DNA of 64,000 bases, from assembly GCA_963971425.1 (NCBI GenBank), contig OZ020526.1, positions 5,669,976 through 5,733,975 on the forward strand. The letters run 5' to 3'. The notes beneath the pieces are model-generated. The model worked only from the letters and a program-made list of their open reading frames with translations, was not told the DNA's origin and ran no database searches. Of the stretch, positions 1 to 64,000 are shown piece after piece. Within the stretch, counting starts at the first letter, position 1. Each line of letters opens with the position of its first letter. This DNA comes from Bryoerythrophyllum caledonicum (taxonomy: Eukaryota > Streptophyta > Bryopsida > Pottiales > Pottiaceae). A program made the translations under genes and the position numbers.

Positions 1-62
1 TATGTAAGCCACATATTGTACACCTGGGCCTGACTTATATTTTGTTTTGTGGGGCTTTTCAG

Positions 63-3000
63 GTAGGATTTCAAGCCATTGCTGAGGCTTTGGGTTCAGC
101 AGCCGTCAAGGCCGCTGTTGCAATATCTGCTATTGTAGCTGGAGGCCGACTGGTACCTGCAACAACCACTTTCATTCTGACATTTTGCATCTGTAGAATA
201 CATTTAATACATTCTGCTTGGGTCATGATGTAAAATTCTAGTCTCTTGATGAGCCTCACCATTCACTCTATTCTCCCACGATCCTGCCAACTTTTTTCTG
301 GATAGCTCGATATCTTCCACAACCTTTTGTCATTTTTGGGATCTTTCCTGTGCAGCTTTTGCGGCCAGTCTACAAGCGTATGGCCGATAACCACAACGCA
401 GAAATTTTTGCAGCCAACACACTTTTGGTGGTCCTTGGTACGAGTGTGTTGACAGCGCGGGTAAGAATACTCCTTCATGGCTTTACAAGTAGATTGGTCA
501 TTTAAAACCTAGTAAATAAGTTTTCCGTGTTGTAATCGCTAGTGCGAACTGGAAGTTTTTCTCATCAGGATTCGAAAATGAAAACAATCATCTGAGGATG
601 TGATTTCGCTCACTTGGTTTATCATTTTGGAACAGGCTGGGTTGTCTATGGCACTTGGAGCTTTTCTAGCAGGCTTGCTATTAGCCGAAACTGAGTTTGC
701 CCTGCAAGTGGAGTCAGATATTGCGCCTTACCGAGGGTTGTTGCTGGGGCTGTTCTTCATGACGGTAAATTCTTCACTACACGTACTTGTTAGGTAGATA
801 GTAGGGTTATTTGTAAAATAAGGCAAAGATACTGTAAGTTTTGACAGAAGTTCAGGCTTAAATACCTCTAAATTTCTATGATCAGCTCAAAGAGGAAAAA
901 GGCGGCTACAATTCATGGTACAGCATGGCATCTTCTCTTCCTTTTCAAAGGCGGCTAAAACTTGAGTTTTGAGACCACCGAGCTTTTTCCATACTTGATT
1001 AAAGGATTCTGGTCGAAAGACCACCTAACACTTGTAATATTCATTAAGAGTGAGGGAAGAGTAGTATTCTGTAGCAAAGTATTCTAATGAATTTCCTGTT
1101 TTATTTGTGCAGGTTGGCATGTCTATTGATCCTAAACTGTTGGTGGCCAAGTTCCCCACGATTATGGGCGCACTTGCTCTGTTGATCGTGGGCAAAACTT
1201 TGATTGTGACTGGCGTGGGGCGCCTCTTTGGACTCTCAACCATTGCTGCTGTGCGGTCCGGGCTTTTCCTTGCTCCTGGAGGAGAGTTTGCATTTGTCGC
1301 TTTTGGTGAAGCAGTAAATCAGGCAAGTCTCACACCTTTTCAAAATTATGATTTTTAGTAACCAATCTCTGTTTAGAGGTAATGTGTAAAGTAGAGTATT
1401 TTGTGAAGTGAGGCCAAGAAACCAAGAGTCTTGACCTCGTTTCTCATCATTAAAATTAGTCCTGAATAGCTCTCAGTTGATCTATTATCAACTCAAAGTT
1501 CTTATACAGTTCTTCTGGAACCAATGAATGCAGGGAATCATGTCAGCTGAAATGTCATCTTTGCTTTTCTTGGTGACCGGGCTGTCCATGGCCATCACGC
1601 CCTGGCTTGCAGCTGGAGGGCAGCTCATTGCAAGTCGCTTTGATCAACAAGATGTTCGTAGTCTACTACCAGCAGAAAGCGAGGTACACTCCTCAACCTC
1701 CTCCATCCGAATTAACATACAACAGTCTATGGGGCACGATTCTAACGCAATGGTATGGTTGTCGTGCAGACTGACGATCTCCAAAATCACATGATCATCT
1801 GTGGATTCGGACGAGTAGGACAGGTCTGCTTTCTTTGCTTTACTAGCATGTTTCCCCAGCTCTGTTTGCTTGATTGGGGTTGAAGCAACTAATTGATCTG
1901 TCTGTGGTGTACAGATTATTTCTCAATTGTTGTCTGAGAGGTTGATACCACACGTTGCACTGGATGTGCGAAGGTCAGTGCCAATTAGCCATATTACTCT
2001 TTCTGTTTGTGACTTCAAGTGTAGTGGTATATGCAAGAATTTTGGAGCTGTGCCTGCTAAATTATTCCCGGGGAGATTTGTATTTCCTCACAAAAGTGAG
2101 ATGCTTTGAAATTACAGTGAGCGTGTGAGCATGGGACGTGCATTGGATCTTCCCGTCTTTTTTGGCGACGCAGGAAACCGAGAGGTAACCTTCCTTACTG
2201 TCACAAGTCTGAGGGTATGCTTTGGATCTAGGGCTTGGTGATAGAATAGAAGGTGACATAGAAGTTCTATCTACTAGTTCCATGACTCACAGTAAAGAGA
2301 TCTACTCTTTGCAGATTCTTCACAAAGTTGGAGCAGAACGGGCTTCTGCAGCTGTGATAGCATTGGACACACCTGGTGCAAATTACCGGACAGTATGGGC
2401 TTTGAGCAAGTACTATCCTCATGTGAAGACGTTTGTACGCGCTCACGATGTGGACCATGGAATGAGTTTAGAGAAGGCCGGAGCAACGGCGGTATGTTCT
2501 GAATCCTGAAGGTTTCACAATGTTTGGTTTCATTTCATGAACCTTTGCGACTGTATTCTCCCGTTGTTTATTGAATGACCCTTCTTGTGTGCTTTTCTGG
2601 AATTCAGGTCGTGCCCGAGACATTGGAGCCCAGTTTGCAGCTTGCAGCCGCAATTCTTGCTCAGGTACTACAAGCTTCCTCACTCATCTGATGTTTCATA
2701 TTGATGCCTTGAAACGTCTGTTTCCCATTCACTAGTGGTTCGATCTGAGATCTGAGTATGAATCATGGTTCTCCAATGTTTTCAGTATCCATTGCTCACT
2801 TTTTTGTTGCCTTGCTGCAGGCCAAGTTACCGCCATCAGAAATTGCGGCAGCGATTGATGAGTTCCGATCCAACCATCTCTCAGAACTTACAGAGGTACA
2901 AACCTTGATGAGTTATCTCGAAGTATCCCCCCTTTTTCCATCATACACGATTAAAAAATCATCTCTAAATAGCTCTTAAACGGAGAGAAAGGCGGCTAAT

Positions 3001-3371
3001 ATTCTCATGCAAACTCTTGCCTCACTCTCTAACTACTTTGACTTGAGTTTGGAGACCATCAAGCTCTTCTAGAGTGAGGAAAGAGTAGTCTAAAAAGGGC
3101 GTATCTTATCGAAACTGACCTGGGCATGTGCTACTTTTGCTGCAGTTGTCGGAGGCAAGTGGAAGCTCACTCGGATACGGCATCACGCGGACCAAGCCCA
3201 AACCTAAGCTCATATCCCCGGAGCTCCTCGCCAAAGACAACGACGACGGAACCCACTCCTCTCCATCCCAAGGTAACATATTAGCAGTCCCCTAATTCAA
3301 CCATGATAGCACAACGTGCTCCCGAACCCTTTTTTGATTTCATTCTTATAGCCGCAACCTTCACCATCTAG
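63..3371 (+). CDS. KEA1: Chloroplast K+ efflux antiporter, KEA1/KEA2 type (5' end missing)
   Basis: The gene exchanges K+ for H+ across the plastid inner envelope in known plant homologues. Thirteen exons are visible: 63-152, 356-460, 636-764, 1113-1322, 1534-1683, 1770-1823, 1915-1973, 2118-2184, 2315-2491, 2608-2664, 2821-2895, 3146-3272 and 3352-3371. They join in one frame into 439 residues and a TAG. The first exons give CPA2 antiporter helices with [15 protein letters not shown] and [15 protein letters not shown], followed by [15 protein letters not shown]. After the membrane part, [10 protein letters not shown] is the GxGxxG Rossmann motif of the regulatory KTN/RCK domain, and the chain ends in ATFTI. 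The long N-terminal coiled-coil part of KEA1/2 lies left of the window. The intron 1323-1533 uses a GC donor (cag|gcaagt). Very sure of family; KEA1 and KEA2 cannot be separated here. Confidence 0.95.
2950..3110. repeat. Copy of a small intron-borne dispersed repeat
   Basis: Located in the intron before the penultimate KEA exon. It carries the shared words GAAAGGCGGCT, GAGACCATCAAGCTCTTC and GAGTGAGGAAAGAGTAGT. Related copies are at about 870-1090, 15170-15430, 24540-24780, 25970-26200 and 26690-26950, all in introns of unrelated genes, with weaker relatives near 13085-13380 and 20205-20300. It has no ORF. This looks like a SINE- or MITE-like short repeat, but I found no clear ends. Confidence 0.6.
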
Positions 3372-4635
3372 TGTGAGGTTCCATAGAGATGATGATACTC
3401 AGTAGTATGACGGCAACTTCTTCTTCTTTACCTGTTCGAGCTTCTTTACACGATGATGAGGAACAGGACGATTACGTGAGATCTGTTGTCTTTTGGTAGT
3501 GTACATTCTTCATAAGAAACCATGCACATATGTAACGTGTTGGACGGTGGTGCTACTTCTACACATTCAGATGATACTTTCTGGGGTGCACCCACTTCAA
3601 TGTCCTTGTTTTTTTAATATCTGAGTTGGATTTGTCGATCGCTTTTAGCATTTTGTTTGGCTTTAGGTTTCAGGGTTTTGGAGAACAGGACGTTTTTCTT
3701 ACAGTCTGACGTCATTTGGATACACGTAGGAGGTTTTAACAGGAATCATCATTTTTGTAGTCTTCACAGTGATTGATCATTTTTCTTCCCTTTTATGGGC
3801 ATTTGCTTGATCATCATCAGCCTCTTTCAACCTGGTTCTAAGTTTATTTAAAAATCTTCTTCTTTGAAGGTTTATAATCTGAAGGCCACCTTGGTATAAT
3901 ATCATGAGCTGAAAAAAATATGAAAATCTTAGGAAGCTATCTTTCCAGGAAAAAAATGTTTTCAAAAGAAAAACAAAGGATCATGTTTTAGTTTCATCAT
4001 GTTTTAGTTTCATCATGTCTCACATCACGTTCTTGAACCAATAGTAGGGTGACCATTAATCTGTGAGGGAGAGGACCTCTAAAATTTCTTCTGATGCAAA
4101 CTTGGGAAGAGGCTATTGTATTGACTACCAAATGAAAAATGCCATAGATGTGTAACCAATGGCCCTTCAGAACAGAAATTAGTCTCAAAACCTCAATTCA
4201 ATATAGAAATATAATACACCACCCTTGTATCTTTTTCCCAAACGACTCGTTCTCATGATTCTATTCTTCAACCGGGAATTGTCTTTTAGTTAAAGGTTTG
4301 GAGAAGAGAGCATCCACAGCTTGAACTTTCTCTGGAAATCCATGGCAACTCTCGCATGAGACGAGACAGCCGTCGAGTAGACGGCAGCCCTCGGAGCAAG
4401 GCCAGAGCCATTTCTCGCATCCTGCTCTTCTAGATTGGAGAGCGAATGAGCTTCTGGCACGATCCTAACAAGGTTTGTTTCCTCAGCAATTCGAACTAGA
4501 TCGAGTGGCTACTCGTCCTGGATCATTCTGAATGTGCAACGTTCCGTGCAGGTATTGAAGAGCTCATCTGAATCAGGACTAGACGCCGGGAAGCGCTCAT
4601 TCTCGGCGCTGTGAGAGCGGGATTACCACGGCAGC
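3372..4635. other. 3' UTR of KEA and spacer, no gene seen
   Basis: The first few hundred bases are probably the KEA 3' UTR. The rest is AT-rich up to about 4250 and then more balanced, consistent with promoter and leader of the next plus-strand gene. I see no ORF or RNA gene that I can support. Confidence 0.5.
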
Positions 4636-6908
4636 ATGGAAGGTTTGTAGAGTTTCTCAACTTTTAGGGTTTGATGAATTTCCTCCGATTTTGCTAGGGT
4701 TAGTAATGTCTCCGCTTGAGAAGCAAGTGGTTATCTACGTTTAGTTGAGAGCGGGCTGCACAGGATCTCCAGGCAACACGGAAGAGTAGTAACCATGGAA
4801 TTTCCAGGGTTTGATGCTCTAGAGTTTCTGTCCCGATTTGAATCTACTCCAGAGGTAAGAGCTCATCTAAGTTTTAGTTTAACAAAATTGTTTCTCGTCG
4901 GTGCGAGAGCAGAATCTCCAGGCAACACATAGGGTTGTTCATCTGAATCCATAAACTCATCTCTAGGCTTGCATTCTCGGTAAGAAGGATTGTCAAAATC
5001 ACGCAATGGAAGCTAACTTAGCAGCCACGCACTGAATTTCTCGGAATTCCTAATCGTAGCCGCTCTAAAGTTTCCGATCCGATTTGAATCTGATTTGTTC
5101 ACTTCAGAGAGTAAGAACTAATCTAAATTGAGTTAAGAGATTGTTTCTCGTCGCTTTGAGAGAATCTCCAGGCAACACATAGGCATATCAATCTGGTGAA
5201 ACGAAGCGTTCAATCCTTAAACTCATCTCTAGGCTTACATTCTTGGTAAGAAGGGTCGTCAAAATTACACACAATGGAAGCCTAGTAGCCACGCACTGGT
5301 TTTCCTATGCGTAGACGCTTCTGAAGTTTCCAATCCGATCTGAATCTGATTTGTTCACTTCAGAGAGTAAGAACTCATCAGAACGTAGCGAAAGCTTCGA
5401 TTCGCATGGCTGCGGGAAGCTTAGTAGCAATGTGTAAGAGTTCCTAGGGATTGACGCTTTCGAAGTGTGTTTTTCTCTTCCTTCAGATCCCTCGCCACCG
5501 CGAACGCTGGACCCCGAGACCACCGCCGCGTTCCACCGCGACGGCTACACGATAATCCGCAACCTCTTCACGGCCGCGGAGTGCGATCGCTACTCGGCCT
5601 ACTTCACCGCGATGGTGGAGCGCGGCGGCGACGGGTACGCCGAGAATCCTGTGAACCCCGCGGACCCGGACCCGCTCAAGCGCTACCCGCGCCTGCTGCA
5701 GCCGCACAGGACCGACGCCGTCGCGTTCTCCTACATGACAGACGCGCGTCTGCGGTCGCTCCTCACCGCCCTTCTGCACCGCAAGGAGCCGCTCGCGGTC
5801 CAGACCATGGTCTACTTCAAGCCGCCGCAAGCGCGCGGCCAGGCGCTCCATCAAGACAACATGTACTTGCTCGCCCGGCCGGGGACGTGCGTGGCCGCCT
5901 GGTATTGGACATTTCTGTTTTATGTTGTTTTCAACTTCAAGCTTTCTGCTTTAAAAAAAACAAGCCCTGTAATTTAACTGAAATTTAACAAGCCCTATAT
6001 TAAGATCGAAAATGTATTTTTTTATTTTAAAGTTATTTAAAACTAGATTTCTAAGCTTATCTCCTAAAGGACCAAGTGCGCTTGTGGGGTACAATTTTTT
6101 TCACTTTGATGGCAATTATCTTTTGATATGTATAGATAGAATTCAGAAAAAAATTACCGCAATAATCTCATATAAGTTTAGAAGATCCTACAATTACATT
6201 TTTAGAAAATTCTTTTTGGTAGTATTTAATCAATGGAGTAGAGATTGCTTTTAAATGTTTGGGTCCTTTAGGGGTTATTATCTTAATAGGTCATAACAAG
6301 CTGATATAGTAGTAGCTCATTTATTTATCTCATTGTTTTTTGAAGGGTGAGAGAAGAATATGTTTTTTTGCCCTTGGTATTGCAATTGTGGGTCTTTTTA
6401 GTTGGAAGACTTGCACGATGGGCTATTAGCTGAAAGTTGTGTTGTTGTGTTTGGGCTGTAAAGGTTGGCGCTTGACGATTGCGACGAGGAGAACGGGTGC
6501 ATGGTATTCTGCCCCAACACAACCGGGCTCCCGATCTTGTGTCAGGCTGCGACGCCTGGGTTGGAGAGGGAGCACTGGCAGGCGGTGGAGACCCCGCGCC
6601 CGCTTGGGTGTGGGGCACCCTTGCCCGCAGTCATGGAAAAGGGGGACGTGGTGGTGTTTTTGGGGAATGTGATTCATGGAAGCTTTCGGAACCAGAGTGA
6701 GCACCGGTTTCGGCGTAGTTTGATTGCACACTATGTAGAGGGGGAGGCGCGGGCTGTGGCAAAATACTATTTTCCGGTTTATCGGATGAATGGAGATAAG
6801 GTGGAGGGGATTGAAGAGAGTGCGGGAGGGGGGCCGTGTGGAGTTGTGCAAGAGGGCGGTCGGGTGGACATGACGGGGACGTTCAAGGCGTGGGATGTGG
6901 TGCATTAG
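4636..6908 (+). CDS. Phytanoyl-CoA dioxygenase (PhyH) family, Fe(II)/2-oxoglutarate oxygenase
   Basis: Two exons are certain: 5487-5901 and 6464-6908, joined in phase through a Trp codon. They encode the double-stranded beta-helix of a PhyH oxygenase. The metal ligands are H124 and D126 in ALHQDN and H212 in GNVIHGSF, with an Arg-rich 2-oxoglutarate site just after it (HRFRRSLIAHY). The 5487 exon has no ATG between an upstream in-frame stop and the conserved region, so the start must be in an earlier exon. ATG at 4636, with a 7-base coding piece before a GT donor at 4643, restores the phase and would give 288 residues. That start is a guess, and the leader holds other ATGGAAG copies. The first exon is strikingly GC-rich compared with its surroundings. 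Substrate is unknown; plant PAHX acts on phytanoyl-CoA in peroxisomes, but this copy resembles bacterial-type PhyH proteins at least as much and shows no clear targeting signal. Confidence 0.85.
4780..5400. repeat. Degenerate tandem repeats in the PhyH leader region
   Basis: About three diverged units of roughly 220-250 bases. Shared words are TCTCCAGGCAACACATAG, AAACTCATCTCTAGGCTT, GATTTGTTCACTTCAGAGAG and TTGTTTCTCGTCG. The units lie between the proposed first coding piece and the main exon and each carries an ATGGAA word, which makes the start of translation ambiguous. Confidence 0.7.
6061..6278. mobile_element. Short TIR element (CCTAAAGGACC ends) in the PhyH intron
   Basis: Left end CTCCTAAAGGACC and right end GGGTCCTTTAGGGG are inverted copies about 218 bases apart, inside the single certain PhyH intron. 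The interior is AT-rich and has no coding sequence. The same ends bound the elements at 7441-8316 and 56716-57642, so this is a non-autonomous DNA-transposon (MITE-like) family. Target-site duplications were not resolved by eye. Confidence 0.6.
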
Positions 6909-7440
6909 GTAGTTTATCTAAGGTTAATATCTACTTTCTATTGAAGACTTTGTGATATAAACATACTTTGTGAAATATGGTACATTCTATGTTGTAAATT
7001 AGACCCAATATTAGCAATCATGTTACTCCTCACTTTCAAGCATTCAAAAAGAGGGTGAAGTAAAATCCAAGTAATGGTCTCTCTCATTTCATCCAATAGA
7101 AATTGTCTTAACCTTAGGCCTAGGATGACAAGGGTGACCAGGCCTAGGAGAATCTACAAGTGTAATAGATCATATAGAACATCATTGTCACAATGGGTAC
7201 ATTACATTGCAACTCCACTTCAAGGAAATCATTTGCTCGTTTGACTCTAGCACACATTTTCACCGCATTTGTGAGAAGCACACGGATCCTTGGAATTTAA
7301 CTTAGGTTGGGGATCAAATAGAGATAAAATATTGGTCCACCAAATTTGCAAATTTCTCCAAAAGTGACCACCTATGGAACTCTCGTTTTTAATTCCTAAA
7401 GGACCGAGGCATTTTGAAGGAATCTCTACTCAATTGATTT
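6909..7440. other. PhyH 3' UTR and AT-rich spacer
   Basis: No supported gene. A further copy of the CCTAAAGGACC word is at about 7396-7407, just left of the next element. Confidence 0.5.
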
Positions 7441-8316
7441 AACCCCTAAAGGACCATTTATACCTCTCGGGTATAAATCAATTTTGGACAGGTTCCTAAG
7501 AACCTATTTTTGAAGATAACTTCTTGAAATTTTAGTGAGAATAGAAATATAGGTTATCTTTTCTGGTGGTTGTTTTTTTTTTAAACTTATAGAGAAAAAA
7601 TTATGGTGCTTTAAACATAAAAAGCATGTTCATTTTGGCAGCTCGGCAAGGTATTATTGTGATGAATAGTGCTACTGTAGAGTTGATAATTACATTTTTT
7701 TGAGGCGGGTAGTTGTGAAGGAAAGTTCTTAGCAACCTTCATTGTTTTCACTAAGAAATGCATAGAAATTAAGGATATCAATTATTTTTGAAAAATATTT
7801 TTTTCCCGTTGATAGAATAAGTCATGACAATTCCATTCACCATTTGTATTTAGATCCAACAATTATTTCTCTAAATAAAAAATAAATTTGTTTTCCTAAA
7901 TAAAGTGCCACTTTCTACAGGTCCCCTAGTCCTTGGAGGTCCATTTTTCTTATCAAAACACCTCCATTACTTGTGATTTTTGGTGTGCGATGACCTAACG
8001 CAAGGTCAAACATAGATCCATTCAAATTATGCAATGTGTAGTAGAAAAATATGCCATTGCCTTGAGTCAAAGTACGCTCACCTTGTCCGAGCAAAGTGGA
8101 AAATATAATTTTGCACTATTCAAATGCATGTATCTAACAATCCGTGCAGTCAAATTTTATGAAATGTTTTAGGTGTCTTCTTGTAGTAGTTAGCTTGAAG
8201 ATCAAAGGGTTGAAAATAATAAACAAATTGTTTGATTAGTCTAATAATATCTCATGTCAAAATGGTAGTTTTGAGGTGGTTTTGGTGAAGCATAAGGCTC
8301 AGTCCTTTAGGGGTAG
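7441..8316. mobile_element. TIR element of the CCTAAAGGACC family
   Basis: Starts with AACCCCTAAAGGACCA and ends with AGTCCTTTAGGGGT in inverted orientation. It contains the words GGACAGGTTCCTAAGAACC and TAAATCAATTTTGG near the left end. These recur, diverged, at the left end of the 56716-57642 element, which ties the two together. It is AT-rich and non-coding. Confidence 0.55.
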
Positions 8317-8479
8317 AAACTGCAAAGATGAACTTTTTGAGAACGTTACCGTTTAGGTCTTTTTCTAAAATTTTATGAGATGCTGTAGTAAAAATTTGAC
8401 CATATGAATTGAAAGATAATTGCAATCAAAGTGAAAAATTTGTTCTAAAAACGGACACTTGGTCCTTTTATCCTTTGGC

Positions 8480-10040
8480 GTCAATTCATGTTTCTCCAAA
8501 ACCAAGATATGTGCTGATTTTTTGCTTTGAGCTAACTTTGATGGAGATACAATGCCTAATTTTAGTATCCAATATTGCAAAATTGAACTCAAACCATGAC
8601 CTAAACTTTGGAAAAAATTTGCACGACATCCAACGGTTGATGAAAAAGATTATAGTGTTTGAAGTTACCATATATTGATAATGAAAATTGTGCACTTTGG
8701 AGGGTACACTACTTTATCCAGCAATAGATTCTTGCAAGATTTTTTGTACTTTGAATAAAAGAGGTTCACATATGCTCTAGTTTGATAGCTTTGCATTGTC
8801 ATATCATGTGAGGAAAACATTTATACATGATTATTGATGTTTTCTTTTACTTTGGTCTACTTGATTGTGTACAAAAATGTTCCAAACTTATACAAATTAA
8901 AACGGAAGTTTTTGTATGCGATGAGAGAGATCAACAACCACAATACAATGAAGAATCTCTTAAAGACAAAGTTCAATCAAAATTTAATACCAGAATCATT
9001 TTTGCATGTGTATGAAATACAACATAGTATGTGGCATGGTATCACTATATTTTAGTGTATTTGATGTATTTTGTGTTGTATTCCTTGCTTTTCCATGGGT
9101 TCTATAACTCCAAATCATGATTTGATTTTTTTAGAGTGTTCATGTAATGTGTGCACAAATTTGAACTTCATAGTTCACAACCTAATTCCTCATAGATTTC
9201 ATCAAAACTGAGTCCCATTTTGGGTCTCATTGGCACCAAAGGCTCAAGAGTTAAAGGTTCAACCCTAAACCGCCGAGGGAGCCGAATATGGGACTTTGGA
9301 GGTGCTAAAACTCAATTTGCTTGAAATCCATGAGGAATTAGGCTTTGAGGTACAAGGTTTAATTTGCACACATTACATAAACACTCTCCAACACTGAGAT
9401 CATGATTTGGATTTATCGAACTCTTCGAATAGCTAGGAATACAACACAAAATACATTAAATACACTAAGATACAGTGAATACAATGAATACCATGCCACA
9501 TACTATGTTGTATTTCACACATGCACATTGATTTTGGTCTTAAATTTTGATTAAACTTTGTCTTTAAGACATTCTTCATTGTTTTGTGATTGTCGATCTC
9601 TCTCTCCTCACATACATAACTTCCGTTTTGATTTGTACAAGGTTGGAACTTTTTTGTACACAACCAAGTAGAAAAAAATTTAAAAATCACCAATAATTGT
9701 GTATAAATATTTTCTTCACATGTGATATGTCAATGTGAAGCTATCAACCTAATGCACATGTAAACTGCTCTAATTCAAAGTGTAAAACTTCTCGCAAGAA
9801 TCTATTGATGGTTAAAAGTAGTACACCCTCCTAATATCCATAGTTTTCCCTACCAATATACGGTAACTTTAAACTCTATAATCTATACCATCAACGGTTG
9901 GATGTTGTGCATAATTTCCCCAAAGTTCAAATCATGGGTTAAGTTCAATTTTGTAAGGTTAGATATTAATATTAGGCATTGTATTTCCATGAAATCCGGT
10001 TTGCAGCAGAAACCTTGGTTTTTCCAGAAACATAGCTGGG
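8480..10040. repeat. Giant imperfect palindrome, two ~0.78-kb inverted arms
   Basis: The left arm (about 8480-9260) is repeated in reverse complement by the right arm (about 9262-10040), with almost no spacer. Landmarks in order on the left and in reverse on the right: TTTCTCCAAAACCAAG / CTTGGTTTTTCCAGAAA; ACATCCAACGGTTGAT / ATCAACGGTTGGATGT; CAATAGATTCTTGC / GCAAGAATCTATTG; ATACAACATAGTATGTGGC / GCCACATACTATGTTGTAT. Small differences occur throughout. The short ORFs here on both strands are mirror images and not genes. It could be a foldback transposon or a locus producing long hairpin RNA. Confidence 0.85.
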
Positions 10041-10985
10041 CGGTCAAGGATTAACCCTTAAACGTCAGAAGGTGCTACTCATGGCCACAATAATCTACAC
10101 GTATAATGTCGTATTTGAACATGATGAGGTTGAGATATCGAAATAACCTCCAAATGAAAGATGTCAGTTGAAGAATTTTCAATCCAAAGGTGTAAGTCTT
10201 GCTAGACTTTAGTACTTTCTTGGTATCCTACAAAGTAAAAATACCTCCCTATATTTTTAGTTCCCGACTGACGTTTAAGAGTTGAAGATACTTTCATGAA
10301 GAACATTCCCACTCTGAAGAATGTTAAGGACTTAAGAAACGGCACGCAAAACCACCACCAAACCCCAAAACCGTCAGCATGTAACCGTTTTGTGCAGCCC
10401 TTACTTTTTTCTTTTAATGGGACAGCCACAATGGCTACAGAGGCCAGGAAGCTGTAGCACTTCTGGCTTTCTCCTGAAACTATACAATACCTCCATAAAT
10501 ATCCATTTTGGAGAATTCATCTCAATGACCACACAATTGTACATCCTTTCTGGCATTAGTATGAAGTCCCGGCTGCTCATTAGCGGCGAAATGGCGATAT
10601 AGCCACGGCCATCAATGAAGTTTTGGCGACATGAAATCATAAATTTTCCACTTTTTTTGAGAATACCGTACCCCAAGGTCTAGTTCAACAACCTTGTGTC
10701 GAATTAATTATTTTTTCCTCGCACAGTGGTTCGGACTTAATGGGTATCACCTAGATATTACACAAGTATCACATAGATATTATATGAGTATGACCTTGAC
10801 ATTACATGGGTATCACCTTAGACAAAATGTATATATTTCCCAAGAAATTCGAACCAAAAAAATGAGGGCTGGTTTTGTGTCACCGTCACCTTCACAGCTC
10901 ACGTGATTGGATCCAACGTCAAATTCCAATTCTCCATCTGCACGATAAAGAAATGCACACAAACAGCAGAATTTGATCGCCTGAG
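10041..10985. other. Spacer and promoter of the SET-domain gene
   Basis: No supported gene. About 10740-10820 holds a short run of diverged ATTACATGGGTATCACC-like units. The last 100 bases should contain the transcription start of the gene beginning at 10986. Confidence 0.4.
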
Positions 10986-13772
10986 ATGGCGAGGCTGCGC
11001 TTGCTGCTGCGGCGATGGTGCAGCACGAGCGCGGAAGCGCCGCTGGTGGCGTGGGTGCGCGAGCAGGGCGGGCGCGTCGGGGCGGTGCGGGTGGAGGGGG
11101 GCGGCCAGGGTGGGCGGGGGCTGCGCACCTCGGACGCTGTGAGGAAAGGGGAGACGCTGGTTGCGCTTCCAACCCACTTGCCCCTGTCTGTGCAGACGTC
11201 GGATCCCGTGCTGCTGGAGCTCTTCGATCGCGTCCCTGGTTCGTCCCTGGCCCGCTTCCTCCTGTTGCTGATCCCTCTCCACATTTGTTCTTCGTCGTAA
11301 TAAACAATGGCGGTTTCTAAATCCTAAACCCTAAACCTGGCGAGTTGGGTGGTTACAGGAACATTGTGTCTGATAAGGGCAGTTTCAGAATAGTGCAATT
11401 ATTGTCAATTTAAGTTGTGATCTGAGAGAATTTTGCCCAATCCCATGCCGTTGCACGCGGTAACACTCAATCCTACGCCTTAAATGCCTCTAGAGTTGTG
11501 CTACATTACAAGACACCACGCATTTTGACACGTCTGTCTGTTGTAACCGCAGATCCTAGATGAATGCCACATTATGGGAAGTTTTTCCCTCAATCTTGTG
11601 AGATACAGTTCTTGTTCATGTCTTTAGGGTTGCAGGAACATGTTTGATGAGAGCAGTTATAAAATAGTGCAATTATTGTCAAATTTAGTTGTAAGAGAAT
11701 TTTGTGCTGACACTCAACCCTAAACCCTTAAAACCTAAGCCTTAAATGCCTCTAGAGTTGTGCTACATTACAAGATACCACGCATTTTGACACGTCTGTA
11801 TTTTGTAGCCCTAAATTCTAGATGAATGCCACATTATGGGAAGTCTTACCCTTAATTTTGTGAGATATAGTTCTTGTTCATGTCTTTAGGGTCTCCTTTC
11901 CTCTTCCGGGGAAGAGAATTGTATGGATGGTTGGTTTTCTAGGAATGGTAGAGAATATCCCCTTGAGTTATGTCAGTTTGCTGCTCTGGTCATGTGATGG
12001 TTCCTAAGTGATGGTTCTTTTCACAGTGAGCACCATGGTTGCTTAAGGTGAAGACTGAGTTTGAGGTGTGGGCAGAGGAGCTGTGGACAGTGAAGCTGGG
12101 GCTTAAGCTGCTGGCCGAGCGCACCAGGTTCCACACCTCGCAGTGGCGGCCCTACATCCAGAACCTCCCCCAACGCTTTACCGTGCCCATCTTCTACTCT
12201 GCAGACGAAATCCAAGCACTCCAATATGCTCCACTTATGCACCAGGTAAGATACCATGCTTAATCATTTTTTTGCTATGATTTTTCTTGCTATTCACAGC
12301 TTCATCATCTAGACTACTTTCTACCTTGCAGGTGCGGAAGCGGATCCGGTTTCTGAGTGAATTTGTATCAGAGACGATGCCAGAGGTGGTGAAGCTATCA
12401 CCGCAGCCTGATCATCCGTTCAAGCAGCACCAGATACTTCCTCACGCGCTCGCATGGTCAATGGCAGCCGTGTCCAGCCGTGCGTTCCATGTGCACCACG
12501 CCGGCGGAGGATCGTCTCTTCTGCCTCTGGTGGACATGTGCAACCACAGCTTTGCACCTTCTGGCCGCCTTGTGCAGCACAGCTCTCCTTCTCAGTCTCT
12601 CCCTGTACTTGAGGTTAGTTTATCTCCAATGAAGTGCTTGTGATGCATCTTCATTCACTTATTTGTGGCTTTCCCTTTTCACATGAAAGGGACTCTAGAT
12701 GTGATCCGGATTCACCTAGCTTTCTGTAATAGCCAAAGCTTCAATAAGATACTCCCTCAATAAAATGCTTTTTTCTTTGATGGCATGTGGCAGGTAGTGG
12801 CAGAGAGGGATCTGGACGAAGGAGAGGACATATTCTTAAACTATGGCCCTCTGAGCAACGACATCTTGCTTCTGGATTACGGCTTTGTGTTGCCGAATAA
12901 TCCAAATGACCGGGTGGAGCTTCGGTACGACGCTCACCTTCTCGACACGGCTTGCCTTGTGGCCAATGTGGACACGACCTCCTCCTTCAAACATCCAGCT
13001 CAGTGGCAACAGGCGCTTCTGGAGCGGTTAAATCTCTGTGGACCTGGCTCTTCTCAATCGGTAAGAGTTTCAACTAGAATCCTTCAATGAAGTATGGAGG
13101 AGTTTGGTGGTCCTTAAACTCACCTTTAAGAATGAAGGAGGGGTCATGTTGTGTCATGAATCTTATTGCGGATCCTTGCTGGATACTACTCTTTCCTCAA
13201 TTTTAATAGCTACTGGATCAATGGAAGAGCTTTGTGGTCTCTAAACTCAAGGTAGAGGTCATGTTGTCCTTTTCCTTTTCAGGTCATATTTAAAGCTGAT
13301 TTTAGATGAGAAAAAAGGTCAAAACTCATGGTATCTTGACAAATATCGTCATTGTGTTGCCAGTCTAGCATTTTTTCAGAACATGAAGAAGAAACCCTCT
13401 AATTCAGACCTTTCTAAATGTGTGCAGGTGAAATTGGGCGGTGCTGAGCTTGTGGAAGGCCGTCTCCTGGCAGCTGTGAGGTTGATGCACGCGCAAGAGC
13501 CAACAGACGTGGATTTGAAGGCTTTACAAGTGTGGAATGAAACATCAACACCTCCACTGGGCGTTACGAATGAACGAAATGCCGTGCGCACTCTGATTGG
13601 TCTCGGAATGCTCGCCCTCACAGCGTTTCCAACCGTGATACAAGAAGACGAAGCTGAACTCATCAAAGGTGACATTTCAGAACATCTCCGTGTGGCCACT
13701 CAGTTCCGGATCATGAAGAAGCACCTGCTTCTCGAGACAGTCAAGGGCTTGAAGGCCAAGTATCCAGCTTAA
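10986..13772 (+). CDS. SET-domain protein-lysine methyltransferase, Rubisco LSMT-like
   Basis: Five exons (10986-11238, 12031-12245, 12332-12613, 12794-13060, 13428-13772) join in frame to 453 residues. The start is the ATG at 10986. Residues 1-18 (Arg/Leu-rich, then CSTSAEA) look like an organelle transit peptide. The LSMT-type SET fold is recognised by GRGLRTSDAVRKGETLVALP near the N terminus, LWTVKLGLKLLAER, the SAM-binding VDMCNHS (N227-H228) and the ILNYG-like FLNYG at 265-268; a C-terminal substrate-binding domain follows. The family methylates lysine in plastid proteins such as the Rubisco large subunit or aldolase; the target of this member is not evident. The exon 2 acceptor was placed at 12030 because the first AG, at 12026, would put a stop in frame. 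Family certain, exon 2 boundary moderately sure. Confidence 0.9.
11353..11896. repeat. Tandem duplication (~270 bp) in intron 1 of the SET gene
   Basis: Two diverged copies share AATAGTGCAATTATTGTCAA, TAAATGCCTCTAGAGTTGTG, CTACATTACAAGA, CCACGCATTTTGACACGTCTG-type words and TTCTTGTTCATGTCTTTAGG. CCCTAAACC-like telomere words occur in and beside the copies. Confidence 0.75.
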
Positions 13773-13892
13773 ATTGTAATTGAAGAACTCCTGCTGTTTC
13801 TAGGTTAGCGTTCAGACTAGTTTTTCTATCTTCCTGTGTTCTCCATTGGAAAAGCAATAAATTCATGTGTTGTTTCCTCGTATCCCTTCGTC

Positions 13893-13988
13893 CTAATGAA
13901 AAGGAACATATAATTCGTACATGTAGGGAGCATTGACGTCCTAATGAAAAGGAACATATGATTCGTACATGTAGGGAGCATTGACGTC
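13893..13988. repeat. Perfect-length 48-bp tandem duplication spanning a stop codon
   Basis: Two 48-base copies (13941-13988 and 13893-13940) that differ by one base seen by eye. On the minus strand each reads as 16 codons, DVNAPYMYE(S/L)YVPFH and TAG, so the second copy lies in frame directly after the stop of the minus-strand gene. This is a recent duplication of the gene's own C terminus. Confidence 0.85.
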
Positions 13989-16900
13989 CCAAGTTGGAGG
14001 GTACACTTTAGGTGGGACTTTTTGACCTGCAGCAGGCATTTTTGAGGGGTCTCCTGGGTAGAATTGGAATCCGCGGTTATGACCTGGAGTTTAACATTAG
14101 TTAGATACCTTTCACGAGTTTGTGAGGATGGGAAGCTTATTTTTTAATTTGCCCTCCATTTCTAGTTTCTGTGATGACTGTCATGAGAGCAGTATTATTA
14201 TGGGAGAAAGAGGAATACTGACCTTGTGTCATGCCACAGTGCCCTTTGTTGTTTTCTTCAGGCTCATGAGCATAAGGGACGGGGAATGGAACATAAGTTG
14301 CGGGGTCACGTGGATACGAGATTATCTTGGGAGGGTAAACTACTCGTCCGAAGTCACCAGCGGCGCTTTTGTAAGCTGGATCACCGGGGTAAAATTGGTG
14401 TCTTATCCCATGCCCTACAAACAAGGTCATATTTATGACCAGGTGAGTGGACTAATCCATGAAACTTTTCCTTTCAGATTTTTCACATTCCTTGTCTTGG
14501 CAAGCACGGGTATTCAAGGGTTACGGACTAGATAATGTGTCCAGGTATGAGAAACACACAGGTTATTAAGGGGTTGGTTGCACATTACCAGACAGGAAAA
14601 GGGCATTTTAACTTCAAAGTAGCCTTTGATTATGAGAATGATCAAACTGACCTTCCTTCATGTTGCAATGCTGTTGGCCTTTTCTTTTAGGCTCATCTGC
14701 GTGAGGGAAAGGCTGCCACTCATACGTTTTTGGATCTCTTGGAAAGCTCAGGAATCTCTGCACATCATTGGAGGAGCTGAAGACTGAATATTTATCACAA
14801 GCAGCAGCAGCTCTTTTATCAAGGTTGTTATTAGGAAGCGGTATTTGACTTACCCTTGGTAACTTTCCGTGTGGATCGTCCTCATGCCTTTCGAACGGCC
14901 AGTGCGTTTCCACAAAAACTGTCTTTGGCTGCAATCATCAGGTAATATGCAACTGTAAGTCCATTCTATTTGCTAGACACTCTGAGAGATTTACCATGAT
15001 ATTGCAGAGCTTTACTTACGTCTCTTTGGGCTCGTCGGTGATGGTTGTTCCACGCACTTGGCTGTGCTTCTCCATACTGCAAAATGCCATCAACCAGATT
15101 CTGTGAACCCACTTCCAAGTGTTCTTTGTAAACTCAACACGATTTTCCCTACTTTTGGTTTGGTATGCTCCCTCTTTCCTCACTTTCAAGCTCTTCGCTT
15201 GGTGGTCTTATCCTTCAATCTAGTCAATGGAAGAGCTCGGTGGTCTCTATTCTCAACCCAAAGCCGTCTCAAAGAGTTAGCATTAGATCAACCTTGATGG
15301 ATATGAGTTGCCTTTCTCTCCTTTGAGCTGATTTTAGATTAATCAAAGCTGCTTCAAAATGAAAAAAGAGGGGGTCTCTTGTTCAAACCTTGGACGTTTT
15401 TACAAAAGAACTCTATCCTTCTATGAGCTGATTTTGAGATATTGAGTTCATCTTAAACATATCAAATGATGTTGGTTTTAGTTTTGATTTTAACTTTATT
15501 CGTTCGGTTTGTAGGCTTGAGGAGGATTTTATTACCTTGACGACGACCATGTTGTCTCTTGTAGCATAAGGAGCAGCAAAGGAGCAACTTTCCCTAAGAA
15601 TGGGAGGCTTCGGCGGCGGTGGGCTCATGGGCCGGAACTTCGTTTCACCAGGTTTGCGATTCCAAGGGCTCTCATTCCACTTATTGTCCGGCTGTCAAAT
15701 AATCCAAAACCATTATCACCCAATCCATTTTATAAAAAAAAAATCCTGACCAAAACCTATCAACCTGTTCTGTCTCCTATCCATCTCTCCCCTGAGTTCC
15801 TAACCTAGTTTCCTTTCCTTGAAACATTTCCAGAACAATGGTAGAGATTCTGTGTTCAAGAATAGATCAGTCTATATGCCAATAAGAATTCACCTCATAG
15901 AAAAGCTGTAACAAGTCATGTTAAAAACCAGAAAAGTGGACAGAGTGAATATTGAAAAGGACTGGTGTCCAATACTGAAGTTCTTACATATTAGTTATCA
16001 GTTCTTTCTATGTTTTAATTAATTTTTTAATGAGTGGGGATTCAGGATACTTAATAAGAATTCACTTCATAGAAAAGCTGTAACAAGTCATGTTAAAAAC
16101 CAGAAAAGTGGACAGAGTGAATATTGAAAAGGACTAGTGTCCAATACTGAAAGTCTTACATATTAGTTATCAGTTCTTTCTATGTTTTGATTAAATTTTT
16201 TACTGAGTGGGGATTCAGGATACTTACATATTTAACGTTGGTTAACCTGGGCTCCTTGGGGTTGCTGCGGTGGTCAATATCTGGGCCCAAGTCGAGACTC
16301 TCATCACCTGGTTTGTGGTGCACCTTCTGGCCCAGCACCTTGCCCATCAACTCGTATTTGCACATATGAATGTGCTGGTGCTCGTCCTTCTCCCACGTTG
16401 GGATTACACACCCATCTGTCTACTGCCATCGCCAAAACACCTTCCAACTTTTAGCACGTCAACACCAAAACATCCAACCGTAAGTGAATCCTCTCCACCT
16501 TGATGTCCATTCCTTCCTTAATATTTATATTGTATCACTGTCACATCTATCTATCGTCATATACAGTCAGCTCCTTTATAGAAGCATCTGATACAACATC
16601 AATTTCATTATAACAGGGTTAGAACAAACGTTCTCTCTACAACAACACTTGTTGTAAAAGGAATTACCCACCCTTTCTATAATAATAGCCGCTCAAAATA
16701 GCAGCCTCTATATGTAGTAGATAGATTTTATAATGCAAGATAACATGTAAGAAAAAAATGAAAATAGGGTGGATTATAATTCAGACCTTTGGTTCTATTA
16801 AGGGGTCGTGGTACGTGGAAAACGGTGCGCTTTCCGAGGTTCCAAGGATCCAAGGGTTGAGGCCGGGGCCCCGGGTCGGTCGGGAGTGGTGCAGGAGATC

Positions 16901-17188
16901 TTCATGCTCCCATGGGACAATCATGGGCTCCCGCCACCAAGCGTGGTGGCGGTAGAATGGGTCGGGCTTGTACTCCTTGGGTTGGTAGCGGTGGTGGCCG
17001 GGGACGTTGTCGTCAAACGCCCATGGCCCCTTCAACGCATCATATGGTACGCCCCCGCCTTTGCGCATCTTCTCCTTGATCTGCTCATAATTCACGTAGT
17101 CCGACCGGGTGAAGTCTTCATTGTGGAAGTGGTGGCGGATGTGCGGCTGCCCTCCCTTTGAGGTAGTGGCATAGCTCACTTGTGGCAT
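13941..17188 (-). CDS. Unassigned repeat protein rich in Pro/His/Tyr, possibly axonemal
   Basis: I rebuilt seven minus-strand exons: 17188-16787, 16419-16228, 15691-15536, 15076-15020, 14928-14652, 14414-14223 and 14083-13941. All have GT-AG borders and compatible phases, giving 472 residues and TAG. Start is the ATG at 17188. There is no signal peptide, membrane segment or enzyme motif. The last three exons repeat a module: FPRDPKTYEWQPFPHADEP / YPRDPATYVPFPVPYAHEP, then HQFYPGDP / FQFYPGDP, each bridged by HCxMxxG over a phase-1 intron. I do not recognise a family. The composition (Pro, His, Tyr, Trp, many short aromatic motifs, little order) resembles microtubule-inner and sperm-flagellar proteins, which would fit a plant with swimming sperm; that is inference only. 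The gene ends about 170 bases from the convergent SET gene. Confidence 0.7.
15880..16228. repeat. ~175-bp tandem duplication abutting a splice donor
   Basis: Two nearly identical copies in tandem (about 15880-16052 and 16053-16228) inside intron 2 of the minus-strand gene. Each contains AAGCTGTAACAAGTCATG, AGTGGACAGAGTGAATATTG and GAGTGGGGATTCAGGATACTTA. The right copy ends at the exon 2 donor (minus-strand tat|gtaagt at 16228); in the left copy the corresponding donor is changed. Confidence 0.85.
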
Positions 17189-18230
17189 GGTTGCATGCAG
17201 TAGGTCTTGTTGAATTCTACTTTGATAATTGCACCTAAAATTTACACTTTTATATCTTCACATCACTTGTCTCTTTCTCTCATGTCTTTATTCTCTTTGT
17301 TCTTATCATGCCCTACTTGAGCCTATTCTTAAGATGGTATAAAATAACTTTGAATTTGCTCCTCAAAATTTTGCACAAAAGTTTCATAAATGGTGGTGGA
17401 TTTATCATCATGGAGGTAATGTAGGAAATCTTTTACGTGATGAATATATTGGATAAATTGGTTGTGGAGAAATCTTTGAGCTTAAACCAATCTGAAAATA
17501 CTTGGAAGAGGCATTGTTTCTGCCTCGGATGAATTACGAAATAGAGAGTTGGTAAAAAGAATGACAATACATGATTTTTAGAAAGTGATTCAAGAGAAAA
17601 AAAAAGGGCTGATAATGACCACCGCAGAGATTTGAAGAGGTTACTTCCTCTTTTTATAAGAGCGGCAGAGATTTGAAGAGGCAAGAGCGACGATTCCAAG
17701 CCTTCGGATATTATGGCCAGAGGACACTATTCTTGTTGGTTCAAACCAAGGTTATCAATTATGGGATACATGTTTGTAATTCTAATGTGATCCTATAATT
17801 TAGTTTTACTCTGTATTCCAAATACTATTACATGTACTCATTTGTACTTTGTATTCCGCATATGATCTACTACTATAATAGGCGAGAGCCTTCTATCCGC
17901 CACTCCCAGTCACGTGACCTCTCTTTCTTGATTTTGACCTCTTGATGTGAAGGGTTTTCTCCTCCTATTTTAGGCAAGTGATACTTATGTGCACAAAGGG
18001 TTGATCAAAATGCAAATGTAAAGCAAAAGTACTTTATTTTTGGAGTGGATTTAAACTAGGGTAATGTTTACATGCACTCCAAAAATATAAGTACTTTTCC
18101 ATTTTGATTCAATTTGCTTATAGGTTTTAAAATACAAAACATACAAACATAAATTTAACACACCACCCTCTGCTCTTCCCGTTGGGACGACGGGTACCAA
18201 CCCTAGTTTTATATAATTTTGGTATCATTC
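17189..18230. other. Spacer between two minus-strand genes
   Basis: Contains the promoter of the gene starting at 17188 and the 3' UTR of the transporter ending at 18231. AT-rich. ORFs here are short and unsupported. Confidence 0.4.
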
Positions 18231-22974
<4,744 letters not shown>

Positions 22975-25900
22975 CTAAGCTAGTTCATTGAGGTCGCTGC
23001 CGATGGAGGAGCTCCCAGCGCCTTGCAGCTGGCGCCGCACCAGCGCTGCGTACAGGCCGTTGCTCCTCAGGAGCCCAGGATGAGAGCCCTGCTCTGCCAC
23101 TTTGCCGTCCGCTATCACCGCAACGATGTCTGCGCTTTGCACTGTAGAGAGCCGGTGGGCTATCACCAAGACAGTCCGCCCTTTCATCAAACGGTCCATC
23201 GCATCCTGCAACAGAAAGACAATACATTACTCCTTGCCTCTCCCAGATAGAACAACAGAAACTGGTAATTCAAACCTGTTTTCTTTTTAAAGGACATACC
23301 TACCTCTTTCTATTAAAATATAATTTGATGCAAGGATTTCTATGCATGATTATGTGAGGGAGGAAATGTTTGTGAAGGTGCAACTTCAAGGGAAAGTGAA
23401 AGCAATGAAGGTAGGATTCTTTTCTGACCTGCACTAGATACTCGCTCTCAGCGTCCAAGGCGCTAGTGGCCTCATCCAGTAGAAGTACCCGGGCGTCCAT
23501 GAGAAGTGCTCTTGCAATTGCTATGCGTTGCTTCTGGCCTCCGGATAATCTCACTCCTCGCTCTCCCACTTGCGTCTCATACCCCTCCGGAAACTTGGAA
23601 ATAAACTCGTGCGCATTCGCCATCCTCTGAGGGGAGGGGGAAAGAGAGTATTAGAAGTTGGAAGGGATTATGACGAGGATCAGGTGAAGGTGGAGAGTCT
23701 TACAGAGACGCGTTCAATGTCTTCGGGAGTGACGTTGTCCTTCAATCCATATGAGATGTTTTCAGCGATGGAGCAGTTGAACAAGGTGGGCTCCTGGCTC
23801 ACAATGCTTACCTGCAACAAACGATTGTGTGTCAAATGGGTGCTAGAACAATTGGAAAGACTAGGAGGAGAATAAGAGGCTAATTACCTTCTCATGTAAG
23901 TGACGATGGTTGATCTCTTTCAGGGACACCCCGTTGAGTGTAATCACTCCTTGGTCAGGGTCATAAAATCTCTCCACCAAATTTGCAATCGTGGTCTGGA
24001 AAACAAAGGAGAAATATCAAGGGAGGAGAAAATGGATTTATTTTTAAACTCGAGAAAAAAGTTTTTGTTTTGAGGCTGAGAAGGATATCTAACCTTGCCA
24101 CCTCCAGAAGGACCCACAAGAGCGACCTTTGCTCCAGGCTTTAATGTAAGATTCACTCCCTGCACATAAGAAACGATCACCAAACTTCTTCAATACCAAC
24201 AAATATTGTTCTTGTAAATTAGTGGCCTCCTTCCACAGTATCAAGCTTCTATTATTCTCTAGTGCTGGACGCTTAAGGAGAACGACGCTACCAGAACATT
24301 ACCTTCAAAACCAAGTCTTTGGGACGTGAGGGATACGAGAACCACACATTCTCCAGCTTCACCTCCCCTTCTTCGTCTTTCCTGGAAGATCAAACACCCT
24401 CCAGCTATTTTGTTATGTATTGCACTTGAATACAGGGTCTCTACACCCTTCACATCTACCAATGAGATCCAAGTGCTAATTCTGATAAACAGCAGAATAA
24501 TATGCAAAGTCAGCCAAAATCTCAATAAGATAGCCCCTCTTTTTAATTCATCGCTACTTTCTTCTGTCCACTCAAAATAGTTCTAAGATTTAAAAGAGCT
24601 TGGTGGTGTCTCAAGTTGGAAGTAGTTTTAGTCGCCTCTGAGAAGGAAGGAAGAGGATGCATGAGACACCATGAACATCAGCCTTCTTTCTCTCCTTTGA
24701 ACGGATTAATTGAGAGCTGATTTGAATAGGAAATGAGGGGGTATCTATTTCAAACTTCGAGTGACCTTTTTAAAAATGTAGCAAAACTCTTACAACAAGA
24801 GACATAGTCGAAGTTTATCAATAACAACAAGCAACAAGTTTGCAGACCTGTCTAGCAAAAGATCAGAAACTACTGTTGATGATTCCTTACCCGAGAGGCT
24901 TCACATCACCAGCCTTGGACATGCTTGACACTCGGTCCAACAACTGGAAAACCCGGCGACTCGCTCCAGCTGCCTTCATAGCAGTTGTATAAAGCCCGGA
25001 AAGAGCAGCAAGCGAGAGCCCAACTGCAACAAAAGACCGCAAAATCCCCAAAGGTTAAGATGCCAGTTAAGATTCACACAAAGCTCAATAACAAGAGACG
25101 CCAAACACCTTCGAACCTGTTAAGCTGTAGAGAATGAAGGCAGTGAGGGTTCCTGTTGTCATTTCCCCCATAATTGTCAATCTGGCGCCATACACTACAA
25201 CAGCCACAATGGAGAGTGTGGCGGCAGCTGAGACGCCTCCAGAAAATAAACCTATCACCATCTGGACCACACAAAACACATATTACCTTTTGTCAAAACC
25301 AAGTGAACCTTAACCGTCAGTATACACGCACGCATTTTACTCTGTAACATACAAAAAAAGGTATCAAAGATTAGCAAGACTTACACCTTTGGATTCAAGA
25401 TTCTTCTGCTAACATGTTTCATTTGGAGGTCATTTCAATATCTGAACCTTATCAAGTTCAAATACGACACCATACATGTGACCTTCTGACGTTATAGGGT
25501 TGTTAAAATAAGCGAATCTGGGTTCTAGACTTACAGCTTGTCTGAGACCCAACTGCAGAGTGATATCCACTTTCTCAGAGTAACGCTTCCGCTCATAATC
25601 CTCGTTTGCAAAAGAGCGCACGGTTCTCACGGAGCCAAAAGATTCCTGCCATTAGGATCGACATCAATGTAAGTATACATCAATGTAAGTATCCAAGAAG
25701 ATGAGCCTGATCAATCTAGTCACTCTACCTCAGCAATCGAAGCTGCAACTGCCGCCGCTGCTTGTGTCTTGTGTGAGAGCTCACGTAAATACTTTCCAAA
25801 GGATCGGATCCCAAGCGATATGGCCGGCACAATCAACAGGGCCAGTACTGCAACAAAGCCAAAACAATCAGAAAATTCTCCCATATAATAGAATCATAAA

Positions 25901-27842
25901 TAAATAAATAAATAAATCAGCAGTCTAATAACTTAATAAAAAGTGGAGTTGTTTTGCTAAAACGCCCAAAATTTGAACAAGATACCCCCTCTTTTTTCCT
26001 TAAAATCAGAAAGGCGGCTCATATTCATCAGGGATGATCTCTTTCTTCACTCTCGAAAACGGCAAAAACTACTCTAGCTTGAGGTTAAAGGCCACCAAGC
26101 TCTTCCACTGACTGAATTGATGAATTGAAGGATATGACCACCAAGCTCTATTTAGAGTGAGGAAAGAGTGGTATAAAGAGGGGATATCTTATTGAAACTT
26201 CCGGTGAGATCTCTATAAAGAGCAGAAGTTGCAGAAGAGGCAATAGCACTCACAAGTAAGACGCCATGAGGTGTGCAACATGAAGCCAATGCCAATCACA
26301 GCAGTCGCCAAGCTCCGCAAAGTTTCGGACAAATTGGTTGTAGCAGCATTCTTGATCACTTGACAGTCATCCGACAGCCGGTTCAGCAATTCTCCTGTTC
26401 TTGTCACATCAAAAAAAGCTATCTCCTGTAAACAAAAGCCAACACTTCAGCATGCGACTTGGAGTGAGAGAATATTGTGAACTCACACCAACTCACTGGA
26501 AAATCAGTACACACAGACGATCAACTTGCCTGTCCAATGAGATGGCTGAATAAATCCCTTTTGAGTCTAGCCACAACACGTTCACTTGCTGCTGAATAAA
26601 GGTAGGCTCTGATCATGGTTGCCACCGACCTGCACTCCAAGGTTTTGTGAGCTCAAGATCTTTATAAAAAAAAAGTCTTCAATAAAACTGGTTCTTGACA
26701 TACTAGAACTATCTGTAAAGTCACACAAAGTTTGTATAAGATATACCTCTTTCAAACAATGAAAATCACCTCTGAATAGTTCTAGAATCAGCACAAAGGC
26801 GAGAAAGGCAGGTTGATCTCATGCAAACTCTCTGAAAGATGGATACAACTACATTAACTTGAGATTAGAGACCACCACGCTCTTCTACTGGTCTAATGAC
26901 TATGTCGAGGGAAGAAAGAGTAGTCTAAAGAGGAGATGACTTTGGAAAGAACTTTATTCTAGTTTCATACAAACGTACCCAATGAGGATCACCGCAACAA
27001 TCTCGAGTATGGTATGATTCACAGCCTTCAAAGCGGCTGCACGCCCTTCATCAGTGTCAGGTTTTGCTGTCACTATGTCAATCACTCTACCTGCAAAGGT
27101 GGGCTTCAGAGACCCATCCAAATCCCACCGTCAGCGACCAAACAATGCAGGTTTTCACTACATGGCCAGCTTCAAGTTCTTCCACAACAACACCTGAGAA
27201 AAAGAAAATGTTCAGGGAGTACTATACCAGTAAAACATTTGAAAGAGACGACACAAACAGAGCCACAGTTGCCAGCACTAACATTAAAGCCTCGGGTCTT
27301 GCCTGGAAAACAACAGACACGATCAATGTGAGCCAAATCCTCTGCATTTTAGTACAAATCTGACCACATTCTCATTGAGCACACATACCAGTTTGAGAAT
27401 CCGGCCAAATCCCACATTCTGAGCCTGCACAAATCACCACCACACAAGCTTTTCTCAGAAGCAGCATACATGATGGAGAGAGTAATAACTCAAGGTGCAA
27501 CAAGATACCCTAAACCCTAAACCCTTAACCTAGGACTTGAAGCTTGACCTGGACAGCATCGCCCAGCTCAAGGTCTGTTGCTGCAGGCCTCTTGGCTTCA
27601 ACGGCTGCTTCTTTCCCATTCTCTCCATTGCTCTGCACACACGATGGAGTAATCAGCTCAAAACTGCCCCAGAATCAATCTCGCTCCTTACCACGTCAAG
27701 TCTCCAAGTGCCATAGTTTCTAGAAGTCATTTTCAACGATGACCTCAATAGAACAACACAACAAAGCGAAACTCCAAAGCATAATTACTTGAGCTAGACG
27801 ATCCTCAAGCTTGAGCAGCGGCGTCTTCTCACTGGATCCCAT
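22975..27842 (-). CDS. ABCB27: Half-size ABC transporter, ALS1/ABCB27 (TAP-like) type
   Basis: Seventeen coding exons on the minus strand, from ATG 27842 to TAG 22975, give 647 residues; the Arabidopsis ALS1 protein is of similar length. Exon borders: 27842-27789, 27632-27549, 27424-27389, 27302-27228, 27103-26979, 26629-26530, 26425-26254, 25847-25729, 25645-25535, 25261-25117, 25023-24891, 24381-24303, 24159-24094, 23995-23888, 23811-23704, 23626-23429, 23205-22975. A six-helix membrane domain precedes one nucleotide-binding domain with Walker A GPSGGGK (427-433, split by an intron after the Lys), signature LSGGQ (532-536), Walker B VLLLDEAT and H-loop VIAHRLS (H588). ALS1 is a vacuolar-membrane transporter needed for aluminium tolerance. 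The intron after 26530 has a GC donor. Upstream ATGs at about 28195-28364 are followed by a stop, so that part is leader; an untranslated first exon probably ends near 28157. Confidence 0.94.
25970..26200. repeat. Intron copy of the AAAGGCGGCT dispersed repeat
   Basis: In an ABCB27-like intron. Contains AGAAAGGCGGCTCATATTC, GGCCACCAAGCTCTTCCACTG and TTAGAGTGAGGAAAGAGTGGT, matching the KEA intron copy at 2950-3110. Another copy is two introns upstream in the gene at about 26690-26950. Confidence 0.6.
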
Positions 27843-30450
27843 GACAATCTCACCACCGCCTTCACCCTGCTCTGTTCCACAACCAAAAAACAAAATTCAT
27901 AGTTCAAAAAAACCTCAATCCAAGCCTAATTCTCAATCAACAGACGAGTTCCTCATTCTCCCCACCCAACCCCCACTCCTCATTACATAAACCAAGCAGA
28001 ACTCAAACCCTAGCTCAGATATTCACCTCACCGCTAGAACTCCACACACACTGGTTCCATCGCACACAATTCAAACCCTAGAAACTTCACAACAACCTCC
28101 ATACACCTATCGCTTGGAATACAATGGAAAGAGTTGGCGGTGCTCTATCAACTTACCAGTTTCAGAGGCTACGGGCGTAAATTAAGCAGACATGGCCAAT
28201 TTCTTCGAGGTTTTTGCGTAGGAGATCGATTCCAGAGGTCTCTGGTGTGATTTTGCGACACGGGTTGCGGGTTTTTGTTCAGGATTTAAGAGGTTTAGTT
28301 GGCGTGCGAGGCAAGCGCGAAGCGGCGAAGGTAGTTGCCTTTGCGTGGTGACTTTCAAGGCCACGGGACTTGGAGGAGAGATGGATGGATGGATGATAAA
28401 TGGTCGGGTGGATGAGAATTGGGGTTTTCATTCGTTAGTGGAAGGTTCCGTACGGGCTTGGGTTTAGGTTGCAGCACCCATTCATGACAGCGGCGGTTTT
28501 AGGTTGCAGCTCGCATTCATGACAGCAATTCAAGGACCGCGGCAAATAAGAGATTGAAAACTTTTTAATCAATGGAAAAAACTTGTTATAAAAAAATTGA
28601 TATAATTCTATGTTTTTTTTTTTTTTTTTGCACTGATTCAGACATATTGGAAATTTAAGAATGAAATTTGTTGGGTCATATACATAAGTATTCTATTTTT
28701 CAAAAAAAATTGCACTTGTTTAGACATATTACGAATTTAAGAATGAAATTTGTTGGGTCATATACGTGTTAGGAGTAGTGACACTTTTGTTTTTGTGAAA
28801 TCTCTAATGTTTGATAAAGTTAATGAATGGTGTATTGGAATGTAAATATCTTTATGATAATGTTTGAGCTTGGTATGTACTTTTTGAAGTAGTTAGAATT
28901 TTACATTAAGACTTTGTTCAAATAAAATATATTATTTTTTTATGAAAAGAACAAGCTTTGATCACCATAATTAATTAGGTTTTATTTTGTCTTTGAAATT
29001 ATCATATTGGTTTGAAATGATCTTTGAAATAACAAATTATTATTTAAACCATTGATACACGGCTTACAGAATTTGATGGGATTTTTAATTAACGCCGCTT
29101 TATATACTCGTATTGTATGCATTATTTAATGTATATTTAAAATATACTTGTTATGTTTAAATAAACTTATCAATTGAAGTAATCAATTAATAAATTGATT
29201 GATCAATCAATCAACGTCAATTGATATAGTATTTTTTGAAGTATAGGGTTTAGGGTTTAGTATTATTATTCTTATAATATTATTCTTAGGAATGCACAAG
29301 AGCACGTACCATTGTGAGTTGCACTTGCTACAAAATTTACTTTCAACTAAAGCATTGAATTTTTAATATCCAAATCATTATGTGTGAACGTCTTCTATGG
29401 CTTACTAATTCCTTGTCTGATGGGCATGGTCTTAGTAGTGGAACGAACACACACTTTATTCACGCTGGTTCCCTTGGAGACCGGCGTTCTTCTTCTTCTT
29501 TGTGAACGTCTTCAAAACAATTTCTATATTTCCATCAAGGTTTTGCTTTGTAATTACCATCTTGTTCTTCCCATCTTCATTTGATGTGTCAATTGTTTGG
29601 ATTCCAATGCTAGGGTTCATGTTTTAAACTATAATGATCTATTTCATCAAACTATTAATGCATATTAAAGACCAACTCTATAGAAGGGTAAGGAAGCTTA
29701 GCAACAGAAATGTGATGTGGCATTTATGTTTTCACAGTGCTATTTTTGCATATATATTATTATTTCCAAATCTTTGCATGCCTTCATGTATTGATAATCA
29801 TTATTAAGTTTTCATCTTTAGATCAAAAGTTTCATCTATGGTTTAAATTCATTGATTAATTTGTCAATCATTCTTATCCTTAATTTTTTCATTTTAATTT
29901 GTTATTAATTTTTTTCTTTATATCAATTTTCTATGTTTTTGTTGTTTTTATTGCTTAAATGGCATAATAAACTTGTATAGAAGGACATCTTCTCCTACTG
30001 TAGGATTTTCATAATAAACTTGTAGGAGAAGATTTCCACACCAAGGCCTTTTGATTTGAGCGAGTTGCAATTAACTATAGAATGATAATGCTGAAGATAA
30101 TTGTTACTGTACATTTTGCTTAATTTTAAATATAAATTTTAAGAAGCACACCTATTAACACTTCAAAATAAATTCATAGTATTATGAATATCACATTTAA
30201 ATAGATGCCTTAGGCAACTCAGTATTTTGAAGATATCTTATTGGATGCCTGCCACCATTTTAACAAGTATAGAAGCCATATAAATATATGTACATGTATA
30301 GACTAGTTAATTAAGACATATTACTCCGTCTCCAACCTTTTTTCAAAGGTCTAAATTTAGTTTCTCTTGAACATTGTACATTCAATCTTTATTTTTGATA
30401 AGTCATTTTTTATTACAATAAATGTTTAGTATCTTTAGTTTCTAGAGTTT
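27843..30450. other. ABC gene leader and promoter, then AT-rich spacer
   Basis: 27843-28450 is the leader and probable promoter of the minus-strand transporter gene. After about 28550 the DNA is very AT-rich with no supported gene. At about 28630-28790 a ~100-base segment is directly repeated (shared AATTTAAGAATGAAATTTG and TTGTTGGGTCATATAC). Telomere-like AGGGTTTAGGGTTT occurs at about 29247. Confidence 0.5.
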
Positions 30451-31559
30451 GATTTATTGATTGTAAAGGTGATTGAAAAATGAGGACTGAGTAGAGCTCC
30501 GAGATTTGTGGTGAGGGGAGGACAGGGACTCAGTCTCAGAAACCAAGCATTCGTGCAGCAACAAGTGGCTTGTGTTGCTATGGAGCCCTCGTTTGTGGTG
30601 GAACTGAGACTGGACTAGATGTTTGCGAGTTGTGAGAGAATTGGAGAAGTTGGAAAGGGCTCTTATTAAGATCTGTGTAGATACCTTACAAAGAGTGATA
30701 GTTGTGCTAGATCTGAGGTGATAAGTGCTGAAAGCAGGGATACCAATGTTGGAACTTAGATCTAAGCTACCAACTATACCTCTAAGTGGCGAATTCCCCC
30801 CAGATCTGATCTCCACAAACTAAGATCTGCACTCCTCCAGTAGTCGTTCTACCTCCCCAACCCACATACGCAACACTCAACATTGAAAATCCACGACCCG
30901 CACATAGGATAGAGCTGCCCTTCGGCAGATGCGGCACTTTTGCTCCAACAACAACACCAGCGATAAGCATCTCTCTCCCTTCCATTACTTGCACCACATT
31001 CAGTTACTTTCCATGCATTATAAATATTTGCTCTTATTTGCAATCATCCTCTAGAAATCCCTTGGTCAGTAGATCCCTTAGGCAACACAACACATACAAT
31101 AGATGCACAGCACATCGTATTAGGTTATAAATCTTGGCAATATCACATTGTGCGTGGAAGCGCTGGAGAAATGCAGGTAGAATCAACTATATCGACAACC
31201 CCGAAAGGCGCGACTACAAGATTAATGTAGGTGGAGGTATTACACAGGTGCAAACAAGACAGGAACTCAAGAATCGACAACATCAAACCCAGAAGTATCA
31301 AGACCATTATAACGACCACAATCGACACACTACAGGAGCCAAGACAACACCGACCCTCCCCGACTTGACCAGACCTAGACACCAAGACCACACGATCTGG
31401 ACACAAGACGCCCGACTGGAAGGACCCGAGCGCGCATACACAAGATCGGCGCAAGAGACACAAACAACAACGGGAGTACAGACACATCTACAGAGACTCG
31501 CCTCTGAAAACAACCGCAGACACAGACCTCCCGAGCTCGAGATCCACCCCTCCAAGTAC
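30451..31559. other. Repeat-like DNA, origin unclear
   Basis: Base composition changes sharply from AT-rich to balanced at about 30475 and becomes CA/AC-rich after 31130. ORFs of up to 143 codons exist on both strands, but they overlap one another and show no domain. I suspect the 5' part of the retroelement remnant that follows, without proof such as an LTR pair. Confidence 0.3.
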
Positions 31560-31870
31560 CGGTAGTGGACAACCCTTACTCCTCGCAATCAACGCTGGAC
31601 TGCCCGACAGTGGATAGCCCTTGCTCCTTGAAATCAACGATGGATTGCCCTCGCTTGCCGAACACACCACTGGCCTGCACAAACCTGGGTTAAGGCCCAT
31701 CCTCCAAGTACAGACGGTGGACAATCCTCGCCCCCCGAGCATACTACTTTCACAAGAATCGACGTTGGACAACCCTCTTCCCCCAAGCACACTATTGGCC
31801 CCCCCAAACCTGGATCAAGACCCAACCTCACAAGAGCCGACTCTGGACAGCCCTCGCCCCTCGAATACAC
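31560..31870. repeat. Degenerate tandem repeat, CTGGACARCCCTCGC units
   Basis: Several imperfect units built on (A/G)C(A/T)GTGGAC-AACCCTC-CCCC and CACACTATTGGCC words. C-rich on the plus strand. No gene. Confidence 0.55.
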
Positions 31871-32414
31871 TGTTGTTCCTCACCAAGGACCAGGACCTTC
31901 AACACACAGACAGACTCCCCTAACCCTCCGACATCAACACCGACTAGTGACACATCTCCACAGACTTACTGCCAACCTCCGCCATCAGCGCCAAAACAGG
32001 ACATCTACTACACCCCTCGACTCAAGCACCGCTCCAGACAAACGACGTCACACAAGACGACTCAACACACACAGGAGAGGGCAACAACAAAACAAGACGG
32101 CCACAGACACAACCGAGACTACCACGACCCCAAAGGTAAGTTCACGACTCATACAACTTGCTCACAATTTTTAAAAGTGCAGATCGACTCAACTAAAACA
32201 CAACCGAGGAAGGACCAAGGAAGGAGGTTAGTCTCAGCCGAGGACACGAACCACAAGTGCGGAGTCCTCCCGGAACACAAGACCACCAAGGAACCATCGA
32301 CGAGAAGCACCGCCAAGACACTCACAACTGCAGGGAGGGCGACCAAGATCGAGAGAAGAGAGAACAAAGAGAACGAAGAGGGGAAGTGCAAGAGCATAGA
32401 CAGCCACGCACAGG

Positions 32415-34435
32415 TTGCGGGCGAAGCCCAATAAAGGAACGAGAATAGGAAGCAGATGTGCGAGAAGTGAACCGGCAGAAGGAACAAGAATAAAAAGGAG
32501 CGAAGACAACAGCGAACATGTAGCCAGGCTTCAGACGAAGCCCAGAAGAGGAGCAAGAACAGGGGATAGGAGCGCAAGCAAGGAGGCGGCCAAGCTAAGT
32601 ACTCAAAACAGGGAAGCGCGCCAGCAAATATTAAGGAGCGAACGGCTCCTCCATAGAATCCCTACCAAACCAATCCTTCCACCACACTCAGCCGCCAGAA
32701 AGGAAGTGACTTTTGCAGGTGAAGACCACCACAAGTCACCATCAGTCGTCATCAACGCTCCCCCTCGAGCCCATGTAAGTCCCTTCAAACCTTTCTTCCA
32801 AAAAAATTTACATCATAAGGGCTGCCTTGAAATGAGTAGTAGAAGGAGCATTATGTTCAATGAGGAGATGGAAGTTGATGAGTTGGTTGTTCAAAAAGTC
32901 ACAGCCCCTAAAGAGAAAGGCTCCAGGAGAAACGAAGAAGAACCCGGGAGCAGTAAGAAGAGCAGAAATGCCCAAGATGACACGGGAAAAAAAGGTATGG
33001 CACTCATCACCACCCCTGACATCAATTGCTTCAAATTTTGGCTAGGTTTTCAAGTGATAGAAGACCTAGCTGTGGAAGAGGGATTGGACGAGCTCCTCTA
33101 CAAAGAAACAATTGAAGACATGGTGACCAGAGGGCTTAAAGAAAATGAAGCCCGAGAAGTCAAACAAGCACGAATAGCCTTCCCACACATCCCACAAATT
33201 CACTATCCACACTCGCAAGAGGCAGGAGGCCTAGGAGGGCAACACTATAACCTCACATAAGTGCCAACCAATATCCCCGTGGATGAAGGTACGGGTTTAG
33301 CTTTAGATTTCCAAGTTGCTATCCATTTTGAACTACCTACTAACCCCATTTTGCATGATGAAGTCAAAGCGATGGTTACCAACCGCCTCAAAGACATGGA
33401 CATCGCTCTTGGTAAGAAGCTCATCGAACCTATGTCAATTCATTGCTTAAGCATCAAATAAGGAGGAGGGAAAAAAGGTGTATGGTCAGGACTAATCAAA
33501 CTACACCTTGCAAAACCGGCAATTGATGGCCTACTCCTCCTCAAAGGGATTAGACCCTTCATTCTCAAAATCGATGAGGTCAACGTGGTGGGAAAAGTAT
33601 GTAAAACTTACCATAGCATTGCACACCATTCTAGCTTATCAGTCAAAATACAAAGTCCTTCCTTACATAACATTGCTGCTAATCACCTCTTTAAAGAGGT
33701 CCTTGAATCTAGCTTTAAACGTGGGCATGATTTTGAAGTGACTAGTGTGCAAAATGCAAAAGGAGATGGATTTGCCTTCATCTTGACGACCACCCCGCAA
33801 CAAGCCAAGAAAATCCAAGAGCTACAAGTAGCCGCACGCCAAGAAGTCATGCAAACAAAGAAGCCCATTGGGGGAACCCACATCACCAAGGAAATGAAGG
33901 CTAAGAAAGATGCCCTCACCCCAACACTCTCCCATCTCCCTATACTTATGAATGTTATTGAGACCACTAGTGCTATCTATACAATTATGGGAGACTCTAA
34001 CGTTTGCTCTATTTGGTTTTACAAGGACAATGGAGTTTGCCATAACATAAGTGCAAATGTGGTATGTGTTAATCCAATTGTGTATAGAGCATTTGTGGGG
34101 AAAACCAAATTTCCCATAGGTGACCACTTCGTCGAGTTCCTCATCATAGAAGGAGCATCGACGGAATCGAGCCTCTCACCCAAGCTCAACTCATAGAGTT
34201 TGGCTTTGAAGACATCAACAAAGCCATCATTAACACGGTGGAGACCTTCAAACTTCACACCCCGTCCCAAGCAATCACCAAGAAGGACCTAGTGGAGGCG
34301 TTCGAAGCAAACAACAAAATCTTGAGGCAAGAAGTCAAAGAACAAGCGGATGCAAAAGCCAAAGAACTCCAAGAAATCAAAGACCAAATGTTGAAGATCC
34401 AAGAATGTGTCGGTGCCACCTTTGCAATGTTGTAA
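32415..34435 (+). pseudogene. Decayed retroelement-like ORF (gag/ORF1-like)
   Basis: A single reading frame runs from about 32415 to 34196 but is broken by TAA at 33258 and a stop at 33459. It continues to 34435 only after a frameshift near 34155, as shown by GIEPLTQAQLIEFGFEDINK in the shifted frame. The middle part, VWSGLIKLHLAKPAIDGLL followed by GIRPFILKID, has the W-x-G ... P-x-x-D-G ... L-x-G-x-R-P-F layout seen in gag-like N-terminal domains of plant retroelement proteins. The last 65 codons form a charged coiled coil (NNKILRQEVKEQADAKAKEL). Several breaks, no polymerase and no LTRs found, so this is a fragment. The assignment as a retroelement is tentative. Confidence 0.5.
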
Positions 34436-34810
34436 AACATCACGGGGTCCAAACCTCACACCTCAATTGAAGTAAACTTGTCAAAAATGTGAAGAAAAAC
34501 AACCTCAAGGCCAAAGACTCAACACCCCACCCGTATTGTATAGAATACGACCCGCTGTAAAATACATCTAGCCACTACTGTCGTAGTACGTGATGGCAAC
34601 TATTCACATATTAACACAAAGATACCCTTAAGGTAATCGTTCCCACAGAGAATCACCGAGAACTACAACGACTAACAACTCATCTATATGTACACCATGT
34701 TAACTATATCACAATAATTACATCAAAGGAAAGAAAGGAAAAGGGTTAGATTACACCGCCTGAGCGTTTATCTACAGCCACCATGCCGCTCTCCGTACGA
34801 GGGTTTCCCC

Positions 34811-34975
34811 CGGGTAGGGACCTACCTCGTCGGAAGGTAGGGACCTTCGGGTAAGGACCTACCTCGTCGGAAGGTAGGGACCTTCGGGTAAGGACCTACC
34901 TCGTCGGAAGGTAGAGACCTTCGGGTAAGGACCTACCTCGTCAGAAGGTAGAGACCTTCGGGTAAGGACCTACCT
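34811..34975. repeat. 37-bp tandem repeat with internal dyad
   Basis: Slightly more than four copies of a 37-base unit starting GACCTACCTCGTCGGAAGG. Each unit holds the inverted words GGTCC(C)TACC and GGTAGGGACC, so each can form a hairpin. Copies differ at one or two bases. Confidence 0.9.
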
Positions 34976-35066
34976 CAAATTAGTCCCGGTTAAGGAAGGG
35001 GGGGGTTATCTTTACAACTATACACACTATAGACATCCGGGGTACACGAGGGACGAAGCTATCTTG

Positions 35067-35160
35067 CGTGCGGTGAGGCGTGAGCGGTGAGCGGTGAGGC
35101 ATGAGCGGTGAGCGGTGCGACGTGAGCGGTGAGACGTGAGCGGTGACCGGTGAGCGGTAA
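35067..35160. repeat. GTGAGCG-type short tandem repeat
   Basis: A run of GTGAGCGGTGAGGC / GTGAGCGGTGAGAC variants. It is followed by three AT-rich ~24-base units with TATACGAAAGTAACTTTTT up to about 35265. No gene. Confidence 0.8.
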
Positions 35161-35783
35161 GAAAAAAGTTTGTAAAAAGTTTCTTAAAATTGTCACTTTT
35201 TTACTATATGGAAGTAACTTTTTGACTATACGAAAGTAACTTTTTTTCTATACGATAGTAATTGAACTACAAGAACTGAACATTATATTAGGGAACAAAA
35301 TATGAAATAAGGATTCCAAGAGGGCCTTATGACCGAAAACAGGGCACGACAATTTCCCGGAAATGACCGTGGACCTAAAATAGGGTTTATGGTCCTTCAA
35401 AAAGTGTTTGAGGTCCATACTTCAACGCCGGTCCGAGACGACCATAAACTACCCCGGGGAAAATGTCAGATATCAAGAACAATGAGGTCTAGGGTTCAAT
35501 TCCTTGTAAAATCTTATACTTGACGAGATAGGCGATAGTAGGCAATTGCAGGAACGACTCCTACCCCGGGGAAAAAAAAAAAAAAAAAAAAAAGAGGAAA
35601 AAAACGAAAAAAAAAGCCTCTAGAAAAAAATGTGAAAAAAAAGTGAAAAAAAAAATCTCAAAAAAACATTGAGCGATTCTAGAACACTTCAAATTATTGC
35701 CAATACAGCGGTGGCCCTGTTGTCTCACCGTCTCATATATATTATAGAAAATAGGTACAAGGGATACTTCGGGTTTGGGGTCA

Positions 35784-38700
35784 CTAGTTCTGAAGCAAGA
35801 CTTCGAGAACGCGCTTAATCTCGTTGAAGCTAAAACTAGGGGCGTGCATGAAGACATTCACCTCCGGATCTAGCTCACAAATAATGGTGAAGATAAAATA
35901 AAGGTGTTTGCAGTAACACCACTGAGGACGTCTACCAAGAGACTTGCTGGACATCTCCTTGAAAGACAGGCAGTCACAACTAGGAAATTGACTGATAGAG
36001 ATCATGTAGTTTGAAACCTTAGTTATGGATTTGGACTCGAACGAGAGAATGCAGCCAAAGGCAGGGTCAGGGAGCATAAGAAGGTAACTGACTTTTCCAA
36101 GAACCGAAAGCGCAGATGCGCAGCTGTTCCGATGTCTTGTGGTTGGGGCCTTCGGATTCCGGCGGACGTTCTTGCCGAATCTCCGTTTCGGATGCTCATC
36201 TGAGTTCACCGGAGTTGGAACAGATTTCAGGTCAAATATTGCACCATCCTGAGAGAACAACTTCCGGGGAGAGAGCATTAAGCGTTCCGCGAGTCGAAAA
36301 CCTGCATTTCCAAGTCGTAGAATCTCGGCCTTCGTAAGGGACGTGCCAGCTTTCACCGGCCAAACGTCAGGGACCGCTGGCTTGGAAATTACCCAGTCCC
36401 TTTTTGATCCCATCACACAGCGATTGATGTCATCGTTACAGAAGAAAAACTGCATCTTATCAAGCCACGTCTGCTTATAGTTCTTCATCATGCCAGTGTA
36501 AGTTGGTGCGGCAGTACTCTTATTGTTCTGCACAATTCGAGCAGTACACTTCTTCTTCGTACCAACCTGTTGGACAAAACAGACTTTCGTTGATGTCCTC
36601 GAAAGCCTAGCAATATGCCACTTGCACTCGTCACAGGCAGTCTCCAACACACCCATATTACAGGTTACCCTTGGTGATGTTCCTGGTGTAGGGGTATTGG
36701 CGAGATTCGTTGGAGCTTCCGCAACTATTGAATACACACAATCATCAGTGGTAAGGTCCACGGTAATTCGTGAAGACGCCCTTGTCGCGACTCTAGGACG
36801 TGAAACGCTAATCTTGTCTGGACGATGAGAATCAAACTCAGATCCTGGAGGACGGTCAGGCTTCCGTTTCAGGGACATAAAGACTTCCTCTCCTTCCAAA
36901 TGCGGAGGGCGAGTGCAAAACTCAGCAGCTCCAGGCATGTTACAGAAAGCCTCATGAAGTGATTTTGAGTTCCCTGAACGTTGAGCAATCTGATGCGCAA
37001 CACGAAGTCGAAGCTCTTCCTTCCCAGGCCCTTGCCCTCCTCGCTCACCTGTAGAGTATTGATAACAAGCCACGACTTGCATGAATGCACGAACCATGTC
37101 ATCGACAGTGGCAACGTATAGATCATTTCCACGTTTTCCAGACTGTTGCAACCACTTGTTTTGGACAGTCTCCGCTAAATTGCAAGATGGCATTTCAGCC
37201 AATTCAGATTCGGAAAGTTCCTGCATACGTCAATCAAGAATGAAAGATCAAATAACTTGAAAAAATTAGCAAAAAATAGAGAATTAGTTCAATCGAGAAG
37301 AGCGAGACAACAAGGGAAGACTACGTATAAAGAAGTAAAACCAATATTCAGGTCCCGTCTAAAAGAATTAAACGGTTTCCATTAGTTAGTACATTGCAAT
37401 AGTTGAGGTAAACCAAAGGAAGGTGTGCCGTCAACGGCACATCCAACTGCAAGTGAAAAAGACAGAGGTGGACTGATTAAAACAAATTCCAGAAGAACAA
37501 AAAGAAGACGGCGCAATATTTGTGAAGAAAGAAATCTGACGCAGTGAACTTGCCCAATCTGTTCTGCCGCTAACGGCAGAGAACAATGGTGCGCCTCATG
37601 AGGCGGTTAAATCGTAGAATCCGGGAGTGTCCAAACCAGAAGGCATGTCATCAAGAAGCCTACTGAAGGTTTTTGAACCACAGGAAAACGGTGTGCCGTT
37701 GACGGCACACCCCCAAAATATAGTCTTGTCCTCACTATCATGGTCTACAGAGCAAGGGTGTGCCGCTAACGGCACTCCTTTTCAGACAACAATATCCAGA
37801 GTGCCGTTACTCTGGTGCCCAAATTTGTCAAAAACCTGAAAATTCGACGAAAAGGAATTTGTCAAATATAAAAGCTTTCTGGAATGAATAAAGTAGAGAC
37901 ATACCGATACCATAAATCCACCCCATTGACGATACCGGAAATGCCAGAAGGCAAGCCACAAATCAAGACGTACGGCACCAGCATCAGATGTTGCGCCCGA
38001 CGATAACCACCACGCTTTGATAGCCAAGTACTTTGCTTCGGCTTCTTCCATTGTCTTAGCGTCTTTGTATAGCTTGCAAAGCTGACGATGTTGTTCTTGA
38101 AGGTCAGCTCTAATGTCAGCCTTCGTATGCTTTTCAAGGGATTGAGTCCAGTGAAAAAGGCACGTTCTCTCCCGATTCTCCATCGGAACCGAAGCATCAC
38201 CACTCCCGTAAAGAATACGGACTGCATTCCAGTTGGCCTGTGCGCTATCAGCCATAAATCCCTTGAATGAAACTGTCGGTACATCGTGTCGTGCAGCAAC
38301 TGCATTTAGGTTCTTCCAAAACACTAGCTGAGCTTTGACGTCTTCGGATTGCATGTCACATACGGCGATCGTCATCACACGGCAGTAGGTTGAGTCGTAC
38401 ACATGACACCCCATCGTGGTCCATCCCTTGACTCGTTTGACATGATCAAACATGATCCAGGAATCCTCAAGGTCCCCTCCAGGTTGCATTCGCTTCACAA
38501 GGTCGACGCCGCTGCCTGGACCAACTTCCGCCATCTTAAACACGAACACCTTGTCCGAATCGGCGCCTTGGCCCGGAAATCTATTCTCTTGTACAAATGC
38601 CCAGTTGCTTGATCCCCGAAGTTTAGTAATGCTATCCATTATACCAAAGCGGCGCAAATATCTAAAAGTTGTAACCTCGTTACGGATAGTAGGGGATGTC

Positions 38701-40025
38701 ATTTGCTTAAATTTCTCTAGCACCGGAACCAATTCGTCCAAGGCAAGCGGCTTCTGTGACACTCCCTTCGGACACAGCAGTAGCTCACCTAGAAACTCTT
38801 TACTTGCTTCTAAAATAATGGCAGAGTTTGTAGCTGTTGGTGTCCGTTCAACTTGCTCCAAAATGAGAGTCTGCAGCTTCGTGGATGAATCTCGACAGTT
38901 GCCTAGTTTTACAGGATGCACATGTGTTCCCATATGGACAGATAAACGTGACATAGTATCCTTACCCAGAACATAGTAAATTTTTGCATGGCAAGTTGCC
39001 AAGCAGGTAGGCTGTACTCGGCAAAGTCTGCAGACCACTGTTGAACCAGGTGGAGTAGTCCCACCGACCCCAAATACCGTTGACGACGTGCCCTCCCACT
39101 CCGTCTCATTTACGTTAGACGCTCTATGCTTACGCTCGAAGTATTCGCATTGAGGATTAAGACATTGTAAATGTCCCAAACAAGAAGATGTCCTGAAGGT
39201 GAGGTTAGAATCATTGGCAATGTGAGTGGTAACGGTTCTTGTCCAACTATATCCGTCATGTTTCTTATCCATACCAAAGAGAGACCCAGCCTGAGAAGAA
39301 GGATTTCCTATCCCCAAGGGTGGAAGCTCGAAGAGGACATCTCCATTAAAAACTGCTGGAAGAAAGTCAACCTTCTCAACTCTAATGGAATTAAAATCTA
39401 TCTTAGTTAGAACAGATTTGGATCTAGATCTAGACCAAAGATTACGTAGACAGTCGATGGTACTAGAAGACTTAATAGGATTAGGATTCTCCCTGGGCTT
39501 GAAGCTTGAAGGCGGAGGAAAACTGGCACCCGTGGCCGGAGCCGCGGCCGGAAGTGATGATTGCTTCTCCGATTCAGGTGGTCCGTAACCTGGACGATCA
39601 CTGTCGGAGTCATCGCTCAGGATGTGAATGAAGTTCAAATCCGGTTCTAATTTCACTTTCTGCATCAGAGGTGTCACCTGGCTAGCAGTAGTAGACAACT
39701 TGGGTGTTAGGGAAACTGATGGGGAATCGTCTAGACTATCCTTAGAACCATACACTCTGTACTTCCCACACCGAAGTGACCAGACTACTACGTTGTTGCG
39801 AATACAAGATGACTGTGCAATTGTGTATGAGAGCTCTCCCGAAAACTCATCAAATTCCTCTTTCTCAACATTCAAGGACCCCTCAATGATACGGAATCGC
39901 TGACATAATTGAAGGGAACTAAGAGTCGCAACTCCCTCTGAATCAGTAGAGAAACAGATCGGGACAAATGCACTATCACCACGGATTACGACAGATCCCT
40001 CCAAATGATCCGCCAGCGAAGCCAT
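35784..40025 (-). CDS. SWIM-finger MULE-like transposase, possibly domesticated
   Basis: Two minus-strand exons, 40025-37905 and 37220-35784, splice in phase 0 to 1,185 residues. I chose ATG 40025 (MASLADHLEG); the frame is open further upstream but has no other ATG. After a low-complexity N terminus, the core has the layout of a Mutator-family DDE transposase: YDSTYCRVMTIAVCD (D544 likely first acid), FMADSAQANWNAVR (D593 likely second) and CLFHWTQSLEK just after. The C-terminal exon ends in a SWIM zinc finger, CDC near 1122 and CYCKH near 1142. A cysteine pair cluster around CRLCRVQPTC may be another zinc site. Both exons are intact with no stops, unlike typical TE debris. The intron between them carries four or five family A palindromes. 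It is head-to-head with the ParB-methyltransferase gene. The third catalytic acid was not located. Confidence 0.75.
37422..37823. repeat. Family A palindromes in the SWIM-gene intron
   Basis: Dyads of about 22 bases with arms GGTGTGCCG and CGGCACACC around four variable bases: 37422-37444, 37561-37584 (arms GTTCTGCCG / CGGCAGAGAAC), 37690-37712 and 37757-37778. 37588-37610 (GGTGCGCC / GGCGGTTA) and 37798-37823 are degenerate. The spacer bases vary (TCAA, CTAA, TTGA) while the arms are kept, so the copies are not simply one recent amplification. Confidence 0.85.
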
Positions 40026-41221
40026 TCTAATCAAAGAACGAACCAGCGAATTATGAGAATCAAAAAGAAACAAGGGGTCCTCGAACTGGCAGGAAGGTGT
40101 ATCATGGCATGTTCAAAGCCTGCTGTGTGCTGAATTAATGCGATTGGAAGATTAATTGGGGATTGTGCTATAAAATCACTGTAGCCGTCAAGTTCGATTG
40201 CAGTGCACCAAAATATATTGTCAGGTGGAATTATTTTAGTAAATGAGTACAATATCCTATTTTGGTACATACGATTTATGATTATAGAATTTTGATTGGA
40301 ATTGACGATATACTCCCAATTTTGGTGGCAGTACGAAAGAGTATCTGGAGGTTTTGCCACATTGAAGCCCCATAAATGTTATTCAAAATGGCTATGGCGG
40401 TTCTAGTCATTTATGCTAGCAGGGGCCGGCGCCAACATGGGGGTACAGACTAATGAACAGAATGAAGTACTGGACGGTGTAGTTAATTAGGACATAGTCA
40501 CCAGGGTTAATGGAGTCATCCATATTGGACCCAGATATGCCTATTCCAGAAGCTCTATTTTAGTGATCGAAAAACACTGATGAGAAGTAGATCCGTGAGA
40601 GGAAGTGCAATGGGGAAGTCTAAGGATTCCTATCTTGAAACATCCAAAAGACTAGACTTTGATGCTGACATTGTCGATGATAGGGAGAGAAGTTCTGTGC
40701 TAGCTGGAATTTCAGAAGGCTATGTCGTAAGTGGTCATTTCCAAAAGGGAACCAATGATTCAGCTGCTGATGATATCGGCGAGGGGACCGATGTTGAGCA
40801 TGAACTGAGAGAATTGAGCGCTTGCTCAAGTACTTGAGAGATGTGGACACTTTGATTTAGGGTTTGTAGTCAATTGTGATTAAAATTAATTTCAGGGTAA
40901 TGAAACAATCGTGATTGATAGCAGATGGTGAATTTCTCAGAGAGTGAAGAGGTAGGTTGTGATTATCTGAATTCTTGTTTAGCGCAGCTATATTGTTCAG
41001 AGAAGTGATACCGAATCCGGACTACAGTCTTTTAAGGTTTAAGTTGTCTATGATGCGTGCGGCGGGTTTGATATCATGCCGTCTGATGTATCTTCCCAGG
41101 AAGTGTGTTAGACGTCGGGCGTCGAGTGCAGATGCACTGTGAGTACTATCTGACCTAGTATACTTTCGGGTGTGCAGGAGACAGTCATCAGCGCGCGGGA
41201 GTGATCGCCATATCGTCTAAG
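40026..41221. other. Divergent promoter region between two island genes
   Basis: About 1.2 kb between the divergent starts at 40025 (minus) and 41222 (plus). An 86-codon plus-strand ORF from ATG 40580 ends at 40837 and has a donor-like GTCGTAAGTGG at about 40725. It might be an alternative first exon, but I found no acceptor in phase, so I do not call it a gene. Confidence 0.4.
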
Positions 41222-44200
41222 ATGGATGGCGGCGAAGCATTTCTGGGACAGGCCAGCAAAGGTACGAACTCCGCTTGCTTTACTGCCTGATTATAGAGTT
41301 GTGGGTTGCGGTAGGGTTTAGAGCATACAAGTTCTGTAATCCGTTGCGATATTTTCAACTTCACTGCACTGTGAGGTCAATCTGACTTCTAGATCAACTG
41401 TGTAAAGAAGACAGTGAAGTGCTAGCGGTAGTAGTCGCCGGACCCTCGACGATAGGTGGGGGAGAAGCATCAACGACTCCATGATCTCGAGGTATGAAAT
41501 CATCGTGCTTTTTGCGTTATAATTGTGTATAGGATTGCTGTAAGCGGTTTGCTTATTAATCGTGTCATACTTCCCATCGGAAATAAAATTCTTGGGCCGT
41601 AGGGTTTGGCGCCGAAGGGTGATGGCGCCGAAGGTTATGTAACCGTAGGTTTTGGCGCTTTCGGTTATGGTGCCTAAGGTTATGGAACCCGTGGTTATGG
41701 CGCCTTAGGTTATGTCGACCAAGGTTATAGCGCTTATGGATTATGGCCATCATGTTTGTCGCCATAGGGTTCGGCACTGCGTTAGTCATATCCCTGTCTG
41801 TAAACAAGGACCTTGCGGAGGGTGTGCCGGTGGCGGCACACCTTCCGCGAAAGGATATCTTCTGATGAGCCTGTGTTTTGGGCGGAGTTGGTGTCGCCAC
41901 AATGAAATGATCGTCAACACCATCTAGGACTTCCCGAGACTGATGTTGGAGGGTGTGCCGCCACCGGCACACCTTTCTGTGCACCTCTTCTCGGAGTCGG
42001 GCTCATACATACGGTTGATTCGCCCAAACTTGTGCATGTCTTCTCGGATTGGAGCTCATTTAGGTGACTGCCATAAAAGTGATTCGTGCTGAATTAGGTG
42101 ATTGAGTCTTGATGTTACTTATATTCCATCTATCTCCACCCAGTTCATTACTGTTCTGCCGTCTTGGATCACGTTCACAAATGATGCTTGAGTGAATCGG
42201 TAGCTCAGCAAACTGCCTACTGTTATACTACGTCGGCTCTCACCCTGAACCGAGTCTTGAATTGGCTTGCTATACTCCGAATTTAGAGGTATTTTTTAGA
42301 ATAGGCTTAATCTATTGTAGATCCATAATTTGGAAGATGAGCTGTTATCTGAATGGGATATCATATCTTTTCAGATTTAATCTATCACACCTGTCTTGAG
42401 GAAGTTCGCATTGATAATATCGCACATTAGAGCTCCGTTCATCTGATGCGCACATTCCCAATCATGTCCCTCTAATGATCTCTACTGCATTTTTAGAATT
42501 GGAGAGCCAATCTGATGTGTCACGACGAGGAGAGGAACGTGATACTGAGATGGAGACAATATATTCCTTGAATTCTACAGTGCAGCCATCAGGTATTTTT
42601 CCATCGGAGCTCTCTAATTATCAGTGGAGTTTTGAATTTATCACTTACAATTTTGTAACTGCAGAAAGTGCAGACGCGTTGGATCTGGATGAAGATGGGG
42701 CGGAGAGTGATGATATTGCTGATGTCCAAAGACCTGTAGGAAATCCTTCAAATCCACTATCAGCCGAGGATTTGGAGAAGCAGATGGATGACCTTGTCTT
42801 ACAAGAGACCGTGAACACGACTGCAGTTTTAGACGGTCTTCGATATCAGCCCAAAGAGAAGTCGAAGATTAGCATTCCTCTTTGTTGGATGATTGGGCTG
42901 CCCATTGTGAGACCTCACCTGAAGAACGATGTAATGGGGCTTGGCTCGCATTTTCTAAAGAACGGCTACATGGAAGGTTCAGGTGTGTTCTATGTAGCAA
43001 CAGAAAATCACGAAGGGAAAACCGTTGAAGTCTCAGAGGATATCATGAAGAGTTGGAGTCCTGAGTGGATTTCAGCTAACGAGGCATTCGAGTCGCGGTT
43101 AAAGGCGGATCCGGACTTGAGAGTCTTTTCGAATATGATGTTCCATGTGTGGGATGGCAACCATCGGCTGCAGGCATGGCTGCCTATTATAAACCGAGAC
43201 CATGGAGATGACCAGAGTTGGCATTTTGCTGTTGAATCCATCCTGCTTAATGTTAATGGATATGTTCCGGTTCTTCTTTCCGCGCTTCATCAAGTTAACT
43301 GGTATGAATCCACGACTTTACAACCTCTGAATGTTTCGCTTCATAATGATTATGATTTCTTATGTCAAAATATCCTTACTGTTCAGGCGAAACCAGAAGT
43401 CATTTGTGACGACCAATCTTGTGCACAAGCTCTACCGTATACAAGGAATGGCTGGTCAGCCTCTGAACTACTTCGAAAAACTCGTATCGAAAGCAGAGAT
43501 CAATGCTGCGGAAGCAAAGCAGAACTCCGTCAAGCGGACGTGGTACACGTTGACTTTAAAGTCTTTGAACTCCGTCCTTTACCAGGTTTGTCCTTTAATT
43601 GACTTTTGATTCATAGTATAGACCTCAAAATAGTTTGTTTTCTTAGATGTGTAAACTTGGAAGTCAGTATATGTGCCTGGCCTTTCCCATATCTACTGCG
43701 GAGAGGAGGTATGCCGCTGGCGGCAGACCTCCACCGCAGAAAGCATTAGAAATTCTGCTCGGCTCATGTATTAGAATAGAGTAAAGCGACTACATGAGAT
43801 TGATTGCTTGAATCCTACGGCACAACAATACCGTGAGTTGTGAATTTGGGACTAATTTGCCGCTACCTGCACACCAACCAACCTACAGCCCGTTGCAGCG
43901 ACATGTATTTATGTGTTGTCGTACTCGCTCTCTAACAATGCTTATACAATAACAAGAGGTGTGCCGTTGGCGGCACACCCCCCAGCGCGTACACTGGGAC
44001 ACGAGATTGGTGCGTATACTAGCTAATAAGCACCAATCTCGTGTCACGACTTGGGCACTGGGGGGTGTGCCGCCAGCGGCACACCTTCCAGCGCGTACGC
44101 TGCGACACGAGATTGGTTCGTATGTGTACATATTCGCACCAATCTCGTGTCACGACTTGGGCGCTGGGGGATGTGCCGCTAGCGGCACACCTTCCAGCGT

Positions 44201-47200
44201 GTACGCTGCGACACGAGATTGGTTCGTATGTGTACATATTCGCACCAATCTCATGTCACGACTTGGGCGCTGGCGGCACACCCCCCAGCGCCCAAGTCGT
44301 GACACGAGATTGGTGCTTTAGCTAGTATACGCACAAATCTCGTGTCCCGGCGTTCGCGCTGGGGGGTGTGCCGCCTACGGCACACCCCTACACCTTTGGA
44401 ATTCACTCAAATTCTGCTCGAAGTCGTGAGCAGGAGATAATGATTTTCGACTTGAGGTAGGCGATTGGAAGATTTGTTTACTGTAGCGGAAGCAAGAGAC
44501 CTTCACAGCGCCATGTGAAGTCTTCAATTCTTTGCTCTGTGATGGTATGCCGCTACCGGCAGACCTTTCTTCTCCCTTACTTGCACTGTACTCTTGATTG
44601 GACATGATCAGTGTTGTTTCTTTCACAATCTAAAATGTGGACGACAGGAGAGTCTGTGAGGGGTATGCCGGCAGCGGCGCACCTTCTACTGCTCAAGGTT
44701 GTCATTCCAAGTAATGGCACTAATTGCTCTGCCGCTGCCATTGAGGCCGATTAGCCGTCGCTACATCACACAAAATAATCCTCGTCGTCAGTTCTCATTT
44801 TTCAATTAGGGCGACGCTTTAGTTGTCTGCCGGAAACGGCTTCTCTCACTTCCATGTTTCAGCTATCTACAATGTGCACAGAATTCTGTAGAGCCACGGC
44901 GCATCGTAAATGTGCGCACCGGAGTAATTACGACTGAATGATCTACTTCAGCAGGTACTCATTTACTGTATTCGGAGAATGATAGTCCGTTGTATTTTTG
45001 ATTTCTTCAGACATCCTTGACTTTCAATGTTCATTATCATTTGTAGTGTGCCGGCAGCGGCACTCCCTTATCCGATACTTCATTCTCCATGAATTTGACT
45101 GTGCTTGTCCATAAAGTTCTGCTACATTAGTCTTAATGTTTGTCTCTCTAACTTTTGTGAAATAATTACAGCAAGAGATCGGAGAAGCTGCAGCGGTGGC
45201 GCAGAGGAAATTTGCTGAGAAATTCTCAGATCCGACAGAGTGGACTTCATCAAATGCGCAAGACTTCGTCAGAAAGGCCGTTGAGAAAATGAAGTTATCC
45301 ACCCTTTCAGAGCTACGTAAGCAGCTTCCAATTGCGGATCCCAAGCACACGCCCGCGTTCCTCGGGCAAGTGAAAATACATTACGAAGCTCATGAGGACG
45401 ACGCTGAGATGACTCAGGAGAAGCTTTGTATGCTCGCGACATCCGCCATGGATCCATTGATGAAAGTGAAGTGGCTGCAACGATGGAACAGAGATGAAAA
45501 TCTTCGCGAATCTCTCAGGTTCCCGAAGTCGAAGTTCCCGGACAGTGAGTTCCCTGAGTGGCTTCACCGAGCAACTTGGTGGGCACAAGTATGCATTCTA
45601 CATAAACTATAGCTTTAAGATATTTCTATGAAATCTTGTAGTCATTCTGTGTGGTTAAAACTATTTTGCAGCTGTCTGTCGAAGCCGAGCGCCTGTTGGA
45701 AGGTTCACTGTCGGATATTGGGGTGGAAGTCAATTACGACCCTGATATTGGCGAGCCCATCACACGAATTGCGGACTACATTGAGGGACTTCGGATTCAA
45801 CTTTGGGAAACAGCATTCTATCGGAAGTTCAACGTGGACAAAGGCGTTCACAAGAACTATGAACCTTCGGATCAGTGTGGGTTTACTTCGGCACTACGGC
45901 GTACGTTATACCGGTACTTTAAGTACATTTTGATGCCCGCAAAAGCCGTAATCCGCAGTCCTCCCTTCTTTGCGTCCTACCTAGATCCCAAGAGCCCTTC
46001 CACGATGATCTCTGAGGGAATCAAGTCTGATTGGGGTCCTCAGCACTGGGATCGCTGCGGCTGGTATCTAGACTGCCCAGTTCAGAGTCCGCCTCATTTT
46101 GACATCTCACTGCGAGACGGCATTCAACCTGAGCTAATTGGAGTGGAGAGTAGTGCTCAAATGGCTTCTGCAACAACTAAAGCAAGGGGTAAGGGCAAAG
46201 CTTCCGCAAAGAAGACTCGTGGATCATCATCGCGCGAGACTGATTTCGAGGCCGTTATTCCCTCAGTTGTTCCCGCGTCTGACGCCACCCAAGCTGCCGG
46301 TGAAAGCTCTCCAGATGTAGACCCCACTCCAGAGCTTCCGGTATCCCCTCCCCCTCAATCATCCCATGTGGTAAAAAGGAAGGCGTTTCATGACGCATTT
46401 TTTCCACCGACTGCGTCAGCTCCCAAGATGGATACCAGGGTGGAGCTTTCATCTCTCCAGGATATAATGAATGGTGAAAAAGACCACCCTTGTATGGTAC
46501 GACTCAACGAGTTCATGCTGAAGGTAAGTTTCTCCATTATTTTGAGGCTACAATTTTTGCATTTCATCTCCTTTTCTGAAATTAATGATATCAGTTCGTA
46601 CCTTTTTGAAATGCCCTTGGCGGCAATATCATTATGCCGTTCTATTGACTAATCAGACTCCTCAGTTTTGATTAGATGTCCTAATTTCAGTTCGTTAAGT
46701 TTTTTTGCTTCAGCCAAAGTTTGCATCCTAAACCACACGAAAATGGAAATTTATGAGATACTGCCTCAGTCGGCTCTCCGCAAAGTATCTATATGCTAAA
46801 GTCTAACTCTGTTTCGGTGCATGCAGTTTTTGTTTTCCAAGATACTTCTTGTAATTTTATCCTAAATTTATTGTTTTTACAGGTGTGTCCTACAACATCG
46901 AACCAGGCCCGCAACGTAGTCTGTCCCCACCGTGGTTTTGATCTAATTCTTGGGGACATTCCGGAAGGCCTCTGGGTCCCTTCTATTTCGAGGGATGCAA
47001 AAGATGTTCCATCTTGGAATATTTATTCTGAACCCGTTGTTGAAGCTGTCTTCAAATTTCCTGATTCATTTCTTTCTGAAAAGGGATGCATTATGGTTAT
47101 CATTCGAGAGTCTGTGCACATCCGCACAGACGTCCGGTCATACGCTGCCACTTACGATTTCAAGTTACTTCGTGAGTGGTGGGGTGTGAACGAACTACGG

Positions 47201-47886
47201 CTAGCATTGCCATCTGATCCATCCAAGAAGGTAAGTTATTATTTATCTTCATTCGGAGCTCCATATTTTAATTTCAGTTCACTAAATTTTGATTCTTTCC
47301 AATGACTTTTCCGTTACAGACCCACCGATTCCGTATCCTCCTCTACGTGAGGAACGCGCTAGGCATGGAGTCCTTCACATACATTGTGAATGCTCAACTA
47401 TCAAAGACTGGATGGGGAGTTGAAGAGACCGACGTCCTTCTCAATCACAACGACCTCACTTCCCAGACTATGTGCGGAAATGTTCCTTGGAGGGCTGGAC
47501 GGGAGAAGGGCGTCATCTTTTTCCAGATGCTTTTCGAGGCCCTCACGAATCAAGGCGCTGTGATTTTTGATGCATTTGCATCTACAGGTATCGTTTATCC
47601 ATCTATTAGCCTCAAATTTCCTACTTTGACTTCGCTTCTATTGTTTTTATGAACAATTCTGTGCTTGTCTGATCCTCTAGGAAACTCCCTTCGAGCTTGT
47701 CGCGCTGCTGGACGGCATTTCGTGGGATTCGAATCGGATAAGGCTATGTTTGAGGTGGTGTTGAAGCCACTTTTTATGCCAAAGCCTCCTCGAGCCACTC
47801 CCGTTCAGCCAGCCTCTGTGGACCTCACCATTGACGAAGATCCCCCAATCCGCAAGATCACCAAGAGAAACCGCTTGAGTAAGTAA
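41222..47886 (+). CDS. ParB-like domain fused to a DNA amino-methyltransferase-like domain
   Basis: Nine exons (41222-41261, 42497-42592, 42665-43301, 43387-43585, 45172-45588, 45672-46523, 46883-47230, 47320-47587, 47681-47886) close in phase to 1,020 residues. ATG 41222 was chosen because its 13-codon exon joins exon 2 in phase; ATG 42475 is an alternative start. An alternative last exon could extend the gene to 48143 through the donor at 47881. Residues ~110-230 resemble ParB/Srx folds, with WDGNHRLQAW (209-217) as the signature. Residues 550-745 include a Lys/Ser/Pro-rich linker (ARGKGKASAKK). Residues 748-1000 have the beta-class methyltransferase order: motif IV first (LILGDIPEG, 768-776), motif I last (VIFDAFASTGNSLRACRAAG, then FVGFESD). 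The catalytic motif reads DIPE rather than (D/N/S)PP(Y/F/W), so activity is uncertain. ParB-methylase fusions are known from phage and bacterial mobile elements. Introns carry family A palindromes. Confidence 0.78.
41580..41735. repeat. GGTTATGGCGCC minisatellite
   Basis: About eight imperfect ~18-base units such as GGTTATGGCGCCTTA and GGTTATGGAACCCGT within intron 1 of the ParB-methyltransferase gene. Many units contain the GGCGCC dyad. Confidence 0.75.
41821..41973. repeat. Two perfect family A palindromes in intron 1
   Basis: 41821-41842 (spacer GTGG) and 41952-41973 (spacer CCAC) have exact 9-base arms GGTGTGCCG / CGGCACACC. The two spacers are reverse complements, so the two sites are the same element in opposite orientation. 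Confidence 0.9.
43708..45066. repeat. Family A array with nested hairpins in intron 4
   Basis: Family A dyads at 43708-43731, 43958-43979, 44064-44085, 44169-44191, 44268-44282 (half only), 44365-44386, 44544-44565, 44662-44683 and 45045-45066. Between 43958 and 44386 they recur at a near-constant 97-106 base period. Each interval contains a second dyad, GACACGAGATTGGT ... ACCAATCTCGTGTC, with an AT-rich loop. The result is an alternating tandem array of two hairpin types. Arm changes are often compensated on the other arm (GGTATGCCG with CGGCAGACC is a partial exception). Confidence 0.9.
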
Positions 47887-48753
47887 GTCGCAACATTTAG
47901 TTTTTCATCACATATTTCCTGTCTTCCATTTTAATTTGTGTGGTCTCATTCTGTTTCAGTTTGATGGCGTTGGCAGCTTCACCGGAAAGGCACTTCTTGC
48001 TCCCTTTGTATGCGGGCCAATCAGCAAACCAGATGGCCAACGTAGTCTCTCCTTTGTCTGCATCTACTTCTTCTAGTTCAGGCTTTAGTTTTATTGAAAC
48101 ACCATATTCATTATATTGGGAGATTGGGAGCCTCCCAAAATAATATGAAAAGCTTGAGCAAACCTAAATATGCAAATGTTAGTGATTTTCATAGTAACCT
48201 TTGAATACTATCTTTCGAGTTTGGTGTCCACTAAAATGGGAGGTGCGAAATTATTTTCAATGTAAAAACAGGCTAGAAAGAAATTGAAGTACATTTTTAG
48301 CTCCAGTCAAGCTGAAAGCAAGCAACACTTACATTTCCAAATATCATTCAAAAACAAAAGATCAAATGTCAAGGTACGAAAATGCATTTCTCAAATCGAA
48401 ACACACTATCAGCTCGAGTCGAGCTGAATGTGCCCCAACAATTCCTATGCGATAAAACATTCAAAATAGCAAATATCAAAGGGCAAATCATCAAGCCCAG
48501 AATTCACTTCTCTCCAAAAAGAAAGCCATACACATTCAGCTCGAGTTGAGCTGAATGTGCCCAAGCAATTCCTATGCGATAAACCATTCAGCATAGCAAA
48601 TAATAAAATATCAAAACTCTGAAATGTATTAAACTCCACAAGAAATGGGTGTACACTTTCAGCTCGATTCGAGCTAAAATCACGCCAACAAATTTTGATC
48701 TTATGCACACATTCTTAGATACTAGTATAAGAGTAACATCTTTGTACTAAAAA
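47887..48753. other. Convergent 3' spacer with family B palindromes
   Basis: Lies between the ends of two convergent genes. Family B-like dyads are at about 48291-48320, 48404-48437, 48531-48564 and 48653-48685, with core CAGCTCGAG(T)CGAGCTGA and flanks CACATT / AATGTGC. They recur every 115-130 bases, and short conserved text between them (CAATTCCTATGCGATAAA) indicates a diverged tandem array. At 48113-48146 ATATTGGGAG and CTCCCAAAATA form another stem, over the alternative stop codon of the methyltransferase gene. Confidence 0.75.
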
Positions 48754-51609
48754 TCATTGCAAAGAAGACGGCGCGGCATCCCTGATCAAACTATCTTGGA
48801 TGATTTGAACTTGATTTCTAGGGATCTTCACAACAGGAAATTCACTCCTACTTCTAGACTTCCATGCAGTCAATAGAGATCCGGTGTCCTCCCATTGCGG
48901 ATGTTGCTCGTCATCAATTGTCCATTGTAGACCGTTGGAAGAGGCCCATCCATCATAGCATCTTTGGACATTTGCATCGCGCGAAGTGGGGCGGAAGTAC
49001 TGTATTTTGATAGAGTTAGGCCTTTCCAGATCCGAATTAGGGTCCGAGAGCGCTTGTGCAATCCAAACAGGACGTTCATCTCCATCACACGGTCTTAATG
49101 CAACAAAATAGCCTGAGTAAACGTCTCGATTAATCCGAAAAGAAGGGGCTGGCCTATCTCGACTCTGCCCAACAAAATGGTCATCGTCATCATGATCCTC
49201 ACGAACAGCGCCCACACTAGTGAATTGGTCCTCGATTGTCTGACCAATACGACTAGAAGGCCAAAAACCATCCTGTAGAGAGGTGGGCAAGTCCATTGGT
49301 TGACTAAGTGACTCTCTAACTGCCCGCCAATAGTAGCTCAAAGGCTCATATCGCCTTCGATATTCACCTGTACGATCCTCACGTGCTTGATGCTCCCAAT
49401 ATGAAATGAATCCAGAAAGACCTTTAATCACTTCAGGAAGATTGCGCATTGCATGTGGCTGCAATGAAGGTGGTTCTCCACGTGGCCACAAAGACCTCCC
49501 ATTTGAATCCTCCTTCCACAATTTGATCCCACCCCCTTCTCTTGGAAGCCAATCATCTTGATGACAAAGAATCTTGTATTTCATCATGGGACATCCGTTG
49601 GAGTCAACAAAGAATTTGAATTGGTGAGCCTTTGTGTGGCCCTGCAATGCTTCGTCTCCACCTGCAATACCTTCACTAATAAAGGACTTGAAGTCCGGGA
49701 CTTCTTCAATCAAGTGGGGGATTGTTGGCACACTTTCGTTCTCCATAAATGATCTCATAAGCAAAGGGATCGTGGGGAAACTCTCCTTCTTCAAAGCCAT
49801 ACTCCATCGACCGAATAATGCATCAATGTCATCATGTGTGTGGCCAACAAGCATGAAATTAACATAAACCTCTCGGAAGATACCCTTTGCAACAAGAAGA
49901 GACCAAAAGCAAAACACATATCTATTTTTGTTGTCACTGACCGCATTGTCCATTTGCACATGCAAAATAGGCGGCAAAGGTTTTGCTGTAGCTAGAGACT
50001 CAGGTGCGGCACGGAGGAATGGGACACAAGTATCTGAAGCTCCTTGCAAAACAGCTCGAAACAATGCAGTTCTCCCCGAATCCAAAAATAATTGTCGAGA
50101 CGATGTCTTCGAAGGTTGTTCTAAGTCTCGCAACAATCTAGCAAAAGATCCCACTGTATAGTTGACATCATGTGGGTAAATGTCCAAGCCATAATGAGCA
50201 TAACGAACATCACCATGACCATGTGCAAGCATTCCAGTAACAGAGATGGGCAACTTCATCAGACCATCTAAATGTTTCGTCTTGTGAGAGAGGACAGGAG
50301 ATGCAGTCTTTGAGTGATCCATCTTGTCGTGCATAATCGTAACACATTCATCCGGAAACTCTTGAGAGCGGTAACGGTTGGAATAATACAACTCTCGATG
50401 AGCCCATGCTGAATCCAAATGGAGATTCAACCTCTGCTGCCACATTAGCGCAGCTTCTGTTCCAGGTTGCTGCAACCTCCGATGGGAATGGTACTTATCA
50501 CACGTTGAACAACGTGCAAAGTTATCCCCAGGTCGTTTTGCATTGTAATCGGAAAAATGGACCCGTCTAATCTTACTCAGCCCTGAAGTGGAAATTTGGG
50601 AAAGCCCGCAACCAACTAAATGGGCATCAATTGCAGGAATTTGATCTTTCCACTTGAAATTTGCGGGAAGAACTTTGGCGACGGATGTCTCACCCGAAGG
50701 CAAGATGCGGGACTTGTGGGGCATGTGGTCAGCATTTCTATTAAGAATGACACGTAATGCTGCGGTAGCGACTACTGTGTGATTTCTAGGTTTCCGTTTC
50801 CCAGAATTACCATGGGCTTGCGCGACTACACCAGCCGCTGCATCCTTGGCATATTCATAGAACGAGGTTTCACTGACGCCCATGATGTGCTGCCAAGCAG
50901 CTGCGCACACATCAACGCCCTCAATGGTCACCACATTTCTACCGTTATTGTCCACATGAAATTGTCCGTGAACATCTAGCTTCATATGCCTTCGAAATTG
51001 AACGGAGGTTCCAAAATACATCCTCATCCGCAATACCTTAATCTTCAATCGTGGGAAGCGTTGAACACAACTCCTCAAGCAACAGCGTTTTCCAGCAACA
51101 GAGTTGATAGATTCGTCAGAGAGGAGAATTGATGATTTTGTTGAAACTATGGTTGAAGGGATCCTAGATGAACTTTCGTAAGAGCGAGTCCTCTCTCCAA
51201 GAGACCGGCTTCTCATTGCCATTACAGAATTGTAAGTATCACGCTGCTGGTGATGCAAGAGACTGACACTATTATAGAAAACTTGACCAACAGGCCAAAT
51301 CTTAACACAATAACGCCATTCGTCCGGTGCTTCATCTTCAACTAATGTCCTGGAGACCTGAATGGCAACGTGCGTATCACCTAATGGAGCATCAGACCCA
51401 GAAATAGCCGTGGTGTGAAGGTTGCGAAGTATTCCAGTGGCAATTGTAACTCCGGACAGGTTTTTCATTTCGACTATCTTACCAACCCAAGAATGCCTTG
51501 GGAGAACTTCGAATTCCATCAAATCAGCATCTACTGGATCGTGGAAAGACGAGTTGTCACTTGACAAATCAAAATCATCATCGATTGAGGCACCGGTTGA
51601 AGTGTCCAT
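48754..51609 (-). CDS. DUF7869-type protein, RNase H-like transposase-derived candidate
   Basis: A single open exon of 951 residues, ATG 51609 to the stop at 48754. Order of landmarks: acidic N terminus (1-35); KRCCLRSCVQRFPRLKIKVL (~174-193); GVDVCAAAWQHIMGVSE (~231-247); a Cys-His cluster CSTCDKYHSH (367-376), probably zinc-binding; TIMHDKMDHS (424-433); LHVQMDNAVSDNKNRYVF (549-566); and LVGHTHDDIDALFGRW (587-602). The last three Asp-bearing blocks match the pattern of DUF7869 proteins and look like an RNase H-type acidic triad, but the fold is inferred. Such proteins are scattered repeat-associated genes in several eukaryote groups. An acceptor-like TTTTGCAG just before the ATG suggests a leader intron. 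Family B palindromes lie on both sides of the gene. The frame is intact, suggesting recent activity or selection. Confidence 0.8.
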   Translation of the reverse strand: MDTSTGASIDDDFDLSSDNSSFHDPVDADLMEFEVLPRHSWVGKIVEMKNLSGVTIATGILRNLHTTAISGSDAPLGDTHVAIQVSRTLVEDEAPDEWRYCVKIWPVGQVFYNSVSLLHHQQRDTYNSVMAMRSRSLGERTRSYESSSRIPSTIVSTKSSILLSDESINSVAGKRCCLRSCVQRFPRLKIKVLRMRMYFGTSVQFRRHMKLDVHGQFHVDNNGRNVVTIEGVDVCAAAWQHIMGVSETSFYEYAKDAAAGVVAQAHGNSGKRKPRNHTVVATAALRVILNRNADHMPHKSRILPSGETSVAKVLPANFKWKDQIPAIDAHLVGCGLSQISTSGLSKIRRVHFSDYNAKRPGDNFARCSTCDKYHSHRRLQQPGTEAALMWQQRLNLHLDSAWAHRELYYSNRYRSQEFPDECVTIMHDKMDHSKTASPVLSHKTKHLDGLMKLPISVTGMLAHGHGDVRYAHYGLDIYPHDVNYTVGSFARLLRDLEQPSKTSSRQLFLDSGRTALFRAVLQGASDTCVPFLRAAPESLATAKPLPPILHVQMDNAVSDNKNRYVFCFWSLLVAKGIFREVYVNFMLVGHTHDDIDALFGRWSMALKKESFPTIPLLMRSFMENESVPTIPHLIEEVPDFKSFISEGIAGGDEALQGHTKAHQFKFFVDSNGCPMMKYKILCHQDDWLPREGGGIKLWKEDSNGRSLWPRGEPPSLQPHAMRNLPEVIKGLSGFISYWEHQAREDRTGEYRRRYEPLSYYWRAVRESLSQPMDLPTSLQDGFWPSSRIGQTIEDQFTSVGAVREDHDDDDHFVGQSRDRPAPSFRINRDVYSGYFVALRPCDGDERPVWIAQALSDPNSDLERPNSIKIQYFRPTSRDANVQRCYDGWASSNGLQWTIDDEQHPQWEDTGSLLTAWKSRSRSEFPVVKIPRNQVQIIQDSLIRDAAPSSLQ

Positions 51610-51747
51610 CTCGGCACTGCAAAATTAAGGCAAAAGTGTAAATAGTTGTCGTAGTATAATAGTACTTCAAGGTCCATCCCACATCAATCAAAGTAAACAA
51701 AATAATAGCACAATTGTTCATCTCCACGATTAGGTGAAAACAAAGCA

Positions 51748-51812
51748 CATTCAGCTCGGGTCGAGCTGAATGTGCACTGCATATTCAGCTCGGGTCGAGC
51801 TAAATGTGCACT
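51748..51812. repeat. Two adjacent family B palindromes upstream of the DUF7869 gene
   Basis: Two copies back to back: arms CACATTCAGCTCG / CGAGCTGAATGTGC and GCATATTCAGCTCG / CGAGCTAAATGTGCA. They sit about 140-200 bases before the ATG, in the expected promoter or leader. Confidence 0.9.
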
Positions 51813-51818
51813 GCTTCA

Positions 51819-52800
51819 AGCTAGAGTACTGAATCAAAACCCGAAGCATTCATACCAAGAAAAACTACGCATTTTGACAATTGCAAGAACATATATGTCA
51901 TACTGACGTACAAATAATAATATGAATTCCTAAACCAGTACTAAGGAGGCGATTATGTTGATGCCGAAGTATCACCTCCTTCCTACAACTTTTTCTTTAC
52001 ATTGAAAATGATAGTATGAAATGTGCAAACCAAATGCCAAGTAAATCACCATAAAGTTTAGACAAAAGTCACTTACAAATGGTCCAATTGCGTGCACCAA
52101 AACGTCTTGAATGAAGGAAGAGAAAACCCTACTCTTTGTCACGGCCGCAGCAACCATTCACGACCACACATTCCGCATCTCTAGAAATTCCAAACACAAC
52201 TAAGTTGACCTAGAATAATGTATCCACTTCTTGCTAGAGAACTGAATCAAAACCTGAAGCACTCATATCAACATAAACTACGCATTTTGACAGTTGCAAG
52301 AACATATATGTCATACTAACGTACAAATAATAAAATGAATCCCTAAACCAGTACTAAGGAGGCGATTGTGTTGACGCCAAAGTATCACCTCCTTCCTACA
52401 ACTTTTTCATTATATTGAAAATGATAGTATCAAATGTGCAAACCAAAATAAAACGTATCAAATGTACAAATAAAAAAACGAATTCCTAAACCTGTACTCA
52501 GGAGGCGATTGTGTCGACGCCAAAGTATCACCTCCTTCCTACAACTTTTTCATTACATTAAAAATGATAGTATCAAATGTGCGAACCAAATGCCAAGTAA
52601 ATCACCATAAAGTTTAGACAAAAGTCACTTACAAATGGTCCGATTGCGTGCACCAAAACGTCTTGAATGAAGAAGGAAGAGAAAACCCTACTCTTTGTCA
52701 CGGCCGCAGCAACCATTCACGACCACACACCTCCGCATCTCTAGAAATTCCAAACGCAACTAAGTTGACCTAGAATAATGTATCCACTTCTTGCACAGAA
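51819..52800. repeat. Tandem duplication of the DUF7869 upstream region
   Basis: A ~420-base segment (about 51819-52230) is repeated at about 52235-52800, the second copy with an extra internal partial duplication. Shared words include CTACGCATTTTGACA, TTGCAAGAACATATATGTCA, GTCACGGCCGCAGCAACC and TAAGTTGACCTAGAATAATG. The stem AAGGAGGCGAT ... ATCACCTCCTT occurs three times (51943, 52362, 52499). Each copy has a minus-strand ATGGTTGCTGCGGCCGTGAC start and a GTAAGTGA donor, i.e. a duplicated candidate leader exon. Confidence 0.85.
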
Positions 52801-52893
52801 ATTTGACTTTGAATGCAATAGGTCTTTCAAATGTCGAGGCATACTTCGAGACAGTATAGATTCACGAAGGCTTGCCGAGTATTGAAAAGGTGC

Positions 52894-52898
<5 letters not shown>

Positions 52899-52928
<30 letters not shown>
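52899..52928. repeat. (GA)n microsatellite
   Basis: About fifteen GA units. Confidence 0.95.
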
Positions 52929-52933
<5 letters not shown>

Positions 52934-53279
52934 TTGGGGTGTATTGACCACGTCGAACAAGTTGCCGTTAAGAAAAGAGCGGGAATGACATCACGTTTGG
53001 TGGGGAGGAGCTATTCTAAATAAAGCATCTTTCAAACTTGACCAAAAAATTAACAAGCACATAAGTTTCTCCTCATATCTCGATGTAATGGAAGTTTCTA
53101 TTTACATGATCAATTTCAGGTTATCAATTGGGGTTATGGGTATCAATTTAAATATGCAAGAATCAATTTAAATTTAAGGTATAGAATTATGTATCAATTT
53201 AAGGTTATCAATTGGGGTTATGGATATTTGAATACGGTCATTTATTTCCATATTAAAGATATTGATTATGACTAGATTA

Positions 53280-53575
53280 TAAAAGTAAAGATTTAGGTTT
53301 AGGGTTCAAATTACATTTTGACATTTAGGGTTTAGGGTTTAAGGTTTAGGATTGCAAGTCCATGATATGAAGTGTAAATTATAGGGTTTAGGGTTTCGGA
53401 CTAGACAATTCTAGAATTAGATTTATGGATTTGGGTTTAGGGTTTAGGTTCAAGGGTTTAGTTTTTAGGGTTTAAGGTCTTATAGTTTATTGTTTAGGTT
53501 TAATGATTTAAATATTAGGGTTCAGGGTTTTAGAGTTTAGTGTTTGGGGTTTAGGATTAGGGTTTAGATTAGCAT
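53280..53575. repeat. Interstitial telomere-like repeats
   Basis: Many imperfect TTTAGGG units on the plus strand (GGGTTTAGGGTTTAAGG and variants). This is the plant-type telomere heptamer, degenerate and embedded in AT-rich DNA, so an old insertion or slippage product and not a chromosome end. Confidence 0.85.
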
Positions 53576-53700
53576 CGAGATTACCACTGAATCAAAATGT
53601 CCTTTCTATAAGATTGTTTATCGTATCAAAATTGAATTGTGCCTTGGTATTGATTTAAGAAAATTCATTACATATCACCTAAAGATAAGATTTAAGAAGT

Positions 53701-54644
53701 CACTACACAAAAAGTTTCATTTACTGTAATTGCACGAATAGTGTACTTACTGTAGTACACTAATTGCAAACAAGTTGACAAATAGTGTACTAATTGCAAA
53801 CAAGTTGACAAATAGTGTACTAATTGCAAACAAGTGTACTTTCTCAAAAAGATTATTTGATCAATATTTACTTTATCAAAGATTACTTTATCGGAGTACA
53901 CTTTATGGAAATATAATTTGTTTAAAACTTACTTTTTCAAGAGATTATTTTTTCAAGTTTTACTTCTTAAAAAGTTTACTTTTTTAGAATTGACTTTTTC
54001 AAACATTTACTTTTTCAAAAGTATACTTTTTCAAAATCTTAGTTTTTCAAAACCTTACTTTTTCAAAACCTCACTTTTTCAAAACTTTACTTTTTTCCAA
54101 GATTTCTTTTCAAAAGTTCACTTTTTCAAAAGTGAATTTTTTCAAATCTTTACTTTTTCAAATGTTTACATTTGGAAAAGCTTATTTTTACAAAAGTTTA
54201 CCTTTGCAAAAGGTAAGTTGTCTTTTTTCCCCGAATTGATGTTTTTTCCTAGTTCTTGTTTTTTTCAAAAATGTTGTTTTTTCCTAATTGTTTTTTCCTA
54301 ATTGTTGTTTTCGCAAAAATGTTGTTTTTTCCTATATGTTGTTTACCCAAATTGTTGTTTTTTCCTAATTGCTCTTTTTTCCCAATTGTTGTTTTTTCCA
54401 ATTTTTTCTTTGGGAGTTTTAGTTTTTCTCTTTTTCACCTTTTCGTACACATAATTCTCTTCTACTTTCAATACACTAAACGTGCACGAGTAAAAAAGTA
54501 AATATTCCAATCTTTACAAAAGTTCACAAATAGTGTAGTAGTTCACATTTAGTGTATTATTTTGTCACTACGCTAATTGCGTAGTTGACAATTAGTGTAT
54601 GGGTTCGTATTTAGTGTCCACTACACTAAATGAAACTTTTAGTG
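53701..54644. mobile_element. Non-autonomous CACTA-like element filled with minisatellites
   Basis: The left end reads CACTACACAAAAAGTTTCAT and continues TTACTGTA. The right end in reverse complement reads CACTAAAAGTTTCATTTAGT and continues GTAG. The terminal CACTA...TAGTG is the mark of En/Spm-type elements. The ~944-base interior has three 30-base units (TGTACTAATTGCAAACAAG), a ~16-base (CTTTTTCAAAA) tandem block at 53930-54220 and a GTTGTTTTTTCC block at 54240-54400; no transposase. The Phe/Leu-rich ORFs here are products of the minisatellites. A matching 3-base target duplication is not evident. Confidence 0.6.
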
Positions 54645-56715
54645 TACTTCATCTCATTTGTTATGAATCAATATTTACTCCTTTGAGTTGACTTTGCAAG
54701 ATGATCTTGTCTCATGCGATATTGATTCACTTGCTATTATTAATTTATGTGTTTTATAATTCAAATCATCTTTGACCCTAAAGGCCCAAGAGTTCCCTTG
54801 AAGGATTCTAAGAATTTAAGGAAGTTCCTATAGAGTCAATTTATAAGTTTTTTGGTGTCGGCTCTAATAGCACATCCGTATCCTTTGATCGCAACATTAT
54901 GCAATTGTCGCCATTATGGACATAAGTTTGAGTGCCTTCAAAAATTTATGATCGCAATGTTTTTTAACGTCATTCAAACATATTGCAAGTTGATGTGTAA
55001 CTTTGCGCACTTGCAAAAGTTTGGTTCCATCACTCTTCCCTTTATTGCAAACGGTACTACCTTATATATGCATTCTTTCACACAAAATTCATGCGTTACA
55101 TATTATACATAAGTATTTTCTACTATCCTTTCTCCCACATGAATAAGGGTCAAAGATCACATGCAAATGTAAAAACATTTGTTTAAAAAACTAAAGTTCA
55201 TTATCTTGTACAACTATACTCGTATCAATATTTTCCATTGAAAACCACTAGTACTTTGGTTGAAAAACAATGGTAGTCTAGTATCCTCTAAGGCCTCCCC
55301 TGTTTCAACCGTAGAGTGTTACACATGTTTACAAAATTAATTTGAGTATTAGATTTGAGTATTGAATTTTCCTTGAATTTTATGGTATGATTTTTGGACT
55401 CCAGGGTCTGGTTTTGGGTGATTCCACGGAATGTGAGCAAGCTCCAAGGTTTGTTTTTTGTTCTGGACTCCAGTGCCTCATTTTCGTTTCTGACTCCAAG
55501 GAGGAAGCCCTCATCCTAGCACAATTTGAAGCAGTCGGGAGGACGGATATGGGATCACCCTGGGCGGGATCGGGTGTGCGCCGAGTATACGGGTGTGTGC
55601 CTTGGCGGGTATATTGCCGAAGAGGAAGGCGCAACACACATTTGGCACGGTCGATGCCTTCGATGGCGGTTTCAACAGCAGGGACCTGTAGCAGTAGTCG
55701 GGTTGGCCAAGTCAGCCTTTCAAGGGATAAAGGTTGTCATGCCATCATCTTTGCAAATGATGAGTTGTAAACTTGGAGTAAAAAAGTTGTGAAGATGGAG
55801 TTGTGATCTTGGAGGTTGGCATACAAAGTTGGAGTTGCAAAATTGCATATTCGAGTTGTGGAGATTGAAATTACAAGTTTTGAGATTGTAATTGCAAATT
55901 GAGTTTGTGGATGTGTGAAATTGAGATTGTAATTAAAAGTTGAGTTTGTGGGTGTGTGAAATTTGCATTTGTGTGTTGCAATTTGTGCTTATCCAAAATA
56001 AATTTGAAACTCTTGATTACAAATTTGATGTTCATAACATTTTTGAAATTCCATGTTAAAATGCAAAAAATCTAAAACCTAATTAATTTTTTTCTATTCT
56101 ATTCTATTACATTATTAAAACTCGTGCATAGGTTTCAAAGATATATTTATATTTTATGTAGATTGTTGTTACTTTTTTTTTTAATATATTTTGTGATATA
56201 AAAACTACATTAAAATGGTTGAACTAATGCGTTGCAAAGCAAGCGCCAACTGCTAGTATGTATTTGAAAATACAATCTCATTATTGAAGTTTTGTTTCAC
56301 AACAGATTAGGATTCTCAATCCATGAAAGATATTTGATAGTTTTCAAAATTAGATTTTTAATTTGAAGCCCCCTCATCCAATCACTAGATTCCAATCTAC
56401 TTAGATATTTATTTAAACTCACTATTTTATCCATGATATTGCCATTAGGCCAAAATCTATGCATGTCTTTTAAATAGAATTAATTGTTTTGAACATATAA
56501 AAACTTTGGAATTGTATTTTTGGTTTTTATATATGTGCTATCACAAAAAGAAGAAGATTAAATATTGCAACTCAATTGTTTAATCATAAATCATCCAAAA
56601 ACAAGAAATAAAAAAATATATATTGTATAATCCCAGTGTCTTTGATTTGCGTTCACTACAGGAAGTTTTTGAGTATGATATATACAAGCCTATAGAGTAG
56701 GTGCAAAATGTATAT
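54645..56715. other. AT-rich spacer with one GC-richer patch
   Basis: No supported gene. A GC-richer patch at about 55390-55790 is open in two frames on the plus strand and one on the minus strand, with no recognisable domain; it may be a captured gene fragment. 55780-55980 is a GAGATTGTAATTNNAA-type low-complexity run. Confidence 0.35.
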
Positions 56716-57642
56716 AACACTAAAGGACCAGAGTCTCCTTCAGGGGGATTTATGATTTTGGGCAGGTTCCTAAAACTCGAAAAAAAATCTTTTTTCTCTA
56801 AATTTTTTATTCCGGATTGCCTCTGATAGGAGCTTCGTAGGCATATTTTTATTTTATTTTTTGGATTTGTGTTTTGAAAGTTGGTACCACTTAAAGCCAA
56901 AAGTGGGAACACCGGGCACCTCCAATTTTTTTGACAAAAGTTTCTATTGACATTGAGATTTTTCACACACATAAAGAATATTTCCTTTTCTGGAAATTTT
57001 CAATAAAAAATCTTGTCTTTAGTGTAAAAAGGCATTTTATTCCAAGTCAAACATTTTCACACATTGTCGGGCAACGGGGGAAAAAAACTTCATCTTTTCT
57101 ACATAAGACCTAGAGATCTTCAAATTTTTCACTTTTTATTTTTTCAACAACAATATGTGGTGAAAACCTTCTTATTGACCGTTTTGATTATCATTTGAAT
57201 ACATACGTAGTACACAAAATAAAACGTGAAATGGCAATCATTGAACCTCCACTCCTTGCACACTTCTTTTGAATATGCTACACCCCTTTTCTACCTCTAA
57301 AAATTGGTGTGTTGGGAAATAACATCATGCTTAAGACAATGGTAAAAGATTTAGACCTTGTACAATGCAAAAATTTGATAAAAAGTGAAGTCAAAGTCTG
57401 TTGATCTACTCAACGCAGGGAAGAAAATCAACCATTGTTTTGACTTTAAACACTAAAATCTATCAATCTGTACGGTGGATTGCAACCAAAAGTTTAAGGC
57501 ATGTTTATATGGAAGTTTTTTTAAGATCTTACGGTTGAAAATCCAAAATTCACTTTAAAATGTGATTTTCATGTCTCTTTATGGCAGTGGCAGTTTTGGA
57601 CTGGTTTTAGAGCGAAAGTGGTCGTGGTCCTTTAGGGGTTAA
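56716..57642. mobile_element. TIR element of the CCTAAAGGACC family
   Basis: Left end ACACTAAAGGACCAGAG, right end GTGGTCCTTTAGGGGTTAAT, inverted. Near the left end GGCAGGTTCCTAAAACTC corresponds to GGACAGGTTCCTAAGAACC in the 7441-8316 element. No coding content. Confidence 0.55.
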
Positions 57643-59396
57643 TACATATATTCATTTAAAACGTAGAGGTTGGAGACCCTCTCTATTGATACAGTTGAAA
57701 ATCAATTAACTGATTGTTGTTTAGCTTTTCATGAGGTTCTACAAAGACTTGACTTGTAGTGGAAATGGGCATGAAAGAAAATTCTAAATGAATGAAATAA
57801 GTGGGCCCCACTTTTTCATTTGTAGACTATCCAGACTTGAAAAGCTATGGTTTTGGGTGCATGACGGGTTTAGGTGTCGACCACAGAAAGTCTACCAACT
57901 GGCTCATCTCCACAACATGGATGAAAATCATCCAGAACCCATGCAACGATCAAACAGGAACCCGCGGATTAAATAAATAAAGCATCTTATACCTAAAACC
58001 GTTACTGGACTCGATGCCGTCACTAACCCCTATCTTGTAGATTTGATTCCACCCGTTTCTACATTTTTACGGTTTTAGACGCTGAGGTGTTTGGTGTATA
58101 AGCTCCCCCAAACTCTCCCTTCTCCGTGTGAGCGCCCGCATCTCGCGGAATGAAGCAATAGCAAGATAATTTCATTCATCCAAGTAACGAGAACCTGTCG
58201 ATGAATTAAAAAATGAACTAACACCCAAAACCCAAAACCATTTTTCGTAGACTCCCGGCCTCTCGATCTCTGTTCTAGGTACATGAAACATCCGTTTTTG
58301 AGGTCCCTGATGGGTTTGAGGCTTCGTCTTCACCGTGTAAGAGCAGACTTTTGGCTCGGAGTTTCCCAGCCTTCGCTCTGTTTTCGTGTCCCACACCGTT
58401 GCACTTGCTTATCATCGCACCGATCCTTCTTGTCTTCATCTTTTATCTAAAAAAGACATGTTACACTAGAAATTGAATTTAGATAAGTATGCCCCATATT
58501 TGCCACCATCACAAAAAGAAGGATCATCCAACTAATCATATGGTATGAAATGCCATGGACGCACTTGCAAGGAGTGTAAATTTTCTACTCTTGAACAAGA
58601 TACATTTGGTAGATTGAGGTGGATTTGTTGCAGTTCACGGGAAGATCAAAGAACCAAATCAAATGGACAAATTATGAATTGAAATGAGAAATTTTAGGCT
58701 AAAATCCAAATTTTAGCTGCTTTGGTCTTCCCAAGATGAGATTTGTGTAAAACCCATATATTACAGTTTTAACTTAGTTGCATTTTGGAAGATAATGGAT
58801 AAGGTAACCCCTTGTATCCAATGAGAACTCATAATCAACACCAATAAAATTAGGGTATATCCAACTGACTTCCATCCCATTACCACCTATTTAGCTCCAA
58901 GTGAAGGTTAGGGACTCAAAAGAATCCCGTACTTTTTGCCGGCACTATTGGGGGTACCTATTAGCGGTCACCGGCTAAAAAAGGCAACACACTTTGAAAA
59001 TTCACAAAGAATTTACATTTCATCGAAAAAGTATGAAATCACTTGGATTCAAATTGTAATTATATTGGCTATCACCGAAAATTAAATTAGGTAGAATTAT
59101 TTCCTCCCTCCATATATGCACATTGCTTAACCCTATAAGACCGATGAGCTTTTTTAGCCTCCAAGAATCTAGGAGTGTTCTAAATCATGCAGAATAACAT
59201 CAATACCACAAGGTACATAACATCAGAACCCCCACTTATGGAAATCATTGTCGCTGGTCTACGCTTGCACCGATATTTGCGGAGATTGTCTCAATAGAGC
59301 CCATCGTCCTCCACCTCTTTTTCATAGTTCAAGTCTTTAGCAGTTGCTATTGAGATTATGGAAAGAGGACCCGAAATGGGCCATAACTTGTTGGTT
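57643..59396. other. Spacer, no supported gene
   Basis: ORFs are short. 58060-58440 is less AT-rich and has minus-strand ORFs of about 70 codons without recognisable motifs. Confidence 0.35.
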
Positions 59397-60000
59397 ATGA
59401 ACGGGTGAGGGAATGATGGGAATCATTAGAACAGAGAAGGGAGCGATGCGAACAGCGAAGCAGGAAAAGTCGGCTATGAACAGGTGAGGGAACGGTGGGA
59501 ATCATGAGAACAAAGAAGGGAGCGATGCGAACAAAGAAGGGAGCGATGCGATCAGCGAAGCAGGAAAAGGAAAGGAACAAATTTGGGAACAGGCGAGGGA
59601 ACAGTGCGAACGGCGGAGGGCAAGAGGCCGGAGGGAGACGAAGGGCGTCTCTTTTCATCTTCTTGCGTGCCCCGAATCAGGCCCGGACCTGGACGCCGAG
59701 CTTGAAGGAGCGTGGCGCGCAGTGCGGTGCTCAGGCGGTAGCGCTGCGGAGATCAGGCAGTGAAAGTGGGTTCCGAGGGCGACGACTTCTTTCGAGAGCG
59801 CGGTCGTCGTCTGTGCGGTGAGTGAGGGAGCTGGGCCGCGAGTGTTTCCAGGAGAGAGGGCAGTGCGGGGCGAGAGACGGAAGAGCGTCTTGTGTTGTGT
59901 TGTTGCTGTGGGCGACGCCGAAGCGCAGGCGCACCACCGCGTAGCCTCAGATCCAACGCCGAAGCGCAGGCGCACCACCGCATAGCCACAGATCCATCGC
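59397..60000. repeat. Two tandem-repeat blocks in a GC-rich stretch
   Basis: 59397-59590 repeats a ~100-base unit with GAACAGGTGAGGGAACGGTG, AAGAAGGGAGCGATGCGAAC and CAGCGAAGCAGGAAAAG. 59905-60000 holds a ~45-base duplication with CGAAGCGCAGGCGCACCACC. The GC rise looks like a promoter or leader of a plus-strand transcript; ATGAG|GTAAGC at about 60012 could be a first exon border. Confidence 0.65.
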
Positions 60001-62558
60001 CGCACGCCATCATGAGGTAAGCCTACGCCGACAGGCCTGTGAGTTTGAAGTTTGAGGTATCGTGGGATCGCTGGTTTCGTGGTTTTGGTTGATCGCTGGC
60101 TTAGGGTTGATCGCTGGTTTAGGTTGATCGCTGGTTTAGGTTGATTGCGTTGTGGAGGTTGAGGTTTAGGGTTTCGGCTTCAGAGAAGTTTTTAGGGTTT
60201 GGGTGTCGTTGGTTGCAATTGGTGATGTTGGATTTGCCTGTAAGTTTTGAGAGTGTAGGTCATGAGCAATTCTGTGTTGAAGCCTTGGAACTTGTGGCGT
60301 TTTAAGCGTCGTTAATCAGTGTTGACGTGAATCAGTACACTGGAGTGGAGATAGGTTTTCTTCGGAGTGGTGATGGAGTGGAGGTTTTGTTGAAGTGAGC
60401 CGGTGCAGGATGTTTGTGAAGTGGTCGGGTTGGAGAGGTTGTTAAAGTTATTTGCGGCAGTGTTCGTTTCTGTATGGTTCCGCTGTGGGCATGGGCACGA
60501 GTTAAAAGCTGCTGAATTGGTTCCGTGTGGGATGAGCTGGGGTTGGTATGTGGTCTGAGGGTTCTGCAGAGGATATCTCTGTGGTGTGGTGAGGTGAGTG
60601 TGAAATTCGAGAGGTGAGGTTTGGAGGATGATCGGAATGCTTGGGTGCATGGCGCCGCAAGTCCCAGAATTGGAAGAGTAGACTCCGGACCCCGCCATCG
60701 CCAAGACTAATTTTTGTCGGATTGTGCTACAGTTCATCGTCTGGTGCTAATCGGAGAAGTGATCAGATCTCGGAATCCTAGTCCGATAAGCCCACAAGCA
60801 ACAGCAGTTGGGAGGTTACTTACCTCTTACCTGAGTTGCTACAGTGCCGGAGAAGGACCGGACGTTAGTTCAGTCCTGCAGCGAGGTTGTTTTGTTTTGG
60901 TGTGGCCTGGGAGGGTGGGTGAGTGTGAATTTCGAGGAGGTCTAGATGGGTGGTTAGGCCGATCGAGTGTTGTATGTGTACTGAGTGTTGGGCGGTTGGA
61001 TTTTGTTGCAGGAGCTCGAGTGTGGGAGGATATGATGAGATGTTTGGTGGGAGCGTTGTCGGGAATCAGTGGAAGCGACGTGAATTATTTTGATTCTTTT
61101 GGAGGACTTCAAGCCCACCGAAATTGAGGTGTCCAGACTTCAAACCCGGCTGGACATTATTTTGGCTACAAGGTACGTGGACATTAGTTGCATGCCATGT
61201 CCAGATCCTCAGCTCTTAGAGTAGCCAATTGGAGGTCAACTGTACATTGCGATCAGGTGGTCGATGTTAGTTCCGGACTCGTATGAAACATTACAGCACT
61301 ATTTAATGAAGATAGATTGTAAATCTTGAGAGAGCTGGCTAGTCATGGTTGTAGTTACTTGTTTGCATGACTCGAATGCTCTTAATGCAGGCAACCAGCT
61401 CTAGTTCCAAGGACCAAGAGGCAGTGAATTTCGTCGAAAAGAAGATCAAGAATAATCTGCAACTCTCATACGAGCAAACCGTTCAAGTGAGTCTCCGTGC
61501 TAGCTGCTTTGAATGTTCGAAATTGTTAATTTGCTGAGAACTTACTCGTGCTAGCTGCTTTGAATGTTCGAAATTGTTAATTTGCTGAGAACTTACTCGT
61601 GCTAGCTGCTTTGAATGTTCGAAATTGTTTGAAGGTTCAAAATTGTTTGGCCTCAATTTCAAAATTGTTTGAAATTGTTTGAAGGAGTCATCAGATAACC
61701 TGGATATGAACTGTTTGACCTCAATTTCGGTGGGCTTGAAGTCTGGACTCGTGCTAGCTGCTTTGAATGTTCGAAATTGTTTGAATGTTCGTAATTGTTT
61801 GAAGGTTCGAAATTGTTTGAAGGTTCGAAATTGTTTGACCTCAATTTCAAAATTGTTTGAAATTGTTTGAAGGAGTCATCAGATAACCTGGATATGAACT
61901 GTTTGACCTCAATTTCGGTGGACTTGAAGTCTGGACAGGTGCAATAGTGGTGATTACGAGTAGCAGCCACCTGTTGGACGATTGTGTGTTGAAGGAGGCG
62001 CTCATCAGTGGCACTGTCGTTGGCGTTGCCTTGGATGGCATTGAAGGGCCCCAGTGGCTCGAAGCTTGGGTACATGATCTTGTGCATGACTTCTCTCGTC
62101 TTTCTGTACTCAACTTGATTTTATGTTGCCGTTCTCCTTCCACGGGTGAGAGAGATGCCGAACGTGTTGATCCTTCTGTGCAGTGCAGACTACAGTGAAG
62201 AGGTCTCAGCCGAGATACGGTCAAATGCTTGACTCCAGGAAGAAGTTGCATTCAGAGTTATACGGGTTCACCTTGGGATGAAATCCTTGTGATGTTGTAA
62301 TTTTTTGTAAGTTGGGAGTTGGTAGGTTTTTAAGTTGAAGAGTTTCGGCCACTTATCTTAGTTTTGAGTTTCTAATAGTGATTGGATTACGATTCAAAGA
62401 GGGGACATTTTGTCACTGAAGCAGCTCCTTTGTGTGACATACCTCAAGCCATTTGTTTGAAGATTCAAGAGGTTGCAAAAAAAATGGAAATGAGGTAGGT
62501 AGACTCCTATGGAACTTGCAATTTGAATGAATTTTGTAATTTTTCATTCATATAATTA
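60001..62558. other. Exon-like stretch, no closed gene model
   Basis: Several plus-strand pieces look coding but do not join in phase. 61390-61490 (after TTAATGCAG, before GTGAGTC) reads DQEAVNFVEKKIKNNLQLSY. About 61100-61172 reads DFKPTEIEVSRLQTRLDII before GTACGT. About 61942-62198 reads DCVLKEALISGTVVGVALDG and then GPQWLEAWVHDL, ending in TGA. The DFKPTEIEV piece returns in reverse complement at 61700-61742 and 61900-61938, so rearrangement is likely. This may be a broken or alternatively spliced gene of unknown type, or the 5' part of the gene at 63362. Confidence 0.35.
61495..61870. repeat. GTTCGAAATTGTT tandem repeats
   Basis: Three to four ~52-base units with GTGCTAGCTGCTTTGAATG and GTTCGAAATTGTT, then a run of GTTTGAAGGTTCGAAATT units. 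A 75-base block with GGAGTCATCAGATAACCTGG is present twice (61683 and 61871). Many units carry the TTCGAA dyad. Confidence 0.85.
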
Positions 62559-63284
62559 GTGCATATTCAGCTCAAGTCGAGCTGAATATGCACAATTGGT
62601 TGATCACGAGGTGCATATTTAGCTTGGGTAGAGCTGAATGTGCACGTGCCATTTTGAATGATGTGCATATTCAGCTCGACTCGAGCTGAATATGCACAAT
62701 TGGTTGATCACGAGGTGCATATTTAGCTTGGGTAGAGCTGAATGTGCACGTGCAATTTTGAATGATGTGCATATTCAGCTCGACTCGAGCTGAATGTGCA
62801 GAGTATGATGAGCTTTGTGTGCACATTCAGCTCGACTCGAGCTGAATATGCACTTCCGGCTCATTAGTATGAGCACAAATGATTGATCGTAATGTGTACA
62901 TTCAGCTAGAGAGAAGCTGAATGTGCATCTTGATTTCAGCTATGAATGCATATTCAGCTCGACTCGAGCTGAATATGCACAGTCTAATGAGCTTTCTGTG
63001 TACATTCAACTTGACTCATAATGAATATACACGTTCAGTTCACTAGTTCATGGGCGTTACATTAATATTTATCAGCACATTCAGCTTGACAAGAGCTTAA
63101 TGTGCACGGTAAAACATTTGTGTGCACATTTAGCTCAAGTAAAGCTAAATGTGCAATAGAAATGATAAAAAACTTCAAACAATTGCAAGTGGTAATACAA
63201 GATTTGAAACTTCTTGATGGAACTACACCTGTGCAATTAAGTGTCGTATTGCATATTCAGCTCGACTCGAGCTAAATATGCAAA
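62559..63284. repeat. Cluster of twelve family B palindromes
   Basis: Best copies are perfect 35-base dyads: arm GTGCATATTCAGCTCGA, one centre base, then TCGAGCTGAATATGCAC. Positions: 62559-62593, 62611-62645, 62663-62697, 62715-62749, 62767-62801, 62819-62853, 62894-62928, 62946-62980, then weaker copies at 62998, 63074, 63122 and 63250. The first six start exactly 52 bases apart, which is five helical turns of DNA. The cluster ends about 80 bases before the next ORF. Confidence 0.95.
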
Positions 63285-63361
63285 GTTAAGAAAAAATTGT
63301 AATACATTCAGTACGTATAATAAAATCTGAATTCACTTACGGACTCCATTGCAGAAATCCA

Positions 63362-64000
63362 ATGAACGACCAAGAAGTCCTGGATCAATACTATAAACCA
63401 ATAAGTATTGCGATCGAGTCCGACGACGGAGAGGAGCACGAGTTACTCAACTGCTACGAGCTTCGAGATCCAGAGAGGCATGAGGCGTGGGGGTTCGAAC
63501 ATATCGGTCACTCTAACAGCTTGGTGTTGACTCACAAATTTCGAGGCATGGATATGTTCTTGCACGTTTCACCGAATGAGAAGATAATCGAGTTTGACCA
63601 CCACAAGAAGTTCCTCGTGGTTAAAAGTGAGACGACAACTGAAAGTAGTCTTCAGTACACGGTTCTCATCGACTGCATGACTCAAGTCTTCAGCCTTGAT
63701 CCCTTTCTCGACAGTATTGAGAACTCATTATTTGAGTCAATAAAGAAGGACATCCTCAAACAGCAGGACGAAGATTACTGGAAGAGCAGCATTGGCGGGC
63801 CTCTTCGCGCTAAAGCTTTGTCGTCAAAGTTGACAAGTCTCCTTCATGCAATGGCAATGAAGGTTCTTCAAAACTCGCAGACCTCATCCGAGATGACTCC
63901 GGTGAAGGTCTCTCGTAGGACCGAGAGTGGCAATGTCAGCCAAGGCGATAACACTGGACAAAAAACTGCAGCGGCTCGAACTGGCAAGGTTAATCCGAGG
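63362..64000 (+). CDS. Unknown protein, 3' end beyond the window
   Basis: An ATG at 63362 opens a frame of 213 codons that is still open at the window edge. It lies seven bases after an acceptor-like CATTGCAG, so a leader exon or an in-frame earlier exon is possible. The product is acidic and soluble-looking: MNDQEVLDQYYKPISIAIES, then ELRDPERHEAWGFEHIGHS, a beta-rich middle (MFLHVSPNEKIIEFDHHKKF), an amphipathic helical part with SLDPFLDSIENSLF, and a Ser/Thr/Lys-rich disordered tail. I recognise no family. Codon usage looks like that of the other island genes. The family B palindrome cluster immediately upstream is probably part of its promoter or leader. Confidence 0.7.
   Translation, partial: MNDQEVLDQYYKPISIAIESDDGEEHELLNCYELRDPERHEAWGFEHIGHSNSLVLTHKFRGMDMFLHVSPNEKIIEFDHHKKFLVVKSETTTESSLQYTVLIDCMTQVFSLDPFLDSIENSLFESIKKDILKQQDEDYWKSSIGGPLRAKALSSKLTSLLHAMAMKVLQNSQTSSEMTPVKVSRRTESGNVSQGDNTGQKTAAARTGKVNPR

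Follow-up and report, generated by a model that had tools for sequence, protein, structure and literature searches.

ParB-methylase fusions occur in bacteria and phages, and the Arabidopsis VANDAL elements are Mutator-like transposons. How transposons escape silencing is understood in molecular detail for only a few plant elements. According to the available text of PMC12477816, the 21.5-kb Sola element Sola1-1_Ec32 of Ectocarpus encodes a 1,104-aa accessory protein with a ParB-like region and an N4/N6-methyltransferase (MTase) domain; the protein is proposed to bind the transposon that encodes it and to modify it, and transposon proteins of a like kind are cited there from green and red algae (Iyer 2011; Petroll 2025). 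The available portion of PMC5735166 describes VANC as binding motifs in the non-coding DNA (introns and intergenic regions) of its own VANDAL elements, with the motifs diverging between families.

The window analysed here, a stretch of 64,000 nucleotides from Bryoerythrophyllum caledonicum, carries an accessory gene that is part of an autonomous Mutator-like transposon family of approximately 14 kb and is not a host gene. We infer, at a probability of roughly 0.5, that its product is a self-targeted modifier or anti-silencing protein, which would act on the DNA of its own element through a palindrome in the manner of VANC.

The transposon identity follows from a shared homologous block, terminal inverted repeats (TIRs) and target-site duplications of 10–11 bp. 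Long matches to the block (Table 1) run at approximately 95–98% nucleotide identity in seven of the nine fetched copies, at 99–100% in copy C35 and at 78–88% in copy C15_1.8M. The window copy is without approximately 0.9 kb of its 3′ side, 3′ TIR included, and this remainder has no match anywhere else in the window. In copy C1_12.7M, the two ends match each other in inverted orientation (best 52 bp at 90%), and all six two-ended copies are flanked by target-site duplications, 10 bp long in five and 11 bp in one; Mutator-like elements produce duplications of 8–11 bp. The initial annotation had placed a plant gene within a repeat island: its exons and motifs hold, but it overlooked the multi-copy transposon membership evident from the shared block, the TIRs, the duplications and the gene linkage, and a transposon gene is the better description. 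A new domain fusion in a host gene is rejected as a reading, the gene being multi-copy and inside the transposon. Rfam (gathering thresholds) and a tRNA scan gave no matches in the window.

Table 1. Coordinates of the element, its two genes and its palindromes in the window.
Feature	Position	Strand	Basis or remark
Mutator-like transposon copy	35049..48097	.	homologous block common, in whole or part, to nine fetched copies
5′ terminal inverted repeat region, GGGACGAAGCTATCTTGCGTGCGGTGAG... and GCGGTGAG repeats	35049..35165	+	inner limit approximate
Transposase exon 2, SWIM-like CxC...CxH motif	35784..37220	-	open frame
Four palindromes (37426, 37565, 37694, 37761), transposase intron	37426..37774	.	
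Transposase exon 1, with C-x2-H 'CLFHW'	37911..40025	-	open frame, 0 stops
Two palindromes (41825, 41956), upstream of first supported accessory exon	41825..41969	.	
First exon backed by spliced alignment	42497..42592	+	in-frame ATG at 42475
Exon with ParB-like region	42665..43301	+	spliced frame and genome matches
WDGNHRLQAW, ParB-like motif	43150..43179	+	within exon 42665..43301
Exon, 199 nt	43387..43585	+	equal length in subB, subC and subD models
Seven palindromes (43712, 43962, 44068, 44174, 44369, 44548, 45049), 1.6-kb intron	43712..45062	.	
Exon, 417 nt	45172..45588	+	417 in subB and subD, 414 in subC
Exon, 852 nt, fast-evolving linker	45672..46523	+	linker dN/dS 0.27–0.34 against three copies
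Exon, 348 nt, N-terminal half of putative MTase	46883..47230	+	equal length in subB, subC and subD models
LILGDIPEG, motif IV position	46943..46969	+	~560 residues after WDGNHRLQAW
Exon, 268 nt, ends within motif I	47320..47587	+	equal length in window, subB, subC and subD models
Last exon: remainder of motif I, FVGFESD, stop	47681..47886	+	PF01555 match

The accessory gene is divergent from the transposase gene, which encodes a protein of 1,183 aa, and this two-gene layout recurs in the relatives subB and subD, whose transposases are free of stops and match exon 1 of the window copy at 66–71% identity. Nothing in Pfam scores above cut-off for the transposase, a MULE match being absent; SWIM (PF04434) appears below cut-off in the subB and subD transposases (E 0.25 and 0.031) and is absent from the window copy. 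Searching the genome with the ParB-like exon returned 1,762 candidate places, the best 150 of which were scored and all proved to be matches, many with stops; the 348-nt MTase exon returned 1,475 candidates, of which the best 150 scored are matches as well. Among the matches listed, at least 64 of 130 transposase matches are accompanied, 2–16 kb away, by a ParB-exon match in divergent orientation; conversely, 64 of the 150 listed ParB-exon matches have a divergent transposase match at that distance, and none has only a misplaced one.

Eight exons with predicted GT-AG splicing (42497–47886) join into one stop-free frame of approximately 1,007 aa, as the initial annotation had largely proposed. 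Its start at 41222 finds no support with the splice sites tried: joining 41222–41261 and 41393–41491 at the chosen sites puts a TGA in frame, and the in-frame ATG at 42475 makes both of these exons unnecessary. Against four spliced same-genome relatives, whose gene models took the window protein as guide, identity is 65–83% in the ParB-like part and 46–81% in the MTase part. In the subC and subD models the aligner broke the linker exon in two, and the models of some other copies came out with additional or lost introns. The predicted exon structure and its conservation among relatives are far beyond chance. The gene is broken in many copies, with one stop in subD, two in subC and five to six in L031 and L030. 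A full-length protein search over the 7,993 candidates with the most words in common with the query gave none at E ≤ 0.01.

The N-terminal region carries the DGNHR motif on which the initial annotation had based a ParB call. The motif is present, and MFHVWDGNHRLQAW is invariant in all five aligned sequences; L031, which lies outside that alignment, has a stop inside WDGNHRLQAW. The domain call itself fares less well: ParB_N (PF02195) is absent among Pfam matches at E up to 10, the NCBIfam ParB model is unmatched, and the PDB profile search did not confirm ParB. Comparison by hhalign with 12 bacterial ParB domains places the motif in register, the alignments centring on DGNHRLQAW in three sets, at a non-significant P of about 0.1. 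A single-sequence fold model of this exon is uninformative (pLDDT 38.6). 'ParB-like' refers to the DGNHR motif; homology to ParB is statistically unsupported in these searches.

Selection on the protein is indicated by the transposase linkage together with dN/dS of 0.07–0.23 outside the linker. Specifically, the ParB-like part gives 0.07 and 0.10 against two copies, a third being saturated at silent sites, and the MTase part gives 0.18–0.23 against three copies (dS 0.37–0.59), ratios by which this domain is under purifying selection. In more distant subfamilies silent sites are saturated and replacement sites are not.

The C-terminal part appears to adopt a beta-class amino-methyltransferase fold, an assignment supported by Pfam and by the model of a relative. 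With the C-terminal part alone, N6_N4_Mtase (PF01555) scores 27.3 bits (cut-off 26.7), and all five family members match; with the longer protein it scores 25 bits, under cut-off. The PDB profile search of this part retrieves M1.HpyAVI (listed as DpnA), CcrM and M.RsrI. Moreover, the predicted structure of a 32%-identical Ceratodon protein, from a prediction run on P0002 with the window exon pieces as rows, shows the beta-class fold. Motif order IV ... I with a permuted Rossmann fold is that of beta-class amino-MTases (PF01555 fold); FDAFASTG spans the last exon junction and FVGFESD lies at 47719–47739. The methyltransferase reading of the initial annotation is thus borne out by the Pfam score, the PDB profile matches and the relative's model, in which the Rossmann fold that it had made decisive is present.

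Whether this fold is an active enzyme is a separate matter. The catalytic (D/N/S)PP(Y/F/W) is not found, its aromatic residue and first proline being missing, so catalysis may be lost; in nine of ten family sequences covering the motif, drawn from the same genome, Ceratodon and further sources, it reads D-[ILFV]-P-[ED]-G, with S for P in L030. On these grounds the domain could be catalytically dead and retained only as a scaffold binding S-adenosylmethionine or DNA, which is a real possibility somewhat short of an even chance. Speaking against it, alignment A3 keeps the D, G and E of the cofactor side without exception, and the domain is under purifying selection. The nearest prokaryotic-type matches, moreover, carry DLPYG at motif IV, so that it is mainly the aromatic residue that differs; the one prokaryotic-type hit, P0011, a 'site-specific DNA-methyltransferase' (E 0.018), has DLPYG and no ParB part in the 250 aa covered. 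The MTase is classed here as a member of the fold only, its enzyme status being putative.

The non-coding DNA of the elements, both in introns and between genes, holds arrays of the palindrome TGCCG-N4-CGGCA. All 13 exact palindromes in the window lie inside the element, as do all 17 with at most one mismatch (0.78 expected), and the remaining 51 kb of the window has none. Introns of the transposase and accessory genes hold 11 of the 13, and the termini hold none; the 1.6-kb intron also contains 106-bp tandem units at 43958–44273. Six copies with both ends known have 11–20 palindromes inside each and none in the flanking 3.5–6.1 kb, and across the window, subB and subD all 37 palindromes fall outside modelled coding exons. 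Counts are lower elsewhere (four in subD, two in L031, one in L030, none in a 5-kb stretch of subC). The outer arms vary among subfamilies with symmetry kept (GGTG/CACC, GCAC/GTGC, GGGG/CCCC). The extended form TGTGCCG-N4-CGGCACA occurs at 1,046 genomic places and its reversed control at none; all 50 places listed of the 1,046 are no farther than 4.8 kb from a matched element gene, and zones reaching 8 kb from these matches take up 1.5% of the stretch that holds them. Where the window has a non-coding CpG, close copies read TG/CA in 8.8% of cases, a sign of host cytosine methylation. The change is rarer at CpGs of the palindrome, kept in 153 of 160 cases against 1,334 of 1,498, counts that, like those of the palindromes, come from related copies and are not independent.

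A second palindromic repeat, TTCAGCTC-N5-GAGCTGAA, is present in the window outside the element.

The arms of the element's palindrome would give a 9-bp stem with a 4-nt loop, and the window's other palindromic repeat lies outside the element; the arrays might form hairpins in RNA or represent a nested repeat of selfish kind, in either case unrelated to the accessory protein. This is rather unlikely given the proximity of the 50 listed places to element genes, the emptiness of the remaining 51 kb, and the position of most subB palindromes between the two genes, outside modelled introns. That position bears differently on another explanation, in which the accessory protein serves transposition (end binding, excision/reinsertion or copy-number control) and the palindromes regulate the element's own promoters: in subB, 18 of 20 palindromes sit between both gene starts, mostly spaced by approximately 65 bp or a multiple, and the accessory gene is the divergent neighbour of the transposase in the pairs counted above. 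Such a role has no need of a methyltransferase fold and fits poorly with the intronic, non-terminal palindromes of the window, and we consider it unlikely. Mutator-like elements do capture genes and many copies of this one are broken, but a functionless host fragment carried by a Pack-MULE is highly improbable in view of the low dN/dS against three diverged copies, the silent-site saturation without replacement-site saturation in distant subfamilies, and the retention of the gene beside the transposase across diverged subfamilies.

For the self-targeted modifier, the proposed mechanism would join an N-terminal, presumably DNA-binding region bearing the ParB-like DGNHR motif to the C-terminal beta-class amino-methyltransferase fold in a protein of approximately 1,000 aa. 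This protein would recognise TGCCG-N4-CGGCA, its candidate target in introns and between genes, and element DNA would be either modified (N4-cytosine or N6-adenine) or simply occupied, which may prevent silencing of the element or set its activity, as VANC does in VANDAL elements. A more specific form, in which a self-encoded sequence-specific methyltransferase with a D-x-P-[ED]-G active site places a non-5mC mark (4mC/6mA) on its own non-coding palindromes, a label of self that holds off 5mC silencing by the host, protein and outer arms co-evolving between subfamilies, is doubtful at present. The large, apparently recently active family nevertheless pairs a protein of predicted DNA-methyltransferase fold with a directly testable candidate target site, and raises the testable question of whether eukaryotic transposons place 4mC/6mA on themselves. 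If true, the range of the algal ParB-MTase transposon genes would take in land plants and a further transposon class.

Compared with beta-class amino-methyltransferases (M.MboIIA, CcrM, M.BceJIV and rotifer N4CMT), motif order, cofactor motif and predicted fold are alike, whereas the catalytic motif, the fused N-terminal region and the eukaryotic transposon setting differ. Domain order is also that of bacterial and phage ParB-methylase fusions, although no significant ParB match is obtained here. VANC resembles the accessory protein, by description, as a second transposon protein whose target motifs recur in its own elements, both within introns and between genes; it differs in that the available portion of PMC5735166 mentions no methyltransferase fold and that its action was shown by experiment, where the one here is proposed from sequence. 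Sola1-1_Ec32, likened on the available description in PMC12477816, shares a similar protein length, the strand opposite the transposase and a large DNA transposon as carrier; of its two domains, the MTase fold is predicted here as well and the ParB part is matched by motif only. The initial annotation's statement that no plant protein with both domains has been described may stand, within a limited full-text literature search, although PMC12477816, in its available text, reports the two-domain kind from algal transposons. The ParB-like/MTase transposon gene is hence a known kind (Ectocarpus Sola; green and red algae). Sola1-1_Ec32 is, per the same text, a brown-algal Sola element, and what is new here is the land-plant Mutator-like carrier of approximately 14 kb with 10–11-bp duplications, the non-canonical motif IV, and the arrays of TGCCG-N4-CGGCA in the non-coding DNA of the element.

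The accessory gene almost certainly belongs to a transposon, a Mutator-like element of ~14 kb whose block in the window is common, in whole or in part, to nine copies fetched from the same genome. Seven of these match the window at ~95-98% identity over long stretches, one (C15_1.8M) reaches 78-88%, and the short contig C35 is a duplicate of the window locus, 99-100% identical to it. All six copies with both ends have inverted termini and sit between direct repeats, 10 bp long in five and 11 bp in one, that differ from copy to copy; two further copies show the 3' end alone, and the window copy lacks ~0.9 kb of the element's 3' side. Searches of the genome (437 Mb, 894 contigs) scored 150 matches to the ParB-like exon from 1,762 candidates, 150 to the first methyltransferase (MTase) exon from 1,475 and 130 to the transposase core from 2,578, these being single-exon matches among those listed and the totals at least as large. 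An 85-86-bp segment absent from the window is present in eight of the nine fetched copies, even in the otherwise near-identical C35; the ninth is unaligned at that spot.

Features of the element and its surroundings in the window
Feature	Positions	Strand	Details
TC microsatellite	22218-22467		perfect (TC)125
Element, window copy	35049-48097
Transposase-like gene	40025-35784	-	two exons, 1,183 aa; C-x2-H motif and SWIM-like CxC...CxH motif
Missing 85-86-bp segment	40547-40551		between two CAGAA repeats
Tandem array	41596-41746		degenerate, GGTTATGGCGCC-like units; within element, upstream of accessory gene
Accessory gene	42497-47886	+	eight exons
Palindromic repeat of another kind	48403-48686, 51745-51812, 62559-62853		TTCAGCTC-N5-GAGCTGAA-like, partly tandem; outside element
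Open frame	48757-51624	-	956 aa; PF25273 DUF7869, E 4e-43; just past element's truncated 3' side; possibly another transposon
Telomere-type array	53311-53571		degenerate, TTTAGGG-like, plant type

Predicted GT-AG splicing joins the accessory exons into a single stop-free frame of ~1,007 aa, in which the motifs behind the initial annotation's ParB-like/MTase fusion lie at the positions it gave; its start at 41222 is not supported, the upstream exons 41222-41261 and 41393-41491, as tried, putting a TGA in frame. Exon lengths of 199, 348 and 268 nt are identical among the models of the window and the diverged subfamilies subB, subC and subD. These models were guided by the window protein, and those of subC and subD have a linker exon split by the aligner. 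Introns are missing, extra or shifted in models of two further family sequences (L030, L031) and of the copies C1_12.7M, C6_24M and C15_1.8M. An MTase fold is very nearly assured, and a protein of the moss Ceratodon purpureus is the only named plant relative found. The other half of the proposed fusion stands as ParB-like by motif only: hhalign brings DGNHRLQAW into line with the G-x-R-R-x-x-A motif of ParB, both for a set of 12 bacterial domains and for two 7-domain subsets, each time at P ~0.1, and no ParB profile of Pfam or NCBIfam matches the protein. The motif MFHVWDGNHRLQAW is unchanged in five of five aligned sequences; L031, outside this alignment, has a stop inside it.

The accessory protein is under selection. 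By Nei-Gojobori comparison of the window with C15_1.8M, L030 and L031, dN/dS is 0.07-0.08 in the middle part, 0.18-0.23 in the MTase part and 0.27-0.34 in the linker, and in the ParB-like part 0.07 and 0.10 against the first two, L031 being saturated. These comparators carry 2, 6 and 5 stops, and the low ratios therefore speak for the time before they began to decay. Silent sites are saturated in most of the more distant pairs, and two close copies give higher ratios (0.18-1.32), as decaying insertions would.

The transposase and the accessory gene belong together. Among the 130 transposase matches listed, 64 have a divergent ParB-exon match 2-16 kb away, 81 have a ParB or MTase match beside them and 45 have both, with a wrongly placed ParB neighbour alone in one; an MTase exon lies downstream on the same strand for 91 of 150 listed ParB matches. 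Both subB and subD show the two-gene layout of the window, with stop-free transposases 66-71% identical (pairwise among the three, pN 0.18-0.22 and pS 0.77-0.84). The transposase matches no Pfam MULE profile, and of three sequences two give SWIM matches under the cut-off while the third gives none; the element is termed Mutator-like because of its target-site length, long termini and this weak SWIM match. Copies that score identically sit on different contigs in some subfamilies, for example as seven ParB-exon matches at 280.4 bits; one diverged subfamily has its identically scoring copies at G000:C2:27747151 and six other places, on seven contigs. Both observations point to recent transposition.

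We put at about 0.6 the probability that the accessory protein acts on its own element's DNA; the palindrome TGCCG-N4-CGGCA is a candidate target. All 13 occurrences in the window fall within the element and outside modelled exons; at up to one mismatch there are 17, all within it, versus 0.78 expected. Each of the six two-ended copies holds 11-20 of them, with none in the 3.5-6.1 kb fetched outside. Palindromes that copies share by descent do not count as independent events. Of the 20 in subB, 18 fall between the starts of its two genes, at spacings of mostly ~65 bp or multiples of this; subD has four, L031 two, L030 one, and a 5-kb stretch of subC none. Coding exons are avoided by 37 of 37 palindromes in the window, subB and subD, though coding sequence accounts for about half of the length, and the outer arms vary among subfamilies yet stay largely symmetrical. 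Genome-wide, TGTGCCG-N4-CGGCACA occurs at 1,046 places and its reversed control at none; each of the 50 listed, all on contig C1, has a matched element gene no more than 4.8 kb away.

When seven close copies (C15_1.8M left out) are pooled against the window, its CpGs read TG/CA at 8.8% in non-coding, 6.4% in coding and 3.7% in palindrome sequence. Palindromes keep 153 of 160 CpGs versus 1,334 of 1,498 elsewhere in non-coding sequence (nominal P 0.009, the copies not being independent), and non-coding GpC is kept at 94.2%. The protein might be an active 4mC or 6mA writer, a tentative assignment, and anti-silencing is a putative purpose at slightly less than even odds.

No land-plant or Mutator-like precedent was found in the literature searched, though Iyer 2011 could contain one. 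It has already been proposed, for a ParB-like/MTase protein of an Ectocarpus Sola element, that a transposon accessory protein binds and marks the DNA of its own element (PMC12477816, with green and red algal transposon proteins cited there). In Arabidopsis, the VANC proteins of VANDAL elements bind motifs that recur in the non-coding parts of their own elements, leading to loss of methylation (PMC5735166; PMC10398659). The present element unites, in one family, features of the algal ParB-like/MTase transposon proteins and of VANC.
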